Origin: Bosea vaviloviae
GTDB taxonomy: Bacteria; Pseudomonadota; Alphaproteobacteria; Rhizobiales; Beijerinckiaceae
Assembly: GCF_001741865.1 (NCBI RefSeq)
Contig: NZ_CP017147.1
Span: 4,889,001-4,953,000, forward strand
Reading direction: 5' to 3'
DNA length: 64,000 nt
Shown piece by piece: positions 1 through 64,000 of this stretch; position 1 is the first letter of the stretch; each line of letters opens with the position of its first letter. The translations under genes and the position numbers were made by a program. The notes beneath the pieces were generated by a model. The model was not told the DNA's origin. It saw nothing but the letters and a program-made list of their open reading frames with translations, and ran no database searches.

Positions 1-1557
1 GACCCGCAACAGCGGCAGCATGGTCGCAAGGCGGGAGCCGGAGCCGCCGCCCTCCCCTCCGGCCGCGGCGTCGGCGGCCGTCGCCGGTGTCGCGCGGGTG
101 AAAAAATCGACCAGCTCCCAGGCTACGAAGGCAAGGAACAGCGTCACGGCTGTGGCGAGGGACGAACGGGCGAGCGTCCGCCAGCCCTGCTCGTCGACGA
201 GCGCAAAGACATCCACAATCCAGCTTTGCGCGACGAAGACCATGATCGCGAGCAGGATGGCTGTCCGGATGCAGCGAATGACGACATCGGTAAAACCGCG
301 CGGAGACGGCATCGCCGCCGCATCGGCGGCGGGCTCAGCGGTCGGCTCGCCCTCTGCGACGTCAGGCACGGCCGCCGGGCGTGGCTGGGTCAGGTAGCGT
401 GCCAGCGTTTGAAACAGGATCAATGCGATCAGCGCATTGAGCGTCAGGAGCACGGCGTTGGGCACGGTGTAGCGCGCGACCACGGCGCCGTAGATCTGGG
501 TGAGCCCGAGCGCTAGGAAAAGCGGCGCCGCGACGGTGAGCCAGTGAGCGCCCAGCCAGCCGGCCAGGCTGTTTGGGGCCGAGGCCAGCCCGGCCAGCCA
601 GCGGCCGACGGCGATGCGCGAGCGCGCGGCCATCCAGAAGACGAAGCTCAGCACGAGGCTCGTCACCAGGATCTGGCCGGCGGCGATCGCCTCCGCCGGG
701 GTCCCGGTCGCGATCAGCAGGCGGATCACGATCCGCAGGACCATGATCAGGAGGACGATCAGCGTGATGCGGCGATACAGGGCAGCGGCTTCGCCATCGT
801 CCATTGCCGCGAGGCGGGCGCCGGCGAGGCCTGGCCGCAGCACGAAGCGGAAAGCCAGCATGTAAAGCCGCCAGGCGAAGATCCCCGCCAGGACCGCGGC
901 CGCCAGCTTGTCCTGGCCGACGCCGCGGGAAAACCAGATGCCGATCGCGCCATAGCTGACGAGCCAGACGGCGGCGACGCCGACAAGATCGAGCACCAGG
1001 ATCCCGCCGATCGGCAGCAGCGCAGAAGGGCCGGATGTCGCGGCGACTCTTGCACCAAGGCGCGTTCGCAGGCCGCCGAACAGCGCCGCCACGAGCCGTT
1101 CGACGGTGAGCGCCAGCGCCGCGGAGATGAACAGGAGCAGGAGAAACGCCGATAATCCGCGGCCATCGCCGGCCTGGACGATCAGCCGGGGAAATTCCGC
1201 CAGCCGGCGGCCGAGTTCAGGGAAAGCCGCCAGCGCGGCAGCGCCTCTGTCGACGAATTGCGCTACCCGGGTTTCGAGCGGATCCGGCGTCGCGGCACCG
1301 GCGGCGTCCGAGGCCCCTCCTCTCGCCGCCGGCGCGGACGCGGGAGCCTTCAGCTTCTCGACGACAGATCGACCGATAGCTTCGACAAGTGCGTCGAACT
1401 GTTCCTGGCTGATCCCGGTGGGCGGAGCCGGGGTTTGGGCGAGCGCTGGAAGCGAGAGGGCGTGCAAACATAAAAACAGGCAGAATAGAGGCGCGAGCGC
1501 CAGAAACCTTAAAGCTGACCTAGATGGGCGCTTGCTGAATTGTTTCTGAGCAGACAT
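1..1557 (-). CDS. MscS-family mechanosensitive channel, N-terminal part (cut by window edge)
   Basis: The open minus-strand frame runs off the left edge; 519 codons are visible. It begins with a clear signal peptide (hydrophobic core about residues 16-38, ending SLPALAQT). A short linker predicted to be periplasmic and several membrane helices follow. The last visible residues, TMLPLLRV, resemble the segment just before the pore helix in large MscS-type channels such as YbiO. The conserved MscS pore and beta domain would lie beyond the edge. The ATG at 1557 was chosen because it alone gives an intact signal peptide. Expected role: inner-membrane tension-gated channel in hypo-osmotic shock. 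The family call rests on the architecture and this short motif; subfamily is unsure. Confidence 0.8.
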   Translation of the reverse strand, partial: MSAQKQFSKRPSRSALRFLALAPLFCLFLCLHALSLPALAQTPAPPTGISQEQFDALVEAIGRSVVEKLKAPASAPAARGGASDAAGAATPDPLETRVAQFVDRGAAALAAFPELGRRLAEFPRLIVQAGDGRGLSAFLLLLFISAALALTVERLVAALFGGLRTRLGARVAATSGPSALLPIGGILVLDLVGVAAVWLVSYGAIGIWFSRGVGQDKLAAAVLAGIFAWRLYMLAFRFVLRPGLAGARLAAMDDGEAAALYRRITLIVLLIMVLRIVIRLLIATGTPAEAIAAGQILVTSLVLSFVFWMAARSRIAVGRWLAGLASAPNSLAGWLGAHWLTVAAPLFLALGLTQIYGAVVARYTVPNAVLLTLNALIALILFQTLARYLTQPRPAAVPDVAEGEPTAEPAADAAAMPSPRGFTDVVIRCIRTAILLAIMVFVAQSWIVDVFALVDEQGWRTLARSSLATAVTLFLAFVAWELVDFFTRATPATAADAAAGGEGGGSGSRLATMLPLLRV

Positions 1558-1936
1558 TGACGCACGCCCACCGGCCACCAGGTCAGAAAAATAGCTGAAG
1601 TCATTTGTGGCAAGCAGGCCCATATCGCCGATATTGTCCGCCGCTTTATAGAATGAAATTCGACAACCCCTGGCAATATCTGCTTAGGCAGACTAATTTC
1701 ATCACTGATAAGTTTTCAGCCTACCATTTTACATATGAAAATTATAGAGCGCCAGCTCAATTGACCGAAGCCTCCTATAGGGCCAAGGTTAGTCGATGCG
1801 AACCGCGTCGACAAGCTTCACGGCATCCGCAAGGTCAAGTTTTATGTGCAGGAGCCTTAGCGCATGTTGGGCTGGGAAATTAGGGCAGGGCGGGGCCAGC
1901 GCTAGGGAATGCGGAGCTGATGTTCCAGGAACTCAT
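1558..1936. other. AT-rich intergenic region with a possible gene-tail scar
   Basis: No convincing full gene. Roughly 1600-1780 is clearly less GC-rich than its surroundings and lies upstream of the divergent channel gene, so it probably carries promoters. From 1765 to 1860 (+ strand) an open frame without a start codon encodes 31 residues ending KLHGIRKVKFYVQEP before a stop. It reads like the tail of a lost gene, but I cannot name the family. Confidence 0.4.
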
Positions 1937-2890
1937 ATGCAGGCAACTCACGTCCCAAGAGCGCATGTCCCGAGAGCGCATGCCTCTGGTGGCGCGCGGC
2001 GGCCGGCACCGTTCAGCCGGGCTCTCCACCGGGTCCTGATGGCGGTCGCATGCGCCCTTCCCGCCCCGGCCAGCCTTGCCGAAGAGCGGCCTGGCAGGGA
2101 GGCGACCGCCTCAGAGGCCGAGCCGTCAGCGACAGGACCGGTGATCTATATCGACACCTCCGCGACAATGGCGAGATCGCCGGGAAACAGTTTCATTATT
2201 GGCCGGCGCGGTTTTTTCTCGATCACGGGCAGCTCCAGCAAGTCCCTCTCCATCGATGCCCCGCTGACCATCGACATCACCGACGATCTGAGCGTCTATG
2301 CAGGCTTCGATTTCAGCAGCTCCAAGACGGCTTCCACGCCATGGTCGCAGCTGGCCATCGGCAGCTTCAGCACCGGTTTCGACTATACCTTCATCGAGCA
2401 GAGTCGGTTTGTCCCCGAGCTTTCGGTCTCCGGTTCGGCGTCCCGGCCTGTCAGAATTCCCGCAGGATCGGCTCTGACGACGACATGGTCAGGGGGGATC
2501 GATGCGGATTACGCCCTCGACGAGGCGGGACACCGCGGCCTCATCGCAGGCCTCGGGCTGACCTATGTCACCGTCAATTCCGGGCCGGGCCAACTTCAAC
2601 CGCTCTATGGCGGCTATGTCGGGGCTTATCATCAGTGGGAGGCCGGCTGGAAGCTGACGGGAAAGGCCGGCTACGCCACCTTTGGCGGCGGCAATCTCGG
2701 CACGGTCATTCGCGCCACGCCGGTTCGGCAGGTCTTTGCGGTCATGGAATTCGAGAAATACGATGCCGCCGACAACAAGATTTTCGGCGTGGGGCTGGCT
2801 GGCGCGCTGTCGCGGAGCACGACCGGCAAGACCAGCACCTCCATCCAGCTCGTCCTCTCCGTACCGCTCTACCTGACCCGGAAACGCTGA
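1937..2890 (+). CDS. putative outer-membrane beta-barrel protein
   Basis: A 317-residue protein with a hydrophobic N-terminal export signal (VLMAVACALPAPASLA, about residues 34-49). The body alternates polar and hydrophobic residues rich in Gly, Ser, Thr and aromatics, for example GLIAGLGLTYVTVNSG, as in outer-membrane barrels. The C-terminus, SVPLYLTRKR, is a plausible last strand but does not end in the usual aromatic residue. The frame is open further upstream, but the ATG at 1937 has an AGGA six bases before it. A 15-bp tandem duplication encodes HVPRA twice just after the start. No enzyme motif is visible; function unknown. Confidence 0.6.
   Translation: MQATHVPRAHVPRAHASGGARRPAPFSRALHRVLMAVACALPAPASLAEERPGREATASEAEPSATGPVIYIDTSATMARSPGNSFIIGRRGFFSITGSSSKSLSIDAPLTIDITDDLSVYAGFDFSSSKTASTPWSQLAIGSFSTGFDYTFIEQSRFVPELSVSGSASRPVRIPAGSALTTTWSGGIDADYALDEAGHRGLIAGLGLTYVTVNSGPGQLQPLYGGYVGAYHQWEAGWKLTGKAGYATFGGGNLGTVIRATPVRQVFAVMEFEKYDAADNKIFGVGLAGALSRSTTGKTSTSIQLVLSVPLYLTRKR
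1952..1981 (+). repeat. 15-bp tandem repeat, two copies, in the 5' end of the barrel gene
   Basis: The unit GTCCCAAGAGCGCAT (1952-1966) is followed directly by GTCCCGAGAGCGCAT (1967-1981), one mismatch. It adds five codons (VPRAH) ahead of the signal peptide. It is one of several repeats of this period near gene starts in the window. Confidence 0.85.
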
Positions 2891-2964
2891 GCTTCGGCCA
2901 AAGGTCACGCGAACCCCGCAGACAGCGCGCCGGCCGGGTACGTCAGCTCCAGATCCGCCTCTTT

Positions 2965-3468
2965 TCAACTCTGGCTGGGCGGCTCCGGCTTCGGCAGCTC
3001 CTCGATGGCTTTGCCAAGCCGGTCGAGCTCGAGCGAATAGCAGAACAGAGCAAACAGCACCCAGAGCACGATAAAGCCCCTGGCCAGGGCCTGGTCGAGC
3101 GAGGGCAATGCGGCGAGCTCGGGCAGGTGCCGGAAGAACAGTACCGAGAACACCGCGCTGCCAAAGAAGAAACTGGAGCGCCCGGCAAACTGGACGAGAT
3201 GACCGAGGAAGGGGCTGTGGACCGGCGCCACCACCGCGACCCAGCGATATCGCGCCCAGTAGGCACAATGCAGGATCAACGTCGCCAACACGATTTCCAG
3301 CTCGACGAGGCGGCTCACCTGCTGCGGTTCGCCTATCCGCAGGATCATCTGACGAAACAACGGAAACATCACCCAAAACAGCACCGTCGCCGCTGCGGTC
3401 TGGACAGCCAGGAGACCAAGATAGACGGCCTCCTTCCGGAAAGCCGCGAGAATTGCGCGACGGGGCAT
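2965..3468 (-). CDS. hypothetical four-helix membrane protein
   Basis: A 167-residue protein with about four membrane helices: YLGLLAVQTAAATVLFWVMF near the start, a helix around LEIVLATLILHCAYW, FFFGSAVFSVLFF, and ARGFIVLWVLFALFCYSLEL. It ends in a proline-rich tail. The frame stays open to 3762, but the upstream part is low-complexity (QTCRN repeats from the tandem DNA repeat), so the ATG at 3468 in front of the first helix is preferred. It is convergent with the barrel gene. No family recognised; expected in the inner membrane. Confidence 0.55.
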   Translation of the reverse strand: MPRRAILAAFRKEAVYLGLLAVQTAAATVLFWVMFPLFRQMILRIGEPQQVSRLVELEIVLATLILHCAYWARYRWVAVVAPVHSPFLGHLVQFAGRSSFFFGSAVFSVLFFRHLPELAALPSLDQALARGFIVLWVLFALFCYSLELDRLGKAIEELPKPEPPSQS

Positions 3469-3931
3469 GCCGGATGGTGCAGAGCCGCGCCGCTCATGGC
3501 AAGTCTGGTTGCGGCAAGTCTGGTTGCGGCAAGTCTGGTCAGGGCGTGTCTGGCGAGCGCCGGCGTCGTTGAGAAAGCCCGGCCGGCGTGAAAGTCGAGT
3601 GGCCCCCCCCGATGCTGCGCCGCCCAGCTGGCTGCCTGTGCCGACCTTCCCGGCCGCCAGGCCGCGAAGCAGGCTGCGTATTTCCGCATAGGATCGCAGG
3701 GACTTCCACGAGCCGCAACTCGCTGATCTCGGAACGGCGCCGGATTGATGAGCCTGTCTCATAAGGCCAATCGGCTCTGCTTCTGGAACGCTTCCAAGCT
3801 CTGAGCAGTTAGGGGGTCAGGCATCCGCGAAGCGCGGCATCGCGACGGCGTGTCCTCCCATGGGCGAGTTCTCCATGGCGATCGTCGGTCAGCGCGAGGT
3901 CGCTGCAAGCGTCGGTTTTTCCGGAGTGAGC
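3469..3931. other. intergenic region between the membrane protein and paoA
   Basis: It holds the 15-bp tandem repeat at 3498-3557 and a run of eight C at about 3603-3610. No gene with a believable start was found. The promoters of the divergent membrane-protein gene and the pao operon should lie here, but I see no clear -35/-10 pair. Confidence 0.5.
3498..3557 (+). repeat. 15-bp tandem repeat, three good copies plus one degenerate
   Basis: GGCAAGTCTGGTTGC at 3498-3512 and 3513-3527 is identical. A third copy (3528-3542) differs in its last three bases and a fourth (3543-3557) is degenerate. The array lies about 30 bases upstream of the proposed start of the minus-strand membrane protein. Confidence 0.9.
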
Positions 3932-4582
3932 ATGAATTTACCCACCGATCTGGCGGCGACGCGCCGCGACGTGTTGGTCGGCACCGCAGCCGCGGTTGCG
4001 ACGACATCATCCGCCTCGCGGCTCGCCGCACAAACCCCGACGGAGACCGGCGCTGCCAGCCTGGGCTCCGTCATCCTGCCTGTTTCATTCGAGGTCAACG
4101 GCGCGCAACGCGAGCTCAACCTCGATGCGCGGACGACGCTGCTCGACGCGCTGCGGGAAAATCTCCGCATGAACGGCACGAAGAAGGGCTGCGATCACGG
4201 CCAGTGCGGCGCTTGCACCGTCCTTGTCGAGGGCCGGCGCATCAATTCCTGCCTGACGCTCGCCGTCATGCATCAGGGCGAGCGCATCACCACGATCGAG
4301 GGCCTCGGCACGCCCGCCGACATGCATCCGATGCAGGCCGCCTTCGTCAGGCATGACGGCTTTCAGTGCGGCTACTGCACGCCAGGCCAGATTTGCTCGG
4401 CGGTCGGCGTTCTCGACGAGATCAAGGCCGGCATCCCCAGCCAAGTCAGCGCCGACCTGACTGCCCTTCCCGAAGGATCGCAAGCCGAGATCCGGGAGCG
4501 CATGAGCGGCAACATCTGCCGCTGCGGCGCCTATTCCAACATCGTCGACGCCATCACCGAAGTGTCCGGGAGGAAGGCATGA
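3932..4582 (+). CDS. paoA: aldehyde oxidoreductase, 2Fe-2S subunit (PaoA/YagT type)
   Basis: A 216-residue iron-sulfur subunit of the xanthine oxidase family that passes electrons from the molybdenum centre to FAD. It begins with a twin-arginine-like signal ([16 protein letters not shown]), so the complex should be periplasmic. A plant-type ferredoxin cluster site ([11 protein letters not shown], then a later C) is followed by the second all-helical cluster domain with [10 protein letters not shown] and NICRCGAY. This four-cysteine-group pattern is diagnostic. The ATG at 3932 has GGAG five bases upstream. It overlaps the next gene by four bases. Order small-FAD-large matches E. coli paoABC. 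Confidence 0.93.
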
Positions 4583-5529
4583 AATCCTTCACCTATGAGC
4601 GTGCCGCCACGCCGGCGCAGGCTGCGTCAGCCGCCGCCCGAAACCCGGATGCGCGCTTCATCGCCGGCGGGACCAACCTGCTCGACCTGATGAAGCTCGA
4701 GATCGAGACCCCGCGCCACCTGATCGACGTCAACGGCCTGGCGCTCGACACCATCGCCTCGACACAGGATGGCGGCCTGAGGATCGGCGCGCTTGTACGC
4801 AACACCGATCTCGCGGCCGATGCGCGCATCCGGCGCGATTACGGCTTGCTGTCGCGCGCGCTTCTGGCAGGCGCTTCGGGCCAGCTCCGCAACAAGGCAA
4901 CGACGGCCGGCAACCTGCTGCAGCGCACCCGCTGCCCCTATTTCTACGACACCAACCAGCCCTGCAACAAACGGCAGCCCGGCACCGGCTGCTCGGCGCT
5001 GGGCGGCTTCAGCCGGTCCCTCGCGGTGGTGGGCGCAAGCGATGCCTGCATCGCCACCCATCCCAGCGACATGGCGGTTGCGATGCGGGCGCTGGACGCG
5101 CAGGTCGAGACGGTGAGGTCCGATGGCGGAACGCGCAGCCTGCCGATCGCCGAATTCTATCGGGCGCCGGGCGAGACGCCCCACCTTGAAACCACCCTCG
5201 CCCCGGGAGAGCTGATCACGGCGGTGACCTTACCCAGGCCGGTCGGCGGCAAGCATGTCTATCGCAAGGTGCGCGACCGCGCGTCCTATGCATTCGCGTT
5301 GATTTCGGTCGGCGCGATCGTGCAGCGCGACGGCAGCGGGCGCGTTGCCCTGGGCGGCGTCGCCCACAAGCCGTGGCGGATCGAGGCGGCGGAGGCCCAG
5401 TTGCCGCAAGGCGCCAAGGCCGTGACGGAGCGCCTGCTGGCGAATGCCAGAACCACCCATGACAATGCCTTCAAGCTTCCGCTGGTCGAGCGCACGCTCG
5501 CCGCCGTGCTTGTCGAAGCGAGGGCCTGA
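4579..5529 (+). CDS. paoB: aldehyde oxidoreductase, FAD-binding subunit (PaoB/YagS type)
   Basis: A 316-residue FAD subunit (CO-dehydrogenase flavoprotein fold). The FAD pyrophosphate motif [13 protein letters not shown] is near residues 32-44, and a second conserved stretch, [17 protein letters not shown], near 98-114. A run of cysteines ([20 protein letters not shown]) matches the extra 4Fe-4S site known in PaoB. It starts inside the paoA stop (ATGA overlap) with AGGAAGG just before, indicating translational coupling. Confidence 0.92.
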
Positions 5530-5533
5530 AGCC

Positions 5534-7741
5534 ATGAAGTTCGACACACAAGCCACCACCAATCCAATCGACAGGCTCAAGGTCATCGGGCAGCCGCTGG
5601 ACCGGATCGACGGGCCGCGCAAGGCGACCGGCACGGCCCGCTACGCCTATGAGCAGCACGATGTCGCGCCGAACCAGGCCTATGGCCATGTCGTCGGCTC
5701 GGCCATCGCCAAGGGCCGGATCACCGGAATGGACCTTGCCGCCGCGCGGCAGGCGCCCGGCGTGTTGACCATCGTCACAGCGCAGAGCGCCGGCAAGCTC
5801 GACAAGGGCAGATACAACACCGCCAGCCTGCTGGGCGGCCCGGAGATCCAGCACTACCATCAGGCGGTGGCTCTCGTCGTAGCCGAGACCTTCGAGCAGG
5901 CCCGCGCTGCCGCGCAGTTGGTCAAAGTGCGTTATTCGGACGCGAAGGGCAGCTTCGATCTCGCCGCCGTCATGGACAGCGCTCCCGATGCGCCGGCCGA
6001 CGGGGAGACACCGACCCAGACGGCCGTCGGCGACTTCGCGGGCGCCTTCGCCGCCGCGCCGGTGAAACTCGACCAGAGCTATTCGACGCCCGATCAGGCC
6101 CACGCGATGATGGAGCCGCACGCCTCCATCGCGCGCTGGGAGGGCGACAAGCTGACGCTGTGGACCTCGAACCAGATGATCGCCTGGAGTGCGGGTGACA
6201 TGGCCAAGACGCTGGGCATTCCCAGGGAGAACGTCCGGCTGATCTCGCCCTTCATCGGCGGCGGCTTCGGCGGCAAGCTTTTCAACCGCGCCGACGCGCT
6301 GCTGGCGGCGCTGGGCGCGCGGGCGGCCGGGCGGCCGGTCAAGGTCGCCCTGACGCGGCCGATGATGTTCAACAACACCACCCACCGTCCGGCGACGATC
6401 CAGCGCATTCGCATTGGCGCGACGCCCGACGGCAAGATCACCGCGATCGGACATGAGAGCTGGTCCGGGGATCTGAAGGATGGCGGGCCGGAGGTCGCGA
6501 CGCAGCAGACGCGCCTGCTCTATGCCGGCGCCAACCGGATGACCTCGCTGAAGCTAGCGGTCCTCGATCTTCCCGAGGGCAATGCGATGCGCGCACCGGG
6601 CGAGGCGCCGGGCCTGATGGCGCTGGAGATCGCCATGGACGAAATGGCGGAGAAACTCGGCCTGGACCCGATCGAGTTCCGCATTCGCAACGACACCCAG
6701 GTCGATCCGGAGAAGCCGCAGCGGCCGTTCTCGCAGCGCCGCCTGGTCGAGTGCCTGCGCCTGGGTGCGGAGCGTTTCGGCTGGGACAAGCGCTCAGCGA
6801 CACCAGCTACCGTCCGGGACGGCAAATGGCTCGTCGGCATCGGCGTCGCCTCCGCCTTCCGCAACAACCTCGTCATGAAGTCCGGCGCACGGGTCCGGCT
6901 CGATCGCGACGGCACCGTCACGGTCCAATCCGACATGACCGACATCGGCACCGGCAGCTACACCATCATCGCCCAGACGGCCGCAGAAATGATGGGCCTG
7001 GCCATCGACAAGGTGAAGGTCGAACTCGGCGACTCGAGTTTCCCTGTCTCTGCCGGCTCCGGCGGCCAGTGGGGAGCAAACTCGGCGACCGCGGGCGTCT
7101 ACGCGGCCTGCGTCAAACTGCGCGAGGCCGTGCTGCAAAAACTCGGAATCAACACGGCCGATGCGGTGTTCGAAGATGGCGCCGTGAGATCGGGCAATCG
7201 CGCCGTCCCGCTGGCGTTTGCCGCGCGCGAGGCCGATATCGCCGTCGAGGATACGATCGAGTTCGGCGACCTCGACAAGACGCACCAGCAATCGACCTTC
7301 GGCGGCCATTTCGTCGAGGTCGGCGTGGACGCCGCCACCGGCGAGGTCCGGCTCCGGCGCATGCTCGCCGTCTGCGCGGCGGGGCGCATCCTCAACCCCA
7401 AATCCGCCCGCAGCCAGGTCATCGGCGCGATGACGATGGGCGCGGGCGCGGCCCTGATGGAGGATCTCGTCATCGACCGGCGCCGCGGCTTCTTCGTCAA
7501 TCACGACCTGGCGGGTTACGAGGTTCCCGTCCACGCCGACATCCCCCACCAGGACGTCGTCTTCCTCGATGAGACCGACCCGATGTCGTCACCGATGAAG
7601 GCCAAGGGCGTGGGCGAACTCGGCATCTGCGGTGTGGGAGCGGCGGTCGCCAATGCGGTCTACAATGCCACCGGCGTGCGCGTGCGCAATTATCCGATCA
7701 CCTTGGACAAGCTGCTCGACAAGCTGCCATCGGTGAGCTGA
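5534..7741 (+). CDS. paoC: aldehyde oxidoreductase, molybdenum-binding subunit (PaoC/YagR type)
   Basis: A 735-residue catalytic subunit binding the molybdopterin-cytosine cofactor and oxidising aldehydes to acids. The glycine-rich loop FIGGGFGGKL lies near residue 240, and the catalytic glutamate motif KGVGELGICG near residues 690-700, as in the whole xanthine dehydrogenase family. Length matches PaoC (732 residues). No signal peptide; it should be carried out with PaoA by the Tat route. It starts four bases after the paoB stop. The maturation factor PaoD, usual after this gene in E. coli, is absent nearby. Confidence 0.93.
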   Translation: MKFDTQATTNPIDRLKVIGQPLDRIDGPRKATGTARYAYEQHDVAPNQAYGHVVGSAIAKGRITGMDLAAARQAPGVLTIVTAQSAGKLDKGRYNTASLLGGPEIQHYHQAVALVVAETFEQARAAAQLVKVRYSDAKGSFDLAAVMDSAPDAPADGETPTQTAVGDFAGAFAAAPVKLDQSYSTPDQAHAMMEPHASIARWEGDKLTLWTSNQMIAWSAGDMAKTLGIPRENVRLISPFIGGGFGGKLFNRADALLAALGARAAGRPVKVALTRPMMFNNTTHRPATIQRIRIGATPDGKITAIGHESWSGDLKDGGPEVATQQTRLLYAGANRMTSLKLAVLDLPEGNAMRAPGEAPGLMALEIAMDEMAEKLGLDPIEFRIRNDTQVDPEKPQRPFSQRRLVECLRLGAERFGWDKRSATPATVRDGKWLVGIGVASAFRNNLVMKSGARVRLDRDGTVTVQSDMTDIGTGSYTIIAQTAAEMMGLAIDKVKVELGDSSFPVSAGSGGQWGANSATAGVYAACVKLREAVLQKLGINTADAVFEDGAVRSGNRAVPLAFAAREADIAVEDTIEFGDLDKTHQQSTFGGHFVEVGVDAATGEVRLRRMLAVCAAGRILNPKSARSQVIGAMTMGAGAALMEDLVIDRRRGFFVNHDLAGYEVPVHADIPHQDVVFLDETDPMSSPMKAKGVGELGICGVGAAVANAVYNATGVRVRNYPITLDKLLDKLPSVS

Positions 7742-7931
7742 GGTACGGGATTGGGCCCATCTCCGTTACGTGCTTATGTCCGGGTCAGGCCAGCATCTGG
7801 AAACTCAGAGCCGCACTATTTGCAAAACAAAATCCGGCGTCGGAATCACGCCGCCAAAGCAGGCACTCCTGCCGGAGTGGGAAGGCCTTTCACCCGGCTG
7901 CAAGACATAATGTTTGAGCTTTCCTCAGCCC

Positions 7932-8053
7932 TCATCGATCGGCCGCGAAGGGCTTGAGATCGCAGAAAGCCGGCATGCCGGTCATCGCCTCCGCCAGGAG
8001 CCGCCCGATGCCCGGCCCCAGGATTAAGCCGTGATGGGCGTGGCCGAAGGCGA
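7932..8053 (-). pseudogene. 3' fragment of a D-amino-acid-dehydrogenase-like gene
   Basis: About 120 bp closely matches the last part of the intact flavoprotein gene at 9602-10918. The fragment encodes AFGHAHHGLILGPGIGRLL and ends FCDLKPFAADR followed by TGA, against FAFGHAHHGFTLGPVTGRLL and FCDLKPFAADRF in the intact copy. Similarity stops abruptly near 8053. There is no start codon, FAD-binding half or promoter. It is a remnant of a paralogue, not a partial duplication in frame. Confidence 0.85.
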
Positions 8054-8153
8054 CGGCGCTCATGGCTGGTTCTGGCGCAACCGTGGCAACAAGGATGTCA
8101 CGATCCGGCTGAAGACCAACGGAGCCTATATCGAGATCAAGCGCATGGTCTGA
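8052..8153 (+). pseudogene. tail of an unrelated membrane-anchor-like gene
   Basis: Immediately against the flavoprotein fragment, the plus strand reads HGWFWRNRGNKDVTIRLKTN and then AYIEIKRMV before TGA. From memory this resembles the C-terminus of small bacterial 'transmembrane anchor' proteins, which end in a similar HGW-WRNR...LK-SG-Y-KR motif. No start codon or membrane helix precedes it. The family call is tentative; that it is a gene tail is more secure. Confidence 0.5.
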
Positions 8154-8325
8154 CGACCTCGACAATCGGGTGGGCCGGATGCGTGGTGCAATGCTTGGCA
8201 CTCCGGCCGGCCCCTCCCCTTTGATAAGCCGAGGATCACCCCAGCTATAGGAGTAGGCTCGCTCCGGTCGAGCCGCATGAGTGCGACGCCAAGCTGCAGC
8301 CGAGCGCAAAAGGAAGCCCGACTTC

Positions 8326-9471
8326 ATGCAAGAAAGGGGAATCCGGAGACCGCTCGTACCGATGAAAGCCGCCCTGGCCAGCGCGTGGTCGAGATACGCG
8401 CTTGGCGCGATGACGGGACTTGGTGCTGTGCTCGGCCTCACTGCTCTGGGCCTGGCCATCCTGGTCGCGTGGGACAGCGCCACCCCGGCCGACAATTCGC
8501 CACCGACCATGATCGCGCTGGCGATTCTCGGTGATTCCAGCAGCCATTCCTATCAGGATAGCCTGAGCTTCCCGCCGGGCTCCGCCGACCGTGGCGGCGT
8601 GTTCCACGCCCGTACCTTCCAGTGGACCGAAGCGTTGGCGCGCCTGCGCGGCCATGAGCTCAATCCCGGACCGTGGGTACGCTGGGGACGGGCTGACCAA
8701 ATAGCCTGGTTGCGCGATTTGATCGGGCTGCATGCCGGCCGGACGCCAAGGAAGGAGGATTACCTTTATAATTTCGCGAATTCCGGCGCCACTTGCAGGA
8801 ATTTGATGGGTGGTCCGCTACAGCGTCATTCTCAGGCGCCGCGACTGGTGGAGCTGATGGACCATGACCCTGGGCGCTGGCGCAACGGCGTCGTCGTCAT
8901 CCGGATCGGCAACAACGACTGGTCGGCGCTGCTGGATGACCAGGCGCGCGATCCCAGGGCGCCCAGGGTGCGTGCTGCGGCAGCGTATTGCGCGGAACAG
9001 ATCGCGGCTGCCATACGCCTGATCCATGCCGCTCATCCCAAGACCCGCATCCTGTTGGTCGGCACGGATAATGAGGTCAATGAACCGGCGATCGACAAAC
9101 GTTATCCCGCCGCAGCCATCGCCAACATTCAAACCGCCTTCGACGACTTCAACGCCCAGTTACGCGAGCTGGCCAGTACCGACGCACGCATCGCCTTCTT
9201 CGATCTCGGAGCCTGGTTTGAGGGCCTTTGGGGCAGGCGCGCCCCTGACGGCACTGCGGCATTCAAGACAGTCACCATTGGCGGAAAGCTGCGCGTAACC
9301 AACACAGTCGGGGACGAGCCCACTAATGCGGAGCTGGCGGATCATCACGGCGGTCTTGTCTGGAATGCGCTATGGGCACAATCGCTTGTCATGCGCCTGC
9401 GCGAGGCCTTCGACCTGCCTTTGACACCGATCAGCGACGAGGAAGTGGCACGCTTCGTCACCACCCAGTGA
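8326..9471 (+). CDS. membrane-anchored SGNH/GDSL-type hydrolase
   Basis: A 381-residue protein with one N-terminal hydrophobic segment (LGLTALGLAILVAW, about residues 35-50) acting as signal or anchor. The SGNH blocks follow: ILGDSSSHSYQD (nucleophile Ser in GDS), NSGATCRNL (Gly block), IRIGNNDW (Asn block) and ADHHGGLVWNALWAQ, where Asp and His would complete the triad. Family members are esterases, lipases or carbohydrate deacetylases; substrate unknown. Start uncertain: the ATG at 8326 has AGGAAG upstream, while an ATG at 8362 would shorten the leader. Confidence 0.75.
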   Translation: MQERGIRRPLVPMKAALASAWSRYALGAMTGLGAVLGLTALGLAILVAWDSATPADNSPPTMIALAILGDSSSHSYQDSLSFPPGSADRGGVFHARTFQWTEALARLRGHELNPGPWVRWGRADQIAWLRDLIGLHAGRTPRKEDYLYNFANSGATCRNLMGGPLQRHSQAPRLVELMDHDPGRWRNGVVVIRIGNNDWSALLDDQARDPRAPRVRAAAAYCAEQIAAAIRLIHAAHPKTRILLVGTDNEVNEPAIDKRYPAAAIANIQTAFDDFNAQLRELASTDARIAFFDLGAWFEGLWGRRAPDGTAAFKTVTIGGKLRVTNTVGDEPTNAELADHHGGLVWNALWAQSLVMRLREAFDLPLTPISDEEVARFVTTQ

Positions 9472-9601
9472 GCAGGTCAGCACTCAATTCCTGACATGAT
9501 GGCGGACATGGTCGCGCTCGCCGGTTTCTGATTGCCTCTGCTGTCCGACCCCGTCGCCCGGTTTCACCGTCAGGCCGGTCCTCGCCTAGACCAGTCCTTG
9601 C

Positions 9602-10918
9602 CTAGAAGCGATCGGCCGCGAAGGGTTTGAGGTCGCAGAAGGCCGGCGCGCCGGTCATCGCTTCCGCCAGGAGCCGCCCGGTGACTGGGCCCAGGGTGAA
9701 GCCGTGATGGGCGTGGCCGAAGGCGAACCACAGGCCGCTATGCCGGGCAGCCCGGCCGATCACCGGCAGCATGTCGGGCAGGCAGGGGCGCGCGCCGCGC
9801 CATGGCTGCGCATCCAGGCGCTGGCCGAGCGGCATGATCCGCCGCGCGATCGTCTCCGCCTGGTCGAGCTGCCAGTTGTCCGAGGGCTCGTCGCGGCCGG
9901 CAAGCTCGATGCCGGTGGTCAGGCGAATGCCGCGCTGCATCGCGCTCAGCACGAAACCCGCCTGCGCATCGCAGAGCGGGTGCTGCGGCACAGCCTCGTT
10001 CACGGCGGCGTAATGCATATGGTAGCCGCGCTTGAAAGCGAGCGGGAAGCGATAGCCGAAGCGCTCATAGAGATCGCCCGACCAGGGCCCGAGCGCCACG
10101 ACGACCTCCGCTGCCCGCCAGTCTCCGGCCTCGGTTGGCAGGCGCCATTGCGCACCCTCCTGGCGCAACTCCAGCGCGTCCGCCTTCACCAGCGTGCCGC
10201 CGCGCGCGGCGAACAGCCCGGCATAGGCGCGCGTCACCGCACCGGGATCGCTGACGGTGACGGGGTCGCGCCAATGCAAGGCGCCTGCGGCAGCGCCGAG
10301 CAGCAAAGCAGGCTCCAGGGCGCGCAAGGTCTCAAGGTCCAGCACATCATAGGTGAGCCCGTAGCCGTGCAAGCCCGCCGCGGCGGAAACCGCCTGCTCG
10401 AGCGCGCGCGGGTTCCGGTAGAGCTCGACCCAGCCCTCGCCGCGCATCAGCGCTTCCGTGCCGGCGGCCACCGCCCAGTGTCGATGCTCATCGATGCTGC
10501 GCTCGATCAACGGCAGGATGGCGCGACCCAGCCTGTCGAGCCGCTCCGGCGCCGAATTCCACCAGTAGCGCGCCAGCCAGGGCGCCATCCGCAAGAGCGT
10601 CGCCGGCCGGTAGCGCACGGCGATGGAACGGTTCGAGGCGAAGGCGGCAAGCGTCGCGAGATCGCGCGGGAAGGCGTAGGGGACGACGGAGGAGCGCTCG
10701 ATCAGCCCGGCATTGCCATGGCTGGTTTGCCCTCCCGGTTCACCGCGATCGACCAGCAGGACGCTGCGGCCGCGCTCCTGCAGATGCAGGGCCGCGCTGA
10801 CGCCGATGATGCCGGCCCCGAGAACGATCACGTCGGCTTGCCGTGTCTGGGCCTGTCGTGTCTGCGCCTGGCGTATTCCGGCCTGCCCTGTTTGCGCCTG
10901 TTCTGTTGCAGTCGTCAT
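9602..10918 (-). CDS. FAD-dependent oxidoreductase, D-amino-acid dehydrogenase-like (DAO family)
   Basis: A 438-residue flavoprotein. The dinucleotide-binding motif VIVLGAGIIGVSAALHL follows a short repeat-rich leader, then LLVDRGEPGGQTSHGNAG, typical of DadA-like enzymes, and a C-terminal FAD segment, PVIGRAARHSGLWFAFGHAH. It would oxidise amino or imino acids, passing electrons to the membrane chain. It is divergent from the RpiR regulator and the peptide transporter operon. The ATG at 10918 is chosen; the frame is open to 11011. The leader consists of 5-residue repeats (QAQTR) encoded by a 15-bp tandem array. Confidence 0.85.
   Translation of the reverse strand: MTTATEQAQTGQAGIRQAQTRQAQTRQADVIVLGAGIIGVSAALHLQERGRSVLLVDRGEPGGQTSHGNAGLIERSSVVPYAFPRDLATLAAFASNRSIAVRYRPATLLRMAPWLARYWWNSAPERLDRLGRAILPLIERSIDEHRHWAVAAGTEALMRGEGWVELYRNPRALEQAVSAAAGLHGYGLTYDVLDLETLRALEPALLLGAAAGALHWRDPVTVSDPGAVTRAYAGLFAARGGTLVKADALELRQEGAQWRLPTEAGDWRAAEVVVALGPWSGDLYERFGYRFPLAFKRGYHMHYAAVNEAVPQHPLCDAQAGFVLSAMQRGIRLTTGIELAGRDEPSDNWQLDQAETIARRIMPLGQRLDAQPWRGARPCLPDMLPVIGRAARHSGLWFAFGHAHHGFTLGPVTGRLLAEAMTGAPAFCDLKPFAADRF
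10835..10900 (-). repeat. 15-bp tandem array inside the flavoprotein leader
   Basis: Four to five degenerate 15-bp units encode QAQTG-QAGIR-QAQTR-QAQTR-QA at residues 7-28, immediately before the FAD-binding beta strand. The array keeps the reading frame. The upstream open frame (to 11011) carries a weaker repeat of the same period (MPQAAMPQAA). Confidence 0.8.
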
Positions 10919-11056
10919 CGCGCCGGGCAGAGCCGTCTCCCTATCGCCCAACGCTGAGCAGCGGCTTGGGGCGCGCGCAGCTTGAGGCATGGCTGCCTGG
11001 GGCATAGCCACAGACGAGCCTCAAACCATAGTGATTTGCAAGAAAATAAAAATACT

Positions 11057-11085
11057 TTGACAGCGTGATAGAAAAATTTCTTGAT
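11057..11085 (+). promoter_or_regulatory. candidate promoter of the RpiR gene
   Basis: A perfect TTGACA at 11057-11062 is followed, 17-18 bases on, by TTGATT-like sequence near 11080, in an AT-rich stretch between the divergent flavoprotein and regulator genes. The half-site pair GAAA-AA-TTTC at 11071-11080 could be part of a regulator operator. Placement is by eye only. Confidence 0.35.
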
Positions 11086-11107
11086 TGCGACATCGCCGGG
11101 AGTTCCG

Positions 11108-11986
11108 ATGTCGCAGACACTCCGCCAGAGATTGCAGGCCTGCCTCACTGGGGGCTCCCGCGCCGACAAGGCGCTGGCGAGCTACATGCTGGCGCGGATG
11201 CCGAGCCTGCCATTCGAGACGGCCGCGAGCCTGGCCGAGAAGGTTTCGTTGAGCGAGCCGACGGTGGGGCGCTTCTGCCGGACGCTCGGCTACAGGAGCC
11301 TGAAGGATCTCAAGGCGAGCCTCGCCGATGAGATCGGCGACAGCCCCTGGCTGATCAGCGACCGGCTGCGCGATTTCCAGCAGCGCAGCCGCGCCGGGGA
11401 CGACCAGCTGGCGCGCAGCCTCGAGCTCGAGATCGCCGGCCTCGTCAGGCTCTACGAGCTTGCCCAGAGCGAGGAGTGGAAGCGCGTGGCGCGCCGGCTC
11501 GCCAGCGCGCCCGTGGTCTACATCACCGGCTTCCAGACCGAGCGCGGGCTGGCGCAATACCTCGCCAACCAGCTCCAATACCTGCGCGACGGCGTGCATC
11601 TCGTCGACCTCGCCGCCGGCAATTTCTCCGAGCTCCTGCTCCCGGACGAGCCCGGGCGCTGCCTGGTGATCTTCGAGGCGCGGCGCTATTCGCGCATGGC
11701 AAAAGTGCTGGCGCGGGAAGCAAAGGCTGCCGGCATCGCGACCACGCTCGTCACCGATTCCTTCTGCGACTGGGGGCGCGGGCTGGTCGACGAGATGCTG
11801 GTCGTCTCGACCGAGTTCAACCTGTTCTGGGACTCGACCGCCCAGATGGCGAGCCTGAGCAACCTCCTGATCAACGCCGTCTTCGTCGAGCTCGGCCCGC
11901 AGGTCGAGCAGCGGCTGAACCGGATGGCGGAGCTCTATGGCCGCTTCACCGGCCATGTCGGCGACAATTCCGGCCCGCTCGACTGA
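11108..11986 (+). CDS. RpiR-family transcriptional regulator (HTH + SIS domain)
   Basis: A 292-residue regulator. An N-terminal RpiR helix-turn-helix (about residues 5-80, with SLSEPTVGRFCRTLGYRSLK) is followed by a sugar-isomerase (SIS) domain (about 125-270; VVYITGFQTERGLAQYLANQ). The SIS domain binds the effector, usually a phosphosugar, though several members control amino-acid or peptide uptake. It leads the operon of the peptide transporter and M81 peptidase and is divergent from the flavoprotein, so it likely controls both. The ATG at 11108 has GGGAG six bases upstream. Confidence 0.88.
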   Translation: MSQTLRQRLQACLTGGSRADKALASYMLARMPSLPFETAASLAEKVSLSEPTVGRFCRTLGYRSLKDLKASLADEIGDSPWLISDRLRDFQQRSRAGDDQLARSLELEIAGLVRLYELAQSEEWKRVARRLASAPVVYITGFQTERGLAQYLANQLQYLRDGVHLVDLAAGNFSELLLPDEPGRCLVIFEARRYSRMAKVLAREAKAAGIATTLVTDSFCDWGRGLVDEMLVVSTEFNLFWDSTAQMASLSNLLINAVFVELGPQVEQRLNRMAELYGRFTGHVGDNSGPLD

Positions 11987-12047
11987 CGGGCCGCCTTCCA
12001 AGCCTTCCATGCCTGCGCAGCATCTCACGACAAAAAGGGGAAACGGG

Positions 12048-13646
12048 ATGAAGACGATGATGACACGCAGCCTGCTGGCCATGGGTTTCGCGAGCTTGGG
12101 CCTCGCAGGCTTGGGCCTCGCAGGCCTGGCCGCAACCACCGCGCAGGCGCAGGAGGCGACCTTCGTGATGACCGCGCGCCTCGTCGGCGCGCCGACCTAC
12201 AATCCGACCAAGGCGACCAAGCTCAATACGGCGACGACGCTGATCTTCGACCGTCTGGTCGTGCAGGACGCCGACCAGAGCTTCCATGGCCAGCTCGCCT
12301 CCTCCTGGGAAGCCAGCCCCGACGGCATGCAATGGACCTTCAAGCTCAAGCCCGGCGTCAAGTTCCACAATGGCGAGCCGTTCAACGCCCGGACGATCGA
12401 ATGGTGGGTGCCGCAGTTCAAGGGCACCGAGAACGCCTTCACCGTGGAGGCGATCGAGCGTGTCGAGGTCGTCGACGATTTGACCGTGCGCTTCCACATG
12501 AAGCGCCCCGACCCGAACCTGCTGTTCAACCTCGCCACATCCTTCATGTGCATTCCCGAGCCGAAATCCTACACGGCGCTCGGCGACAGCTTCGGCGTGA
12601 CCGATGCCATCGGCACCGGCCCCTACAAGATGCAGCAATTCAGCGTCGGCCAGCAGACCGTGCTGGTGCGCAATGACGACTATGCCTGGGCGTCCGACCT
12701 CTCGGCCAATCGCGGGCCGGCCAAGTTCAAGAAGCTGACCTTCCGCGAAATCGCCGAGGAATCGACCGCCTATCTCGAATTGAAGACCGGCGGCGCCGAT
12801 ATGCTGGTCAATGTCCCGACCGACTTCCTGCCGCGCATCCAGGCCGACAAGGCGGTGAAGCTCGTCACCCTTCCCGGCAATGAGCTGGTCTATATGCCGA
12901 TCAACACCAGCGTCGAGCCGTTCACCGACGTCAAGCTGCGCGAGGCCACCGCCTTCGCCGTCAACCAGAAGGAGATCCTGACCAGCCTCTATGGCGGTAA
13001 TGGCGCGGCGGCGGACACCTTCCTGATCGCCTCGCTGAAGGAGTCGCAGGTCGAGCCGAAATACAAGATCTCCTACGACCCGGAGCGCTCGAGAAAACTC
13101 TTCGACGCAGCCGGCTGGAAGGCAGGCCCTGACGGCATCCGCGTCAAGGACGGCAAGCGCCTCGAGGTCAAGCTCTGGACCCAGAACGGCACCGAGTTCA
13201 AGCGCCTCGTCGAGATCGTCCAGGCTCAGCTCAAGGCTGTCGGCATGCAGGCCGATATCAGCATCATCGATGCCGGCTCGATCAATGCGCAGTACCGCAA
13301 GAAGACCGAGCACCAGCTCGCGATCCGCGCCTATCAGTGGACCAATGCCGACATCGTCGACTGGTTCTTCGCGGCCAAGCGCGCCGGCTACCCCAATGTC
13401 TCGATGTTCAACGACCCGGAGGCGGAGCGGCTGAACGACATCGCGATGAACAAGTCCAAGAGCTGGGACGAGCGCGTCGCGAACTTCACCCGCTATCATG
13501 AATATGTGCTGTCGCAGTACGCCTTCGCGCCGATCTACCAGCCGGCGCAGAGCCTGGCCTATGGCAAGCGCATCGTGCTGCCGCAGGAGATCCGCGGCAC
13601 CGGGCTCTACGGGCCGACCATGCTCGACATTGCTCCGGCAAACTGA
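12048..13646 (+). CDS. ABC transporter substrate-binding protein, family 5 (Dpp/Opp type)
   Basis: A 532-residue exported solute receptor (SBP_bac_5). The signal peptide (residues 1 to about 34, ending TTAQAQ) contains a 5-residue repeat (LGLAG). Family landmarks are FDRLVVQDAD, LASSWEASPDGMQWTFKLKPGVKFHNGEPF split by short gaps, and GTGPYKMQQF. It would deliver peptides or similar ligands to the two permeases that follow. It starts after AAGGGGAAACGGG and lies 61 bases after the regulator. Confidence 0.92.
   Translation: MKTMMTRSLLAMGFASLGLAGLGLAGLAATTAQAQEATFVMTARLVGAPTYNPTKATKLNTATTLIFDRLVVQDADQSFHGQLASSWEASPDGMQWTFKLKPGVKFHNGEPFNARTIEWWVPQFKGTENAFTVEAIERVEVVDDLTVRFHMKRPDPNLLFNLATSFMCIPEPKSYTALGDSFGVTDAIGTGPYKMQQFSVGQQTVLVRNDDYAWASDLSANRGPAKFKKLTFREIAEESTAYLELKTGGADMLVNVPTDFLPRIQADKAVKLVTLPGNELVYMPINTSVEPFTDVKLREATAFAVNQKEILTSLYGGNGAAADTFLIASLKESQVEPKYKISYDPERSRKLFDAAGWKAGPDGIRVKDGKRLEVKLWTQNGTEFKRLVEIVQAQLKAVGMQADISIIDAGSINAQYRKKTEHQLAIRAYQWTNADIVDWFFAAKRAGYPNVSMFNDPEAERLNDIAMNKSKSWDERVANFTRYHEYVLSQYAFAPIYQPAQSLAYGKRIVLPQEIRGTGLYGPTMLDIAPAN
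12096..12125 (+). repeat. 15-bp tandem repeat inside the signal peptide of the binding protein
   Basis: TTGGGCCTCGCAGGC occurs twice in perfect tandem (12096-12110, 12111-12125), with a partial third unit after. It encodes LGLAG-LGLAG in the hydrophobic core, so copy number would change signal-peptide length. Confidence 0.9.
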
Positions 13647-13697
13647 ACTGAGCCCAAGCGAACCGAGCCCGGTCCCGGCCGCATAGGGGAGAGCGCC

Positions 13698-14630
13698 TTG
13701 CTGCAATTCGCGATCCGGCGGCTCGCCATGCTGATACCGGTGTTCCTCGCCGTCTCGCTGGTGATCTTCATGATCATCCACCTCGTCCCGGGTGATCCGC
13801 TGGAGCATCTGATCCAGGTCGGCTCCTCGCCCGAGCAGCGGGCGCGGATGATCGCCCGCTACGGCCTCGACCAGCCGCTGCTCGTGCAGTACGGGCGCTG
13901 GCTCGCCAAACTCGTCACGGGCGATCTCGGCGACGCCATCGTGATGCGCCAGCCGGTCGCGCGGCTGATCGCGGAGAACATGCCGCACAGCCTGGCGCTC
14001 GGCGGCGCGGCGCTGATCTTCTCCACCACGGTGGGGATCGTCACCGGCGTGCTCGCCGCCTCCTTCCGCGACAGCCTGTTCGACCGGGCGGTGATGGGCT
14101 TCATCCTGCTCGGCTCGACGCTGCCGAGCTTCTGGCTGGCGCTGCTGATGATCCTGATGTTTGCCGTGCAGTTCGAATGGTTCCCGGTTTCCGGCGCGCG
14201 CAGCTGGGACGCGCTGGTCCTGCCGGCGCTGACCATCGGCATCGGCGGCACGGCGCTGATCGCCCGCGTCACCCGCGCCGCGATGATCGAGATCGCCGGC
14301 CGCGATTTCGTGCGGGTGCTCCAGGCCAAGGGCCTGCCGTTCTGGCGCATCCAGCTGCGCCATGTGCTCCAGCAGGCGATGCTGCCGGTGATGACGATCC
14401 TGGGCCTGCGCATCGGCTGGATCCTCGGCGGCGCCGTCACCGTGGAATATGTCTTCGCCCGGCCGGGCCTCGGCTCGCTGCTGATCACCGCGCTCGGCCA
14501 GCGCGACTATCCGCTAGTGCAGGGCTGCCTGCTGATGCTCGCCATCGCGGTGATGCTCGGCACGCTGCTCGGCGACCTGGCTCAGGCGGCGCTCGATCCG
14601 CGCCTGCGCGAAGCCATGGGTGCGAGATGA
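13698..14630 (+). CDS. ABC transporter permease (DppB/OppB type)
   Basis: A 310-residue inner-membrane permease with six predicted helices. The N-terminus MLQFAIRRLAMLIPVFLAVS is typical of DppB, and the EAA loop that contacts the ATPase (MIEIAGRDFVRVLQAKGLP) lies near residues 197-215. The start is TTG at 13698, preceded by AGGGGAG at the right distance; no ATG fits. The gene ends within a tandem array that also forms the start of the next permease. Confidence 0.9.
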   Translation: MLQFAIRRLAMLIPVFLAVSLVIFMIIHLVPGDPLEHLIQVGSSPEQRARMIARYGLDQPLLVQYGRWLAKLVTGDLGDAIVMRQPVARLIAENMPHSLALGGAALIFSTTVGIVTGVLAASFRDSLFDRAVMGFILLGSTLPSFWLALLMILMFAVQFEWFPVSGARSWDALVLPALTIGIGGTALIARVTRAAMIEIAGRDFVRVLQAKGLPFWRIQLRHVLQQAMLPVMTILGLRIGWILGGAVTVEYVFARPGLGSLLITALGQRDYPLVQGCLLMLAIAVMLGTLLGDLAQAALDPRLREAMGAR

Positions 14631-14675
14631 ACGGGTGCAAGATGAGGGCTACAAGATGAGGGCTGCACGATGAGC
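14618..14675 (+). repeat. 14-15-bp tandem array at the junction of two permease genes
   Basis: Four units (14618-14632, 14633-14647, 14648-14661, 14662-14675) share the core AAGATGAGGGCT. Each supplies an ATGA, so one ATG overlaps the first permease's stop (14627) and others lie at 14642, 14656 and 14670. Only the last is in frame with the second permease. The array looks like duplication of an original overlapping stop/start. Confidence 0.88.
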
Positions 14676-15515
14676 CGTCCGTCGCTGGCCGCCCGCCTTG
14701 CCCGCTCGCCGCGCGGCGCCATCTGCGCGCTGTTCCTGATCGCGCTCGTCTGCTGCGCCATCTTCGCGCCCTGGATCGCGCCTTACGACTATGCCGCCCA
14801 GCAGCTCTCGATCGCCAATACGTCGCCCTCCCCGGCGCATTGGCTCGGCACCGACGAGTTCGGGCGCGACCTGCTCTCGCGCATCATCCAGGGCGCGCGC
14901 ACCTCGCTCAGCGTCAGCGTGCTGTCGATCGCGCTGTCGGTGCTCGCGGGAGCGACGCTTGGCGCCGCCGCCGGCTATTTCGGCGGCGTCTTCGACCGCG
15001 TCGTCACCGTCCTCGTCGACCTGACCTGGTCCTTCCCCGAGATCCTGCTGGCGCTGATCCTGATCGCGATCCTGGGCCCGGGGCTGCATTCCACCGCGAT
15101 CGCCATCGCGATCGCCTATCTCGCCCAGTTCACCCGATTGACGCGTGCGCAGGTGATGGCGCTGCGGGGCGAGCTCTTCATCGATGCGGCGGTGGCGGCC
15201 GGCGCCCATCCCGGCCGCGTGCTCTTCCGCCATCTTCTGCCCAATGCGATGACCCCGGTCATCGTCGCCGGCATGCTGGCGACGGGCGACGCCATCGTGC
15301 TCGAGGCGACGCTGGGCTTCTTCGGGCTCGGCGCGCAGCCGCCAGTCCCGAGCTGGGGGGCGATGATGAGCTCCGGCACGGCGCAGATCTTCATCGCGCC
15401 CTGGATCATCATCTTTCCCGGGCTCGTCATCGCCACCACCGTGATCGCCATCAACCTGTTCGGGGACGCGCTGATCGAGGCGCTCGATATCCGCGCCTCG
15501 CTGCGCGACGGCTGA
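14670..15515 (+). CDS. ABC transporter permease (DppC/OppC type)
   Basis: A 281-residue second permease of the peptide transporter. It has the OppC N-terminal segment (FAPWIAPYDYAAQQLSIANT), HWLGTDEFGRDLLSRIIQGA, several membrane helices and the EAA loop (FIDAAVAAGAHPGRVLFRHL, about residues 171-190). It would pair with the upstream permease. No ATPase gene follows, so the transporter must borrow OppD/OppF-type ATPases from elsewhere. Confidence 0.9.
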   Translation: MSRPSLAARLARSPRGAICALFLIALVCCAIFAPWIAPYDYAAQQLSIANTSPSPAHWLGTDEFGRDLLSRIIQGARTSLSVSVLSIALSVLAGATLGAAAGYFGGVFDRVVTVLVDLTWSFPEILLALILIAILGPGLHSTAIAIAIAYLAQFTRLTRAQVMALRGELFIDAAVAAGAHPGRVLFRHLLPNAMTPVIVAGMLATGDAIVLEATLGFFGLGAQPPVPSWGAMMSSGTAQIFIAPWIIIFPGLVIATTVIAINLFGDALIEALDIRASLRDG

Positions 15516-15561
15516 CGCGCCGCATCACCCAAGACAAACACCAGGGATCGTAGGGAACGCC

Positions 15562-17058
15562 ATGAGCTTCACCGTGCTGACCGCAGAGTTCTCGCATGAG
15601 AGCAACACCTTCAGCCGCTGCCCGGCCGATTACGCCGCCTTCACGGATCGCGGCATCAGGCTAGGCGACGCCGCCATCGCGGAGCGCGGCGAGGCCAATA
15701 CGCCGATCGCCGGCTTCCTCGATATCGGTCGCCCGGCCGGCTGGCGGGTGATCCATGCGATCAGCGCCGCCGCCCAGCCCTGCGGCCCGGTGACGCGTGA
15801 CGCCTTCGACCGCATCGCCGATGTCATCGTCGATGCGGCCAAGGCCCATGCCGGGGCGATCGACGGCGTGCTGCTCGGCCTGCACGGCGCGATGGTGACG
15901 GAGTTCTCCGAGGATGGCGAAGGCGAATTGCTCAAGCGGCTGCGCGCCGTGCTTGGCCCCAAACTGCCGATCGGCGTCACGCTCGACCCCCATGCCAATG
16001 TCACCCGGGCGATGACGGAACTGGCCGACATCGTCGTCTCCTACAAGACCTATCCGCATGTCGATGTCCGCGAGACCGGGCGGCTGGCAGCCGGCATCCT
16101 GCAGCGCACCATGGCGGGCGAGATCAGGCCGGTGACGCTGCGCGCTGAGCGGCCGATGCTGGAGGAGGTCAATGGCGGGCGCACCGATATCGGCCCGATG
16201 GTCGCGCGCATCGCCAAGGCGAAGGCCTATGAACAGGAGCCGGGCGTCTTCGCCGTCAGCGTCAATGGCGGTTTCGGCAATGCCGATATCGCCGAGGTCG
16301 GCCCGACCGTGCTCGTCACCTGCCAGGGCGATCTCGATCGTCATCGCGGCTTCGCCGAGGCGCTGGTCGAGGATATGTGGCAGCGCCGCTTCGAGATGGT
16401 GACGCCCTTCCTGCTGGTGGCAGACGCCGTCGCGGAGGCGGCCGCCTATGTCGCGACATCAGGCCCGCTGATCATCGCCGATTACGCCGACAACCCCGGC
16501 GGCGGCGGCTATGGCGACGCGACCGGGCTGCTGAAAGCCATGATCGAGGCCGATCTGAAGGAGGCCTGCTTCGGCCCGATCGTCGATCCCCAAGCCGCGG
16601 CCGAACTGCACAAGGCGCAGCCGGGATCGACGGTGTCGGTCAGGCTCGGCGGCAAGGTCGATCCCGGGATCGGCGGCGGGCCGCTTGCCCTCACCGGCAC
16701 GCTCGTCAGCCTGAGCGACGGCGACTATGTCGGCGACGGCCCGATGCTCGGCGGTCTGCATGCGAGCTGGGGGCCCTGCGCCGTGTTGCGCGTCGGCGAT
16801 ATCGAGATCCTGGTCACCACGATCCGGGCGCAGATGAACGACCTGCAGCAATTTCGCGCCTTCGGTATCGATCCCGCGGCCAAACACGTGGTGGCGCTGA
16901 AGTCGATGCAGCATTTCCGGGCCGCCTTCGAGCCGATCGCCGGCAAGGTCATCGTCTGCGACAGCGGCGCGCTGTGCACGCCGGATCTGACCAAGCTGCC
17001 CTATCGCCGCGTGCGTCGGCCGATCTACCCGCTCGATCCAGATTTTGCCGCTCGATAA
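15562..17058 (+). CDS. M81-family metallopeptidase (MlrC/microcystinase C-like)
   Basis: A 498-residue protein with the MlrC-type N-terminus (LTAEFSHESNTFSRCPADY), a central GVLLGLHGAMVTE, TLDPHANVT (metal-binding Asp/His) and DYADNPGGGGYGDATGLLKA. The C-terminal domain has VVALKSMQHFRAAFEPIAGK. Known family members hydrolyse linearised cyclic peptides and related unusual amides. With the transporter and D-amino-acid-dehydrogenase-like enzyme, it suggests use of non-standard peptides. The ATG at 15562 follows AGGGAACGCC. Its 3' end is duplicated at 21397-21560. Confidence 0.88.
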   Translation: MSFTVLTAEFSHESNTFSRCPADYAAFTDRGIRLGDAAIAERGEANTPIAGFLDIGRPAGWRVIHAISAAAQPCGPVTRDAFDRIADVIVDAAKAHAGAIDGVLLGLHGAMVTEFSEDGEGELLKRLRAVLGPKLPIGVTLDPHANVTRAMTELADIVVSYKTYPHVDVRETGRLAAGILQRTMAGEIRPVTLRAERPMLEEVNGGRTDIGPMVARIAKAKAYEQEPGVFAVSVNGGFGNADIAEVGPTVLVTCQGDLDRHRGFAEALVEDMWQRRFEMVTPFLLVADAVAEAAAYVATSGPLIIADYADNPGGGGYGDATGLLKAMIEADLKEACFGPIVDPQAAAELHKAQPGSTVSVRLGGKVDPGIGGGPLALTGTLVSLSDGDYVGDGPMLGGLHASWGPCAVLRVGDIEILVTTIRAQMNDLQQFRAFGIDPAAKHVVALKSMQHFRAAFEPIAGKVIVCDSGALCTPDLTKLPYRRVRRPIYPLDPDFAAR

Positions 17059-17175
17059 ATGATGGCGCGGTAGCAGCCGCTCGCTCCGGCCATTGCGAAG
17101 GCCGGAACGGCGCTTGCCGGCCCCTCCCCGCTTTGTCCCGCCGAGATCTCTTCGCACCGCCGGATTGCTGTCAGC
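17048..17175 (+). repeat. dispersed intergenic repeat, copy 1
   Basis: About 128 bp overlapping the M81 stop codon recurs at 36382-36509 with only scattered differences, including the run CCATTGCGAAGGCCGGAACG. The GGCCGG/CCGGCC arms could fold as a hairpin (GCCGGAACGGCGCTTGCCGGC region). It may act as the terminator between the M81 gene and the convergent MFS gene. Confidence 0.85.
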
Positions 17176-17231
17176 CACGCGCACTGATCGGCCTACTGCA
17201 ATGGAGGCGGTCCGGCGCGCGGTCCCGGACC

Positions 17232-18425
17232 CTAACTAGCCGGAGCCGTCCGTCCTGTAAGGATGGCCAACGCCGCAGCCAAAGCAAGAATGCCGGCACT
17301 GAGGCCGAATGTCACCTCGTAGCCCGCGGCGTCATAAAGAAGACCGCCGACCGTGGCCCCCAGCGTGATCGCGAGTTGAATCACGGCAACCATGAGTCCG
17401 CCCCCTGCCTCCGCATCCTCCGGCAAGCTGAGCGACAGCCAGGTGAACCACCCGACCGGAGCCGGCGTCGCGAGGAGGCCCCAGGCCCCCAAAAGCACCG
17501 CCGCGCCGACGACCCAGCCCCCGAAGACGACGAGGCCCACTGCGATGACGACCATCAGCAGCGGAATGGCAATGACCGTCGCGTACAGGTGTCGCTCGAT
17601 GAGCTCGCCAATAGCCATGGTCCCGACAAGACCTGCGACCCCGATTCCCAGCAGGATGAGTGAGAGGGTCGAGACATCGACGCGCGTCACGGTTTCGAGG
17701 AACGGTCGCAGATAGGTGAAGAGGGTGAACTGCCCCATGAACAGAAGCGCCACCGCGGTCATGCCGACCGCGATCTTGGGTTGAGCCAGGAGCAAGAGGA
17801 CGTTGCCGGTGCCGCGCTTGCGCTCGCTCGGCAATGCCGGAAGGGTCATTGCCTGCCAGATCAGCGCCATCGCGGCGAGTGGAACCACGCTGAAGAAGGC
17901 CCCGCGCCAGCCGATGAGCGAGCCGATGAAGGCTCCCAGCGGAGCCGCGACGGTTGAGGCGAACGCACTGCCGCCCTGAAGGATGGCGATGGCTTTGGGC
18001 ACGCTGGCCTTGGGCACGATGCGGATCAGAACCGCCGTTGACATCGACCAGCAGCCGCCAATGGCGATGCCCAGCAAGGCGCGGCCGAGCATCAGCAGGG
18101 CATAGCTCGGCGCGAGTGCAACCAGAGCGCCAGACACGATCATCAATGCTGTCAGGGACAACAGAACGCGCTTTCGGTCGAGCCGCCGGGTCACCCATGA
18201 AATGCCGAGGCTCGTCGCCACCGCGAAAATACCTGAAATGGAGATGGCCTGTCCGGCCTGGCCCTCGGTCAGCCCCAACTCGCTTGCCAGAGGCGTCAGC
18301 AGGCTCACCGGCATGAACTCGGACGCCACCAGGACAAAGGCACATAGCGACATCGCGCAGACGGCGCTCCATGGTGCGGAGGCCTCACGTAGATCGACAG
18401 TATTGGCGGGAACATGAACTTGCAT
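17232..18425 (-). CDS. MFS transporter (drug/arabinose-efflux type)
   Basis: A 397-residue inner-membrane protein with about 12 helices. It carries the MFS signature between helices 2 and 3 (GISWVTRRLDRKRVLL), a proline/glycine-rich helix 5, and the FVLVASEFMPVSLL N-terminus typical of YdhP/AraJ-like exporters. The ATG at 18425, with GAGG upstream, is preferred to the longer open frame. It is divergent from the alpha/beta hydrolase, with which it may share control. Substrate unknown. Confidence 0.88.
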   Translation of the reverse strand: MQVHVPANTVDLREASAPWSAVCAMSLCAFVLVASEFMPVSLLTPLASELGLTEGQAGQAISISGIFAVATSLGISWVTRRLDRKRVLLSLTALMIVSGALVALAPSYALLMLGRALLGIAIGGCWSMSTAVLIRIVPKASVPKAIAILQGGSAFASTVAAPLGAFIGSLIGWRGAFFSVVPLAAMALIWQAMTLPALPSERKRGTGNVLLLLAQPKIAVGMTAVALLFMGQFTLFTYLRPFLETVTRVDVSTLSLILLGIGVAGLVGTMAIGELIERHLYATVIAIPLLMVVIAVGLVVFGGWVVGAAVLLGAWGLLATPAPVGWFTWLSLSLPEDAEAGGGLMVAVIQLAITLGATVGGLLYDAAGYEVTFGLSAGILALAAALAILTGRTAPAS

Positions 18426-18755
18426 CGGGGTGCCTCGCGGTCGTCGTTCGTCGACCCGCCGTAGGCGCGCCAACGTCACTCAGGGTTTTGGTATGGCTGC
18501 GCCTGCGGAGCCCAGCTCAGACGCGCGAGCATCGTCGGCGCGAGTGGCTTGGATCGGTTGAGGTTCAACCTAAGGCCTGGCAATTTCAGCGAATAGCCAT
18601 GCCGAACGGCTTGCAATCATGAGCACGGCTTCTCAATCGACCAGCCTGGCGACAGCTCGATTGATGAGCTTATTTTCTGATGACAAGCGAATTCACCCGG
18701 CTAATTCATTCCCGCCGCATCGCTTAGGTTGCTGCCAGCAACAGGAGCGAACGAC
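18426..18755. other. divergent intergenic region, MFS gene / alpha-beta hydrolase
   Basis: Contains no gene. An inverted repeat TCAATCGA (18633-18640) / TCGATTGA (18657-18664), 16 bases apart, could be a regulator site, perhaps for the LysR protein encoded at 20495. AT-richer sequence just after it (about 18660-18710) is a likely promoter area for the hydrolase. Confidence 0.4.
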
Positions 18756-19832
18756 ATGAACGGCGATGCGACGAAGGAAACCGGAACGGCGCTGACCCAG
18801 CGGCGCGAGATGTTGAAACTAACCGGACTCGCCGCGCTGGGCCTGGCGTCCAACATGGCCGCGCCGGCCATGGCCCAGCAGACGCTGGCTTGGGACAAGA
18901 CCTTCCCGAAGAGCGATCGGGTCGAGCATCGCAAGGTGTCCTATGCCAATCGGCTCGGAATCACCCTCGTCGCCGACCTCTACCTCCCAAAGGGGCTCGA
19001 ACGCTCCCGGCGGTATCCGGCGCTCGTTGTCGGCACGCCTTTCGGCGCGGTCAAGGAGCAGGCATCGGGCCTCTATGCCCAGACGATGGCGGAGCGAGGG
19101 TTTGTCGCCATCGCGCACGATCCCTCCTATGTCGGTGAAAGCGGCGGCCAGCCGCATGAGATCGCGTCCTCGGAGGCGCTGGTCGAGGACTTCAGCGCCG
19201 GCGTCGACTACCTCGGCAAGCTGTCATTCGTGGATCGCGAGCGCATCGGCCTGATCGGCGTCTGCGGTAGTGGCGGCTTCGGGCTCGCAGCAGCGGAGAT
19301 CGATCCGCGCATCAAGGCGGTGGCAACCGTCAGCATGTACGACATCGGCCAGGCGAAGCGTCAGGGACTTTCGGCCGCAGCCGACGAGGCCTCGATCAGG
19401 AAATCCTTGGAGAAGGTCGCCGCGCAGCGCTGGGCCGAGGTCGATGGCGCGGAGCGGACGATGGTGATCGGTACCCCTCAGGCGATCACGGCGGCCTCGA
19501 CCGAGATCGATCGCGAGTTCTTCGACTATTACCGCACCCCTCGCGGCCAGCATGCGCGCTCGACGACCGCGTTCTCGACCACCAGTGACGCGCAGATGAT
19601 GCAGTTCTGGTCGTATGAGCGGCTGGGCTGGATCTCGCCCCGTCCGGTCCTGTTCATTACCGGCGACAAGGCGCATTCGCGCATCTTCAGCGAGCATGCC
19701 TATGCCAGGGCGAGTGAGCCCAAGGAGCTCTTCATCGTGGCGAATGCGGGCCACGTCGACCTCTACGACCGGGTCAACCTCATCCCTTGGGACAAGCTGA
19801 AGAGCTTCTTCGATCGCAATCTGTCAGCCTAG
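18756..19832 (+). CDS. exported alpha/beta hydrolase (YcjY-like)
   Basis: A 358-residue protein with a twin-arginine-like signal (TQRREMLKLTGLAALGLASN, then AMAQQ), indicating export. The fold shows VADLYLPKGL, a nucleophile elbow-like GVCGSGGFGL, where the central residue is Ser in GSGG, and a C-terminal catalytic His in NAGHVDLYD. Related proteins are annotated as hydrolases of unknown substrate. AGGAG before the ATG at 18756 sets the start. An exported cyclophilin-like protein and a LysR regulator follow on the same strand. Confidence 0.82.
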   Translation: MNGDATKETGTALTQRREMLKLTGLAALGLASNMAAPAMAQQTLAWDKTFPKSDRVEHRKVSYANRLGITLVADLYLPKGLERSRRYPALVVGTPFGAVKEQASGLYAQTMAERGFVAIAHDPSYVGESGGQPHEIASSEALVEDFSAGVDYLGKLSFVDRERIGLIGVCGSGGFGLAAAEIDPRIKAVATVSMYDIGQAKRQGLSAAADEASIRKSLEKVAAQRWAEVDGAERTMVIGTPQAITAASTEIDREFFDYYRTPRGQHARSTTAFSTTSDAQMMQFWSYERLGWISPRPVLFITGDKAHSRIFSEHAYARASEPKELFIVANAGHVDLYDRVNLIPWDKLKSFFDRNLSA

Positions 19833-19932
19833 AGCCGTTTCCGATCCAACTGGATCGTTCAACAGCTCCTGTTCTTTGTTTGAATGCGTTTTCTTCACGC
19901 GAAACGGTGTCCACTTCGCTCGAAAACGCTCT
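19831..19932. repeat. dispersed intergenic palindromic element
   Basis: The element has imperfect terminal inverted repeats (AGAGCCGTTT ... AAAACGCTCT) and an internal CGCGAAACGGTGTCCACTTC. Elements of this kind are very common between genes in Hyphomicrobiales (recalled knowledge). It sits between the hydrolase stop and the cyclophilin-like gene. Confidence 0.7.
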
Positions 19933-20011
19933 AACGCTCGCCCCTGGACACGTCTTGGATCGAGAGCGCGGATACTTCCGGCTCTCGATCGTCCATTGGG
20001 AGCCATAGAAA

Positions 20012-20425
20012 ATGCTGTTCAAGACCACGCAGATCGCAGGCATCGTCACGCTCGCAATGATCGGTAACGCCATGGCCCAGGAACGCATCACGATCTCATC
20101 GGAATGGGGCTCGGTCACTGCCGAGTTCGCCGACAACGCAGCGACCAAGGCGCTCATTCCAATGCTGCCGCTGACCATCGATATGAGCGATCATCTTCGC
20201 CAGGAGAAGACCGGCAACTTGCCATCGCCTCTCCCCACGTCCCCACGACAGCGCGAGTTCAAGAACGGGACGCTCGGCCTGTGGGGGCCTGACCACTTCG
20301 TGGTCTACTACCGCGACGGACAGGTTCCCCAACCTGGAATCGTCATCCTCGGGCAGGTGAAGGGTGGCGCCTCCATATTCGATCGCCCGGGCGCGGTGTC
20401 GATCCGGGTCGAGCGCGCCAAATAG
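20012..20425 (+). CDS. exported cyclophilin-like fold protein
   Basis: A 137-residue protein with a signal peptide (IAGIVTLAMIGNAMAQ). The body matches the bacterial cyclophilin-like domain: ITISSEWGSVTAEFADNAAT, LPLTIDMSDH, then GTLGLWGPDHFVVYY and IVILGQVKGG. These proteins share the fold of peptidyl-prolyl isomerases but lack proof of isomerase activity; some are linked to flavin-dependent or redox proteins. It lies between the alpha/beta hydrolase and a LysR gene, an arrangement I recall from other proteobacteria. Confidence 0.8.
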   Translation: MLFKTTQIAGIVTLAMIGNAMAQERITISSEWGSVTAEFADNAATKALIPMLPLTIDMSDHLRQEKTGNLPSPLPTSPRQREFKNGTLGLWGPDHFVVYYRDGQVPQPGIVILGQVKGGASIFDRPGAVSIRVERAK

Positions 20426-20494
20426 CCCGAGGCCACGAGTTGCCAATCGCTGTCACGCTCGTCAATCTGGCTCCCGGTATGAAGGGCTTCATGA

Positions 20495-21388
20495 GTGCCG
20501 CGTGACAATGTGAATGAGCTAGTCGCGTTCCTCGCGGTCGCGCGGGAGCGCAGCTTTACCAAGGCCGCAGCCAAGTTCGGCCTGTCGCAGTCGGCCATGA
20601 GCCATACCGTGCGGCAACTGGAGGCGCGCCTTGGTGTTCGCCTCCTGACGCGCACGACCCGGGCCGTGTCCCTGACTGACGCCGGCGAACGGCTGCTGGA
20701 CGGGATCGGTCCGCATTTCGACGAGATCGAGGCCCAGGTCGAGGCCCTCGGCGACCTGCGGGACAAGCCGGCCGGCACCATCCGGATCGTCGCTGCCGAC
20801 TACGCCATCAAATATGTGCTCTGGCCCAAGATCAGGACGTTCCTGCCGCACTACCCGGACATCAAGGTCGAGCTGATCCTCGACAACGGCCTCACCGATA
20901 TCGTGACCGAGCGCTACGATGCCGGCGTCCGGATGGGTGAGCACCTCGCCAAGGACATGATCTCGGCTCGGATCGGCCCGGATTTCTGCCTGGCGGTGGT
21001 CGGGTCACCGGCGTACTTCGCTGGCCGGACGAAGCCCGCCCATCCCAAGGATCTGGTCGGTCACGCCTGCATCAATTTTCGCCTGCCGAGTTCTGGCGGC
21101 CTGTACGCCTGGGAATTCGAGGAAGATGGGCGCGAGATCAGGATACGCGTCGATGGCCAGCTCGCCTTCAACAACACCTTCGAGTCGCTCGAGGCGACGC
21201 TGGACGGCTTCGGCTTGGCCTATATCCCCGAGGAGATCATCCTTCCCTATGTCGCCGACGGCCGCCTGATCCGCGTCCTCCAGGAATTCTCCCCGCCATG
21301 GGATGGGTACCACCTTTATTATCCGAGCCGCCGGCAATCATCTCCGGCGTTCGTCGCGCTGTTGGATGCACTCAGGCACCGCGTGTGA
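20495..21388 (+). CDS. LysR-family transcriptional regulator
   Basis: A 297-residue LysR protein. The N-terminal winged helix-turn-helix (FLAVARERSFTKAAAKFGLS, about residues 11-30) is followed by the linker and a substrate-binding effector domain (from about residue 92, GTIRIVAADYAIKYVLWPK). A GTG at 20495 starts the frame; another GTG five codons in is possible. It probably regulates the hydrolase/cyclophilin-like pair and the divergent MFS exporter. Confidence 0.88.
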   Translation: MPRDNVNELVAFLAVARERSFTKAAAKFGLSQSAMSHTVRQLEARLGVRLLTRTTRAVSLTDAGERLLDGIGPHFDEIEAQVEALGDLRDKPAGTIRIVAADYAIKYVLWPKIRTFLPHYPDIKVELILDNGLTDIVTERYDAGVRMGEHLAKDMISARIGPDFCLAVVGSPAYFAGRTKPAHPKDLVGHACINFRLPSSGGLYAWEFEEDGREIRIRVDGQLAFNNTFESLEATLDGFGLAYIPEEIILPYVADGRLIRVLQEFSPPWDGYHLYYPSRRQSSPAFVALLDALRHRV

Positions 21389-21396
21389 AGCGCATT

Positions 21397-21560
21397 CCAA
21401 ACGCGTAGTAGCGCTGAAGTCGATGCAGCATGTCCGGGCCGCCTTCGAGCCGATCGCCGGCAAGGCCATCGTCTGCGACAGCGGCGCGCTGTGCACGCCG
21501 GACCTGACCAAACTGCCCTATCGCCACGTGCGCCAGCCGATCTTCCCGCTCGATCGATGA
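21397..21560 (+). pseudogene. 3' fragment of an M81 (MlrC-like) peptidase gene
   Basis: About 164 bp is nearly identical to the 3' end of the intact M81 gene (16880 to about 17045). It encodes VVALKSMQHVRAAFEPIAGK, then GALCTPDLTKLPYR and a stop. No start, catalytic domain or promoter is present, and similarity begins directly after the LysR stop. It is a relic of a second copy of the M81 gene. Confidence 0.9.
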
Positions 21561-21698
21561 TGGTCGGGTCGCTCCCGCATTCCCCGATCTGTTTGGAAAC
21601 ACCGGCTCCATCCTAAACTCGCGTCCTCATCCTTCGAGACGCAGCCTACAGGCTGCTCCTCAGGATGAGGGCTGGAGGCTCCAAACGGGGCGCTGGCA
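21561..21698. repeat. intergenic stretch with a CCTCATCCT palindromic repeat
   Basis: From 21626 to 21671 the sequence CCTCATCCTTCGAGACGC ... CTGCTCCTCAGGATGAGG forms an imperfect hairpin. Near relatives of this element are abundant in Bosea/Bradyrhizobium-type genomes (recalled knowledge). The flank GGCTGGAGGCTCCAAAC recurs in degenerate form near 7910 and 32155. It may end transcription of the tetR gene from the right. Confidence 0.75.
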
Positions 21699-22325
21699 TC
21701 AGGCGCGTTGCATCTGGCTCGCAAGCCCACCGCAGACGAGATTCACCAACCGCTCGACCTGCTGGTCCAGGTCGCGCTGTGGCACCGCCACAAGCTTCTC
21801 CTCGAGCCCGAGCATGACGACGCCGTGGACGGCCGAGAACAGGGTTCGGCTCAGCAGGACAAGATCGGCCTCGCCCGCCTGGGGCTGGAGCCGCTGCAGC
21901 GGCGCCAGGATGTAGCGGAACATCGTCATCTGCTCGCTGATCGCCCATTCCGGCACGATGGCGCCTTCCGCCATGCGATGCTCGAACAGGGTCCGCCAGA
22001 GCTGCAGGTTCCCGCGCGCGAAGCGGCAGTAAGCCTGCGCGATCGCGACCAGCTGGGCGCTCGCCTCTTCCTTGGAATCCAAGCGGCGGCCTTGCGTTGC
22101 CTCGGCCAGGGCGGCGTCGAGCCGTGCAAGCGTTCGAGATCCGACACGCAGCACGAGCTCGTCCATATCCTGGACGAGATTGTAGATCGCCCCCAGCGCG
22201 CAGCCGACCTCGCTCGCCAGCTCGCGCGCCTTGAGACCTGCAAGCCCCCTCTCGGCAATGGCGCGCTCAGCCGCCAGCACCAGGGCCTCGCGCTGCCGCT
22301 CGCGGCGTTCCGTCGTCTTGACCAT
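21699..22325 (-). CDS. TetR-family transcriptional repressor
   Basis: A 208-residue TetR protein. The helix-turn-helix (GLKARELASEVGCALGAIYN, about residues 30-49) is followed by an effector domain with aromatic-rich LQLWRTLFEHRM and SAVHGVVMLGLEEKL, like the WHG-type C-terminal domain. It is divergent from a PspA-like gene. Three GAAC-N3-GTTC palindromes in between are its likely operators, so it should repress both genes. Confidence 0.88.
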   Translation of the reverse strand: MVKTTERRERQREALVLAAERAIAERGLAGLKARELASEVGCALGAIYNLVQDMDELVLRVGSRTLARLDAALAEATQGRRLDSKEEASAQLVAIAQAYCRFARGNLQLWRTLFEHRMAEGAIVPEWAISEQMTMFRYILAPLQRLQPQAGEADLVLLSRTLFSAVHGVVMLGLEEKLVAVPQRDLDQQVERLVNLVCGGLASQMQRA

Positions 22326-22340
22326 GTCTCATTCTGATTT

Positions 22341-22412
22341 TGAACATTGTTCAAAATATGTCTTGAACGACGTTCATGTTCGTGCCATTCCTACGTTCAT
22401 GAACAACGTTCA
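22341..22412. promoter_or_regulatory. three TGAAC-N3-GTTCA operators between tetR and the pspA-like gene
   Basis: Three 13-bp sites share one consensus: TGAACATTGTTCA (22341-22353), TGAACGACGTTCA (22364-22376) and TGAACAACGTTCA (22400-22412). All have perfect TGAAC/GTTCA arms. Centres are 23 and 36 bp apart. The first lies 16 bases from the tetR start and the third about 17 bases before the pspA-like start, which fits repression of both promoters. Confidence 0.8.
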
Positions 22413-22428
22413 TAACGGAGAACCAGCC

Positions 22429-23115
22429 ATGTTCAAGATGTTTGTGACCCTCTTCCGCGGCAGCGTCACTGAGGCGGGCGAAGCCATCGCCGACCGCAAC
22501 GCGCTGCTGATCCTCGACCAGCAGCTGCGCGATGCAACTGCCGCCTTCGACCGGGCCAAGAAAGCCCTCGCTGTGGCGATCGCCCAGGACCAGCAGGAGA
22601 GCGCCCGCCTCGCGGCGACCAAAGGCCGGGTCGTCGATCTGGAGAACCGGGTCGGCGCGGCGCTTCATGCCGGCGACGAGATCCTGGCCCGCGAGGGCGC
22701 CGAAGCCATCGCGGCGCTGGAGGCCGATCGCGATGCCGCTGCCGCGGCGCAGGCCCTCTTCGCCACGGAGATCCTGCGGCTGCGGCGCCATCTCGCCCAG
22801 GCCCAGACGCGCATCGCCGAGCTCGATCGCGGCCGGCGCCTGGCGCGGGCCTCGGAGGCCGTGCGCGAGATGCGGCGCGGCCGGACGGAAGCCGCCCGGC
22901 CCCATGAGGCGACGCTTGGAGTGGCCGAGCAGACGCTGAAGCGGCTGCGCGAGCGCCAGACGCAAGCCGAGGCGGCCGATCTCGCGCTCGATGAGCTCGA
23001 CGGCGCAGCCACAATCTCGGTCACGGAGAAGCTCGCCGCGCGCGGCTACGGCCCGCGCTTGAAGCCGACCGCCGACGACGTACTGGCCCGTCTGCGCGGC
23101 ATGGCCACCGCCTGA
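22429..23115 (+). CDS. PspA/IM30-family protein
   Basis: A 228-residue, almost entirely helical, coiled-coil protein. It opens MFKMFVTLFRGSVTEAGEAI, an amphipathic start typical of PspA, followed by long charged helices (LLILDQQLRDATAAFDRAKK and on). PspA proteins assemble on stressed membranes. Length matches the family. CGGAGAACC precedes the ATG at 22429. It is controlled with the downstream YiaA-like gene, presumably by the divergent TetR. Confidence 0.8.
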   Translation: MFKMFVTLFRGSVTEAGEAIADRNALLILDQQLRDATAAFDRAKKALAVAIAQDQQESARLAATKGRVVDLENRVGAALHAGDEILAREGAEAIAALEADRDAAAAAQALFATEILRLRRHLAQAQTRIAELDRGRRLARASEAVREMRRGRTEAARPHEATLGVAEQTLKRLRERQTQAEAADLALDELDGAATISVTEKLAARGYGPRLKPTADDVLARLRGMATA

Positions 23116-23163
23116 CCATTCACCAATCCCCTGCCAATTCCCTCTCACGCACGGAGATCTTCG

Positions 23164-23442
23164 ATGAACCAGAATTCCCAACCCCATAGCGGCGCCTGGG
23201 TCAGCTTCACCTATGCCTCGTTCTTCACCGCCGCCGTCATGGTCGGCACCGGCATCCTGTTCCTGCCGCTCGACTGGTGGGCCAAGGGCTATCTCGGCAT
23301 GGGCGCGGTCATGCTCGTCCAGTCCTGCGTGACCATGACCAAGACGGTGCGTGACATGCACGAGGCCTCGCGCCTGGTGAACCGCATCGAGGATGCGCGC
23401 ACCGAGCGCCTGCTGATGGATGTCGGCAAGCCGGCGCTCTGA
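23164..23442 (+). CDS. YiaA/YiaB-family inner-membrane protein
   Basis: A 92-residue protein with two hydrophobic segments (TYASFFTAAVMVGTGILFLP and GYLGMGAVMLVQSCVTMT) and the family's WWAKGYLGMG and TKTVRDMHEASRLVNRIEDA. Function of the family is unknown. It lies 48 bases after the PspA-like gene, with ACGGAG before the ATG, and is likely cotranscribed, suggesting a membrane-stress role. Confidence 0.85.
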   Translation: MNQNSQPHSGAWVSFTYASFFTAAVMVGTGILFLPLDWWAKGYLGMGAVMLVQSCVTMTKTVRDMHEASRLVNRIEDARTERLLMDVGKPAL

Positions 23443-23573
23443 GCCGCCCGATCGCGCAAAACGCCGGCGCGCCGGTAAGCGCGACTTAACCGAGAAACCG
23501 CATCGCCACTCGCGTGAAACGATTGTTTTCCAATGGCGATGCAACCCTCCCTCGAACGCAACGCGAGCAAGCC

Positions 23574-26500
23574 ATGACCGATAGTTTGATGCTGAAGCGG
23601 CGCTTCGCGCCGTTGTTCTGGGCGCAGTTCTTCTCCGCCTTCAACGATAATTTCCTCAAGAACGCGCTCGTCTTCATCATCCTCTACAAGCTCGTCGGCT
23701 CGCATGGCGAAGCGCTGGTGACGCTCGCCGGCGGCATCTTCATTGCGCCGTTCTTCCTGCTTTCGGGCCTTGGCGGCCAAATGGCCGACCGCTTCGACAA
23801 GGCGCTGATTGCGCGCCGCCTGAAGCTCGCCGAGATCGGCGCATCCGGGATCGCGGTTGTAGGCTTCATGCTGCAATCGGTGCCGGTGCTGTTCGTGGCG
23901 CTGGCGGCCTTCGGCATCATCGCGGCGCTGTTCGGCCCGATCAAATACGGCATCCTGCCCGATCATCTCAGGCGCGAGGAATTGCCGGCGGCCAACGCGC
24001 TGATCGAGGGCGCAACCTTCATCGCGATCCTGCTCGGCACCGTCGCAGGCGGCCTCACCGCGCGGGAGGGCGGCAATGTCGCCTCGCTCAGCGCCCTGAT
24101 CATGGTCTTCGCGCTCGCGTGCTGGATTGCCACCCTGTTTATCCCCAAGACCGAGGCCGCGGCTCCCGACCTCAAGATCGACGCCAACATCTTCCGCTCG
24201 ACCGGCGGCCTGCTCAGGGATCTCTGGGCCGATGCCCGGCTCTGGCGCACCGGCGTCATGGTCAGCCTGTTCTGGCTGATCGGCGCGGTGGTGATGTCGC
24301 TGCTGCCCTCTCTGGTGAAGAACGGCATGGGCGGCACCGAACTCGTGGTCAGCGTCTATCTCGGTCTCTTCGCCATCGCCATCGCGGTCGGCTCGGGCAT
24401 CGGCTCCTTCCTGTCGAGCGGGCGGATCGTGCTCCTGCCGGTGCCGGTCGCCTGCCTCGTCATGGGCCTGTTCGCGCTCGATCTCGGCTGGGCGATCTCC
24501 GGCGTGGTGGCGCATCAGCCGGCGCGCGATGTCGCCGCCTTCTTCGCGGACGGCCTGGCCTGGCGCGTCGGCATCGACCTTACCGGCCTCGCCATCGCCG
24601 GCGGCGTCTTCATCGTGCCGTCCTTTGCGGCGATGCAGGTCTGGGCCCCGGCTGAAAAACGCGCGCGCATCATCGCGGCCGCCAATGTGCTTTCGGCGGC
24701 CTTCATGGTCGCGGGCACCGTCGTCGTCGCGCTGCTGCAGGCTGCGGGCTTGAGCCTGTCGCAGCTCTTCCTGATCATCGGCGCGGGCACGCTTGCGGCT
24801 GCCGTCTGGATCTTCAGGACGCTGCCGACCAATCCGCTGCGCGATTTCCTGTCGATCCTGCTGCGCGCCTTCTACCGGCTCGAAATCGCCGGCCAGGAGA
24901 ACATCGCCAAGGCCGGCCCGAATGCGATCATCGCGCTGAACCATGTCAGCTTCCTCGATGCGGCGCTGGCGCTCTCGATCCTCGACAAGGACCCGGTCTT
25001 CGCCATCGACCACGGCATCGCCCAGCGCTGGTGGGTCAAGCCCTTCCTGAAGCTGACGCGCGCCATGCCGCTCGACCCGACGCGCCCGCTGGCGACGCGC
25101 TCGCTGATCAATGCGGTGAAGGGTGGCGAGAGCCTGATCATCTTCCCGGAAGGCCGCCTCACCGTCACCGGCAGCCTGATGAAGGTCTATGACGGCGCCG
25201 CCATGATCGCCGAGAAATCCGGCGCCATGGTCGTGCCTGTCCGCATCGAGGGGCTGGAGGCGACCGTGTTCTCGCGATTGACCCGCGAGCAGGTTCGCCG
25301 CCGCTGGTTCCCGAAGGTGCGCGTCACCATCCTGGAGCCGGTCGCGCTCAGCGTCGCCGAGGAGCTCAAGGGCAAGGCGCGCCGCCAGGCCGCGGGCGCT
25401 GCGCTCTACCAGATCATGTCGGACCTGATCTTCAAGACCACGGATATCGACCGCAGCGTCTTCGAGGCCGTCGTCGAGGCCGCGAAGGTCCATGGCATGG
25501 GCCGAATCGCGGTCGAGGACCCGATCACGGGCTCGCTGACCTATAAGCGCCTGCTGATCGGCGCCGAGGTGCTCGGCCGCAAGCTCGCGCCGCTGGCAAA
25601 GCCCGGCGAAGCGCTCGGCGTGATGCTGCCCAATGCCAATGGCGCGGCGGTGACGCTGCTTGGCCTGATCTCGGCGGCCCGCGTGCCGGCGATGATCAAC
25701 TTCACGGCCGGCGCCACCAATATCGCGGCGGCCTGCAAGGCGGCCGAGATCGGCACGATCGTGACCTCGCGCGCCTTCGTCGAGAAGGGCCGGATGGGGC
25801 CGCTGGTCGAGGCACTCAGGGAAACAGTCGCGATCGTCTATCTGGAGGATGTCCGGGCCACGGTATCGACTAGCGACAAGCTCAAGGCCCTGTGGCGCCA
25901 TGGCCGGCCGATCCTTGCCTCGACGGGGCAGGACCGGGCCGCGATCCTGTTCACCTCCGGCTCGGAAGGCACGCCCAAGGGCGTCGTCCTGTCCCATGCC
26001 AACATGCTCGCCAACACGGCCCAGGCCGCGGCGCGGATCGACTTCGGCCGGCGCGACAAGGTCTTCAACGTGCTGCCGGTGTTCCATTCCTTCGGCCTGA
26101 CGGTCGGCCTCGTGCTGCCGCTGGTCTCGGGCGTGCCGGTCTATCTCTATCCCTCGCCGCTGCATTACCGGCTGGTGCCGGAGCTGGTCTATGGCTCCAA
26201 CGCCACCATCCTGTTCGGCACCGACACCTTCCTCTCCGGCTATGCCCGGGCGGCCCACCCCTATGATCTGCGCTCGCTGCGCTACATCCTGGCCGGGGCC
26301 GAGCCGGTCAAGGAGGCGACGCGCCGGATCTATATGGAGAAGTTCGGCGTCCGCATCCTGGAAGGCTACGGCGTCACCGAAACCGCGCCGGTGCTGGCGA
26401 TCAACACGCCGATGTTCAACCGCTTCGGCACCGTCGGCCGGATCATGCCGGGCATGGAAGCCAGGCTCGAACAGGTTCCCGGCGTCGATGAGGGCGGGCG

Positions 26501-26972
26501 CCTGCATGTGCGCGGTCCCAATATCATGCTGGGCTATCTGCGCGCCGAGAATCCCGGCGTGCTGGAGCCGCCGGTCGAGGGCTGGCACGATACCGGCGAT
26601 ATCGTCACCATCGACAAGGACGGCTTCGTCGTGATCAAGGGGCGCGCCAAGCGCTTCGCCAAGATCGCCGGCGAAATGGTCTCGCTCGCCGCGATCGAGA
26701 CCCTGGCGGCCGAGCTCTGGCCCGATGCGCTCTCGGCCGTGGCGAGCCTGCCCGATGCGCGCAAGGGTGAGCGCCTGGTGCTGGTCACCGCCCAGCGCGA
26801 TGCGACCAAGGCGGCATTCCAGGCCCATGCCAAGAGCAAGGGCGCCTCCGAATTGATGGTCCCCGCCGAAGTCCTGGTCGTGCCGGCCGTGCCGGTGCTC
26901 GGCTCGGGCAAGCTGGACTTCGCCGGGGTCACGCGCCTGGTGCGCGAACGCTCCGCCGCGCTGGCCGCCTGA
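23574..26972 (+). CDS. fused lysophospholipid transporter / PlsC acyltransferase / acyl-activating enzyme (LplT-Aas type)
   Basis: A 1132-residue three-part protein. Residues about 1-410 form an MFS/LplT-like transporter (PLFWAQFFSAFNDNFLKNAL). About 430-620 is a PlsC acyltransferase with the HX4D site in NHVSFLDAAL and FPEGRLT. About 640-1130 is an AMP-forming acyl-activating domain: LFTSGSEGTPKGVVLSH, GYGVTETAPVLA, GWHDTGDIVTIDKDGFVVIK. E. coli uses separate LplT and Aas to re-acylate lysophospholipids. The fusion fits that role, but its place at the head of a ThiF/nitroreductase operon hints at a special lipid. The ATG at 23574 is preferred to upstream starts; its ribosome site is weak. 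Confidence 0.9.
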   Translation: MTDSLMLKRRFAPLFWAQFFSAFNDNFLKNALVFIILYKLVGSHGEALVTLAGGIFIAPFFLLSGLGGQMADRFDKALIARRLKLAEIGASGIAVVGFMLQSVPVLFVALAAFGIIAALFGPIKYGILPDHLRREELPAANALIEGATFIAILLGTVAGGLTAREGGNVASLSALIMVFALACWIATLFIPKTEAAAPDLKIDANIFRSTGGLLRDLWADARLWRTGVMVSLFWLIGAVVMSLLPSLVKNGMGGTELVVSVYLGLFAIAIAVGSGIGSFLSSGRIVLLPVPVACLVMGLFALDLGWAISGVVAHQPARDVAAFFADGLAWRVGIDLTGLAIAGGVFIVPSFAAMQVWAPAEKRARIIAAANVLSAAFMVAGTVVVALLQAAGLSLSQLFLIIGAGTLAAAVWIFRTLPTNPLRDFLSILLRAFYRLEIAGQENIAKAGPNAIIALNHVSFLDAALALSILDKDPVFAIDHGIAQRWWVKPFLKLTRAMPLDPTRPLATRSLINAVKGGESLIIFPEGRLTVTGSLMKVYDGAAMIAEKSGAMVVPVRIEGLEATVFSRLTREQVRRRWFPKVRVTILEPVALSVAEELKGKARRQAAGAALYQIMSDLIFKTTDIDRSVFEAVVEAAKVHGMGRIAVEDPITGSLTYKRLLIGAEVLGRKLAPLAKPGEALGVMLPNANGAAVTLLGLISAARVPAMINFTAGATNIAAACKAAEIGTIVTSRAFVEKGRMGPLVEALRETVAIVYLEDVRATVSTSDKLKALWRHGRPILASTGQDRAAILFTSGSEGTPKGVVLSHANMLANTAQAAARIDFGRRDKVFNVLPVFHSFGLTVGLVLPLVSGVPVYLYPSPLHYRLVPELVYGSNATILFGTDTFLSGYARAAHPYDLRSLRYILAGAEPVKEATRRIYMEKFGVRILEGYGVTETAPVLAINTPMFNRFGTVGRIMPGMEARLEQVPGVDEGGRLHVRGPNIMLGYLRAENPGVLEPPVEGWHDTGDIVTIDKDGFVVIKGRAKRFAKIAGEMVSLAAIETLAAELWPDALSAVASLPDARKGERLVLVTAQRDATKAAFQAHAKSKGASELMVPAEVLVVPAVPVLGSGKLDFAGVTRLVRERSAALAA

Positions 26973-26976
26973 GGCG

Positions 26977-27939
26977 ATGCTGCGCTTCTGGCTCAAGGCG
27001 CTGACGAAGCCGGCGCTCGATCTGACGCTGACCACCCATCCCGGGCTGGTGACGCGGATCATCGAGCGCCCCGGCGCGGTGCTCGACGACGTGGCGCTGG
27101 CTGCGCTGGTCGAGCAATTGCGCATCGTCGCGGGCCGGACGCTGGCCCAGGGCGCCCTGAGCTATGGCGTGTTCTCGGGCGAGCGCGAGCGGCTGTCGCA
27201 GACGATCATAACGCTGATCACCGAGAAGGAGAGCGGCAAGCCGATCGCCTTCAACGCGCTGGCGCAGATGCGCGTCTCGCTGAACGGAGACCAGCAGGAG
27301 GTCACGCATCTGGGCCTCGTCATGGTCGATCCCGATCAGCGCGGGCGCGGCCTCTCGGGTGTGCTCTACGGGCTGACCGTGCTCGTGCTCTTCATCCGGG
27401 GCGGCCTGCGCCCGCGCTGGATCTCCAATGTCACGCAGGTGCCCGGCGTCGTCGGCATGGTCTGCCAGACCTTCTCCGAGATCTACCCCTCGCCCGATGC
27501 CGGCGCGCGCCAGAGCTTCGCGCATCTCACCCTCGCGCGGCAGATCATGCGCGACCACCGCCATGTCTTCGGCGTCGGCGAGGAGGCCGGCTTCGACGAG
27601 GCCCGCTCGGTCATCACCAACGCCTATACCGGCGGTTCCGACGATCTGAAGAAGAGCTTCGCGGCCGCGGCCCAGCACCGCGAGCCGCACTACAACGCTT
27701 TCTGCGAGAGCACGCTCGACTATGAGCGCGGCGACGACTTGCTTCAGCTCGGCCGGATCGATCTGCCTGCCGCGCGCCGCTACCTCATCGGCCAGTTGCC
27801 GCGCGCGTCGCTGCCGGGGCTGCTGGGGGCCGGGGCCTTCCTGCTGCTGCAGCGGCTCGTGTTGCCCATCCTCTATTGGCTCGATGACGGCCGCCGCTTC
27901 GGCCTGCTGCGTCCACGCCCGTCCCGGCAGAGATTATGA
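26977..27939 (+). CDS. GNAT-like protein with a C-terminal hydrophobic segment
   Basis: A 320-residue protein. The stretch LGLVMVDPDQRGRGLSGVLY (about residues 109-128) looks like the acetyl-CoA-binding motif A of GNAT acetyltransferases (V-x-P-x-x-RGxG). About residues 285-305 (GLLGAGAFLLLQRLVLPILY) form a hydrophobic segment that may attach it to the membrane. It starts four bases after the previous stop and overlaps the next gene by four bases. Substrate unknown; perhaps the lipid or metabolite made by this operon. Confidence 0.6.
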   Translation: MLRFWLKALTKPALDLTLTTHPGLVTRIIERPGAVLDDVALAALVEQLRIVAGRTLAQGALSYGVFSGERERLSQTIITLITEKESGKPIAFNALAQMRVSLNGDQQEVTHLGLVMVDPDQRGRGLSGVLYGLTVLVLFIRGGLRPRWISNVTQVPGVVGMVCQTFSEIYPSPDAGARQSFAHLTLARQIMRDHRHVFGVGEEAGFDEARSVITNAYTGGSDDLKKSFAAAAQHREPHYNAFCESTLDYERGDDLLQLGRIDLPAARRYLIGQLPRASLPGLLGAGAFLLLQRLVLPILYWLDDGRRFGLLRPRPSRQRL

Positions 27940-28817
27940 CCGAGCCTTTCTCCTATGAGAGCTTCACCACCCGCAATCTCGGCTTCGTCTCGGCGCAGGA
28001 GCAGGAGCGCTTACGCGGGGCCTGCATCTTCATCTGCGGTGTCGGCGGCATGGGCGGGGCGGCCTTCATGGCGCTGGTGCGGGCCGGCATCGGCCATTTC
28101 ATCATCGCCGATATCGACCGCTTCGAGACCTCCAACCTGAACCGCCAGGTCTTCGCCCATGCGGGAACGCTGGGCCTTGGCAAGGCGGAAGCCGCAGCCG
28201 AGGCGGCGCGCCAGATCAACCCCGAGATCGCAGTCGAGGTCCTGGGCGCGGAGTGGATCGAGCAACTGCCCGCTATTGCCGCGCGCTGCGCCGTGCTGGT
28301 CAACGGCATGGACGACATTGCGGCCGGCGTTCAGCTCTACCGTGAGGCGAAGCTTGCCGGTGCGACGGTGATCGACGCCTATATGTCGCCGCTGCCCTCG
28401 GTCACCGTGGTGCGCCCCAGCGATCCGCGGCCGGAGGAACGCCTCGGCTTCCCCACGCTCGGCAAGGACTGGCGGGCCATCGACGAGGCCGACCGGCGCG
28501 CCGCCATGCTGCGCGAGATCGAGCATGTCATGCTGCATTCGAGCTCGCGCCACCATGTCGATCTCGCTGTTGCCGCCGAGGTCGCCGCCGGGCGGCGCAG
28601 CCGCATGTCCTTCGCGCCGATGGTCATCACTACCGGCATGATGATGGCCTATGAGGCGATCGCGCTGGTGCTCGGCAAGCGCAGCGGAACCGATTGCCGC
28701 GGCTGGTTCTTCAACCCGCACAAGCCCGCGGTCGAGCGACCCTGGCCGGCGCCGGTCGCTGCGTTGCTGCGCCCCTTCGTGGCGCGCGCGCTCGCCCGCA
28801 TGATGGGTTCGCCATGA
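27936..28817 (+). CDS. E1-like/ThiF-family adenylyltransferase
   Basis: A 293-residue protein with the E1-superfamily ATP site: ICGVGGMGGAAFMALVRAGI (about residues 33-52), DIDRFETSNLNRQV (conserved Asp and the Arg of NRQ) and the LGKAEAAAEAARQINPEI helix. Zn-binding CxxC pairs and a plausible transthiolation cysteine are absent; only four cysteines occur, none at the usual catalytic place. It would adenylate a carboxylate but probably not form a thioester. It is distinct from a plain MoeB/ThiF because no sulfur-carrier gene is nearby. Overlaps both neighbours by four bases. Confidence 0.85.
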   Translation: MTEPFSYESFTTRNLGFVSAQEQERLRGACIFICGVGGMGGAAFMALVRAGIGHFIIADIDRFETSNLNRQVFAHAGTLGLGKAEAAAEAARQINPEIAVEVLGAEWIEQLPAIAARCAVLVNGMDDIAAGVQLYREAKLAGATVIDAYMSPLPSVTVVRPSDPRPEERLGFPTLGKDWRAIDEADRRAAMLREIEHVMLHSSSRHHVDLAVAAEVAAGRRSRMSFAPMVITTGMMMAYEAIALVLGKRSGTDCRGWFFNPHKPAVERPWPAPVAALLRPFVARALARMMGSP

Positions 28818-30016
28818 CCTCGGTCCTGGTCGCCGATTCCGTCGTCAATCTCTGCGGAGCGCTCGGCCTCGGCGTCGCGATGCTCAGCCTGCGCCGGCGC
28901 GACCCGCGCGGCGCGCTGACGCAACGCTTCCAATGGGCGCTCGGGCTCGTCATGGCGCTGTTCGTGCTGCGCGGCCTCGCCTGGTGGTCGGGCAGCATCG
29001 GGCTCGAGCGTCTCGCACTGGCCTGCGCCGCCACGGTGCCGCTCGGCGTTCTCGCCGTCACCGAAGGGGCATTGCGCCGCCATGCGCCACGCTTCGTCAA
29101 GCTTGTGGTCCTGATCGGCTCCGCCGTGCTGGCGCTTGGAAGCCTGCTCGGCCTCTCCGAGCTGACGCGCCTCTACGATATCGGCCTCGCCGCCCTGCAG
29201 ATCGCGACCCTGATCATGTGTGGCCTGCTGCTGGCGCGCCGCGACAAGGCCTCGCTGACGAAGGCCGAGAACGCCGGGGTCGACCGCCTCTGGCTCTGCA
29301 TCGTGCTGGTGCTGCCCTTCCTGTTCACGGATTTCCGCAACCTGATCCCCAACATGCCGGTGCGGCTTGGCGGGCTTGGCGTGCTCGTCATGGTCGGCGT
29401 GGTGCTGATCCAGAGCGGCGGCGAACATACGCGACGTCAGGGCTTTGCCCTGCTGGCCTTGCGCTGCGCGACGGCCCTGCTGCTCGCGGCAGTCCTGGCG
29501 GTGTCCAATGGGGCGGATGCGCCGGAGACGGTCCGGCTCAGCGCCATCCTGCTCTCCGGCTTTCTCGCGGCCGGCCTGATGGTCGATGCGCTGAGAGGGC
29601 TGTTCGAGGCGAACTCGCCGGGAGTGCTGGCCTCCATCGTTCAGTCGCGCGGGCGTGATCGCCCTGCCTTGATCGCCGATCTCGCCGCCCACCCCGTCTT
29701 CGAAAGCGCCAGGCATCTGCGCGAACCCGATCTGTCCGCGTTCGATCCCGACATCCTGCGACCGGCCTTGCAGGAGCAGCAGGTGCTGCGCGCCGCCCAG
29801 CAACCCTGGGGGCGAGACCAGACCGATCCGGCGACGGAACGGCTTACCGCGCTGATGGCGACCTATTCGGCAAGCCATATGCTCGTCATCGCGACCGAAC
29901 CGCTCGATCTCCTGCTGCTGACGATCCCGGCCGTTTCGGCCGATCCCGCGACCGAGACCGCGCTTGTCCTGGTTCGCCGCATGCTGGCGACGTCTGCGCA
30001 GGGTGCGACCGCATGA
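28814..30016 (+). CDS. polytopic membrane protein of unknown function
   Basis: A 400-residue protein with about eight hydrophobic helices in residues 1-265 (LVADSVVNLCGALGLGVAML at the start) and a soluble C-terminal part of about 135 residues. No transporter or enzyme signature is recognised. It overlaps the ThiF-like and acetyltransferase genes by four bases each (ATGA), so tight coupling suggests it is a working part of the same system, perhaps a membrane platform or exporter. Confidence 0.7.
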   Translation: MTSVLVADSVVNLCGALGLGVAMLSLRRRDPRGALTQRFQWALGLVMALFVLRGLAWWSGSIGLERLALACAATVPLGVLAVTEGALRRHAPRFVKLVVLIGSAVLALGSLLGLSELTRLYDIGLAALQIATLIMCGLLLARRDKASLTKAENAGVDRLWLCIVLVLPFLFTDFRNLIPNMPVRLGGLGVLVMVGVVLIQSGGEHTRRQGFALLALRCATALLLAAVLAVSNGADAPETVRLSAILLSGFLAAGLMVDALRGLFEANSPGVLASIVQSRGRDRPALIADLAAHPVFESARHLREPDLSAFDPDILRPALQEQQVLRAAQQPWGRDQTDPATERLTALMATYSASHMLVIATEPLDLLLLTIPAVSADPATETALVLVRRMLATSAQGATA

Positions 30017-31128
30017 TCGAGATCTTCAGCAATGACCGCCGCAAGGCCTTCGCGGTCACCGGCCATGTCTACGGGCGCGACAGCCCCTATGTGCCGCCGA
30101 TGTGGTCGGATTTCGACCGCATGCTCGACCCCGCCCGCAATCCTTTGACCAGGGACGGCCATGGCCGTTTCGAGCTGTTCGTCGCTTTGCGCGACGGCGT
30201 GCCGGCCGGGCGCATCATTGCTGCGATCCACGACGCCTCCAATGCACGCCACGGCACGAACCGCGCCCAGTTCGGCTATTTCGATTGCGGCGACGATCCC
30301 GAAACCGCAGGCGCGCTGCTGGGCGCGGCCGAGGCCTGGGCACGGCAGCGCGGCATGGCGGAGATATCAGGCAATTTCAACCTGACCGCCATGCAGCAGA
30401 TCGGCGTGGTCACGGAGGGTTTCGGGCGCGCGCCCTATACCGACATGGTCTGGACGCCGCCGCATCTCGTCACGCTGCTGGAGGCCAACGGTTATGCCCG
30501 CACCTTCCCGATGACGACCTTCGAGATCGCGCTCTCCGACATCGACCCGGCGCTGCTCCTCGGCCCCAGGCAGCGCGAGATCCTGGCCGACCCCGACTAT
30601 CGCTGGATGCCGATCGACCGGCGCCATTTCGAGGCGCGGCTCGAAGAATCGCGCTTGATCCTGAATGACGGCTTCGACGGCAACCCGATGTTCGTGCCGC
30701 CCAGCCAGGCGGAATACCGCTTCCAGGCCGGCGACATGATGTGGGTCATCGACAAGCGCATCTCGACCGTCGTCCACCACAAGGGCGAGCCGATCGGCGC
30801 GATCATCGCCATCCCCGATCTCAACCCGCTGGTGAAAGCGGTCGGCGGGCGGCTCGGGCCAAGCTTCCCGTTCCGCTTCCTTCGGCATCGCTGGAGCAAC
30901 CGGCGCGCCGTGATCGTCTATCAGTCGGTCAGCCGCGCCGCCCATAACCGCGGCATCAACGGCGCGATGCTGTACAAGGTCGCGACCGCGCTCAAAGCGG
31001 CCGGCTACGCCAGGCTGGGCGGCACCTGGATCGCCGACAGCAACGGGCCGAGCCTGCGCCAGGCCGAGAAGGCCGGCGCCAGGCCGCTGCACCGCCTGCA
31101 TTTGTTCTCGAAATCGCTGGTGGTTTAG
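30013..31128 (+). CDS. GNAT-superfamily acyltransferase-like protein
   Basis: A 371-residue protein. The N-terminal half has VPPMWSDFDRMLDPARNP and GYFDCGDDPETAGALLGAAE, and the C-terminal third carries a second acetyltransferase-like fold (VYQSVSRAAHNRGINGAMLY, ALKAAGYARLGGTWIADSN). From memory this resembles the N-acetyltransferase-like proteins annotated near fatty-acid and phospholipid genes in Hyphomicrobiales. It overlaps the membrane-protein stop and precedes the nitroreductase-like gene by eight bases. Confidence 0.6.
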   Translation: MIEIFSNDRRKAFAVTGHVYGRDSPYVPPMWSDFDRMLDPARNPLTRDGHGRFELFVALRDGVPAGRIIAAIHDASNARHGTNRAQFGYFDCGDDPETAGALLGAAEAWARQRGMAEISGNFNLTAMQQIGVVTEGFGRAPYTDMVWTPPHLVTLLEANGYARTFPMTTFEIALSDIDPALLLGPRQREILADPDYRWMPIDRRHFEARLEESRLILNDGFDGNPMFVPPSQAEYRFQAGDMMWVIDKRISTVVHHKGEPIGAIIAIPDLNPLVKAVGGRLGPSFPFRFLRHRWSNRRAVIVYQSVSRAAHNRGINGAMLYKVATALKAAGYARLGGTWIADSNGPSLRQAEKAGARPLHRLHLFSKSLVV

Positions 31129-31136
31129 GGGTGGCC

Positions 31137-32141
31137 ATGCTCGATCGCCCAGTGGTGGAAGAGCTGGTGGCGGAGGCCAGGCTTGCGCCGAGCGTCCACA
31201 ACATCCAGCCGACGCGCTGGCAGCGCGACGGCGAAGCCTTGCTCGTCCTCGCCGACGACACGCGGCAGCTGCCCGCGGCCGATCCCAGCGGCCATGATGT
31301 GCGGCTCTCGCATGGCGCCGCGATCGAAGGCATGAGCATCGCGCTTGGTCGCCGCGGCCTGCGGATCGGCCGGATCGAGATCGCAAGCGGGCCGAACCCC
31401 GTCGCCCGCCTCGTTGTCGAGGCTGGCGGCGCGCCGGATTCGCTCGCGGCGGCAGTCGCCACCCGCATGAGCTGGCGCGGCGCCTTCCAGCCGCCCGACG
31501 ACGAGACGCAAGGACGCCTCGAAAGCCTGGACAGCGAGAGGGACGATCTCATCGTCATCTCGCAGCGCGATGCCGTGACGGCGATCGCCGATCTGGGCAA
31601 TCGTGCGGCCTATCATGCCCTGTGCGATGACGCGCAGCGTCGGGAACTCCTGCACTGGATGCGGCTGAGGCAGGGTGATGCCGGCAATGGTCGCGATGGG
31701 CTCGACGCCGAGGCGCTGGCTCTGGGGCGCGTCGAGGCGCTCGGGGCCGCTTGGGTTCTGGGGCCGCTATTCCCGCTGCTGCGTCGCATCGGTTTGGCTG
31801 CCCCGCTGACGAGCGATCGCGCCAAGACCGCATCGGGCGTCATCGCGCTGTTTCACCGCCCCGCCGGAGAGGATCCGATCGAGACAGGCCAGGCCTTCTA
31901 CCGCGCCTGGCTGACGATGGAGCGGCTTCGCCTCGCCGCCTGCCCGGTCTCGGTTCTGGCCGATTGGCCCGAGGCGAACCGGATGCTGGTCGCGCAGCAT
32001 GGCGTCCCCACGGGACGCCGGCTCGTCAACGTCTTCAGGCTGGGTGTTGCCGCAGGCGCGCCTTCGACGCGGCATGTCCGCTTGCCGGTTCAGGAGCTCA
32101 TCACCGAGCCTAGCGAGATGAGGTCGTCCGCTGCGCGTTGA
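31137..32141 (+). CDS. nitroreductase-fold protein (Rv1355c C-terminal-like)
   Basis: A 334-residue protein. EARLAPSVHNIQPTRWQ (about residues 10-26) is the nitroreductase FMN-phosphate region, and the C-terminal FYRAWLTMERLRLAACPVSV fits the family's last core helix. It seems to have a split substrate region and may bind FMN weakly. In mycobacteria (Rv1355c) a ThiF domain and a nitroreductase domain are fused, which supports cooperation with the ThiF-like protein encoded here. The ATG at 31137 is chosen because AGGGG ends five bases before it; a GTG at 31131 is also in frame. Confidence 0.72.
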   Translation: MLDRPVVEELVAEARLAPSVHNIQPTRWQRDGEALLVLADDTRQLPAADPSGHDVRLSHGAAIEGMSIALGRRGLRIGRIEIASGPNPVARLVVEAGGAPDSLAAAVATRMSWRGAFQPPDDETQGRLESLDSERDDLIVISQRDAVTAIADLGNRAAYHALCDDAQRRELLHWMRLRQGDAGNGRDGLDAEALALGRVEALGAAWVLGPLFPLLRRIGLAAPLTSDRAKTASGVIALFHRPAGEDPIETGQAFYRAWLTMERLRLAACPVSVLADWPEANRMLVAQHGVPTGRRLVNVFRLGVAAGAPSTRHVRLPVQELITEPSEMRSSAAR

Positions 32142-32181
32142 GCGCATGGAAGCTATTTGGAAACCTCCTGAGCCCTCATCG

Positions 32182-33048
32182 TCAGCTTCTGCAGAGCACC
32201 AGGAAATTGCGGAGGGCAGCGCCGACGCGCTTGTCCCGTCTGATGGCCAACAATGTCGCAACCTCGCTTATGTCGCGAGGCAAGGCGTGTATCCGAAGGC
32301 TGTCGGCATAATGGGACCCCGCGATGACGGCGCGGGGCAGCAATGTGACGCCCATGCCCGCCGCGACGCAGCCCAGCAGCCCGTCGAGCGTGCCGAGTTC
32401 CATCCGGTTGAAAGCCGGCAACCCGATCCCGGCCAGCACATGCTCCAATCGCTGGCGATACGAACAGCCGATACGGAACATCAGCGCAGTCAAACCGTCG
32501 GAGGCAGAGTGGCGCAGGGCCTCGAGCGTAGCGATGCTCGGGGCGGTCACGAGGACGAGTTCCTCGGTAAAGGCCAGGACGACATCGAGCTCCGGATGGT
32601 TGATCGGGCCGGCGACGAAGGCGCCGTCCAGCCTTCGGGCGAGGACCTCGTCGACCAGATGCGCGGTGGGTCCGGTTACAAGCGTGAACTTCACGTCCGG
32701 ACAATCGCGATGAAATCGCGCGAGCAGCGCCGGCAGGCGCACTGCGGCGGTCGTCTCCATCGATCCGATCTTCAACGCGCCGCGGATCGCACCATCGTCG
32801 CGCGCGGCTTCCTTGGCCTCGCGGAGCATGACGATCAGGTTCTCGGCATAGGGCAGCAAGCGCTCCCCGGCTTCCGTGAGCATCATGCCGCGGCTGTGAC
32901 GCTCGAATAAGGCGAGGCCGATCTCCTCCTCGAGTTTCCTGATGCGCGTCGTCACGTTCGACGCGACCGTATTGAGCTCGATGCCCGCTGCGGTGATGCG
33001 CTTGCCCCTGGCGACCTCCAGGAAGGTGCGAAGATCGAGGATGTCCAT
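32182..33048 (-). CDS. LysR-family transcriptional regulator
   Basis: A 288-residue LysR protein. The DNA-binding domain (FLEVARGKRITAAGIELNTV) has the usual ASNVTTRIRKLEEEIG recognition helix, then an effector domain (ALKIGSMETTAAVRLPALLA onward). It is divergent from the GST/lyase/TctC operon, with palindromes between, so it is the probable activator of that operon. Its 3' end is convergent with the nitroreductase-like gene, 40 bases apart. Confidence 0.88.
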   Translation of the reverse strand: MDILDLRTFLEVARGKRITAAGIELNTVASNVTTRIRKLEEEIGLALFERHSRGMMLTEAGERLLPYAENLIVMLREAKEAARDDGAIRGALKIGSMETTAAVRLPALLARFHRDCPDVKFTLVTGPTAHLVDEVLARRLDGAFVAGPINHPELDVVLAFTEELVLVTAPSIATLEALRHSASDGLTALMFRIGCSYRQRLEHVLAGIGLPAFNRMELGTLDGLLGCVAAGMGVTLLPRAVIAGSHYADSLRIHALPRDISEVATLLAIRRDKRVGAALRNFLVLCRS

Positions 33049-33054
33049 GGGCGC

Positions 33055-33134
33055 ATTCTGTCAGAGAGAATGAAGCGTTCAGATTAATTCAGTTCTACAG
33101 AACACAAAGCGCTTTTACGGTAGGTCGTACCGTA
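33055..33134. promoter_or_regulatory. candidate LysR operators between the LysR gene and the GST operon
   Basis: Three inverted repeats: ATTCT-N7-AGAAT (33055-33071, containing the T-N11-A LysR pattern), GTTCTACAGAAC (33092-33103) and TACGGTA-N5-TACCGTA (33116-33134). The first touches the LysR start, the third lies about 95 bases before the GST gene. This spacing suits LysR autoregulation plus activation of the divergent operon. Confidence 0.55.
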
Positions 33135-33227
33135 TCGGAAAGGGGAATTATGGCGCTCACGACCGTTCGCACCCGACCACCCGATAGTCCGGTCATGCTC
33201 GCGCGTATGGCGGCCTGATCAGGCCAG

Positions 33228-33839
33228 ATGGATCGTCCCATGCAGCTCTTCTTCAACCGGACCTCGCCTTACGCTCGCCAGGCGCGCGTCGCGGTCATCG
33301 AGCTCGGCCTGGAACAGCAGGTTACCCTGGTCGAGGTCGATCCATGGGCGGAGCCTGCGGAACTCGTGACCGTCGCACCTCTGTCCAAGGTCCCGGCCTT
33401 GCTTCTTGTCGACGGTGAGCTGGTCACCGAGAGCGGCACGATCCTGCAGGTTCTGGATAGTTTGACGCCGAATGGCCAGCTGCTGTCGGGCGCTCCGGCC
33501 CAGCGGCGCGACGCTCTGGCCCGCGCGGCGCTCTGCCAGGGGCTGATCGATGCGAGCTTCATCACCGTGATCGAGGGCCGCCGGCCCGAGCCGCTGCGCT
33601 GGTCCGACTGGGTGATGCGGCAAGAACGGGCGATCGGGCGCGCCCTGTCGTTCATCGACGCGTCGTTCAAGCTGGTTCCGGGGCGTTTCGATGCCGGCGA
33701 CATCGGCCTTGCCTGCGCACTCGCCTATCTCGACTTTCGCCTCTCCCACATCGCATGGCGCGAGCCGCACCCGCGTCTTGCGCGCTGGCTCGACGACGTC
33801 TCAACCCGACCATCCATGATCGCGACACGCCCTGCATGA
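33228..33839 (+). CDS. glutathione S-transferase family protein
   Basis: A 203-residue cytosolic GST. The thioredoxin-like N-terminal domain holds FFNRTSPYARQARVAV (catalytic Ser/Tyr region), SKVPALLL and the ESGTILQVL glutathione motif. The helical C-terminal domain has DAGDIGLACALAYLDFRL. It overlaps the lyase gene by four bases. Such GSTs often act in breakdown of aromatic or unsaturated acids. An ATG at 33240 is an alternative start. Confidence 0.85.
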   Translation: MDRPMQLFFNRTSPYARQARVAVIELGLEQQVTLVEVDPWAEPAELVTVAPLSKVPALLLVDGELVTESGTILQVLDSLTPNGQLLSGAPAQRRDALARAALCQGLIDASFITVIEGRRPEPLRWSDWVMRQERAIGRALSFIDASFKLVPGRFDAGDIGLACALAYLDFRLSHIAWREPHPRLARWLDDVSTRPSMIATRPA

Positions 33840-35206
33840 GCTTCAGTTCCGCAACCCCCTTCGCCAGCCGGCACCTTGCCGACCTCTTCAGCACGCCCGC
33901 CATGCGCGCGGTCTTCGACGAGCGGCGGACGCTGCAGGCGATGCTCGACGTCGAGGTGGCGCTGGCGCGGGTCCAGGCGCGTGCAGGCCTGATTCCGGCC
34001 GAGGCGGCCGACGCCATCGCAAAGGCGGCCGATGCCGGTGCACTCGATCTTGACGAATTGGCCGCAGGCACGCTTCGGGCGGGCCTGCCCATCGTCAATC
34101 TGGTCGAACAATTCATCCGGCTCACGGGACCGGCCTATGGCGAGTTCGTCCATTGGGGCGCGACCAGCCAGGACATCATGGACACGGCTCTCATCTTGCA
34201 GATCCGCGATGCTCTGGCGCTGGTCGAGCAGGATCTCGACCAGCTCGCGCAGGCCTTGGCCGAACTCGCACGCCGAGAGCGGAACACAGTCATGGTCGGG
34301 CGTACCAAGCTCCAGCACGCGCTGCCGATCACCTTCGGCTTCAAGGCCGCCATCTGGCTTTCCGGTCTGATGCGTCATCGCCAGCGCCTGGGCGAACTCA
34401 AGCCTCGCCTGCTGCAGGTGCAGTTCGCAGGAGCCGTCGGCACCCATGCCGCGCTTGGCGCCGATGGCCCGAGGATCTGCCAGGCCCTGGCTGAAGAACT
34501 GGCGCTGGCCCGGCCGCTGATCGCCTGGCACGCAGTGCGTGACACGCTGGCGGAAGCCATGACCTTCCTCGGCCTGCTGTCGACCAGCCTCAGCAAGATC
34601 GCTGGAGACATCGCGCTGATGGCGCAGACCGAGGTCGGCGAGGCGCTCGAGCCGGGCGGTCCGGGCCAGGGCGCCTCCAGCACGATGCCGCACAAGCGCA
34701 ACCCGATCACCTGTGAAAGGATTTTGAGCAGCGGGCTCGCATTGCGCCGTCTCGTGAGCGCCTTCCTGGATGCCTCCATCCACGACCATGAGCGCGCGAC
34801 CGGTCCGTGGCAGGCCGAATGGCTGCTGCTGCCGGAAGCCTTCCTGCTGATCTCGGGCTCGCTGAAGGCCTGCCTGACCCTCTGCTCCGGTCTCAGGCTC
34901 CAGCCCGACGCCATGCGAGCCAATCTTGACCGGACGCAGGGTCTGATCGCCGCCGAACAGGTGATGATGACGCTGGCGCCGCATATGGGCCGGCACCACG
35001 CTCACGACGTCGTCGGCAATGCCTGTCGCAGCGCAGTCTCCTCGCGCTCCTCACTGGCCGAGGCGCTGGCGCGCGACCCTGCCGTCACGAGCGTCCTGTC
35101 CCCCGAGCAGATTGAAGTCGCCGCCGATCCGGGGCGCTACACCGGCCAGGCTGGCGAAGAAGTCGACCGTGTCCTCCTCGCCTGGTCGCACGCATCTCAC
35201 AGTTGA
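33836..35206 (+). CDS. fumarase/adenylosuccinate lyase superfamily lyase (PcaB-like)
   Basis: A 456-residue enzyme with the superfamily signature GASSTMPHKRNPITCE (about residues 278-293), holding the catalytic serine loop. FVHWGATSQDIMDTALILQI and VGRTKLQHALPITFG are the other conserved regions. The family includes 3-carboxy-cis,cis-muconate cycloisomerase and adenylosuccinate lyase. GST and TctC neighbours favour a catabolic role over purine synthesis. The ATG at 33836 overlaps the GST stop. Confidence 0.85.
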   Translation: MSFSSATPFASRHLADLFSTPAMRAVFDERRTLQAMLDVEVALARVQARAGLIPAEAADAIAKAADAGALDLDELAAGTLRAGLPIVNLVEQFIRLTGPAYGEFVHWGATSQDIMDTALILQIRDALALVEQDLDQLAQALAELARRERNTVMVGRTKLQHALPITFGFKAAIWLSGLMRHRQRLGELKPRLLQVQFAGAVGTHAALGADGPRICQALAEELALARPLIAWHAVRDTLAEAMTFLGLLSTSLSKIAGDIALMAQTEVGEALEPGGPGQGASSTMPHKRNPITCERILSSGLALRRLVSAFLDASIHDHERATGPWQAEWLLLPEAFLLISGSLKACLTLCSGLRLQPDAMRANLDRTQGLIAAEQVMMTLAPHMGRHHAHDVVGNACRSAVSSRSSLAEALARDPAVTSVLSPEQIEVAADPGRYTGQAGEEVDRVLLAWSHASHS

Positions 35207-35250
35207 TTTCGCCGAGCTCTCGCCATCGTTTCAACAGAAAGGCCGCCATC

Positions 35251-36231
35251 ATGAAGCGTGTTTTGACGGGCCTGATACTCGCCGCAGCGCAGGCATTCCT
35301 CGCTTCAGGCAACGCCCAGACCCCTTACCCAAACCGGCCGATCAGCCTGGTGGTGCCCTTCGCGGCCGGCGGCCCGAACGACATCATGAGCCGCATCGTT
35401 TCCGAGCATATGTCTCGCACGCTCGGGCAACCCATCATCATCGAGAATGTGGCCGGCGCGGGCGGCACCACGGGGTCGGCCCGCGTCGCCCAGGCCCAAC
35501 CCGATGGCTACACCCTCGTCAGCGGCCATGTCGGCACCCATGCCGCGGCTCCGGCGCTCTATCCAAACCTCCGTTACGATCCGTTGAAGGATTTCACGCC
35601 CGTGAGCCTCGTGGCGGAAACACCCATCGTGATCGCGGCGAAGCGAGACTTCCCGGCGGGATCTCTCCAGGAGTTCATCGATGTCGCAAGGCAACGCGGC
35701 CCGGCTCTCACGCAGGGCCATGCGGGCGTCGGCTCGATCAGCCACATCAGCTGCCTCCTGCTCACGTCGATCTTGAATCTGAAGCCGGCCGAGGTTCCCT
35801 ATCGCGGCTCCGCCCCCGCCATGACCGATCTCATCGCGGGTCAATACGACTTCACCTGCGCCCTGCTCGTCGACGCCCTGCCGTTCATCAGCGGCGACCG
35901 GCTGCGCTTCCTCGCCGTCTCCGCTCCCGCGCGCGTGCCGCAGCTCCCGGGCACGCCGACGGCCGCCGAGGCTGGTCTCCCGCAATTCGTCGCCTCCAGC
36001 TGGTTCGCCTTCTATCTGCCGCGGGCAGCGCCAACCGCAGTCCGGGATCGACTGGCCGGCGCCGTCGATGCCGCCCTCAACGATCCGGGGGTTCGGGCCA
36101 AGCTGGAAGCAGCGGGGCTGATTCTCCCGACCCCAGATCAGCGCGGCCCGGATCCATTGACGAGACGGATGGTCGAGGAAATCGGCAAATGGACCGGTAT
36201 CGTCAAGAAAGCGAATGTTCAGCTGAATTAG
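35251..36231 (+). CDS. Bug/TctC-family periplasmic solute receptor
   Basis: A 326-residue exported protein with a signal peptide (LTGLILAAAQAFLASGNAQ) and the family start YPNRPISLVVPFAAGGPNDI. GQPIIIENVAGAGGTTGSAR and PYRGSAPAMTDLIAGQYDF follow. It binds small carboxylates, but no TctA/TctB membrane genes accompany it, common for Bug proteins. It is the last gene of the GST-lyase operon and may act as its substrate sensor or uptake receptor. Confidence 0.9.
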   Translation: MKRVLTGLILAAAQAFLASGNAQTPYPNRPISLVVPFAAGGPNDIMSRIVSEHMSRTLGQPIIIENVAGAGGTTGSARVAQAQPDGYTLVSGHVGTHAAAPALYPNLRYDPLKDFTPVSLVAETPIVIAAKRDFPAGSLQEFIDVARQRGPALTQGHAGVGSISHISCLLLTSILNLKPAEVPYRGSAPAMTDLIAGQYDFTCALLVDALPFISGDRLRFLAVSAPARVPQLPGTPTAAEAGLPQFVASSWFAFYLPRAAPTAVRDRLAGAVDAALNDPGVRAKLEAAGLILPTPDQRGPDPLTRRMVEEIGKWTGIVKKANVQLN

Positions 36232-36704
36232 GCTCCTGCGGGAGGCGTCAGACGCGCGTCGCGCGGCCTGAAGATTTCGCGATCGGGATGTCGCAAGCGA
36301 TGACGTATCGGCATTGCATTCGATTGCGCCATGGGTCTCTCCGAGCAACCGGATCCATGACCGAACCGGTAGCCGATTGTCCCGCTCGATCGATGACGGC
36401 GCGATAGCAGCCGCTCGCTCGGGCCATTGCGAAGGCCGGAACGGCGCTTGCCGGCCCCTCCCCACTTTGTGTCGCCGAGATTTCGTCGCACAGCCGGATT
36501 GCTGTCAGCTCCGCGCCTTAGTCGCCCATCGGCCAGCCCGGTCATGAGTTGCCTGAAAGCCGACTTTCCCGATGCCGGCGCAGCGCCATTTGCGGACTCT
36601 GGCTCACCGCCCGAAAGCGGACCTCCGGGTGGGCGTGGCCGACGGTCACAACCGTCGGCCCTTCCCATTCAGAGCTTCGACCGTAGCGGACACTTCTAGG
36701 CAAT
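36232..36704. other. intergenic region with a dispersed repeat
   Basis: No gene with a believable product. It contains the second copy of the 128-bp repeat (36382-36509). At about 36604-36700, a degenerate segment with GCGGAC...GAAAGCGGACC resembles stretches at 41690-41750 and 44235-44275. CCGACGGTCACAACCGTCGG (about 36638-36657) can form a strong hairpin and may end transcription. Confidence 0.5.
36382..36509 (+). repeat. dispersed intergenic repeat, copy 2
   Basis: Closely matches 17048-17175, including CGGAACGGCGCTTGCCGGCC and CGGATTGCTGTCAGC. Unlike copy 1 it is not attached to an M81 gene, though its first bases (CCGCTCGATCGATGA) still resemble the end of that gene and of the fragment at 21397-21560. 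Confidence 0.85.
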
Positions 36705-36989
36705 TTACCAATAGCGGTAATATCCGAAGTCACGGGCGCGCCGCCCATAGGCCCGAGCGTGTGGCGGAGGGCCTCCATAATATCGACCGGACCCATAGCC
36801 CCGGTCCCAGTGCCCCGAGCCCTTCCAACCCTTGTGGCCTTTGAACTTGTGGCCATCCTTCTTGATCTGCTCGACATGGTCTGGCGTTTCGATGGTTGTC
36901 AGACCGACTACCGGAGCGGCCAGCGACATGGACGGTGTCATGGAGCCCAGGCCCGACATGGCCACCGCAACAAGAGCGAACTTTCGCAT
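36705..36989 (-). CDS. small secreted Gly/His/Tyr-rich protein
   Basis: A 94-residue protein with a signal peptide (residues 1 to about 25, ending MSLAAP). A lysine/histidine stretch (KKDGHKFKGHKGWKGSGHWD) is followed by a Gly/Tyr/Arg-rich tail. No known domain. AGGAGATACCC before the ATG at 36989 fixes the start. It is first read with the two small secreted genes upstream on the same strand, though separate promoters are possible. Confidence 0.65.
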   Translation of the reverse strand: MRKFALVAVAMSGLGSMTPSMSLAAPVVGLTTIETPDHVEQIKKDGHKFKGHKGWKGSGHWDRGYGSGRYYGGPPPHARAYGRRARDFGYYRYW

Positions 36990-37084
36990 GGGTATCTCCT
37001 CTGTGACCTGTCGTTGTTCAGGGTTGATCAGGCAGCAGGTGTTGGGACATGAGCCCGAACTCACTCGCTGCACCGAAGGCTGTC

Positions 37085-37357
37085 TCAGTCGCAGATGCGC
37101 ATCCGGCGTTCGACTACCTCGCCGTAGCGATTGACCCGACGCTTTATGACGATGCGGCAATCGTCATCGTCGTCGAAGACGGGGCCTCGGAAGCCACGTC
37201 GTTCACCGGCAAAGCGGTAGCCACGGGGCTCGTGATAGCGCGGACCATCATAACCCGGCCGGTCGATGCCGAATTGGAATTGGACCTGCGCTTCAGCGGG
37301 AGCGCTGAAGGCGGCTGTAGCCGCAACGGCAGCGGCGATAAGGAAAGGCCGTAACAT
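37085..37357 (-). CDS. small secreted basic protein
   Basis: A 90-residue protein with a signal peptide (LIAAAVAATAAFSAPAEAQ). The mature part is rich in Gly, Arg, Tyr and Asp (VFDDDDDCRIVIKRRVNRYG) and ends in MRICD, giving two cysteines that could pair. GGAGACAACGCC precedes the ATG. From memory, similar short 'hypothetical signal peptide proteins' are frequent in Bradyrhizobium and relatives; function unknown. Confidence 0.7.
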   Translation of the reverse strand: MLRPFLIAAAVAATAAFSAPAEAQVQFQFGIDRPGYDGPRYHEPRGYRFAGERRGFRGPVFDDDDDCRIVIKRRVNRYGEVVERRMRICD

Positions 37358-37429
37358 GGCGTTGTCTCCTTCGTTGATCAGGTAGCCGAACGAAAGGAGC
37401 CCAGCCCGTCAGGGATGGGCTCCATTTGA

Positions 37430-37855
37430 TCATTCGATGATCTGAACGATCTTGCGAGTCTTGGGCTCGACCAGGACGGTCTGGTTATTGACCACCGTGT
37501 AGCGATACTCGGTCTTGCCGTAGCGAGCCGGAACCTCGCGATAGGTGACCGTCTCGGGCAACGTCGCACCGACGACGACCTTCTCGCGGTACGTCACCGA
37601 AGGCACCTTCTGTTCCTTCACGTAGGTGCGGAACTCGGTGCGCTGATCCGTCGCGATGCCGCCGACGATCGCGCCAGCAGCGGCACCACCGACGCCGCCG
37701 ACCACGGCCCCAACAGGACCACCGACGATGGCACCACCGACAGCCCCTGTGGCCGCGCCGCTTGCCGCGCCACCAGCCGCACCTGAGTTCGACTGCGAAA
37801 ATGCGGTGGCCGGAACGACGGCGAGAGCGGCGATCAGAACGAGATTCTTGATCAT
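37430..37855 (-). CDS. DUF1236-type secreted protein
   Basis: A 141-residue protein. A signal peptide (LVLIAALAVVPATAFSQ) is followed by a glycine/alanine-rich segment of about 50 residues (a likely glycine-zipper membrane segment) and a folded part, FRTYVKEQKVPSVTYREKVV, with PARYGKTEYRYTVVNNQTVL. The latter matches the DUF1236 pattern. Probably periplasmic or envelope-bound; function unknown. Confidence 0.8.
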   Translation of the reverse strand: MIKNLVLIAALAVVPATAFSQSNSGAAGGAASGAATGAVGGAIVGGPVGAVVGGVGGAAAGAIVGGIATDQRTEFRTYVKEQKVPSVTYREKVVVGATLPETVTYREVPARYGKTEYRYTVVNNQTVLVEPKTRKIVQIIE

Positions 37856-38105
37856 GGTCTTCTCCCTTTCGTGGACATATTGCCCCTCAGTCGCATTCTA
37901 AACTGCTGACCAGAGATCCAGTTCCATGAATAACCATTCATAATGAGTGGGTTAGCGCGAATCTGATCGAGTTTCTCTCACTCTGGTGGTGCGGCTAGAG
38001 CGCACGACGCGCTCCAGCGACTATGTCCAGAGCGTGGGCTGAGTGGCGGAACCTTGGCCTGTCCGCGGCGCCTTCAGGAGACATGCATGAATTTGGGAGG
38101 CCGCG

Positions 38106-38348
38106 GTGATCTCGCATTTGGCAGCGCTGCTTATACCGGGCGCGGTTTTCCTGACCAACCACACAGAGCCCGATGCGAACATTACTTACAGCTGCAAATT
38201 CGACGGCGGCCTGCTCGTCATCGACCATCGTGAGGCCGCCAGCCGAGCCACCGTTCAGATCGACGGGTCGACGCGGCAATACATCTTCGACCAACAGAAA
38301 CTTGTGGCAACCGAGGCCGGGTCTGCCTGCTTACTATTTCCAGGCTGA
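38106..38348 (+). CDS. small hypothetical exported protein
   Basis: An 80-residue frame with a short hydrophobic N-terminus (LAALLIPGAVFLTN). The body, ITYSCKFDGGLLVIDHREAA then CLLFPG, faintly recalls the MliC lysozyme-inhibitor fold (Y-C-x-G start, paired cysteines). GGAGGCCGCGGTG stands before the ATG. The frame is more protein-like than the antisense frame, but the gene call itself is uncertain. Confidence 0.4.
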   Translation: MISHLAALLIPGAVFLTNHTEPDANITYSCKFDGGLLVIDHREAASRATVQIDGSTRQYIFDQQKLVATEAGSACLLFPG

Positions 38349-38574
38349 GTTGAAGCGCTGGAAGCGGCTTAACGACAGCGGCGAAACCGTCGAGACAACG
38401 GTTTGCAAGATGAGCCACCCGGTCAGCGCCTCCGGATCGGCCCGTTCGCATCGCGACTAACACCCAAGCCGCGATCAAATGCGCAACATGACTGCCTGTC
38501 CGACATAGAAGTCGGGCAAGGCGCGATTCAGCGCCTATCGGTCGCCATGCCAACCCTGCCCTAGTGACGTGGAG

Positions 38575-38802
38575 CTAGTCACCCTTCAAAAATGCCTCAA
38601 CGACCGACTCCGCTAGGAGAGCGTCATCGGTGCCCTCGTTGATATGGCGAAGACACAGCTGGGTGAGGCGCTTGTGCGATGCAGCAGCTTCCGCCTCGAA
38701 AAACAATCCTCGGGCGCGAAGAGTTGCAACAGCCGATTTTAATGCCTCGTCGACTCGCGCCAGCTCGGACGGCTCGAAAATGCCATCTGTATGAGTGGTC
38801 AT
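38575..38802 (-). CDS. small hypothetical helical protein
   Basis: A 75-residue, largely helical protein (SELARVDEALKSAVATLRAR). No domain recognised. The ATG at 38802 is favoured over the longer frame reaching 38847. It is isolated between other small genes, and nothing in the context suggests a role. Confidence 0.45.
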   Translation of the reverse strand: MTTHTDGIFEPSELARVDEALKSAVATLRARGLFFEAEAAASHKRLTQLCLRHINEGTDDALLAESVVEAFLKGD

Positions 38803-39029
38803 TGGATACTGTTCCGTTCTCGTCGACTTTTCCAAGCCGCCACACATTCCTGCAGCAGCTCAAGCCGGCACACGGCGACGACTTAACGCGCGCTTCTTGA
38901 ACACCAGTTGAACACACGGAGGGACTGGCGACATACATACCGGGGTGGGGACAGGACGGCCGATCGAAAACAAAGCTCTCGCTACGTGGCCGAGCGGTTA
39001 CCTTGATCTTAACGTATTGACGAGCGCTC

Positions 39030-41432
39030 TCAGCGCTGCCGCCGCCAAATCCCCACCCGTGCGGAGCGCGCCTGGTTTTCCGCAGCCAACAGATTTGCGG
39101 GAGCATCGGGCGTGGCGCGAGCGCCGCCTGCGGCGATGATAATTTCCGATAGATCCTCGCCATCGATCTGGCAGCGCTGCACTTCGGCAGCCTGGCCCGT
39201 CATGCACTCGATCTCGCGGCGGCGCAGGAAACGAGCAAGTTGCCTTGCCGGCGCACCGCCTTCGCTGGCTACGCCTTCCAACCGCAAGGGTTCGCCCGCG
39301 ACCAACAGCGTGCCGGTATCTAGCACCTCCGGCACGCCCCGAATGACCGCGCCTGCTCCGCTCACCGGCGCAGGCTGTGGCCGCGCATCCGACGCGCGCC
39401 CCTCGTCCGCCGTACCCGGGACGGAGGCAATGCTGGGCGCGGTCCGGGTCGTCTGGGCCGTCGCGCCCGGTGCCTTGCCCTTTGCCAAGACCGGAACCGC
39501 CTGGGTCAGAAAATCGCGGAAAATCTCTGCCGGCAAGCCGCCGCCTGTGACCTTATCCATCGGGCTATTGTCGTCATTGCCGAGCCAGACGCCGACAGTC
39601 AGTTCGGGCGTAAATCCGATGAACCAGGCGTCGCGGTAATCCTGCGTCGTCCCGGTCTTACCGCCGACAGGGGCATGCTGGAGCCGAGCGCTTTTGCCCG
39701 TACCCTCGCGCACAACCGCCTCAAGCAGGTCGAGCATCATGGCGCGGCTCTCGCCGAGGCCGCCTGCCGGGCCGGGGGCGGGAGCGACATGGGTGAACAA
39801 CGCCTTCTGGCCTTCGCTCTGGATCGCACGGATCGCGTGGGGCTCGATCGCCTCGTTGCCGGTCGCCAGCACGGCATAGGCGCGGGTCATCTCCAGCAAG
39901 GTCACCTCGGCGGACCCCAGAGCCAGGCTCGGCACGGTCGGGAGTTCCGACTTGACGCCGAGCCGCTTGGCCATTGCGATCACGGCCGGAATGCCGGCTT
40001 CGTTGCCGAGTTGCGCTGCCACTGAGTTGCTCGACTGCGCGAAGGCGGTGCGCAGCGGCATCCGGCCTCTGAAGCGTCCGCTCGCGTTCTGCGGCTCCCA
40101 GTCGCCGATCTGCGTCGGCTCGTCGAGCACGCTGGTCTGCGGCGTATAACCTTTCTGCAAGGCGGCAAGATAGACGAACAGCTTGAACGCCGAGCCGGCC
40201 TGGCGCTTGGCCTGAGTCGCCCGGTTGAACTGGCTCGCCTCATAGTCGCGACCGCCGACCATGGCCTTGATCGCTCCATCGGGCGCCAGTGCAACGAGCG
40301 CGACCTGCGAGACCTTCCTGGCCGCGCCCTCGCTGTCAAAGCGGCGGGCGATCACACCCTCGGCGACCCGCTGCAACTCCAGATCGAGCGTCGTGCGCAG
40401 CGTCAGGTCGCCCGCGGCCACTCCAATCAGGCGGCGCGTGTCGGCTTCGACCACGTCGACGAAGTAATTCGTTCCGGGCGGCGTTTCTGGCGGAATGCGC
40501 AGGCTCACCGGCGCGGCGCGGGCATCGGCGGCCTGCTGCGCCGAGATCGCCCCGCTCGCCAGCATCGCTCGCAGGACGGTGTCGGCCCGCTCCTTGGCTC
40601 CGCCGAGGTTACGCGTCGGCGCAAGCTGCGAAGGCGCGCGCACGAGCCCGGCCAGCATCGCCGATTCGGCAAGGGATAGGTCCTTCGTCGGCTTGTCGAA
40701 ATAGCGCCTCGCCGCCGCATCGACACCATAGGCGCCGGCGCCGAAATAGGCGGTGTTCAGATAGCGCAACAGAATGTCCTGCTTGCCGATTTGCCGCTCC
40801 AGCCAGATCGCTAGCACAGCCTCCTGGATTTTGCGGCGGAGGTTCTGGTCGGGCGACAGGAACATCAGACGCGCCAGCTGCTGCGTGATGGTGCTGCCGC
40901 CTTCGCGCGTGCCGCCGCCTTGCCAATTGCGCCAGGCGGCGCGGACGATGCCGCGCGGATCGATGCCGGCATGCTCGTAGAATCGGCGATCCTCAATCGC
41001 AACGACGGCCGCTTTGAGATGCTCGGGCAGATCCGCGGAGGAGAGCTTTCCGCCCTTGAAGACGCCTCGCGTGGCGAAGTTCCGGCCGTCCTGGGCCTCG
41101 ATCACCAGGGCGCTCGGTGTTGGCGCGATCACGAGGCCGCCGTTTAGCGGCAGGGTTACAACGCTGTAGGCGATCAGCACAACTATGGGCGTGATCAAGA
41201 GCGCGGCCGCGATCGCGACATGGCGTGCGCGAATGCGCCTGAGGGCGCGCAGGAGAACGCTCCCCGTCAGCACGGCGCCCTCGGCGACCCGTCGCCGCAA
41301 GGGCGGGAGGCGCGCGCCCAGCCGCGCCCGCCAAGGCTGCGTGCGCTGAGCGACGTCGGCGCCGATTCGTGAGCAGGCTGACGCGGCTGCCGAAATTTTC
41401 GAGGGAGTGGATGCGAGAAATCGACCGAGCAT
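39030..41432 (-). CDS. bifunctional penicillin-binding protein (class A) with SNase-like C-terminal domain
   Basis: About 800 residues. A membrane helix (IAAALLITPIVVLIAYSVVT) precedes the glycosyltransferase-51 domain (AIEDRRFYEHAGIDPRG with the catalytic Glu, then GGSTITQQLARLMFLS). The transpeptidase domain shows SAFKLF (SxxK), SSNS (SxN) and GGKTGTTQ (KTG). After a Pro/Ala/Thr linker, the last 90 residues (VLDTGTLLVAGEPLRLEGVA to ARSARVGIWRRQR) resemble a staphylococcal-nuclease-like domain lacking the usual acidic catalytic residues. It polymerises and cross-links peptidoglycan. Start uncertain: the frame is open to 41576. Confidence 0.88.
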   Translation of the reverse strand: MLGRFLASTPSKISAAASACSRIGADVAQRTQPWRARLGARLPPLRRRVAEGAVLTGSVLLRALRRIRARHVAIAAALLITPIVVLIAYSVVTLPLNGGLVIAPTPSALVIEAQDGRNFATRGVFKGGKLSSADLPEHLKAAVVAIEDRRFYEHAGIDPRGIVRAAWRNWQGGGTREGGSTITQQLARLMFLSPDQNLRRKIQEAVLAIWLERQIGKQDILLRYLNTAYFGAGAYGVDAAARRYFDKPTKDLSLAESAMLAGLVRAPSQLAPTRNLGGAKERADTVLRAMLASGAISAQQAADARAAPVSLRIPPETPPGTNYFVDVVEADTRRLIGVAAGDLTLRTTLDLELQRVAEGVIARRFDSEGAARKVSQVALVALAPDGAIKAMVGGRDYEASQFNRATQAKRQAGSAFKLFVYLAALQKGYTPQTSVLDEPTQIGDWEPQNASGRFRGRMPLRTAFAQSSNSVAAQLGNEAGIPAVIAMAKRLGVKSELPTVPSLALGSAEVTLLEMTRAYAVLATGNEAIEPHAIRAIQSEGQKALFTHVAPAPGPAGGLGESRAMMLDLLEAVVREGTGKSARLQHAPVGGKTGTTQDYRDAWFIGFTPELTVGVWLGNDDNSPMDKVTGGGLPAEIFRDFLTQAVPVLAKGKAPGATAQTTRTAPSIASVPGTADEGRASDARPQPAPVSGAGAVIRGVPEVLDTGTLLVAGEPLRLEGVASEGGAPARQLARFLRRREIECMTGQAAEVQRCQIDGEDLSEIIIAAGGARATPDAPANLLAAENQARSARVGIWRRQR

Positions 41433-41720
41433 CCGCCAAACCGATTCGGCGGGTCGGGTTTTGCTATGCTCAGCTGGCTTCTCGGCACCGCCGAGGACGA
41501 TCACATCGCGCTGTGGAGCGGCTTCGCTAATTATCCCGCCTCGAAGCTCGTCCCCGGTCACATCGGTCCCACCCATTTTTCTGCCAGGATTAACGTCAGG
41601 CGCCTCGACAGGTTCCCGGACGAGGAAGGCATCCTGACACAGCCCTGCTCCTCAGGGCGGATTTCCGTTCTTGCCTCGATGACCTGGGCTACCGCTAAGC
41701 GGACGTTGAAAGCGTCAGCA
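41433..41720. other. intergenic region between the PBP gene and the broken ATPase
   Basis: Open frames exist on both strands (the PBP frame up to 41576 and the ATPase frame from 41466), but neither encodes a recognisable product here. At 41690-41750, GCGGACGTTG ... GGGCCAGGAGCCGACGTT resembles noncoding repeat sequence known from alphaproteobacteria (recalled). Related degenerate stretches lie at 44235 and 36604. Confidence 0.4.
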
Positions 41721-44199
41721 ATGGGCCAGGAGCCGACGTTCCCGAGCCGTTGCCGCACTCTCCGCCAATAAGACCTGCGAGGCATCCGCGATCTCACGCT
41801 GCATCTGAACAGCAAGAACTTCGCGATCTGCGGGCCTAATGGAACCGGTAAGAGCGGTATCGTGGATGCGCTCGAGTTCGTACTATCTGGGACGATCTCA
41901 CGGCTGACCGGACGCGGTCGAGGTGAGCTGTCGATCAAGCTGCATGGCCCGCACATCGACTGCGTTCTGCCGGAGGAAGCATTCGCAGAGGCCGTGCTGC
42001 ATATACCGCCGCTAGGCAAGACCTTGACCATACGGCGGACAGTCAAGGCGCCTACGACGCCCGAGATCACCCCCGACACCGCGGAAATGCGCAAGATCCT
42101 AGCATATCTCGAGGGCCACCCCGAGTTCGCGCTCTCGCGGCGCGAGATCACCAGCTATGTGCTCGCCGAGCCGGGGGCGAGATCCAAGGAGGTCCAGGAA
42201 CTCCTTAAGCTCGACCGGATCAACGCTTTGCGGCTTCGCTTCCAGAAGATCGCGCGCGACGCCATGGCTGCCGGGAAGACCGCCGGCCAAGCTCGAAAGG
42301 CGGCAGATGACGCCTTCAGCCGGGCGCTTAGCCTATCGACCACTACGCCGACCGTGATCCTCTCGGCCGTCAATTCGCAACGCGCGGCATTGGGTCTCGG
42401 GCAGCTTCAAGAGATCTGCGCAGATACTGCGGTCAACGCAGGTGTCGGGATAGTGGGCGGTCAACCGACCATGCCAGTGAACAAGGCGGTTGCCGAGAAT
42501 GATCTACGCGCCCTACGAGACGCAATGGACGCCAGGGCCAGCCACGAATTCAGCGCGGCGCGCAACGAGGCGCTCACCAAGCTGCGGCGTCTGGAGGCCG
42601 ACGCCTCTTTGCTCAACGCGGTCATACGCGACGACTTCCTGAAGGTCGCCCTCGATTTGTTCGACGGGGAGCACTGCCCGGCCTGCGATATCCCCCATAC
42701 GCCTGAAGCGTTGGTCGATCATTGCCGAAAAGCGTGCAAAGCTCGTTGAGGTGAAGGCACTGCGCGTCGATGCAGAAGCCAATCTGTCGCCAATCGTGGC
42801 CAAGCTCGAGGCTGAGCGCGAGGTATTGAGAACTGTCTGGCCGCACGCTAAAGCTATGCTCCCACCCGACTCGCTGCCCGTGCTTACGGCATGGGGAACG
42901 GCGCTCGGCAAGGCCATCGGCGAACTGCAAGCATTCCTGCCACTTGAGCAGTCTATCGAGACCCTGGGTGCCCTACCCGATGAGTCGGTCATCCATGGCT
43001 TGCTCGACAGTCTGGCCCTCCGGATCGCCGAACTCCCAGAACCGTCGGCACAGCACGCCGCTGCAGCCGTGCTGAGCGTCGCCCAAGCGCGCCTTGACGC
43101 CCTGCGCGCTGCAAACGCCACGCTTACTCACGCTTCTGAACAGGCGCGGACGGCGTCGCGAGTGTCCGAGATCTACAGCGCGGAGACCGAGGCGGCCCTG
43201 GTGGGCATCTATCGGAAGGTACAGACCCGGTTCTCTGAGCTTTACCGGCAACTTAATGCGGAAGACGAAGGCGTCTTCGAAGCCGAGATGAAGCAGGACA
43301 AGGCGAGCCTGGATTTTAAGGTCGACTTCTACAAACGGGGCAAATTCCCTCCAGGTGCTTTTCACCGCGAAGGCCACCAAGACAGCATGGGCTTGTGCCT
43401 CTACCTCGCCTTGATGGACCATCTCCAGGGCAACAAATTTACCTTCGCCGTTCTCGACGACGTCTTGATGTCAGTGGACACCGGTCATCGGCGGGAAGTC
43501 ACGCGCATGCTGAAGGCCCAGTTCCCCGGCACCCAGTTCGTACTGACTACCCACGACCCCGTCTGGTTGAAGTTCATGCAGACGGCCGGTCTCGTTCCGT
43601 CAAAAAACATTGTGCGCTTCCGCAAATGGTCCGTCGAAACGGGTCCGTCCATCTGGGTGGACAACGATGTATGGAACGAGATCGAGGCGGCCATCGACAA
43701 CGACAACATGCGCGAGGCGGCCGCGCAGCTGCGGAACTACCTGGAGTACGTCACTGCCGAGGCCTGCCAGGCCTTTCGGGCGAAGGTGCTCTTCAGCGCC
43801 GACGGGCGTTATGACCTCGGCGATCTGCTGGAGCCCGCGCTCAACCGCAAGCGTGAACTCTATGGCGACGCTCTGAAGGCCGCCGAGACGTGGGGCGGCG
43901 CGGTAGAGGTCCTTGCAATCAAGGCCAGAAAGCAGAACCTCGAGGATGCGATCCGCGCCGCAACCATCGAGCACTGGCAGATAAATCCCACTGTCCACTT
44001 CAACGCGTGGGCGAACCTTGGCCGCAAGGACTTCGCCGCCGTCGTCGCGGCTTATAAGGAGGTAGTGACGCAATTCCACTGCCCAACCTGCAGTGGGCTT
44101 CTTGAGCTCACCCCGCCGCGCGGTTCAAAGAAACATCTCCTTTGCGCCTGCGGGGCCTCCTCCTTGAGCTTCGCCGCCAAGGCGAAAGTTCCCGCCTAG
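41721..44199 (+). pseudogene. SMC/Rad50-like AAA ATPase gene, broken by a stop and a frameshift
   Basis: The product would be about 810 residues. Walker A, NFAICGPNGTGKSGIVDALE, is encoded near 41817, then coiled coil with a CPACD zinc-hook-like pair near 42680. A C-terminal half has the signature HQDSMGLCLYLALMD, Walker B FAVLDDVLMSVDTG, LTTHDPVWLKF and a final zinc ribbon (HCPTCSGLL ... LLCACGASS). Two lesions: TAA at 41769-41771 inside the first beta strand (LRQ-stop-DLRGIRDLTLHL), and one extra base at about 42720 that shifts ALVD out of frame with IAEKRAKLVEV. Either a decayed gene or sequencing error. Confidence 0.8.
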
Positions 44200-44485
44200 T
44201 TTCGCGTTGGGTGCCACCTTCCGAACTGTGCCAACATCCGCTTTCAGGCGTTCTGGGCCGTTCCAAATCGAGGTTGTCATTTGAGGGAACACCGCTCCCC
44301 AGGCGTCCTTATACCAAGCGGGCCACCAGGTCAGGACAATCATCCTGCCGGGCCCCAGATTCCAGTTGCAAACATGCGTCCGGGAGCGTGATACCAGCTG
44401 ACAATTCGGGGCCGTCCCTCCTCAAGGGGATTCTTTCGGGTATGCTCGATCGACAAAAATCCTGACGGGATGGAGCCCGAACGTC
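44200..44485. other. intergenic region before the SbcD-like gene
   Basis: No gene supported. A minus-strand frame (44125-44343, MIVLTWWPAWYKDAWGAVFP) overlaps the ATPase end and resembles nothing known. TCCGCTTTCAGGCGTTCTGG near 44247 resembles the degenerate element seen on the other side of the broken ATPase. Confidence 0.35.
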
Positions 44486-45763
44486 ATTTTCAGCTTTCGC
44501 TTCGTTCACTGCGCGGACCTGCATATCGATGCGCCGCTCAAGTCTTTGGCGCTGCGAAACCCCGAGCTCGCGGACCTGGTCGGCAACGCCACGCGAAAAG
44601 CGTTTGTCGCAATCGTCGATCTCTGCCTGGACGAGAAGGTCGACGCCCTCCTGATTTCGGGCGACCTCTACGACGGCGACCAGACCTCCATGAAGACCGC
44701 CGGCTTCATCGCCGCGCAACTGCGCCGGCTGCATGAAGCGGGCATCCGCACCTTCGGCATCCGCGGCAACCATGATGCCGAGTCCAAGATCACCAAGGAG
44801 CTCGTCTTTCCCGACAGCGTGACCTTCTTCAAAGGTTCCGCCGGGGCCATTCGCCTGCCGAGCCAGACAGGCCGCCGGGACGTCGTCATTCACGGGATCA
44901 GCTTTCCGCGACCGCACGCCCCCGAGAGCCTCTTGCCGAAGTTCAAGCCTCCGGTCGACGGCGCGGTGAATATCGGGCTTCTGCACACCAGCCTCGCCGG
45001 CGCCGAAGGCCATGACGGCTATGCGCCCTGCAGCGTCACCGACCTCGCCGCGGCCGGCTTCGATTATTGGGCGCTCGGCCACATCCACAAGCGCCAGGTT
45101 CACCTCGACAAGCCAGCCATCGTCATGCCCGGCATCCCGCAGGGCCGTGACATCAACGAGAGCGGCGCGAAATCGGTCAGCCTCGTCACAGTCAACGACG
45201 ACGGCACCATCCAGATCGAAGAGCACCGTACCAGTACGGCTCAGTTTGAGCGCGTCATGGTGGACCTGTCCGGCGTTGAGGACTGGTCAGACGCCATGCG
45301 AGCCATCGGTCGCAAACTGGCGGCCGAGTGCGAAGTCGCGGCATCTGATCATCTGATCGCCCGTATCATGCTCACCGGCGCAACGCCCCTGACCTGGCGC
45401 TTGCGCCGAGACACCGAGATGCTGCTCGCCGAAGCCGAGCAGCAAGCCGCGATCATCGGCAAGACCTGGATCGAAAAGGTCAGCTCTGAATGCTCCGAAC
45501 CTCAGGGAGCAGCGGTCGACAGCGCCAGCGCCGTCGCGGAGCTGTCGCGGCTCATCTCCAGCGACGTCCTGACATCAGATGCGTACCGGCTTCAGGCCAG
45601 CGAGATCATCACGGAGCTTCGGGGCGCACTGCCTCGCGAGCTTCACAAGATTTTTGGAGAGGATGAGGCCAGCTTCGAGAGGGCCGTCGCGCAATTGACC
45701 AGCGATGGCGCGCTCGACGTCATCGCCCATCTGCATGAAGCCGATGGGGAGCCGCGCGCCTGA
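44486..45763 (+). CDS. SbcD-like metallophosphoesterase (YhaO-type DNA repair nuclease), unusual start
   Basis: A calcineurin-type nuclease of about 425 residues with all metal-binding blocks: VHCADLHID, ISGDLYDGDQ, GIRGNHDAE and ALGHIHKRQ. It should cut DNA in a complex with the ATPase encoded next, as SbcD with SbcC or YhaO with YhaN. No ATG, GTG or TTG exists before the first metal motif. ATT at 44486 with GGAG ten bases upstream is the best candidate; TTG at 44546 would delete VHCADLHID. It may start at ATT, or the start may have mutated. It overlaps the ATPase start by one base. Confidence 0.82.
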   Translation: MFSFRFVHCADLHIDAPLKSLALRNPELADLVGNATRKAFVAIVDLCLDEKVDALLISGDLYDGDQTSMKTAGFIAAQLRRLHEAGIRTFGIRGNHDAESKITKELVFPDSVTFFKGSAGAIRLPSQTGRRDVVIHGISFPRPHAPESLLPKFKPPVDGAVNIGLLHTSLAGAEGHDGYAPCSVTDLAAAGFDYWALGHIHKRQVHLDKPAIVMPGIPQGRDINESGAKSVSLVTVNDDGTIQIEEHRTSTAQFERVMVDLSGVEDWSDAMRAIGRKLAAECEVAASDHLIARIMLTGATPLTWRLRRDTEMLLAEAEQQAAIIGKTWIEKVSSECSEPQGAAVDSASAVAELSRLISSDVLTSDAYRLQASEIITELRGALPRELHKIFGEDEASFERAVAQLTSDGALDVIAHLHEADGEPRA

Positions 45764-48700
45764 TGCGGATCCGGCGCCTTGATCTCACCCGTTTCGGTCG
45801 CTTCACCGACCATCCGCTCGACTTCGGCAGCCCCGAGGACGGCAAGCCCGATTTTCACCTGATCGTCGGCACCAACGAGGCTGGTAAATCGACGCTCACG
45901 GCGGCGATCGTCGACCTGTTCTTCGGCATTGGCCAGCGCTCGCCCTACGACTTCCTGCACGGCTACGACACCATGCAGCTCGGTGCGGCTCTCGACCTTC
46001 CCAGCGGCACGCGAGAATTCGTGCGCGTCAAACGGGGGGCTCGGCTTAGGGATGCGAGCGGCCAGGCGATCGATGAAGGCGTGCTGACCGCCGGCCTATC
46101 CGGCATCACCCGCGAAGCCTATCGGATGATGTTCTGTCTCGATGAGGAGACGCTGCGCCTCGGCGGTGAAAGCATCCTCGCCAGCCAGGGTGAGCTCGGC
46201 CAATTGCTCTTCTCCGCCAGCGCAGGCCTGGCTGGCTTCGGCGCGACCCTCACCAAATTGCAGGAGACCGCCGATGCCTTTCACAAGGCACGCGCCCGAT
46301 CGAGCGAACTCTCGACCTTCAAGACCAGGCTCGATGCGCTGAAAGCCAGAAAGGACGAGATCAACGTCCTTGCCACCACCTATGCCCAACTTGTCCAGGA
46401 TAGGGACGGCGCCGCGGCACAATACGAAACATCGCTGGCCGAGCGCGGCAAGTCGAAGCTCCGTCTGGACGAGATCAACCGCTACCTCTCCGCCTTGCCT
46501 GACCTGGCAGCCGCAAGGGCTCTTCGCCAGGACCTTGCGACCTTGGCCGACGTGCCACAGCCGCCTGCCGCCTGGACTGGACGCTTGCCGGAGCTTATCG
46601 CGGCCGATAGCCGCCTCAAGGCCGCATCCGAGATCGCCTCAGCCAGCGTCGAGCGGATTCGCCGGGAGCGGGATGGCATTCAGCTCGTGCAGTCCGTCAT
46701 CGAGGCAGGCCCCGCAATCGACGCCCTGCATACCGGCGAGGCGCGCTATGTCGCTGCACTCGACATCCCAAAGCGGCAATCCGAACTCGCCGTCATCACC
46801 GGCAACCTGAAGACGCTCGCAGAACGGCTCGATCGACGGGATGCAGACCCATCGCAACTGGTCCTGCCGGCCTCGCTCGTTGGAAAGCTCCGCGGCTTGA
46901 TCGATCGACGATCGGGAATCCACGAAAGGCGGCAGTCCGCCAGGAGAGAACATATCCGTGCCAGCGAGGCGGATGCCGCGGCAAGACAGGTCCTTGAAGG
47001 GTTCGGCCCGGCCAAGCCCGATGAGTCGTCGGTGGCGCGGCTGCAGCTCGTTCTCGATCAGGCTCGGGCGAGCGACCATGTCGCCCGCGAGACATCGGCG
47101 CGCCGCATCGTCGTCCAGCTCAGAGAGAAGCTTGCAGACCAAGTCTCGCAGCTTAGCCCGTGGTCTGGCGAAATCGATCAGCTCAACGCGGTCAGAGTGC
47201 CGACGGCAGATCAGATCGAAGACTGGCGCGGCCGGGCTGAAACGATCCGCCAGTCCCTGGTCACGCACGCATCCGAGATTGAAAGCCTGACCAGCACCAC
47301 AATCGAGCTCTCTGCGAAAAGCGACTCGATCAAAGCCGCAACCGGGCTGGTCGATCATGCCGCCGCCCTCGCTACCCGGGCCAGGCGCGATGACGCCTGG
47401 CTCAGCCATCGCCGAGCCATGGACCATGCCACGGCCGAAGCCTTCGAGAGCGCGTTGCGGCAGGATGACGGGATCACGGATACGCAACTTCGCCAGACAA
47501 GCCAGGCTGCCGAGCTGCGGCAGGCCGTGCAGGGGCTGGCGACAGCCTCCGCCAGGCTGAAACGGGTCGAGGATCTCCACAGCCGGGCGCTCGACCTGAA
47601 GCTGGCTCTGGAACGCGAAACGGCAGGCGCTCTCACCGCGATCGGGCTGCCGGCGGACATGCGTTTGAGCGAACTCGATCGTTGGCTGTCGCGTCGCCTA
47701 TCGGTTCTCGACATCAATGCCGGCCTCAAATCGGTATCGATCGATCTTCAGGCCGCTCAAGATGATGCCGCCGCCCAGATCGAGCGGCTGACATCCGCCT
47801 TGAAGATTGCTGGAATCGCGTCGCCCGAGGTCGCCTTCGACAGCCTTCTCCTCAGCCTGCAGGCCATCGTCGATCAGCAGAAGAAGCAGCGTTCCGATCT
47901 CGCCAACGCAGCAAAGGCGGTCGAAACCCATTCGACCGAAGTCGCCGCACGCAAGCGAGATCTCGCCGAGGCACAAGCCATCGATGACGAATGGCAACGG
48001 GATTGGAGCACTGCCGTCGGGTCTTGCTGGCTAGGTCAAGTGCCCTCCCCGCCCGGACCTGACGAGATCAATCAGATCCTGTCCCTGCTTGCTGAGATTC
48101 CGCCTCTGGAGGCCGAACGCGAAAGCCTCAGCCACCGCATCGCGGCAATGAAGCAAGACCAGGAGCAGTTCGCCCAGGCCGTGCAGTCGATCGCCGGCAC
48201 GCTTAGACTCGCAGCCACCGATGATCCCCTCAAACTCGCCGCAGGCCTACGCCAGCAACTTGAGCTCGCGCGCCTGAACGACCAAAAGCGCCGCAGCAAA
48301 CAAGCCGATTTCGACCAGGCCGAGATCGTGCATCGTGAGGCCATGGAAGGGATCGCGTTGCATCAGGCCGAAGCATCGACCCTCACCGCTTTCTTCGGCG
48401 TCGGTTCGCTGCTCGAGGTCAGCGCCATGATCGACCAGGCCAATCGTCGCTCCGACCTTGAGCGCCAGCTAAAGCTCCTGGGCGAGCGCGTGACTGCAGC
48501 GTGTCGATCCGAAACGCTGGACGCCGCTGAAGCGATCCTGGCCAACCTCGATCAATCGCAGCTTGAAACCGAGGCGGCGACGCTCACGGCGCGGATCGAC
48601 GGACAGGATCGCGAAGCTCACGAACTCCATGCTCGGCACATGCAGGCAGATCGCGCGCTCGCGGCGATCGGTGGCGACGATGCGGTCGCGCGGCTCGACG

Positions 48701-49221
48701 AAGAGCGCCGGACATTGCTTGTCGAGCTCGAAGAGAAGGCCATCACCTTTGCGCGCCGGAAATTGGGCATCGCTGCCGCCCACCAGGCACTTCAGATCTA
48801 TCGGGAGACGCACCGGACCTCGATGCTGCAATGCGCCTCGGAGGCTTTCCAGACGATCACCAAGGGCGCCTATTCCGGCCTTAAGACCCAGCCCAGCGGC
48901 GACAAGGAAATCCTTTTGGGCGTCATGGCCACGGGCGGCTCGAAACTCGCCACGGACATGTCGACCGGCACGCGGGCTCAGCTCTACCTCGCGCTGCGCA
49001 TCGCCGGTTATCACGAGTTCGCCAAGACCCGTCCCTCGCTGCCGTTCATAGCAGATGACATCCTCGAGACCTTCGACGATTTCCGATCCGAGGAGGCCTG
49101 CCGTCTCCTCACCGAGATGGCCAAGACCGGTCAGGTTGTCGTGGCTACGCATCACCGCCACCTGATCGACATTGCCCGCGGGATCTGCCCCGCCATCACC
49201 GTGCACGAATTGCCCGTGTGA
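45763..49221 (+). CDS. SbcC/Rad50-like ATPase (YhaN type)
   Basis: A 1152-residue coiled-coil ATPase. Walker A is at about residues 36-44 (GTNEAGKST) and YRMMFCLDEETLRLGGESIL near 121-140, both typical of YhaN. Long coiled-coil arms follow, then TKGAYSGLKTQPSGDKEILL, the ABC signature DMSTGTRAQLYLALRIAG and Walker B LPFIADDILETFDDFR near the C-terminus. No zinc-hook CxxC is evident. It forms the motor/clamp for the upstream nuclease in DNA end processing. The ATG overlaps the nuclease stop (TGATG). Confidence 0.9.
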   Translation: MRIRRLDLTRFGRFTDHPLDFGSPEDGKPDFHLIVGTNEAGKSTLTAAIVDLFFGIGQRSPYDFLHGYDTMQLGAALDLPSGTREFVRVKRGARLRDASGQAIDEGVLTAGLSGITREAYRMMFCLDEETLRLGGESILASQGELGQLLFSASAGLAGFGATLTKLQETADAFHKARARSSELSTFKTRLDALKARKDEINVLATTYAQLVQDRDGAAAQYETSLAERGKSKLRLDEINRYLSALPDLAAARALRQDLATLADVPQPPAAWTGRLPELIAADSRLKAASEIASASVERIRRERDGIQLVQSVIEAGPAIDALHTGEARYVAALDIPKRQSELAVITGNLKTLAERLDRRDADPSQLVLPASLVGKLRGLIDRRSGIHERRQSARREHIRASEADAAARQVLEGFGPAKPDESSVARLQLVLDQARASDHVARETSARRIVVQLREKLADQVSQLSPWSGEIDQLNAVRVPTADQIEDWRGRAETIRQSLVTHASEIESLTSTTIELSAKSDSIKAATGLVDHAAALATRARRDDAWLSHRRAMDHATAEAFESALRQDDGITDTQLRQTSQAAELRQAVQGLATASARLKRVEDLHSRALDLKLALERETAGALTAIGLPADMRLSELDRWLSRRLSVLDINAGLKSVSIDLQAAQDDAAAQIERLTSALKIAGIASPEVAFDSLLLSLQAIVDQQKKQRSDLANAAKAVETHSTEVAARKRDLAEAQAIDDEWQRDWSTAVGSCWLGQVPSPPGPDEINQILSLLAEIPPLEAERESLSHRIAAMKQDQEQFAQAVQSIAGTLRLAATDDPLKLAAGLRQQLELARLNDQKRRSKQADFDQAEIVHREAMEGIALHQAEASTLTAFFGVGSLLEVSAMIDQANRRSDLERQLKLLGERVTAACRSETLDAAEAILANLDQSQLETEAATLTARIDGQDREAHELHARHMQADRALAAIGGDDAVARLDEERRTLLVELEEKAITFARRKLGIAAAHQALQIYRETHRTSMLQCASEAFQTITKGAYSGLKTQPSGDKEILLGVMATGGSKLATDMSTGTRAQLYLALRIAGYHEFAKTRPSLPFIADDILETFDDFRSEEACRLLTEMAKTGQVVVATHHRHLIDIARGICPAITVHELPV

Positions 49222-49354
49222 GGTCCGCTGCAGGGTTTTGAAGGCAAGCATCGCGAATTCCGGAGGGCGCAAGCAAACCTCCAACCTGCAAGAATCGCCG
49301 ATTCTTCGGGGCAAAATTCGGCCGTTCTGCCGTCCGCCTTGTAGTAGCCTCCAG

Positions 49355-49390
49355 GGGCGCGAACGCAATTATGGGCGCCAACGCAATCTC
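49355..49390 (+). repeat. 18-bp tandem repeat, two copies, just upstream of the amidohydrolase
   Basis: GGGCGCGAACGCAATTAT (49355-49372) is followed by GGGCGCCAACGCAATCTC (49373-49390), with GGGCGC-AACGCAAT shared. It ends next to the GGGAGAAGG ribosome-binding site of the GTG-started amidohydrolase. Confidence 0.8.
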
Positions 49391-49401
49391 GGGAGAAGGC
49401 T

Positions 49402-50814
49402 GTGCAGAATACCGATAAGATTTGGACGATCGTCGATTCAAAGCAGGCGGACTATATCGAGCTGAGCGACCGCGTCTTTGAGATGCCCGAGCTCAACTAT
49501 CGCGAGGTCAAGTCGGCTGCAGCCCATGCCGAGCAGCTTCGGCGCGAGGGATTTCGCGTGGAGACGGGCATCGCCGGATTGCCGACCGCCGTCATGGGCG
49601 AAGCGGGAGAAGACGGGCCGGTGATCGCCATCCTCGGTGAGTATGACGCGCTGCCGGAGCTTTCGCAGGCGCCCGGCGTGTCCGAGCATCAACCGCTTCC
49701 CAACCAGCCGGCCGGCCATGGCTGCGGCCACAACCTGCTCGGCGCCGGCGCCATGCTGGCGGCCGCGGCGGTCAAGGATTTCCTCGCGGAGCGTGGGCTC
49801 AAGGGCCGCGTCCGATATTATGGCTGCCCTGCCGAAGAAGGCGGGGCAGGCAAAGCGTTCATGGTCAAGGCCGGTGCCTTCAAGGACGTCGACATCGCGA
49901 TTTCGTGGCATCCGGCCGATTTTGCGGCGGTGACGGCAGCCATATCCCTGGCCAACACGACGCTCGATTTCGAGTTCTCCGGCCGTGCCTCGCATGCCGC
50001 CGCTGCGCCGCATCTCGGCCGTTCGGCGCTCGACGCCGCCGAGCTGATGAATGTCGGCGTCAACTACATGCGCGAGCATATGCCCTCGGACGCCCGCATT
50101 CACTATGCCTATCTCGATGCCGGCGGCATCGCGCCGAACGTCGTGCAGGCCAAGGCCAGGCTGCGATACGTCGTGCGCGCGACGATGGTCTCCCAGGTCC
50201 ATGAGCTTATCGCCCGCGTCCGGAAAATCGCCGAAGGCGCGGCGCTGATGACCGAGACCACAGTCAGCAGCGAAGTCGTCAGCGCGATGAGCAGCCTGCT
50301 GGCGAACACGCCCCTGGAAAATGCGATGCAGCGCAATTTCGATCGGCTCGGCCCGCCGCCTTTCGATGCGGACGACGTCGCCTTCGCCAGGCGCATGCAG
50401 AAGACCGTGACGCCCGCGCATATCGAAAGCGCATTTCGCCGCTCGGGCTTGCCGGTGACGGATTTCCCGCTGTGCAACGCGATCGCACCCAAGGAGGTGC
50501 CGGGACCGCGGATGATGGGCTCGACCGATGTCGGCGATGTCTCCTGGGCCGTTCCCACGGTCCAGGCGCGCGGCGCGACCTATACGATCGGCACGCCCGG
50601 GCATTCCTGGCAGTTGACGGCCCATGGCCAATCGCCGCTGGCGCATAAGGGCATGGTCCACGTCGCCAAGGTCATGGCGGGCGTAGCCGTGGACGCGCTC
50701 GTCGAACCTGGGTTGCTGGAAAAGGCCAAGGCCGATTTCGCGGAGCGTCTTGTCCGGGCCCCCTATAAGGCGCTCCTGCCGGACGACGCCAAGCCGCCTT
50801 TCCACATGTTCTGA
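49402..50814 (+). CDS. M20-family amidohydrolase (AbgB-like)
   Basis: A 470-residue zinc amidohydrolase. Metal-site motifs are AILGEYDALPEL, GHGCGHNLLGAGAML, CPAEEGGAGKAFMVKAG and SWHPADF; FSGRASHAAAAPHLGRSALD is the dimerisation-domain region. It most resembles the B subunit of p-aminobenzoyl-glutamate hydrolase (481 residues) and related N-acyl or N-aryl amino-acid hydrolases. The GTG start at 49402 has GGGAGAAGG just before it. It is convergent with the MmgE/nitrilase/ABC operon and may act on the same imported compound. Confidence 0.85.
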   Translation: MQNTDKIWTIVDSKQADYIELSDRVFEMPELNYREVKSAAAHAEQLRREGFRVETGIAGLPTAVMGEAGEDGPVIAILGEYDALPELSQAPGVSEHQPLPNQPAGHGCGHNLLGAGAMLAAAAVKDFLAERGLKGRVRYYGCPAEEGGAGKAFMVKAGAFKDVDIAISWHPADFAAVTAAISLANTTLDFEFSGRASHAAAAPHLGRSALDAAELMNVGVNYMREHMPSDARIHYAYLDAGGIAPNVVQAKARLRYVVRATMVSQVHELIARVRKIAEGAALMTETTVSSEVVSAMSSLLANTPLENAMQRNFDRLGPPPFDADDVAFARRMQKTVTPAHIESAFRRSGLPVTDFPLCNAIAPKEVPGPRMMGSTDVGDVSWAVPTVQARGATYTIGTPGHSWQLTAHGQSPLAHKGMVHVAKVMAGVAVDALVEPGLLEKAKADFAERLVRAPYKALLPDDAKPPFHMF

Positions 50815-50847
50815 CGTGGGAAAGCCGGTTCTGGCGCATGCAAAGCT

Positions 50848-50876
50848 ATGGCCCGGTCGACGATCGGTCGGGCCAT
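50848..50876. terminator. hairpin between convergent genes
   Basis: ATGGCCCG (50848-50855) and CGGGCCAT (50869-50876) form a perfect 8-bp stem around a 13-base loop, between the stops of the amidohydrolase (50814) and the MmgE/PrpD gene (50887). No T-run follows, so efficiency is uncertain. Confidence 0.5.
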
Positions 50877-50886
50877 GCCGACGCGC

Positions 50887-52302
50887 TTACGTCAGCTCGC
50901 CAACCGCCGAGCCTCCCAGACCCAGGGTCGGCTGCGCTGCGCCGGCATTCTGAAAATCCGCCAGGATCAGAGTCAGAGCCTCCGCGAGCCTCAAGCCTCC
51001 GACATCGGGCTGCATGCAGGTTTCTGCGAGGAGGCGCCATGCCCGGGCGTCGCAGCCATCGCCCAAGGTGTGGAATTTGGCGATGAGCTCCGCATCGGAA
51101 AGCGGCTCCGAGGCGTCGCCTCGCGCGCTGGTCACCTCCGAGATCAGGACATCGCCGCTGACGAGGGTGATTTTGACACGCGCAAGCCGGCGGGCTGGAA
51201 AGGCACGCGACAGGTCCTCCCGCTCCGACAGCGCGATTTTCCCGATCATCGCGGCGATTGCGGGGTCGGCGAGGCCCGCGGGGCCGATCTCGGCGGCTCC
51301 CAGCCGGCCATGCACGAGAAAGGCGGCGAGCGGAAAGCCGAGTGCATATTGCGCGGCTTCGGTCGTCGTCGGCACCGCCGTCCCCAGCTTCACCGCTGCC
51401 AGAAACGTCTCGACCTCGACCCCGGCGATGCTTTGCGGCGCGATGCCATGGCGCGCGACCAGCGATGCTGCGGCCTCGACCGCAGGCTGCGCCCAGCGGC
51501 ACACCGGGTAAGGCTTGACGTACTGCTCGAGGATGCGCCAGCGCAAACCGAGATCGCTCCAGAGATCGACCTGATCGGGCGCCTCCAGCGTGATCGCCGG
51601 TGCGCCGGTGAAGCCGTCCTGCGCCAGATAGGCCGCCGAGACGCCCGCGAAGGCGCCCCAGCCGGAACCGTCCTTCAGCATGGTCGGATGGTCGATGCAG
51701 CGCATCATCTGGCTGCGCGGGCCGTGATACTCGGCGATGCCTAGCGCGTGCCGCGTCGTCCCGCGATCGAGCTTCAGCAGGCGCGCGGCGACGCTAACGC
51801 AACCGAGCGCGTTCCAGGCGCCGGAGGTATGATAGTCGGCGACGCTGCTGTGAAGGGCGATGCCGGCGCGGATGGCGATCTCATAACCGACGACCAGGGC
51901 GGTCAGAAGCTCGCCGCCATCCAGCCCATCGGCCGCGATGAGCCCTTCGGCGTCGGCGACGGCCAGCAGCGCCGGCAGGATCGCGACACCGGCATGGCCT
52001 TTGGTCAAAGGATGCCCGTCATGGGCGTCGAAGGAATCGATCGTCGAGGCGCCGGCGAAAGCCGCGCCGGCCGCGCTGGCACGACGGCCATCGAAGATCA
52101 GGCGCGCACCGCCCAACCTTGCATCACCTTGGCTCGCACCCATCTGGCGAATGGCGAAGCCGTGGACGATGCGTGACAATTCGGTCTGCCGCCCGGCCAC
52201 GGCGACACCGACGAGGTCGAGCAGGCAACGACGCGCCTGATGCGCCACCTCGCCCGGCAGGTCGGCGAAGCGCAGGTCGTGGATGAAGGCGAGCGGCGAC
52301 AT
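50887..52302 (-). CDS. MmgE/PrpD-family protein
   Basis: A 471-residue protein of the 2-methylcitrate dehydratase/aconitate-decarboxylase-like family. It carries DLVGVAVAGRQTELSRIVHG, the conserved STIDSFDAHDGHPLTKGHAG (catalytic His/Asp region) and HTSGAWNALGCVSVAARLL. It would dehydrate or isomerise a carboxylate. It is the last gene of an operon with a nitrilase-family enzyme and an OpuC-type transporter, not with propionate genes, so a different substrate is likely. Confidence 0.88.
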   Translation of the reverse strand: MSPLAFIHDLRFADLPGEVAHQARRCLLDLVGVAVAGRQTELSRIVHGFAIRQMGASQGDARLGGARLIFDGRRASAAGAAFAGASTIDSFDAHDGHPLTKGHAGVAILPALLAVADAEGLIAADGLDGGELLTALVVGYEIAIRAGIALHSSVADYHTSGAWNALGCVSVAARLLKLDRGTTRHALGIAEYHGPRSQMMRCIDHPTMLKDGSGWGAFAGVSAAYLAQDGFTGAPAITLEAPDQVDLWSDLGLRWRILEQYVKPYPVCRWAQPAVEAAASLVARHGIAPQSIAGVEVETFLAAVKLGTAVPTTTEAAQYALGFPLAAFLVHGRLGAAEIGPAGLADPAIAAMIGKIALSEREDLSRAFPARRLARVKITLVSGDVLISEVTSARGDASEPLSDAELIAKFHTLGDGCDARAWRLLAETCMQPDVGGLRLAEALTLILADFQNAGAAQPTLGLGGSAVGELT

Positions 52303-52305
52303 CGG

Positions 52306-53169
52306 TCAGGCTTTCGCGCAGGAGAGGTGCGTTCCCAGCAGGTGCTCTTGCAGCAGGCGATGGATCAGAACAGGGTCGCTGTCGCGGATCGTCGGCAGGT
52401 TCTGGCGCGCAGCGACGCCAGCGGCGAAATCGACCTCCGCGACGATCAGTCCGGGCCCGTCGCCGGCCTGAGCGAGCGCGATGCCGCGGGCATCGAGAAT
52501 GCGCGAGCCACCCCAGAAATCGAAGCCGCCACGCTGGCCGCAGTGATTGGCGAAGATCGTGGGCAGGCCATAGGTCATGGCGGTGTGGGCGAGGTTGATC
52601 TCCCAGCCGCGTGGATTGTCGAAGCCGCCGGCGACCGCACCGCGCGACGATGCGACCGGCACGAGCAGCAGGTTCGCGCCTGCGAGCGCCGCCAGCCAGG
52701 GCAGCGCCGGGTTCCAGCTATCGGCGCAGATCAGCGTCGCGGCCCGCCAGCCTTGGCCGAGATCGGCAGGCAGCAGCACCTCGCCCGCATCGTAAACTTG
52801 GTCCTCCCGCAGGGAGCCATATCCGGGAAGGTTGAGCTTGCGGTGGACCGCGGCGATGCCGCCGCCCGCAAGCAGCGCCTGCGCGTTGAAGACGCGGCCC
52901 TGCGCGTCGCCCTCGATGAAACCGACGGAGACCGCCATGGGCGCAGCGGCCCTGGCCAGGAGAGACAGGGGCGCCGCGTCGCGCCCGAGCGCCAGCGCGG
53001 CGCAGTCCGGCTGGGCGAGATAGTCGGTCAGCGACAATTCCGGAAAGACGAGAAGGTCGACGCCGCGACGCCGCGCCTGTTCGATCATGGCGAGATGGCT
53101 CGCCAGATTGACGTCGATATCGGCCGGCTGGCAGGCGATCTGCGCGGCGGCGACTGTCAGGCGGGTCAT
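52306..53169 (-). CDS. carbon-nitrogen hydrolase (nitrilase superfamily)
   Basis: A 287-residue amidase-type enzyme with the Glu-Lys-Cys triad: VFPELSLTDYL, HRKLNLPGYG and LICADSWNPALPWL. It hydrolyses amides or carbamoyl groups; NH3-releasing omega-amidases and N-carbamoyl hydrolases are close relatives. The ATG at 53169 (MTRLTVAAAQ) gives the usual first beta strand. Three bases separate its stop from the MmgE/PrpD start, so the two are cotranscribed and may act in series. Confidence 0.88.
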   Translation of the reverse strand: MTRLTVAAAQIACQPADIDVNLASHLAMIEQARRRGVDLLVFPELSLTDYLAQPDCAALALGRDAAPLSLLARAAAPMAVSVGFIEGDAQGRVFNAQALLAGGGIAAVHRKLNLPGYGSLREDQVYDAGEVLLPADLGQGWRAATLICADSWNPALPWLAALAGANLLLVPVASSRGAVAGGFDNPRGWEINLAHTAMTYGLPTIFANHCGQRGGFDFWGGSRILDARGIALAQAGDGPGLIVAEVDFAAGVAARQNLPTIRDSDPVLIHRLLQEHLLGTHLSCAKA

Positions 53170-53244
53170 GGCGATAGGGGCTGGCGGCAAGGGGTTGTTA
53201 CAAGCGATGGCGGCAAAGGCGCGAAGACCCTTGCCGCCGGGCGC

Positions 53245-54135
53245 TCAGGTCAGCGACTGCGCCTTGAGGAAGCCGGCCGCGACCTCCTCGACGCTCTTCT
53301 TGTCGACATCGACCGCCGCGTTGAGCTTGGCCATCGTCGCATCGTCGAGCCTGGCCGAGAGCGCGTTCAGCGCTTCGCCGAGCTTCGGGTTCTTGTCGAG
53401 GGTTTCCTTGCGGATGACCGGCGTCATCGCATAGGTCGGGAAATAGCCCTTGTCGTCGGTCAGGATGACGAAATCGAAGGCCGGGACGCGGCCATCGGTG
53501 GCGAAGACCAGCCCGACATCGACCTGAGAATCGCGCAGCGCCTGGTAGACCAGGCCGGTATCCATCCGCACCGTGGCCTCGCGGCCGAACTCGAAGCCAT
53601 AGGCGGTCTGCAGCGGGCCGAGCCCGTCGGGCCGCGCATAGAATTCGGCGTTGCAGCCGAACTTGGTCGGCTGCCCGCCCTTCACCTTCGCGGCGAGATC
53701 GGAGAGCGACTTGATGCCCCGGCCGTCGGCGTCCTTCTTGCGCATGGCAAGCGCATAGGTGTTGTTGGCCTTGGACGGGTTGAGCCAGACCAGGCCCTTG
53801 GCCGCGTCGAGCTCCTTGACCTTGGCGTAGGTGGCGGCGGCATCCATCTTGTCGGTGACCTTGTTGAAGGTGATCAGCGAGGTGCCGGTATATTCCCAGT
53901 AGACGTCGATCTGGCCGGCTTCCTGGGCCTGGCGCAGCGGCGCGGTGCCCAGGCCGGCGCGCTTGTCGACGGTGAAGCCCTTGGCCTTGAGCAGCTGCGT
54001 CGTCATCTCCGACATGATCTGCTGCTCGGTGAAGTTCTTGCCGCCGACGACGATAGTCTGGGGCTGGGCGGAGAGCGGCGTGGCGGCCAGTGCGAATGCC
54101 GCGCCGGCGAGGCCGAGGAAGGTGCGTTTCAACAT
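53245..54135 (-). CDS. OpuC/OsmF-type quaternary-amine binding protein
   Basis: A 296-residue exported receptor. A signal peptide (LGLAGAAFALAATPLSAQ) is followed by VVGGKNFTEQQIMSEMTTQL, the hallmark of OpuAC-like/OsmF receptors. IDVYWEYTGTSLITFNKVTD and FATDGRVPAFDFVILTDDKG line the site where aromatic residues cage trimethylammonium groups in relatives. It delivers ligand to the ABC permeases upstream in the operon. Confidence 0.92.
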   Translation of the reverse strand: MLKRTFLGLAGAAFALAATPLSAQPQTIVVGGKNFTEQQIMSEMTTQLLKAKGFTVDKRAGLGTAPLRQAQEAGQIDVYWEYTGTSLITFNKVTDKMDAAATYAKVKELDAAKGLVWLNPSKANNTYALAMRKKDADGRGIKSLSDLAAKVKGGQPTKFGCNAEFYARPDGLGPLQTAYGFEFGREATVRMDTGLVYQALRDSQVDVGLVFATDGRVPAFDFVILTDDKGYFPTYAMTPVIRKETLDKNPKLGEALNALSARLDDATMAKLNAAVDVDKKSVEEVAAGFLKAQSLT

Positions 54136-54184
54136 GGTCGAGATCCCCTTTTTTGGTTGAGGTGCGAAATCGGAGTCGTTGCGC

Positions 54185-54913
54185 TCAGCGCAACGGGTTG
54201 ACGCCCTTTGGAACCAGCCAGAACTGAATCTGGCCGACCAGGAAATCCACAGTGACGGCGAGCAGCGCAGTCGGGATCGCGCCCGCCAGCAGCATGCTCG
54301 GCTCCATCAGGTCGATGCCGGTGAAGATGAGTTCGCCGAGGCCGCCGCCGCCGATCAGGAAGGCGAGCGGGACCGTGCCGATATTGATCGCGAGCGCCGT
54401 GCGGATGCCCGCCAGGATGACGAAGACGGCGTTGGGGAGTTCGACCCGGCGCAGGATCTGGGCCGGTGTCATGCCCATGCCGCGCGCCGCCTCGATCAGC
54501 GGCTGGGGGACCGAGCGCAGCCCGGCGATGGTGTTGAGCACGATCGGCAGCAGCGTCAGCACGAAGAGTGCGAAGATGACGGGCGGGGCGCCGATGCCGA
54601 GGAACGACATCGACAGCGCCAGCAAAGCCAGCGTCGGGATGGTGGTGCCGAGATTGACGATCTGCGTGACCGCGTCGGCGAAGCCCTCGAAGCGGGGCCG
54701 CGTCAGCACGATGCCGAGCGGGATTCCGACCACGATGGCGATGGCTCCCGAGATCGCGGCCAGCGCCAGATGCTGACGGATCAGGTAGATCACGTCGCTG
54801 CGATGCTTCAGGATCGAAGGCAGGAGCCCGGTCGATTGCAGCCAGGCCCCGAGCGCAAACACGCCTGCGATGAGCAGCAGGCGTGATGCGGTCTGGAGCC
54901 CGGTCGCGGCCAT
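54185..54913 (-). CDS. OpuC-type ABC permease (second)
   Basis: A 242-residue permease with about six helices and the EAA loop EAARGMGMTPAQILRRVELP. The N-terminus MAATGLQTASRLLLIAGVFA includes an extra first helix. The ATG at 54913 lies one base before the end of the ATPase gene's stop region, so the genes are coupled. It forms the membrane channel with the permease at 56018-56671. Confidence 0.9.
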   Translation of the reverse strand: MAATGLQTASRLLLIAGVFALGAWLQSTGLLPSILKHRSDVIYLIRQHLALAAISGAIAIVVGIPLGIVLTRPRFEGFADAVTQIVNLGTTIPTLALLALSMSFLGIGAPPVIFALFVLTLLPIVLNTIAGLRSVPQPLIEAARGMGMTPAQILRRVELPNAVFVILAGIRTALAINIGTVPLAFLIGGGGLGELIFTGIDLMEPSMLLAGAIPTALLAVTVDFLVGQIQFWLVPKGVNPLR

Positions 54914-54914
54914 C

Positions 54915-56021
54915 TCAGCGGTCCCTGTAGGTCGCGCCGAGCACCTGGGTGATGCTCTTCTGGGTGATGTAGCCCTTGTAGAAGCCGTCATCGTCGACGC
55001 AGGCGAGCCAGGTGACGCCATGGGTGAACATCTGCGAGACGGCGGAGCGCAGGTCGTCCTTGACGTTGACGACGCCCGGCAGCGGCTCCTGATGCTCGCC
55101 GACGACGCCCTTGAGATCACGCGCGGCATCGTGCCGGATGACGCCGCGCGCCCGGCCGCGCGGGCCGACCATCACGATCGAGACATGGCCGTGCTGGTCC
55201 ATCAGCCTGACGGCGGTCTCCAGCGTATCGTCAGCCTTCACGCGGGGAGGATCAGTCATCATCGCATCCGTCACCCTGATCAGCCGCAGGCGCTTCAGGG
55301 TGCGGTCCGAGCCGACGAATTCCGAGACGAAGGCGTCGATCGGATGGGCCAGGATATTGTCGGGCGTGTCGTACTGGATCAGCTTGCCGTCGCGAAAGAT
55401 CGCGATCCGGGTCGCCATCTTCACCGCCTCGTCGATGTCGTGACTGACGAAGACGATGGTCTTTTTCAGCTCCGCCTGGAGCTTCATGAACTCGTCCTGG
55501 ATGACCTCGCGGTTGATCGGGTCGATCGCGCCGAAGGGCTCGTCCATCAGCAGCACCGGCGGGTCGGCGGCGAGCGCCCGGACCACGCCGACGCGCTGCT
55601 GCTGGCCGCCGGAGAGCTGCTTGGGATAGCGCTTGAGGAAGACGCTGGGATCGAGATTGACCATGTCGAGCAGCTGCGAGGCGCGCTTGCGGGATTTGTC
55701 GCGCGGCCAGCCGAGCAGGTCCGGCACCACGCAGATGTTGTCCTCGACCGTCATGTTGGGAAACAGGCCGATCTGCTGGATGACGTAGCCGATCGAGCGC
55801 CTGAGCGTGACCTCGTCGACGCCGGTGGTGTCGCGGCCGTCGACGAAGATCCGGCCCGAAGTCAGCGGGATCAGCCGGTTGATCATCTTCATCGTCGTGG
55901 TCTTGCCGCAGCCCGAAGGCCCCAGCAGCACACAGACCGCGCCGGCCGGCACCTCCATGTCGATGCGGTCGACCGCGACCATCGTGCCGAAATGCTTGGA
56001 GACCTGCTCGAGCCGGATCAT
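54915..56021 (-). CDS. OpuC-type ABC ATPase with CBS domains
   Basis: A 368-residue ATPase: Walker A LLGPSGCGKTTTMKMI, signature [20 protein letters not shown], Walker B VLLMDEPFGAIDPINRE and the H-loop VFVSHDIDEA. The C-terminal about 110 residues (VKADDTLETAVRLMDQHGHV and GVTWLACVDDDGFYKGYI) form CBS modules, which in OpuA sense ionic strength. So uptake is probably gated by osmotic state. It overlaps the first permease by four bases. Confidence 0.93.
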   Translation of the reverse strand: MIRLEQVSKHFGTMVAVDRIDMEVPAGAVCVLLGPSGCGKTTTMKMINRLIPLTSGRIFVDGRDTTGVDEVTLRRSIGYVIQQIGLFPNMTVEDNICVVPDLLGWPRDKSRKRASQLLDMVNLDPSVFLKRYPKQLSGGQQQRVGVVRALAADPPVLLMDEPFGAIDPINREVIQDEFMKLQAELKKTIVFVSHDIDEAVKMATRIAIFRDGKLIQYDTPDNILAHPIDAFVSEFVGSDRTLKRLRLIRVTDAMMTDPPRVKADDTLETAVRLMDQHGHVSIVMVGPRGRARGVIRHDAARDLKGVVGEHQEPLPGVVNVKDDLRSAVSQMFTHGVTWLACVDDDGFYKGYITQKSITQVLGATYRDR

Positions 56022-56671
56022 CGCAGCCTCAATCCCGGTGACGTCATCAGGCGCTGGGCGCCGAGCAGGGCGTAGTCGGCGATGATCGCGAGCAGGCTGA
56101 CGAAGAGCGCACCGGTCAGGAGCTGGCGGATGTCGGTCTGCGAGATGCCGCGCGAGATGAAGGTACCCAGCCCCCCGGCGCCGATATAGGTCGCGATCGC
56201 GGCGATCGCGATGTTGAGCACCACGGCGCTGCGCACGCCGTTGACGATGACCGGCAGGGCCAGCGGCAGCTCGACCCGGCGCAAGCGCTCCAGCGTGGTC
56301 ATGCCCATGCCGCGTGCCGCCTCGCGCAACGCCGGGTCGACATTCATGATGGCGGTGTAGGTGTTGCGGATGATCGGCAGCTGCGCGTAGAGGATCAGCG
56401 CGATCACCGCCGGCAGATAGCCGATGCCCTGCCCGATCAGCGACAACACCGGGATCAGGATGCCAAACAGCGCGATCGAGGGGATCGTGATGATGACCGA
56501 GGCGACATAGAGCACGCGGTCGGCCCATGTCCGGCTCTGCGTGATCAGGATGCCGAGCGGGACGCCGGTCAGGATCGCGACGCCGACGGAGACGCTGACG
56601 AGCGAGATGTGCTCGAGCATGCGCTGCCCGATCACCGGCAGATTCGCGCTGATGAAGGCGATCGTCTCCAC
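56018..56671 (-). CDS. OpuC-type ABC permease (first)
   Basis: A 217-residue permease beginning METIAFISANLPVIGQRMLE, with EAA loop EAARGMGMTTLERLRRVELP and IAAIATYIGAGGLGTFISRG typical of OpuCB/YehW. It leads the transporter operon (permease-ATPase-permease-receptor-nitrilase-MmgE). The upstream region holds a short palindrome at 56747-56763. Confidence 0.9.
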   Translation of the reverse strand: METIAFISANLPVIGQRMLEHISLVSVSVGVAILTGVPLGILITQSRTWADRVLYVASVIITIPSIALFGILIPVLSLIGQGIGYLPAVIALILYAQLPIIRNTYTAIMNVDPALREAARGMGMTTLERLRRVELPLALPVIVNGVRSAVVLNIAIAAIATYIGAGGLGTFISRGISQTDIRQLLTGALFVSLLAIIADYALLGAQRLMTSPGLRLR

Positions 56672-56746
56672 GCTGTTCCCCTTCGACGGTTATCCGCCTT
56701 GTCAGGGAAGTGTCGATCAGAACCGTTCCAGCCTTGGGCCGGGGAT

Positions 56747-56763
56747 ACGACATCAAACGTCGT
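56747..56763. promoter_or_regulatory. short palindrome upstream of the quaternary-amine transporter operon
   Basis: ACGAC-ATCAAAC-GTCGT is a perfect 5-bp inverted repeat about 75 bases before the operon's first start codon. It includes CGACAT, also found in the motif upstream of the Rieske gene. It could be an operator for the neighbouring GlxA-type regulator; weak evidence. Confidence 0.3.
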
Positions 56764-56843
56764 GGATTCGACGCGAGATCAATCCTGCCCGATCAGAAGC
56801 CGGAACGGCCGAACCACCGCGTCGTCCTGGAGAGCGCTGCGCT

Positions 56844-57896
56844 CTACGGTGGATCCCGGCGCTGCGCTTCGCTTGGCGCGGATAACGTCGCGTCCTTGGG
56901 AGCGGTCAGCTGCGACGCCGTTTCCGCCTCGCTTGCGACCCTTCCGCGCAACTGCGACGGCCGCACACCCTGCAGCCGCTTGAACCAATGCGCGAAATGC
57001 GAGGTCGAGGTGAAGCCGGCCGCGATCGCGACCTCGAGGATCGGCCTGTCCGAGTAGAGCAGCAATTCGCGCGCGCGATCGATGCGCAAGGAGAGATAGT
57101 AGCGCGCTGGCGACATCTCGAGATAGCGCAGGAACAGGCGCTCGATCTGGCGCGCGCTCATGCCGGCCTTCTCGGCGATCTCGGCAATCGAGAGAGTGTC
57201 CTCGACATGGCGCTGCATCAGGCGGATCGCGGCGCGCACCGGCGGCGGCAGGCTGGCGAGACGCTCCTGCCGGCCGCCGCTCTGGTTGTCGCGCTCGTCG
57301 CGGATGCGGTCATGATGAAACTGGTTGGCGACGCGGCGTGCGAAATCGGCACCGTGGCGCTCGATGATCAGGTGCAGCATCATGTCCATCGCGGCCGTCC
57401 CGCCGGAACAGGTCAATCGCTCGCGGTCGATCTCGTAGAGCTTGTCCGTGCAGATGAGATCGGGAAACTCCTCCTGGAAGGCCGGCCGGTTTTCCCAGTG
57501 GATCGTCGAGCGATAACCATCGAGCAGGCCGGCCCGCGCCAGCAGATAGGTTCCCGTCGACAGCGAGCCGACGGCGATGCCGCTGCGTGCGGCCTTGCGC
57601 AGGACGGAGAGATAGCGCCGCTCATCGACCGACTGGATGCGCAGGCCGCCGCAGACGAACAGGTAATCCGAACCGGAGAGCGCCGTCTCGACCGCTTCCG
57701 TCGGCAGGGGAATGCCATTCGAGGCCGCCAGGACCTCGCCGTCGAGGCTCGCCAGCCGCCAGCGCCAGGCCTCGCGGTCGATCAGCCGGTTGAGCGAGCG
57801 CATCGGTTCGATCGCCGATGCGACGCTCATCATCGAGAAGCCCTCGACGAGAAGCAGGGTGACGATGCGCGTGCCTGCGGCCGTGTCCCTCGCCAT
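56844..57896 (-). CDS. GlxA/GbdR-type transcriptional regulator (DJ-1/PfpI + AraC)
   Basis: A 350-residue regulator. The N-terminal class-I-amidotransferase-like sensor domain (IVTLLLVEGFSMMSVASAIE to about residue 190, with YLFVCGGLRI and LSTGTYLLARAGLLDGYRST) is followed by a C-terminal AraC pair of helix-turn-helices (LSIAEIAEKAGMSARQIERL; EVAIAAGFTSTSHFAHWFKR). GbdR and CdhR of this family sense glycine betaine or carnitine. TGGAGGGTGAC before the ATG at 57896 fixes the start. It is divergent from the Rieske oxygenase genes it probably activates. Confidence 0.9.
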   Translation of the reverse strand: MARDTAAGTRIVTLLLVEGFSMMSVASAIEPMRSLNRLIDREAWRWRLASLDGEVLAASNGIPLPTEAVETALSGSDYLFVCGGLRIQSVDERRYLSVLRKAARSGIAVGSLSTGTYLLARAGLLDGYRSTIHWENRPAFQEEFPDLICTDKLYEIDRERLTCSGGTAAMDMMLHLIIERHGADFARRVANQFHHDRIRDERDNQSGGRQERLASLPPPVRAAIRLMQRHVEDTLSIAEIAEKAGMSARQIERLFLRYLEMSPARYYLSLRIDRARELLLYSDRPILEVAIAAGFTSTSHFAHWFKRLQGVRPSQLRGRVASEAETASQLTAPKDATLSAPSEAQRRDPP

Positions 57897-57958
57897 GTCA
57901 CCCTCCACCAGCCCCGCTGGCATCATCCCCGCCAAGGCAGCGCCAGAAAAGCGACTTT

Positions 57959-57969
57959 CCGACATTGTT
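57959..57969 (+). promoter_or_regulatory. shared 11-bp motif, copy 1 (upstream of the Rieske operon)
   Basis: CCGACATTGTT lies between the divergent regulator and Rieske genes and recurs exactly at 63305-63315 before the second flavoprotein. A GTCGCAAA downstream of it (about 57993) is matched by TTTGCGAC (about 63352) near the other copy. Candidate binding half-sites for the GlxA-type regulator. Confidence 0.5.
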
Positions 57970-58089
57970 ACAATGAATACGACAAACAGCGTCGCAAAGC
58001 TTGTCCGCGACGTCGCAATGCCCCGGCCGCGGCGGTCCGATCTCGCTGATGATCATCAGGAATCCCAGAGCTTCGAGGGCCCGGCAGCC

Positions 58090-59328
58090 ATGATCGACCG
58101 CGACCGCATCAGCCGCCTCTTGGCCGAACGCCGCGAGGGCTTCAGCCTGCCGCAGGCCTTCTATGTCGACCCGGCGCTGCACGAGGCCGATCTGAAGGCC
58201 GTGTTCGAGACCGAGTGGCTGTTCGCCTGCAACTCCTGCGAGATCAAACGGCCGGGCGACTATCTGACGCTCGCCGTCGGCGACAACCCGATCGTCGTGC
58301 TGCGCGACCGCGACGGCGGCGTCCGCGCCTTCCACAATTCCTGCCGGCATCGCGGCTCGCGCATCTGCGGCAAGGAAAAGGGTCGCGCGACGCGGCTGGT
58401 CTGCCCCTACCACCAATGGGTCTATGAGCTCGACGGCTCGCTGCTGAATGCGCGCCAGATGCCTGATGATTTCGACCGCGGCGAATACGGGCTGCACCCC
58501 GTCCATGTCGAGGTGATCTGCGGCATGGTCTATATCTGCCTGGCGCAGAGCCCGCCCGATCTCGCCCGCTTCCGCGCCGGCGTGACGCCCTACATCGCCC
58601 CGCATATGCCCGACCGCACCAAGGTTGCCTTCGAGATGACGATCATCGAGGAGGCCAACTGGAAGCTCGTCATCGAGAACAATCGCGAATGCTATCACTG
58701 CGCCGGCAACCATCCTGAGCTGCTGGTGACGCTGGTCGAGTTCGCGCTGCCCGATGATCCGCGCGGGCCGGCCCAGTTCAAGCAGCTGATGGACGCCAAG
58801 ACCGCAAAATGGGACGCGCTGGGGCTGCCGCACAAGCCCGCCGATGGCGGCGAGGAGTTCCGTTGCATCCGCCTGCCCTTCCATGAGGGCGCGGTCTCCT
58901 TCACCGGGGATGGCGGACCGGCTTGCAGGAAGCTGCTGGGCGACTTCACCGAGCCCGATCTCGGTTCGGTGCGGATGTTCCGGGCACCCAACAACTGGAA
59001 CCACTTCCTGTCCGACCACATCCTGCATTTCCGCGTGCTGCCGCTCGGCCAGGATCGGACGGCGGTTCGCACCACCTGGCTGGTGCATGAGGATGCGGTC
59101 GAGGGCGTCGATTACGAGATCGAGCGCCTCACCGAGGTCTGGATCGCGACCAACGCACAGGACGCCGAGCTCGCGGAGGTCAATCATCGCGGCATCCGTT
59201 CGATGGCCTATCGGCCCGGACCCTATGCGCCATCCGAGTTCATGCTGACCCATTTCGCCAATTGGTATGCCGGCAAGATGGAGGCCTTCGTCGGTGCACC
59301 CTCGCCCGTCAGGATCGCGGCGGAATGA
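58090..59328 (+). CDS. Rieske oxygenase, glycine-betaine/proline-betaine demethylase type (GbcA/Stc2-like)
   Basis: A 412-residue oxygenase subunit. The Rieske 2Fe-2S site is C85-R-H87 (SCRHRGSRIC) and C105-P-Y-H108 (LVCPYHQWVYELDGS). The mononuclear-iron facial triad region is ENNRECYHCAGNHPEL (about 197-212) plus a downstream Asp. This pattern and length fit the GbcA/stachydrine demethylase branch, which removes an N-methyl group as formaldehyde using electrons from the reductase encoded next. The ATG at 58090 is preceded by GAGGG. The exact amine substrate cannot be read from sequence. Confidence 0.9.
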   Translation: MIDRDRISRLLAERREGFSLPQAFYVDPALHEADLKAVFETEWLFACNSCEIKRPGDYLTLAVGDNPIVVLRDRDGGVRAFHNSCRHRGSRICGKEKGRATRLVCPYHQWVYELDGSLLNARQMPDDFDRGEYGLHPVHVEVICGMVYICLAQSPPDLARFRAGVTPYIAPHMPDRTKVAFEMTIIEEANWKLVIENNRECYHCAGNHPELLVTLVEFALPDDPRGPAQFKQLMDAKTAKWDALGLPHKPADGGEEFRCIRLPFHEGAVSFTGDGGPACRKLLGDFTEPDLGSVRMFRAPNNWNHFLSDHILHFRVLPLGQDRTAVRTTWLVHEDAVEGVDYEIERLTEVWIATNAQDAELAEVNHRGIRSMAYRPGPYAPSEFMLTHFANWYAGKMEAFVGAPSPVRIAAE

Positions 59329-60341
59329 GCGAGGCGGATTTCCTGGGGCTGACCGTGGTCGAAATCCGGCCCGAAACGCGCGACATCAAGACCTTCCTGT
59401 TCCGGCCCGATCAAGCCATGCGGACCCATGAGGCGGGACAGTCGATGACGCTTCGACTCAGCGTCGATGGCGAGACCCTGTTTCGGACCTTCTCGCTGGC
59501 CTCGGCTCCAGGCAGCGACATGCTGGCGATGACGATCAAGGCGCATGCGCAGGGCCGCGCGACGCGCTGGCTGCATGATCGGCTCTCACTCGGCGACATG
59601 ATCGCGGCGCGCGCGCCGCGCGGGCGCTTCACCATTGCCTCCCGGCAAACCGAGAGGATCGCGCTGGTCTCGGCCGGCTCGGGGGCCAGCCCCCTGATGG
59701 CGATGCTGCGTCATCTGGCCGAGGTCGCAGCCGGCACGGATATCGCTTGGCTGCACGCGGCGCGGACGCCCGCCGACATCCTGTTCGCAGGCGAGCTCGC
59801 CGCGCTCCAGCGCGCCATGCCCAATCTCACGGTCGCGATGCTGGTCAGTCGGCCGGAGCCGGGCTGGTTCGGGTTCTCCGGCCGGCTCAACCGGCGGCTG
59901 GTCTCGGTCGCAGTGCCGGATTTCGGCCGGCGCGAGGTGTTCTGCTGCGGCCCGGCCGGCTTCATGGACGAGGCCAGGCTGATCCACGCCGCCGAGGGTG
60001 GCCTGCCCAGACATTTCCAGATCGAGCATTTCGGTGCCGTCGCGCCCGCCGCGCCCGCGCCGGTTCCCGATAACGCGCCGGAAACGGGCTATGCCGTCCA
60101 GATGGGCGAGAAGCGCTTCCGCGCCCGCGCCGACGAGACGCTGCTGGAGGCCGCCACCCGCCAGACCATCGTCATCCCCTGCGGCTGCGCCTCGGGCTTA
60201 TGCGGCACCTGCCGCGTCAGCCTGGTCGATGGCAAGGTCGTCATGCAGCATGAGGGCGGCATCTCGGCGGAGGAGGAAGCGCAGGGCTTCATCCTCGCCT
60301 GCTCGTCGCGGCCACGCTCGGATGTGACGATCGCGCTGTAG
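59325..60341 (+). CDS. oxygenase reductase, FAD + 2Fe-2S (GbcB-like)
   Basis: A 338-residue electron-transfer protein. The FAD domain has FRTFSLASAPGSDMLAMTIK. The NAD domain has SAGSGASPLMAMLRHLAE and VFCCGPAGFMDEAR. The C-terminal plant-type ferredoxin has its ligands in CGCASGLCGTC and a later C. It hands NAD(P)H electrons to the Rieske oxygenase. The ATG overlaps the oxygenase stop by four bases, so the two are made together. Confidence 0.92.
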   Translation: MSEADFLGLTVVEIRPETRDIKTFLFRPDQAMRTHEAGQSMTLRLSVDGETLFRTFSLASAPGSDMLAMTIKAHAQGRATRWLHDRLSLGDMIAARAPRGRFTIASRQTERIALVSAGSGASPLMAMLRHLAEVAAGTDIAWLHAARTPADILFAGELAALQRAMPNLTVAMLVSRPEPGWFGFSGRLNRRLVSVAVPDFGRREVFCCGPAGFMDEARLIHAAEGGLPRHFQIEHFGAVAPAAPAPVPDNAPETGYAVQMGEKRFRARADETLLEAATRQTIVIPCGCASGLCGTCRVSLVDGKVVMQHEGGISAEEEAQGFILACSSRPRSDVTIAL

Positions 60342-60363
60342 GATAGCTCGCAATTGCCGCATA

Positions 60364-60444
60364 CGTCATTGCGAGCGAAGCGAAGCAATCCAGCATCGTA
60401 GAGTTCTACGCCCCCTGGATTGCTTCGCTGCGCTCGCAATGACG
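60364..60444. repeat. intergenic palindrome (CGTCATTGCGAGCGAAGCG type)
   Basis: CGTCATTGCGAGCGAAGCGA at the left end is mirrored by CGCTGCGCTCGCAATGACG at the right end, giving a long hairpin. Elements with this sequence are widely dispersed in Hyphomicrobiales and other bacteria (recalled). Between the convergent reductase and flavoprotein genes it may act as a bidirectional terminator. Confidence 0.85.
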
Positions 60445-60454
60445 GCGGTAGAGC

Positions 60455-61621
60455 TCACGCCGCGATCGCCTCCTGCGCGGCCAGAGCCTGCCAGCCCTGC
60501 AATTCGCGCCAGTTCGGCTCAAGCTGCGCGAAACGCGACAGCTTGAACGAGGAGATATCGGTAAAGGAGCAGGCGCCGTCGATCACCAGGTCGCGGATCG
60601 CGCGGCCGCTCGCCGGCGAGAGTCCGAAACCAACGCTCGACAGCGTCGCCACCACGACATTGTCCTTCGAGGCGAGGTGGTCGATCACCGGCCGGCCATC
60701 GGGCGTGTTCTCGATCACGCCCGCCCAGGAGCGGATGATCCGGGCATGGGACGCCTTGGGCAGCAATTCCGCCAGCCGGCGGCCAATATGGCCCATCAGC
60801 GGCGTCGCCGGCTTGGCCGGCGCGGCATTGCCGGCAATGTCGAGCCATTCATGCGGGCCGCCGCCATAGGCGAGGTTGCCGCGCAGCGTCTGGCGTCCAT
60901 ACAGGCCGTTCCCGTCGACGCCGCCATAGGGCATCAGCGGCAGCGGCTCGGTCACGACCATCTCGCAGCGGGCCGAAGCCACCGGCACCTCCTGCCCGAG
61001 CATGGCCGACAGTCGCCCGGTCTGGGGACCGGCGGCGATGACGAGATGGTCGCAGGCGACGAGCCCGCGCTCGGTCTCGACGCAGCTCACCTTGCCGCCC
61101 GTCAGCTGGAAGCCGGTCACGGCGCAGTGCTGCATCACGCGCCCGCCATGGTCCTGCAGCGCCCAGGCATAGGCCTGCAGGGTGCGATGCGGATTGGCGT
61201 GGCCGCCGAATTTGTAGAAATAGCCGCCGACCATGTTCTCGCCGGCCAGCGGCACGAGCTCCCTGATCTGCTTGACGTCGAGGATCTCGGATTCGAAGCC
61301 TTGCCGCTTCGCATTCGACAGCGCCCGGCCATAGAGCGCCATCTGCTGTTCGCTCGATGCCAGGCGCACGCGGCTGGCGCTGAACTCGGTGGGATAGCGC
61401 AGCAATTCGTCCAGCTGCGGCCAGAGCCGCTGCTCCTCGAGGAAGAGCGGCGAATGGTGGTGCGAGCAGCCGCCGCCATTGCGGCCCGACGCCTCCCAGC
61501 CGATCATGCCCTTCTCGACGACGAGGACGTCGACGCCCTCGCGCGCCAGCCACCAGGCCGCGCTGAGGCCGGTGACACCGCCACCGACGATGACGACCGA
61601 GGCTCCCTTGATCTCGCTCAC
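60455..61621 (-). CDS. FAD-dependent oxidoreductase (DAO family, sarcosine-oxidase-beta/opine-oxidase-B-like)
   Basis: A 388-residue flavoprotein with VVIVGGGVTGLSAAWWLARE at the start, LVVEKGMIGWEASGRNGGG and a C-terminal GFGLSPASGRAIRDLVIDG. The family oxidises N-methyl amino acids, opines or similar secondary amines. The GTG start at 61621 is chosen because it gives the normal N-terminus (VSEIKGAS). It is cotranscribed with the partner flavoprotein upstream (8-base gap). It may oxidise the demethylation product of the Rieske system. Confidence 0.85.
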   Translation of the reverse strand: MSEIKGASVVIVGGGVTGLSAAWWLAREGVDVLVVEKGMIGWEASGRNGGGCSHHHSPLFLEEQRLWPQLDELLRYPTEFSASRVRLASSEQQMALYGRALSNAKRQGFESEILDVKQIRELVPLAGENMVGGYFYKFGGHANPHRTLQAYAWALQDHGGRVMQHCAVTGFQLTGGKVSCVETERGLVACDHLVIAAGPQTGRLSAMLGQEVPVASARCEMVVTEPLPLMPYGGVDGNGLYGRQTLRGNLAYGGGPHEWLDIAGNAAPAKPATPLMGHIGRRLAELLPKASHARIIRSWAGVIENTPDGRPVIDHLASKDNVVVATLSSVGFGLSPASGRAIRDLVIDGACSFTDISSFKLSRFAQLEPNWRELQGWQALAAQEAIAA

Positions 61622-61629
61622 GCCTGGCC

Positions 61630-63261
61630 TCACTCGCTCGCCACGGGGCCGGTCGCGTCGTTGCCCGCGACCGTATAGAGCTCCGGCACGTCCCAGAACG
61701 GACGCCATTGCGCATGCATGCCGAACCAGGTGTCCCAGTGCTCGGCCTGCTCCGGCGGCTCCGGGATCTGGCCCGCGACCGAGAGCGGCAGTGGCCGGAC
61801 CGGCGCCCGGTAGCTCGCCAGCGGGATCGACGACAAGGGCATCGCCGCGCCCAGCGCCAGCAGCGCCGCGACCTGCTCGCGGCAGCGGCGACCTTGGCAG
61901 GGACCCATGCCGGCTCGGGTCAGGCGCTTGATCTGGTCGGGATTGGGCGGCTCCTCGCCGAGCAGCGCCGAAAGCGAGCGGTCGTTGCGGCGCTCGTTCT
62001 GCCAGTCGAGATAGCGTGGCGGACGAACCTCCAGGATCTCGCGGGCCGTCACCTCCTCACATTGGCAGACATGGAACTCCGCTTTGGCTTCGATGACGCT
62101 GGCGCGCACCCAGGCGAGACGATAGGCGCCGATGTCATGGCTCGCGGCGTCGGGCGCGACGGCGTCGGGTACGGCCCGGCCGTCGTCGAGCCCGAGCTCC
62201 CGGACGATGGCCGCGACCGCGCGCCGGCCCTCGGCCTCCGCGATCCCACGATTCATCGACTTCGACGGCCAGATGCCGGCGCCGTCACCGACCGCGAAGA
62301 CCTGACGAAGGCTGGTGCGCTGATCGGCATCGACGAGCGGGACATAGCCGCCGCGTTGCGCCTGGAACGCGACCTTGCAACCGAGCGCGTCGATGAGATC
62401 GACGACCGGCGTCGCCCCGACCGCAAGCACGATGCCGTCGCAGGCGAGCTCGCGTTCCATGCCGGTGGCGCGGCCGGCCGCATCGACCGCGCTGACGAGC
62501 GCCGCCTCGACACTCTCGCGGCCCAGCGCCTCGCGCACGACATGGCCGGTCAAGATTTCGGTGCCGCCCGCGCGCAGCCCGTCAACCAGATCGGGCGAGG
62601 CCAGCGGCTCGGCCGCCTGCTCGACGATGGCGGCGATCTCGGCACCGGCCCGGCGCAGCGCATCCGCCGCGATCAGCGCCTCGGTGGACGAGCCCAGAAC
62701 CACGATCCGGCGCGGCGCCAGCGCGCCGTAGCGCGATGCCAATGCGGCGGCGGCGGTTGCCCCCATCACGCCGGGCTTCTCCCAGCCGGGGAAGCCGAGC
62801 CCCATGTCGCGGCGCCCGGCGGCGACCACGACATGGTCGGCCTGGAGCAGCCAGGAGCGGTCCTCGTCGTTCAGCCCGGCAACCAGGCCCGGCAGCCAGC
62901 TCACCGACGGACCATTGGCGTAGAGCCCCCAGCAGACCGTGCCGAGACGGAGATCAACGCCGGCCTCGAAGGCGATCTCGATTTGCGGCTCGGAGGCGAT
63001 GAAGGCCTCCAGCATGGCGTTGCGATTGCGCGCGAGCCCCGACATCCCCTGCCCGTAATGCAGCGGTACCTCGTCGCCCATGGTCTTGAAGGAAACCGGG
63101 TTCTCGTCGATGAGCACGACCGAAAGACCCTGCCCGGCCGCCTCGATGGCGGCGGCAAGCCCGGCGGGACCGGCGCCGATCACCAGAAGCTGCGTGCGCT
63201 CCTCGATCTGCAAGGCCTTGCCGGCGACTGATTTCGGATCGGGCGGAATGGTCGGGGCCAT
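61630..63261 (-). CDS. NAD(P)/FAD oxidoreductase with 2Fe-2S BFD-like domain (HcnB/opine-oxidase-A-like)
   Basis: A 543-residue protein. FAD motif LLVIGAGPAGLAAAIEAAGQ, second nucleotide motif RIVVLGSSTEALIAADALRR, and VFAVGDGAGIWPSKSMNRG near the end of the flavoprotein part. A C-terminal region has CQCEEVTAREI and MGPCQGRRCREQV, the four-cysteine BFD-type cluster of HcnB and OoxA subunits. With the next gene it would form a heteromeric amine/opine dehydrogenase. The small ferredoxin-like subunit (HcnA/OoxC type) is not seen. Confidence 0.87.
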   Translation of the reverse strand: MAPTIPPDPKSVAGKALQIEERTQLLVIGAGPAGLAAAIEAAGQGLSVVLIDENPVSFKTMGDEVPLHYGQGMSGLARNRNAMLEAFIASEPQIEIAFEAGVDLRLGTVCWGLYANGPSVSWLPGLVAGLNDEDRSWLLQADHVVVAAGRRDMGLGFPGWEKPGVMGATAAAALASRYGALAPRRIVVLGSSTEALIAADALRRAGAEIAAIVEQAAEPLASPDLVDGLRAGGTEILTGHVVREALGRESVEAALVSAVDAAGRATGMERELACDGIVLAVGATPVVDLIDALGCKVAFQAQRGGYVPLVDADQRTSLRQVFAVGDGAGIWPSKSMNRGIAEAEGRRAVAAIVRELGLDDGRAVPDAVAPDAASHDIGAYRLAWVRASVIEAKAEFHVCQCEEVTAREILEVRPPRYLDWQNERRNDRSLSALLGEEPPNPDQIKRLTRAGMGPCQGRRCREQVAALLALGAAMPLSSIPLASYRAPVRPLPLSVAGQIPEPPEQAEHWDTWFGMHAQWRPFWDVPELYTVAGNDATGPVASE

Positions 63262-63304
63262 GTGCGTCTTGTTTCCAGGATCGGCGCGTTTCGCTTCCAG
63301 AATG

Positions 63305-63315
63305 CCGACATTGTT
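63305..63315 (+). promoter_or_regulatory. shared 11-bp motif, copy 2 (upstream of the flavoprotein pair)
   Basis: CCGACATTGTT, exactly as at 57959-57969, lies about 45 bases upstream of the start of the minus-strand flavoprotein gene. TTTGCGACAATGC follows near 63352. This ties the flavoprotein pair to the same regulator as the Rieske operon. Confidence 0.5.
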
Positions 63316-63399
63316 TCCCGGTCGCCCCGTGTCAGCCGGTCGATTTGCGACAATGCGCGCGCCGAATGCGACACGGCGCGGCTCGTCAGGGCGCCTGGG

Positions 63400-64000
63400 T
63401 CAGAGCACCTTGTCGAGGAAGGCTTTCGTGCGTTCTTCCCGGGGGGCGCCGAACAGCCCGGCCGGCGGCCCATGCTCGACGATCAGCCCGCCATCGGTGA
63501 AATAGACATGGTCGGCGACCTCGCGGGCGAAGCCCATCTCATGGGTGACGAGAATGCAGGTCATGCCTTCGGCGGCGAGATCCTGGATCGTCACCAGAAC
63601 CTCCTTCTTCGTCTCGGGGTCGAGCGCGGCGGTGACCTCGTCGAACAGCATGACCTTGGGGTTCATCGCCAGCGAGCGCGCGATGGCGACGCGCTGTTGC
63701 TGGCCGCCCGACAATTCACCGGGATAGCTCGCGAGCTTGTCGGACAGGCCGACCTTGGCGAGCAGCTTGCGCGCCCTCTCCTCGACCGCGACCTTGTCCT
63801 GCCTGAGCACATGGATCGGCGCCATCATCACGTTCTGCAGCGCGGTCTTGTGCGGAAACAGATTGTACTGCTGGAAGACGATGCCGACATCGCGGCGCAA
63901 GCCGAGCTTGTCGAGCGCGGGATCGTTGACCTCGCGGCCGGCCACCGTGATCGAGCCCTTGCTGATCGGCACGAGCCCGTTGATGCAGCGCAGCAGCGTC
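63400..64000 (-). CDS. amino-acid-type ABC ATPase (cut by window edge)
   Basis: The open frame continues past the right edge; about 200 C-terminal residues are visible. It has the Q-loop [20 protein letters not shown], signature [20 protein letters not shown], Walker [20 protein letters not shown] and the H-loop [18 protein letters not shown]. This matches GlnQ/HisP-type ATPases for polar amino acids or opine-like solutes. It lies upstream of and on the same strand as the opine-oxidase-like flavoproteins, so import and oxidation of one solute is plausible. Confidence 0.92.

Follow-up and report, generated by a model that had tools for sequence, protein, structure and literature searches.

A conserved, modular gene unit with a GNAT–membrane protein core and a ThiF-like/nitroreductase tailoring pair, probably related in chemistry to oxazolone lipids

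What is made by a set of abutting genes that brings together an LplT-PlsC-Aas fusion, a ThiF/E1-like enzyme, two GNATs, a membrane protein and a nitroreductase-superfamily enzyme, and do these genes belong together at all? An initial annotation of the window (the whole stretch of 64000 nucleotides analysed here) had read them as an undescribed pathway, a description that is too strong, because the underlying acyltransferase/ThiF/oxidase logic is already published. In the OxzAB, TyzACB and TrzAS systems, as set out in sections of PMC10404671 and PMC12856293, N-acylation, cyclization by a ThiF protein and desaturation by a nitroreductase-superfamily enzyme yield acyl-oxazolones. The ThiF protein acts there after N-acylation, the reverse of the order first suggested for the present genes, in which adenylation preceded joining by the GNATs. 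Oxazolone lipids have been described only recently, and the consulted part of PMC12856293 names their physiological role as a major unresolved question and reports that oxazolones are destroyed by acid and methanol.

Gene content and layout

All six ORFs of the proposed operon were confirmed in this Bosea-type genome (positions 23574–32141), neighbours overlapping by up to 4 bases or lying up to 4 bases apart; the first gene starts at the ATG at 23574 and not at the upstream GTG at 23514. The six genes are real, but the unit is larger than six, since genes for PspA and YiaAB, overlooked together with a TetR gene, lie upstream (Table 1). A search of positions 21600–33200 for consensus promoters and terminators gave none, and the ORF P0007 (32146–32910) was rejected as a gene because a LysR gene (32182–33048) lies opposite.

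Table 1 Features of the unit and its upstream neighbours (window coordinates)
Feature	Position	Strand	Evidence or remark
TetR-family regulator	21699..22325	-	divergent from unit
Palindromes TGAACNNNGTTCA ×3, putative TetR operators	22341-22353, 22364-22376, 22400-22412	.	
PspA/IM30 family membrane-stress protein	22429..23115	+	PF04012 1.3e-21
YiaAB two-helix membrane protein	23164..23442	+	PF05360 5.6e-17
LplT-PlsC-Aas fusion, accessory	23574..26972	+	NF005291 1761 bits
GN1, GNAT-fold acyltransferase, core	26977..27939	+	GNAT fold in predicted model
ThiF/E1-like adenylating enzyme, tailoring, putative cyclase	27936..28817	+	PF00899 4.6e-32, 111.5 bits
MEM, nine-helix membrane protein with C-terminal alpha/beta domain, core	28814..30016	+	model pLDDT 90.0
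GN2, second GNAT, dispensable	30013..31128	+	PF00583 1.5e-5
NTR, Acg-like FMN nitroreductase-superfamily enzyme, tailoring, putative desaturase	31131..32141	+	PF00881 2.9e-6

The TetR gene (PF13305 TetR_C_33, 9.8e-13; PF00440, 3.3e-5) is also a neighbour in Bosea, Bradyrhizobium, Shinella, Ensifer and Mesorhizobium loci. Between it and the PspA gene the palindrome TGAACNNNGTTCA occurs three times against 0.00 expected, and these copies are likely operators to which the TetR protein would bind. Three copies of GAACNNNGTTC stand ahead of TetR in 10/10 Bosea-type and 12/12 convergent-type loci, and this arrangement is absent from L084 and from all 18 Bradyrhizobium loci.

Conservation and co-inheritance

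Gene order was compared among 80 relatives (the best 80 of 135, fetched with the ThiF alignment), and records carrying the unit come from Pseudomonadota, Gemmatimonadota and Acidobacteriota. The order GN1–ThiF–MEM–(GN2)–NTR on one strand is kept in 74 of the 80, and GN1 lies directly 5′ of ThiF in 79, the remaining locus being broken by a contig end; MEM is found in 78 loci, NTR together with ThiF in 76, GN2 in 65 and LplT-PlsC-Aas in 22. With start codons chosen by script, 77/79 GN1–ThiF junctions fall within −13 to +12 bp, and 49/50 MEM–GN2 and 59/61 GN2–NTR junctions within −23 to +11 bp, whereas the ThiF–MEM values (n=59) are scattered from −349 to +14 because the start of MEM is ambiguous. 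Since ThiF-type proteins, GNATs and nitroreductases belong to widespread families, unrelated genes might have become neighbours by accident; the order and overlaps retained in those 74 loci, with the perfect co-inheritance described below, refute this and leave it a negligible probability. The genes therefore form a conserved unit, as had been claimed, and the co-occurrence survey of the ThiF, MEM and NTR families that had been suggested as a check finds them in this order in 74 of the 80 loci.

Loci for alignment were hand-picked (46/80), ORFs with internal stops being omitted, and the alignments were cut further, to 42/44 listed sequences for A2, 30/35 for A4, 30/38 for A5 and 23/46 for A6, each with the window's protein added. 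A3 holds 23/32, several with starts reset by hand, plus the window's protein, and A1 holds ten of 120 listed homologues plus P0003. All trees are quick searches.

Co-inheritance was followed in 98 genomes of a single genus, presumed to be Bradyrhizobium. The genomes with GN1 and those with MEM are the same 41, and ThiF and NTR share an identical 11, all inside the 41 (Fisher values of 1.4e-28, 8.9e-15 and 0.0008, which ignore the kinship of the genomes). This nesting shows that GN1 and MEM are the core, and that ThiF and NTR are a tailoring pair kept or lost jointly. The joint action first suggested for the ThiF-like and nitroreductase proteins is borne out, but the idea of one indivisible pathway is not, as 30 of the 41 carriers have neither gene. 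Sixteen of 18 loci fetched from the GN1–MEM carriers read TetR-PspA-YiaAB-GN1-MEM with no ThiF, GN2 or NTR nearby, and the two with ThiF also carry GN2 and NTR. The starred branches of the GN1 tree force at least three changes in ThiF presence.

The LplT-PlsC-Aas fusion, which combines a lysophospholipid transporter, an acyltransferase and an acyl-ACP ligase, scores well over the NF005291 cut-off of 1349 bits, but its presence near only 22/80 loci led us to reject it as a core part; it is accessory. PspA is present in 40/80 relatives and YiaAB goes with it, and all three genes lie inside the unit or in a convergent neighbour, a linkage which, for PspA and LplT-PlsC-Aas, hints at a role in the membrane that can be tested. 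It would also fit phospholipid remodelling under envelope stress, in which LplT-PlsC-Aas and GN1/MEM would modify or repair lipids (by head-group N-acylation, for example) and ThiF and NTR would modify the same lipid further, and in the genus Bosea full-length LplT-PlsC-Aas and ThiF do occur in the same 5/13 genomes (two of four other LplT-PlsC-Aas matches have one stop within the matched stretch). However, we consider such remodelling unlikely, given the 22/80 count, the presence of the fusion without ThiF in G671, outside the genus, and the 12 convergent loci, none of which has a palindrome within 400 bp before GN1.

Protein families

The family identities first given to the fusion, the GNATs, ThiF and the nitroreductase were upheld by NF005291, Pfam, structure-model and profile matches. 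GN1 falls below the cut-off of the Pfam GNAT models, its GNAT fold being seen in a predicted structure model. Profile searches gave it no NAS (N-acyl amino acid synthase), FeeM or autoinducer-synthase match, and hhalign against 12 NAS returned a probability of 0.4% with no profile similarity to NAS-type synthases. On this profile evidence GN1 is outside the NAS type, the comparison set being NAS-type proteins and not TyzA, TrzA or OxzA themselves. GN2 is not its equivalent, contrary to what had been implied: all 31 aligned members match PF00583, and GN2 is missing from 15/80 loci that retain ThiF. MEM has nine predicted long helices, not the eight first counted, and a C-terminal domain that the charge pattern suggests is cytosolic; it has 461 homologues, of which the 120 listed have no Pfam domain. 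MEM belongs to an unnamed family and GN1 to a GNAT family of unassigned function, and several rhizobial genera are among those that have them.

CXXC zinc motifs are a feature of the MoeB/ThiF enzymes that activate sulfur carriers. The best PDB sequence-profile matches for the Rossmann domain of our ThiF are E. coli ThiF and MoeB (1e-22), which would favour classic work of this kind with an unseen partner, where the enzyme activates a sulfur-carrier or ubiquitin-like protein or helps a short peptide to mature. Nevertheless, CXXC occurs in 0/24 aligned sequences, and their alignment shows no conserved catalytic cysteine, the only recurrent one being Cys34 of the nucleotide loop (21/24); on these two absences sulfur transfer and peptide maturation were rejected. 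A carrier gene was also sought among recurrent flanking ORFs of at least 100 codons (13 families, each in at least four genera); the families scanned are TetR, PspA, YiaAB and a RoxA-like cytochrome, and the remainder were inspected by eye. Classic ThiF chemistry, already doubted in the initial annotation, is therefore very improbable, and carrier-free chemistry is likely. Asp126 is invariant (24/24) and aligns to Asp127 of E. coli ThiF (chain 1zud); it would be the counterpart of Asp217, the conserved aspartate of the TrzS adenylation motif in the consulted part of PMC12856293, the alignment being to E. coli ThiF and not to TrzS.

The ThiF-like protein is below the model cut-offs of PRK08223 (111 against 266 bits) and PRK14851 (80 against 1170). 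In a quick tree the 19 cassette ThiFs fall into a single clade (SH-aLRT 98) beside a NAS-linked clade, and the group that unites the two has a support of 89 and takes in two long unrelated branches. In this next nearest group, found by a phylum scan, a gene of the NAS type lies alongside in 13 of 16 loci, which are a selection with the synthase family confirmed on a few. The NAS profile was built from ORFs of those same loci, seeded by one L007 protein; three of its matches pass TIGR03694, the NAS proteins tested in L137, L131 and L127 are of the TIGR03694/FeeM type, and L137, L141 and L142 show the arrangement NAS–ThiF–NTR.

The solved structure nearest to NTR by profile is Acg (2YMV, E 5e-22), and NTR is below the Acg/Rv3131 family cut-off NF047509 (150 against 199 bits). 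Oxazolone biosynthesis of the Oxz, Tyz and Trz kind uses a flavin-dependent oxidase of subgroup FDO-A. The 21 cassette NTRs group in a single clade (SH-aLRT 100), separate from six ThiF-linked or fused oxidases, in a quick, midpoint-rooted tree that has long branches and compares these two sets but no published FDO-A sequence. An HN motif is present in 8/8 cassette rows and DN in the 6/6 others.

Comparison with known oxazolone systems

The initial comparison with mycobacterial Rv1355c was apt: Rv1355c has since been described as TrzS, in which a ThiF cyclase and a flavin oxidase form a single protein (PMC12856293, in part). TrzAS (Rv1356c and Rv1355c; acyl-tryptazolone) likewise couples these two activities and has an acyltransferase upstream, but its ThiF and oxidase are fused and ours are separate, and against the Rv1355c model our ThiF scores 37 bits and our NTR, which weakly matches the oxidase half, 47 bits (cut-off 476). 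The main text of PMC12856293 contains neither ‘PspA’ nor ‘membrane protein’. TyzACB (Rv2336, Rv2337c and Rv2338c; acyl-tyrazolone), in the consulted sections of PMC10404671, resembles our unit in having separate acyltransferase, ThiF and nitroreductase-superfamily genes, in being carrier-free and in having a membrane transporter gene, mmpL9, nearby. Our unit differs in its acyltransferase family (judged against NAS-type proteins, not TyzA itself), an unrelated-looking membrane protein within the operon, a second GNAT and a probably different oxidase lineage; ‘membrane protein’ is absent from the main text of PMC10404671. OxzAB of Pseudoalteromonas rubra, compared by its description in parts of these two papers, is a proteobacterial acyltransferase, ThiF and oxidase system for acyl-oxazolones with ThiF and oxidase fused. 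Since GN1 is unlike the NAS type, ThiF is under the cut-offs and NTR forms its own clade in the quick tree, the unit, by its sequences, follows the same logic as Oxz, Tyz and Trz but falls outside their families.

The stieleriacine, kyonggic and thalassotalic acid clusters [N-acyl (dehydro)tyrosine], as far as the excerpted text of PMC12479983 goes, share a synthase core with optional ThiF and nitroreductase tailoring, and in that text M. umbonata makes only saturated kyonggic acids, its candidate clusters being without ThiF and nitroreductase genes. Loci of this type use TIGR03694/FeeM-type NAS, from which GN1 differs. An acyl-oxazolone was not seen in the three compound families of this source, which slightly lowers our confidence in the reading preferred below and slightly raises that in its rivals.

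Proposed pathway

Our preferred reading, to which we give nearly an even chance, is a modular acyl-lipid unit in which ThiF and NTR cyclize and oxidize the product of a GN1–MEM core, with chemistry that is probably akin to that of oxazolone lipids and a tie to membrane-stress genes. GN1 would acylate the amine of a small carboxylate such as an amino acid, with acyl-CoA or acyl-ACP as donor (the latter perhaps provided in Bosea by the neighbouring Aas domain), and MEM may bind, move or sense the N-acyl product. With ATP, ThiF would adenylate its free carboxylate, on which the amide oxygen would close a five-membered oxazolone ring with neither carrier protein nor catalytic cysteine; NTR, with FMN, would then strip two hydrogens, and the resulting ring-activated dehydro lipid may subsequently hydrolyse to an open dehydro form. 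In bacteria that lack ThiF and NTR the product would be the open, saturated N-acyl compound alone. PspA, YiaAB and LplT-PlsC-Aas, as membrane-maintenance genes beside a TetR repressor, may counter or sense a membrane-active product. We infer these substrates, steps and roles, including TetR binding and any role for GN2, whereas the genes present, their order and co-inheritance, their families and the palindromes are observed directly.

E1-like enzymes can transfer adenylates to external nucleophiles, and GNATs take thioesters, not adenylates, as donors. The first of these points, the two GNATs in 64/80 loci (L029, one of those with GN2, is cut before GN1) and the non-NAS character of GN1 suit intermolecular coupling, close to the model first advanced, in which an acid adenylated by ThiF would pass via GN1 or GN2 to an amine or lipid as an amide or ester while NTR oxidizes another part. 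The donor preference of GNATs, the 15 loci that retain ThiF without GN2 and the intramolecular ring formed by the nearest published triads, in the consulted sections describing them, speak against such coupling, which we regard as unlikely.

A more specific form of our preferred ring-closing scheme is possible but rather doubtful. Here the unit would have been assembled independently, from a non-NAS GNAT, an Acg-like oxidase and a MEM inseparable from that GNAT, and would lead to a new lipid of the oxazolone class or to another dehydro lipid with an activated ring. In one set of lineages TetR, PspA and LplT-PlsC-Aas would serve self-protection or act as a stress circuit, in others a dihaem cytochrome c of the RoxA-like kind would be the alternative partner, and the 30/41 carriers without ThiF and NTR would use the core alone to produce another, simpler lipid. 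Close relatives with and without ThiF and NTR around the same GN1–MEM core offer a natural control, and comparing such strains would reveal the contribution of ring closure and desaturation. The RoxA-like cytochrome recurs as a flank family among the relatives, the L050 protein alone having been scanned with Pfam and the other 18 found by tblastn with that protein.

Organization of the unit

The initial annotation had proposed a six-gene operon at 23574-32141, and all six of its open reading frames were found in the window as described; its left limit, however, was set too far downstream, since YiaAB, PspA/IM30 and a divergent TetR gene extend the unit upstream. The interval between TetR and PspA contains three copies of TGAACNNNGTTCA, with 3 occurrences in the window against a mean of 0.00 in shuffles. 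The closest named relative of the window ThiF, an E1-like adenylating enzyme, belongs to Bosea sp. OK403 (96%), and the genome containing the window comprises 6.7 Mb in 2 contigs.

Genes of the unit and its flanks (window positions)
Gene	Coordinates	Placement
TetR gene	21699-22325	divergent from unit
PspA/IM30	22429-23115	upstream of YiaAB
YiaAB	23164-23442	upstream of LplT-PlsC-Aas
LplT-PlsC-Aas	23574-26972	first of six, left to right
GN1	26977-27939	second of six
ThiF	27936-28817	third of six
MEM	28814-30016	fourth of six
GN2	30013-31128	fifth of six
NTR	31131-32141	last of six
LysR gene	32182-33048	next on right, convergent with NTR gene

Conservation of the cassette

A ThiF alignment was scanned against named genomes, giving 80 loci (the best 80 of 135 confirmed relatives), and their gene content was determined by tblastn with the six window proteins. 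The one-strand order GN1-ThiF-MEM-(GN2)-NTR is kept in 74 of these best 80 loci. GN1, the core GNAT-fold acyltransferase, lies immediately 5' of ThiF in 79, the remaining locus ending at a contig end; the nine-helix membrane protein MEM is present in 78 and the Acg-like nitroreductase NTR in 76. Of the loci without NTR, L029, L041 and L054 are cut contigs and the remaining one is L083. The second acyltransferase, GN2, occurs in 65/80 and the LplT-PlsC-Aas fusion in 22/80. Exceptions are L084 (GN1-ThiF-NTR, without MEM), L080 (GN2-NTR-GN1-ThiF) and L083, where NTR is missing and GN2 is reversed. The 80 loci come from, for example, Bosea, Bradyrhizobium, Shinella, Ensifer, Mesorhizobium, Rhodobacteraceae, Cupriavidus and Lysobacter, and include metagenome bins labelled Gemmatimonadales and Thermoanaerobaculia.

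Among the 398 genomes of the phylum sample, which includes the window's own, window-type ThiF (E below 1e-129) was found in 3, beyond which scores fall to 1e-35, and GN1 in 8, one copy (G583) being broken. This GN1 relative, with stop codons, lies at about 7906-8370 of the fetched stretch (L202), in which no other cassette gene was found.

Nested co-inheritance

Within 98 genomes of one genus, taken to be Bradyrhizobium, ThiF and NTR were found in the same 11, and GN1 and MEM in an identical 41. Eighteen loci of this set were fetched: the two with ThiF also carry GN2 and NTR, and the 16 without it have TetR, PspA, YiaAB, GN1 and MEM, with neither GN2 nor NTR found within the stretch; a gene-by-gene listing, made for five of these 16, shows other genes beyond that point. 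Two phylum-sample loci (L203 and L204) look the same, and G252, from another family, has GN1-MEM only. The G252 GN1 clusters with Rhodobacterales GN1s from ThiF-containing loci in a GN1 tree whose starred branches require at least three changes of ThiF presence. Together, the nesting, locus contents and tree indicate that GN1 behaves as a functional unit with MEM, and ThiF likewise with NTR, the latter pair being found only with the former.

Two YiaAB genes were seen in the GN1-MEM loci L177, L178, L182, L185, L188 and L189, with an additional ORF between them in L177 and L178. In the window's genus, full-length LplT-PlsC-Aas occurs in the same 5/13 genomes as ThiF; of the other four matches, those in G662 and G666 each contain one stop in the matched stretch, and G671, outside this genus, has the fusion without ThiF.

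Neighbouring modules and probable regulator sites

PspA is near 40 of the best 80 loci. TetR-PspA-YiaAB stands immediately 5' of GN1 in Bradyrhizobium and, with LplT-PlsC-Aas inserted, in Bosea-type loci; in Shinella, Ensifer, Mesorhizobium and Rhizobium, LplT-PlsC-Aas, YiaAB, PspA and TetR form a convergent unit downstream of NTR, with the exceptions of L042 (no PspA match) and L082 (rearranged). Three palindromes, likely operators, precede TetR in 10/10 Bosea-type and 12/12 convergent-type loci. As no palindrome was found within 400 bp upstream of GN1 in convergent loci, the cassette there is probably outside the control of this TetR. Palindromes were found before TetR in 0/18 Bradyrhizobium loci and not in L084; the TetR-PspA interval of these 18 loci (among L020-L039) is devoid of the GAACNNNGTTC palindromes seen in Bosea and Rhizobiaceae loci, and the regulator there therefore probably recognizes a different site.

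A RoxA-like dihaem cytochrome c with two CXXCH motifs is encoded beside or close to the cassette, in most cases in tail-to-tail orientation, in 19 other loci (L016, L018, L040, L043, L045, L048, L050, L052, L055, L062, L064, L067, L068, L071, L074, L076, L078, L079 and L083), its identity being assigned by Pfam for L050 only (PF21419). PspA and the RoxA-like gene occur together in none of the best 80 loci.

Comparison with oxazolone and N-acyl amino acid systems

Oxazolone pathways are described as relying on a ThiF cyclase that works together with an N-acyltransferase and a flavin oxidase (PMC10404671, PMC12856293). Producers of N-acyl dehydrotyrosines are described as carrying an N-acyl amino acid synthase (NAS) with ThiF and nitroreductase genes, whereas the latter two are missing from the clusters of M. 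umbonata, an organism that makes only saturated products; the same study reports that acyl-oxazolone is not seen in these compound families (PMC12479983). This architecture was also found here: among 16 loci whose ThiF is more distantly related, a NAS-type (exosortase-associated acyltransferase) gene was present within the fetched stretch in 13 (L126, L127, L129-L131, L133, L134, L136-L138, L141, L142 and L007) and NTR in 5, most NAS-linked loci having no nitroreductase detected by the window's profile. All three NAS proteins tested pass TIGR03694 and all four ThiFs tested pass PRK08223.

The two architectures have a common logic but different parts: GN1 is unlike NAS, the window ThiF falls in a separate clade beside that of the NAS-linked ThiFs, and the window NTR falls in a clade of its own, with an HN motif in place of the DN of the ThiF-linked or fused oxidases. 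Judged by these sequence comparisons, the cassette falls outside the families described so far, although in our reading it would work like an oxazolone pathway. GN1 would acylate an amine, ThiF would close the ring and NTR would carry out a desaturation, with MEM possibly acting in transport or sensing and PspA and LplT-PlsC-Aas perhaps protecting the membrane. We hold this oxazolone-type reading tentatively; that the enzymes perform an intermolecular coupling seems unlikely, and that the unit remodels phospholipids slightly more so.

A 989-residue protein (PRK14852) with both ThiF and oxidase parts is encoded on a Nitratidesulfovibrio vulgaris DP4 plasmid (L158, 5068-8037); it has some 300 extra N-terminal residues and is surrounded by PEP-CTERM genes.
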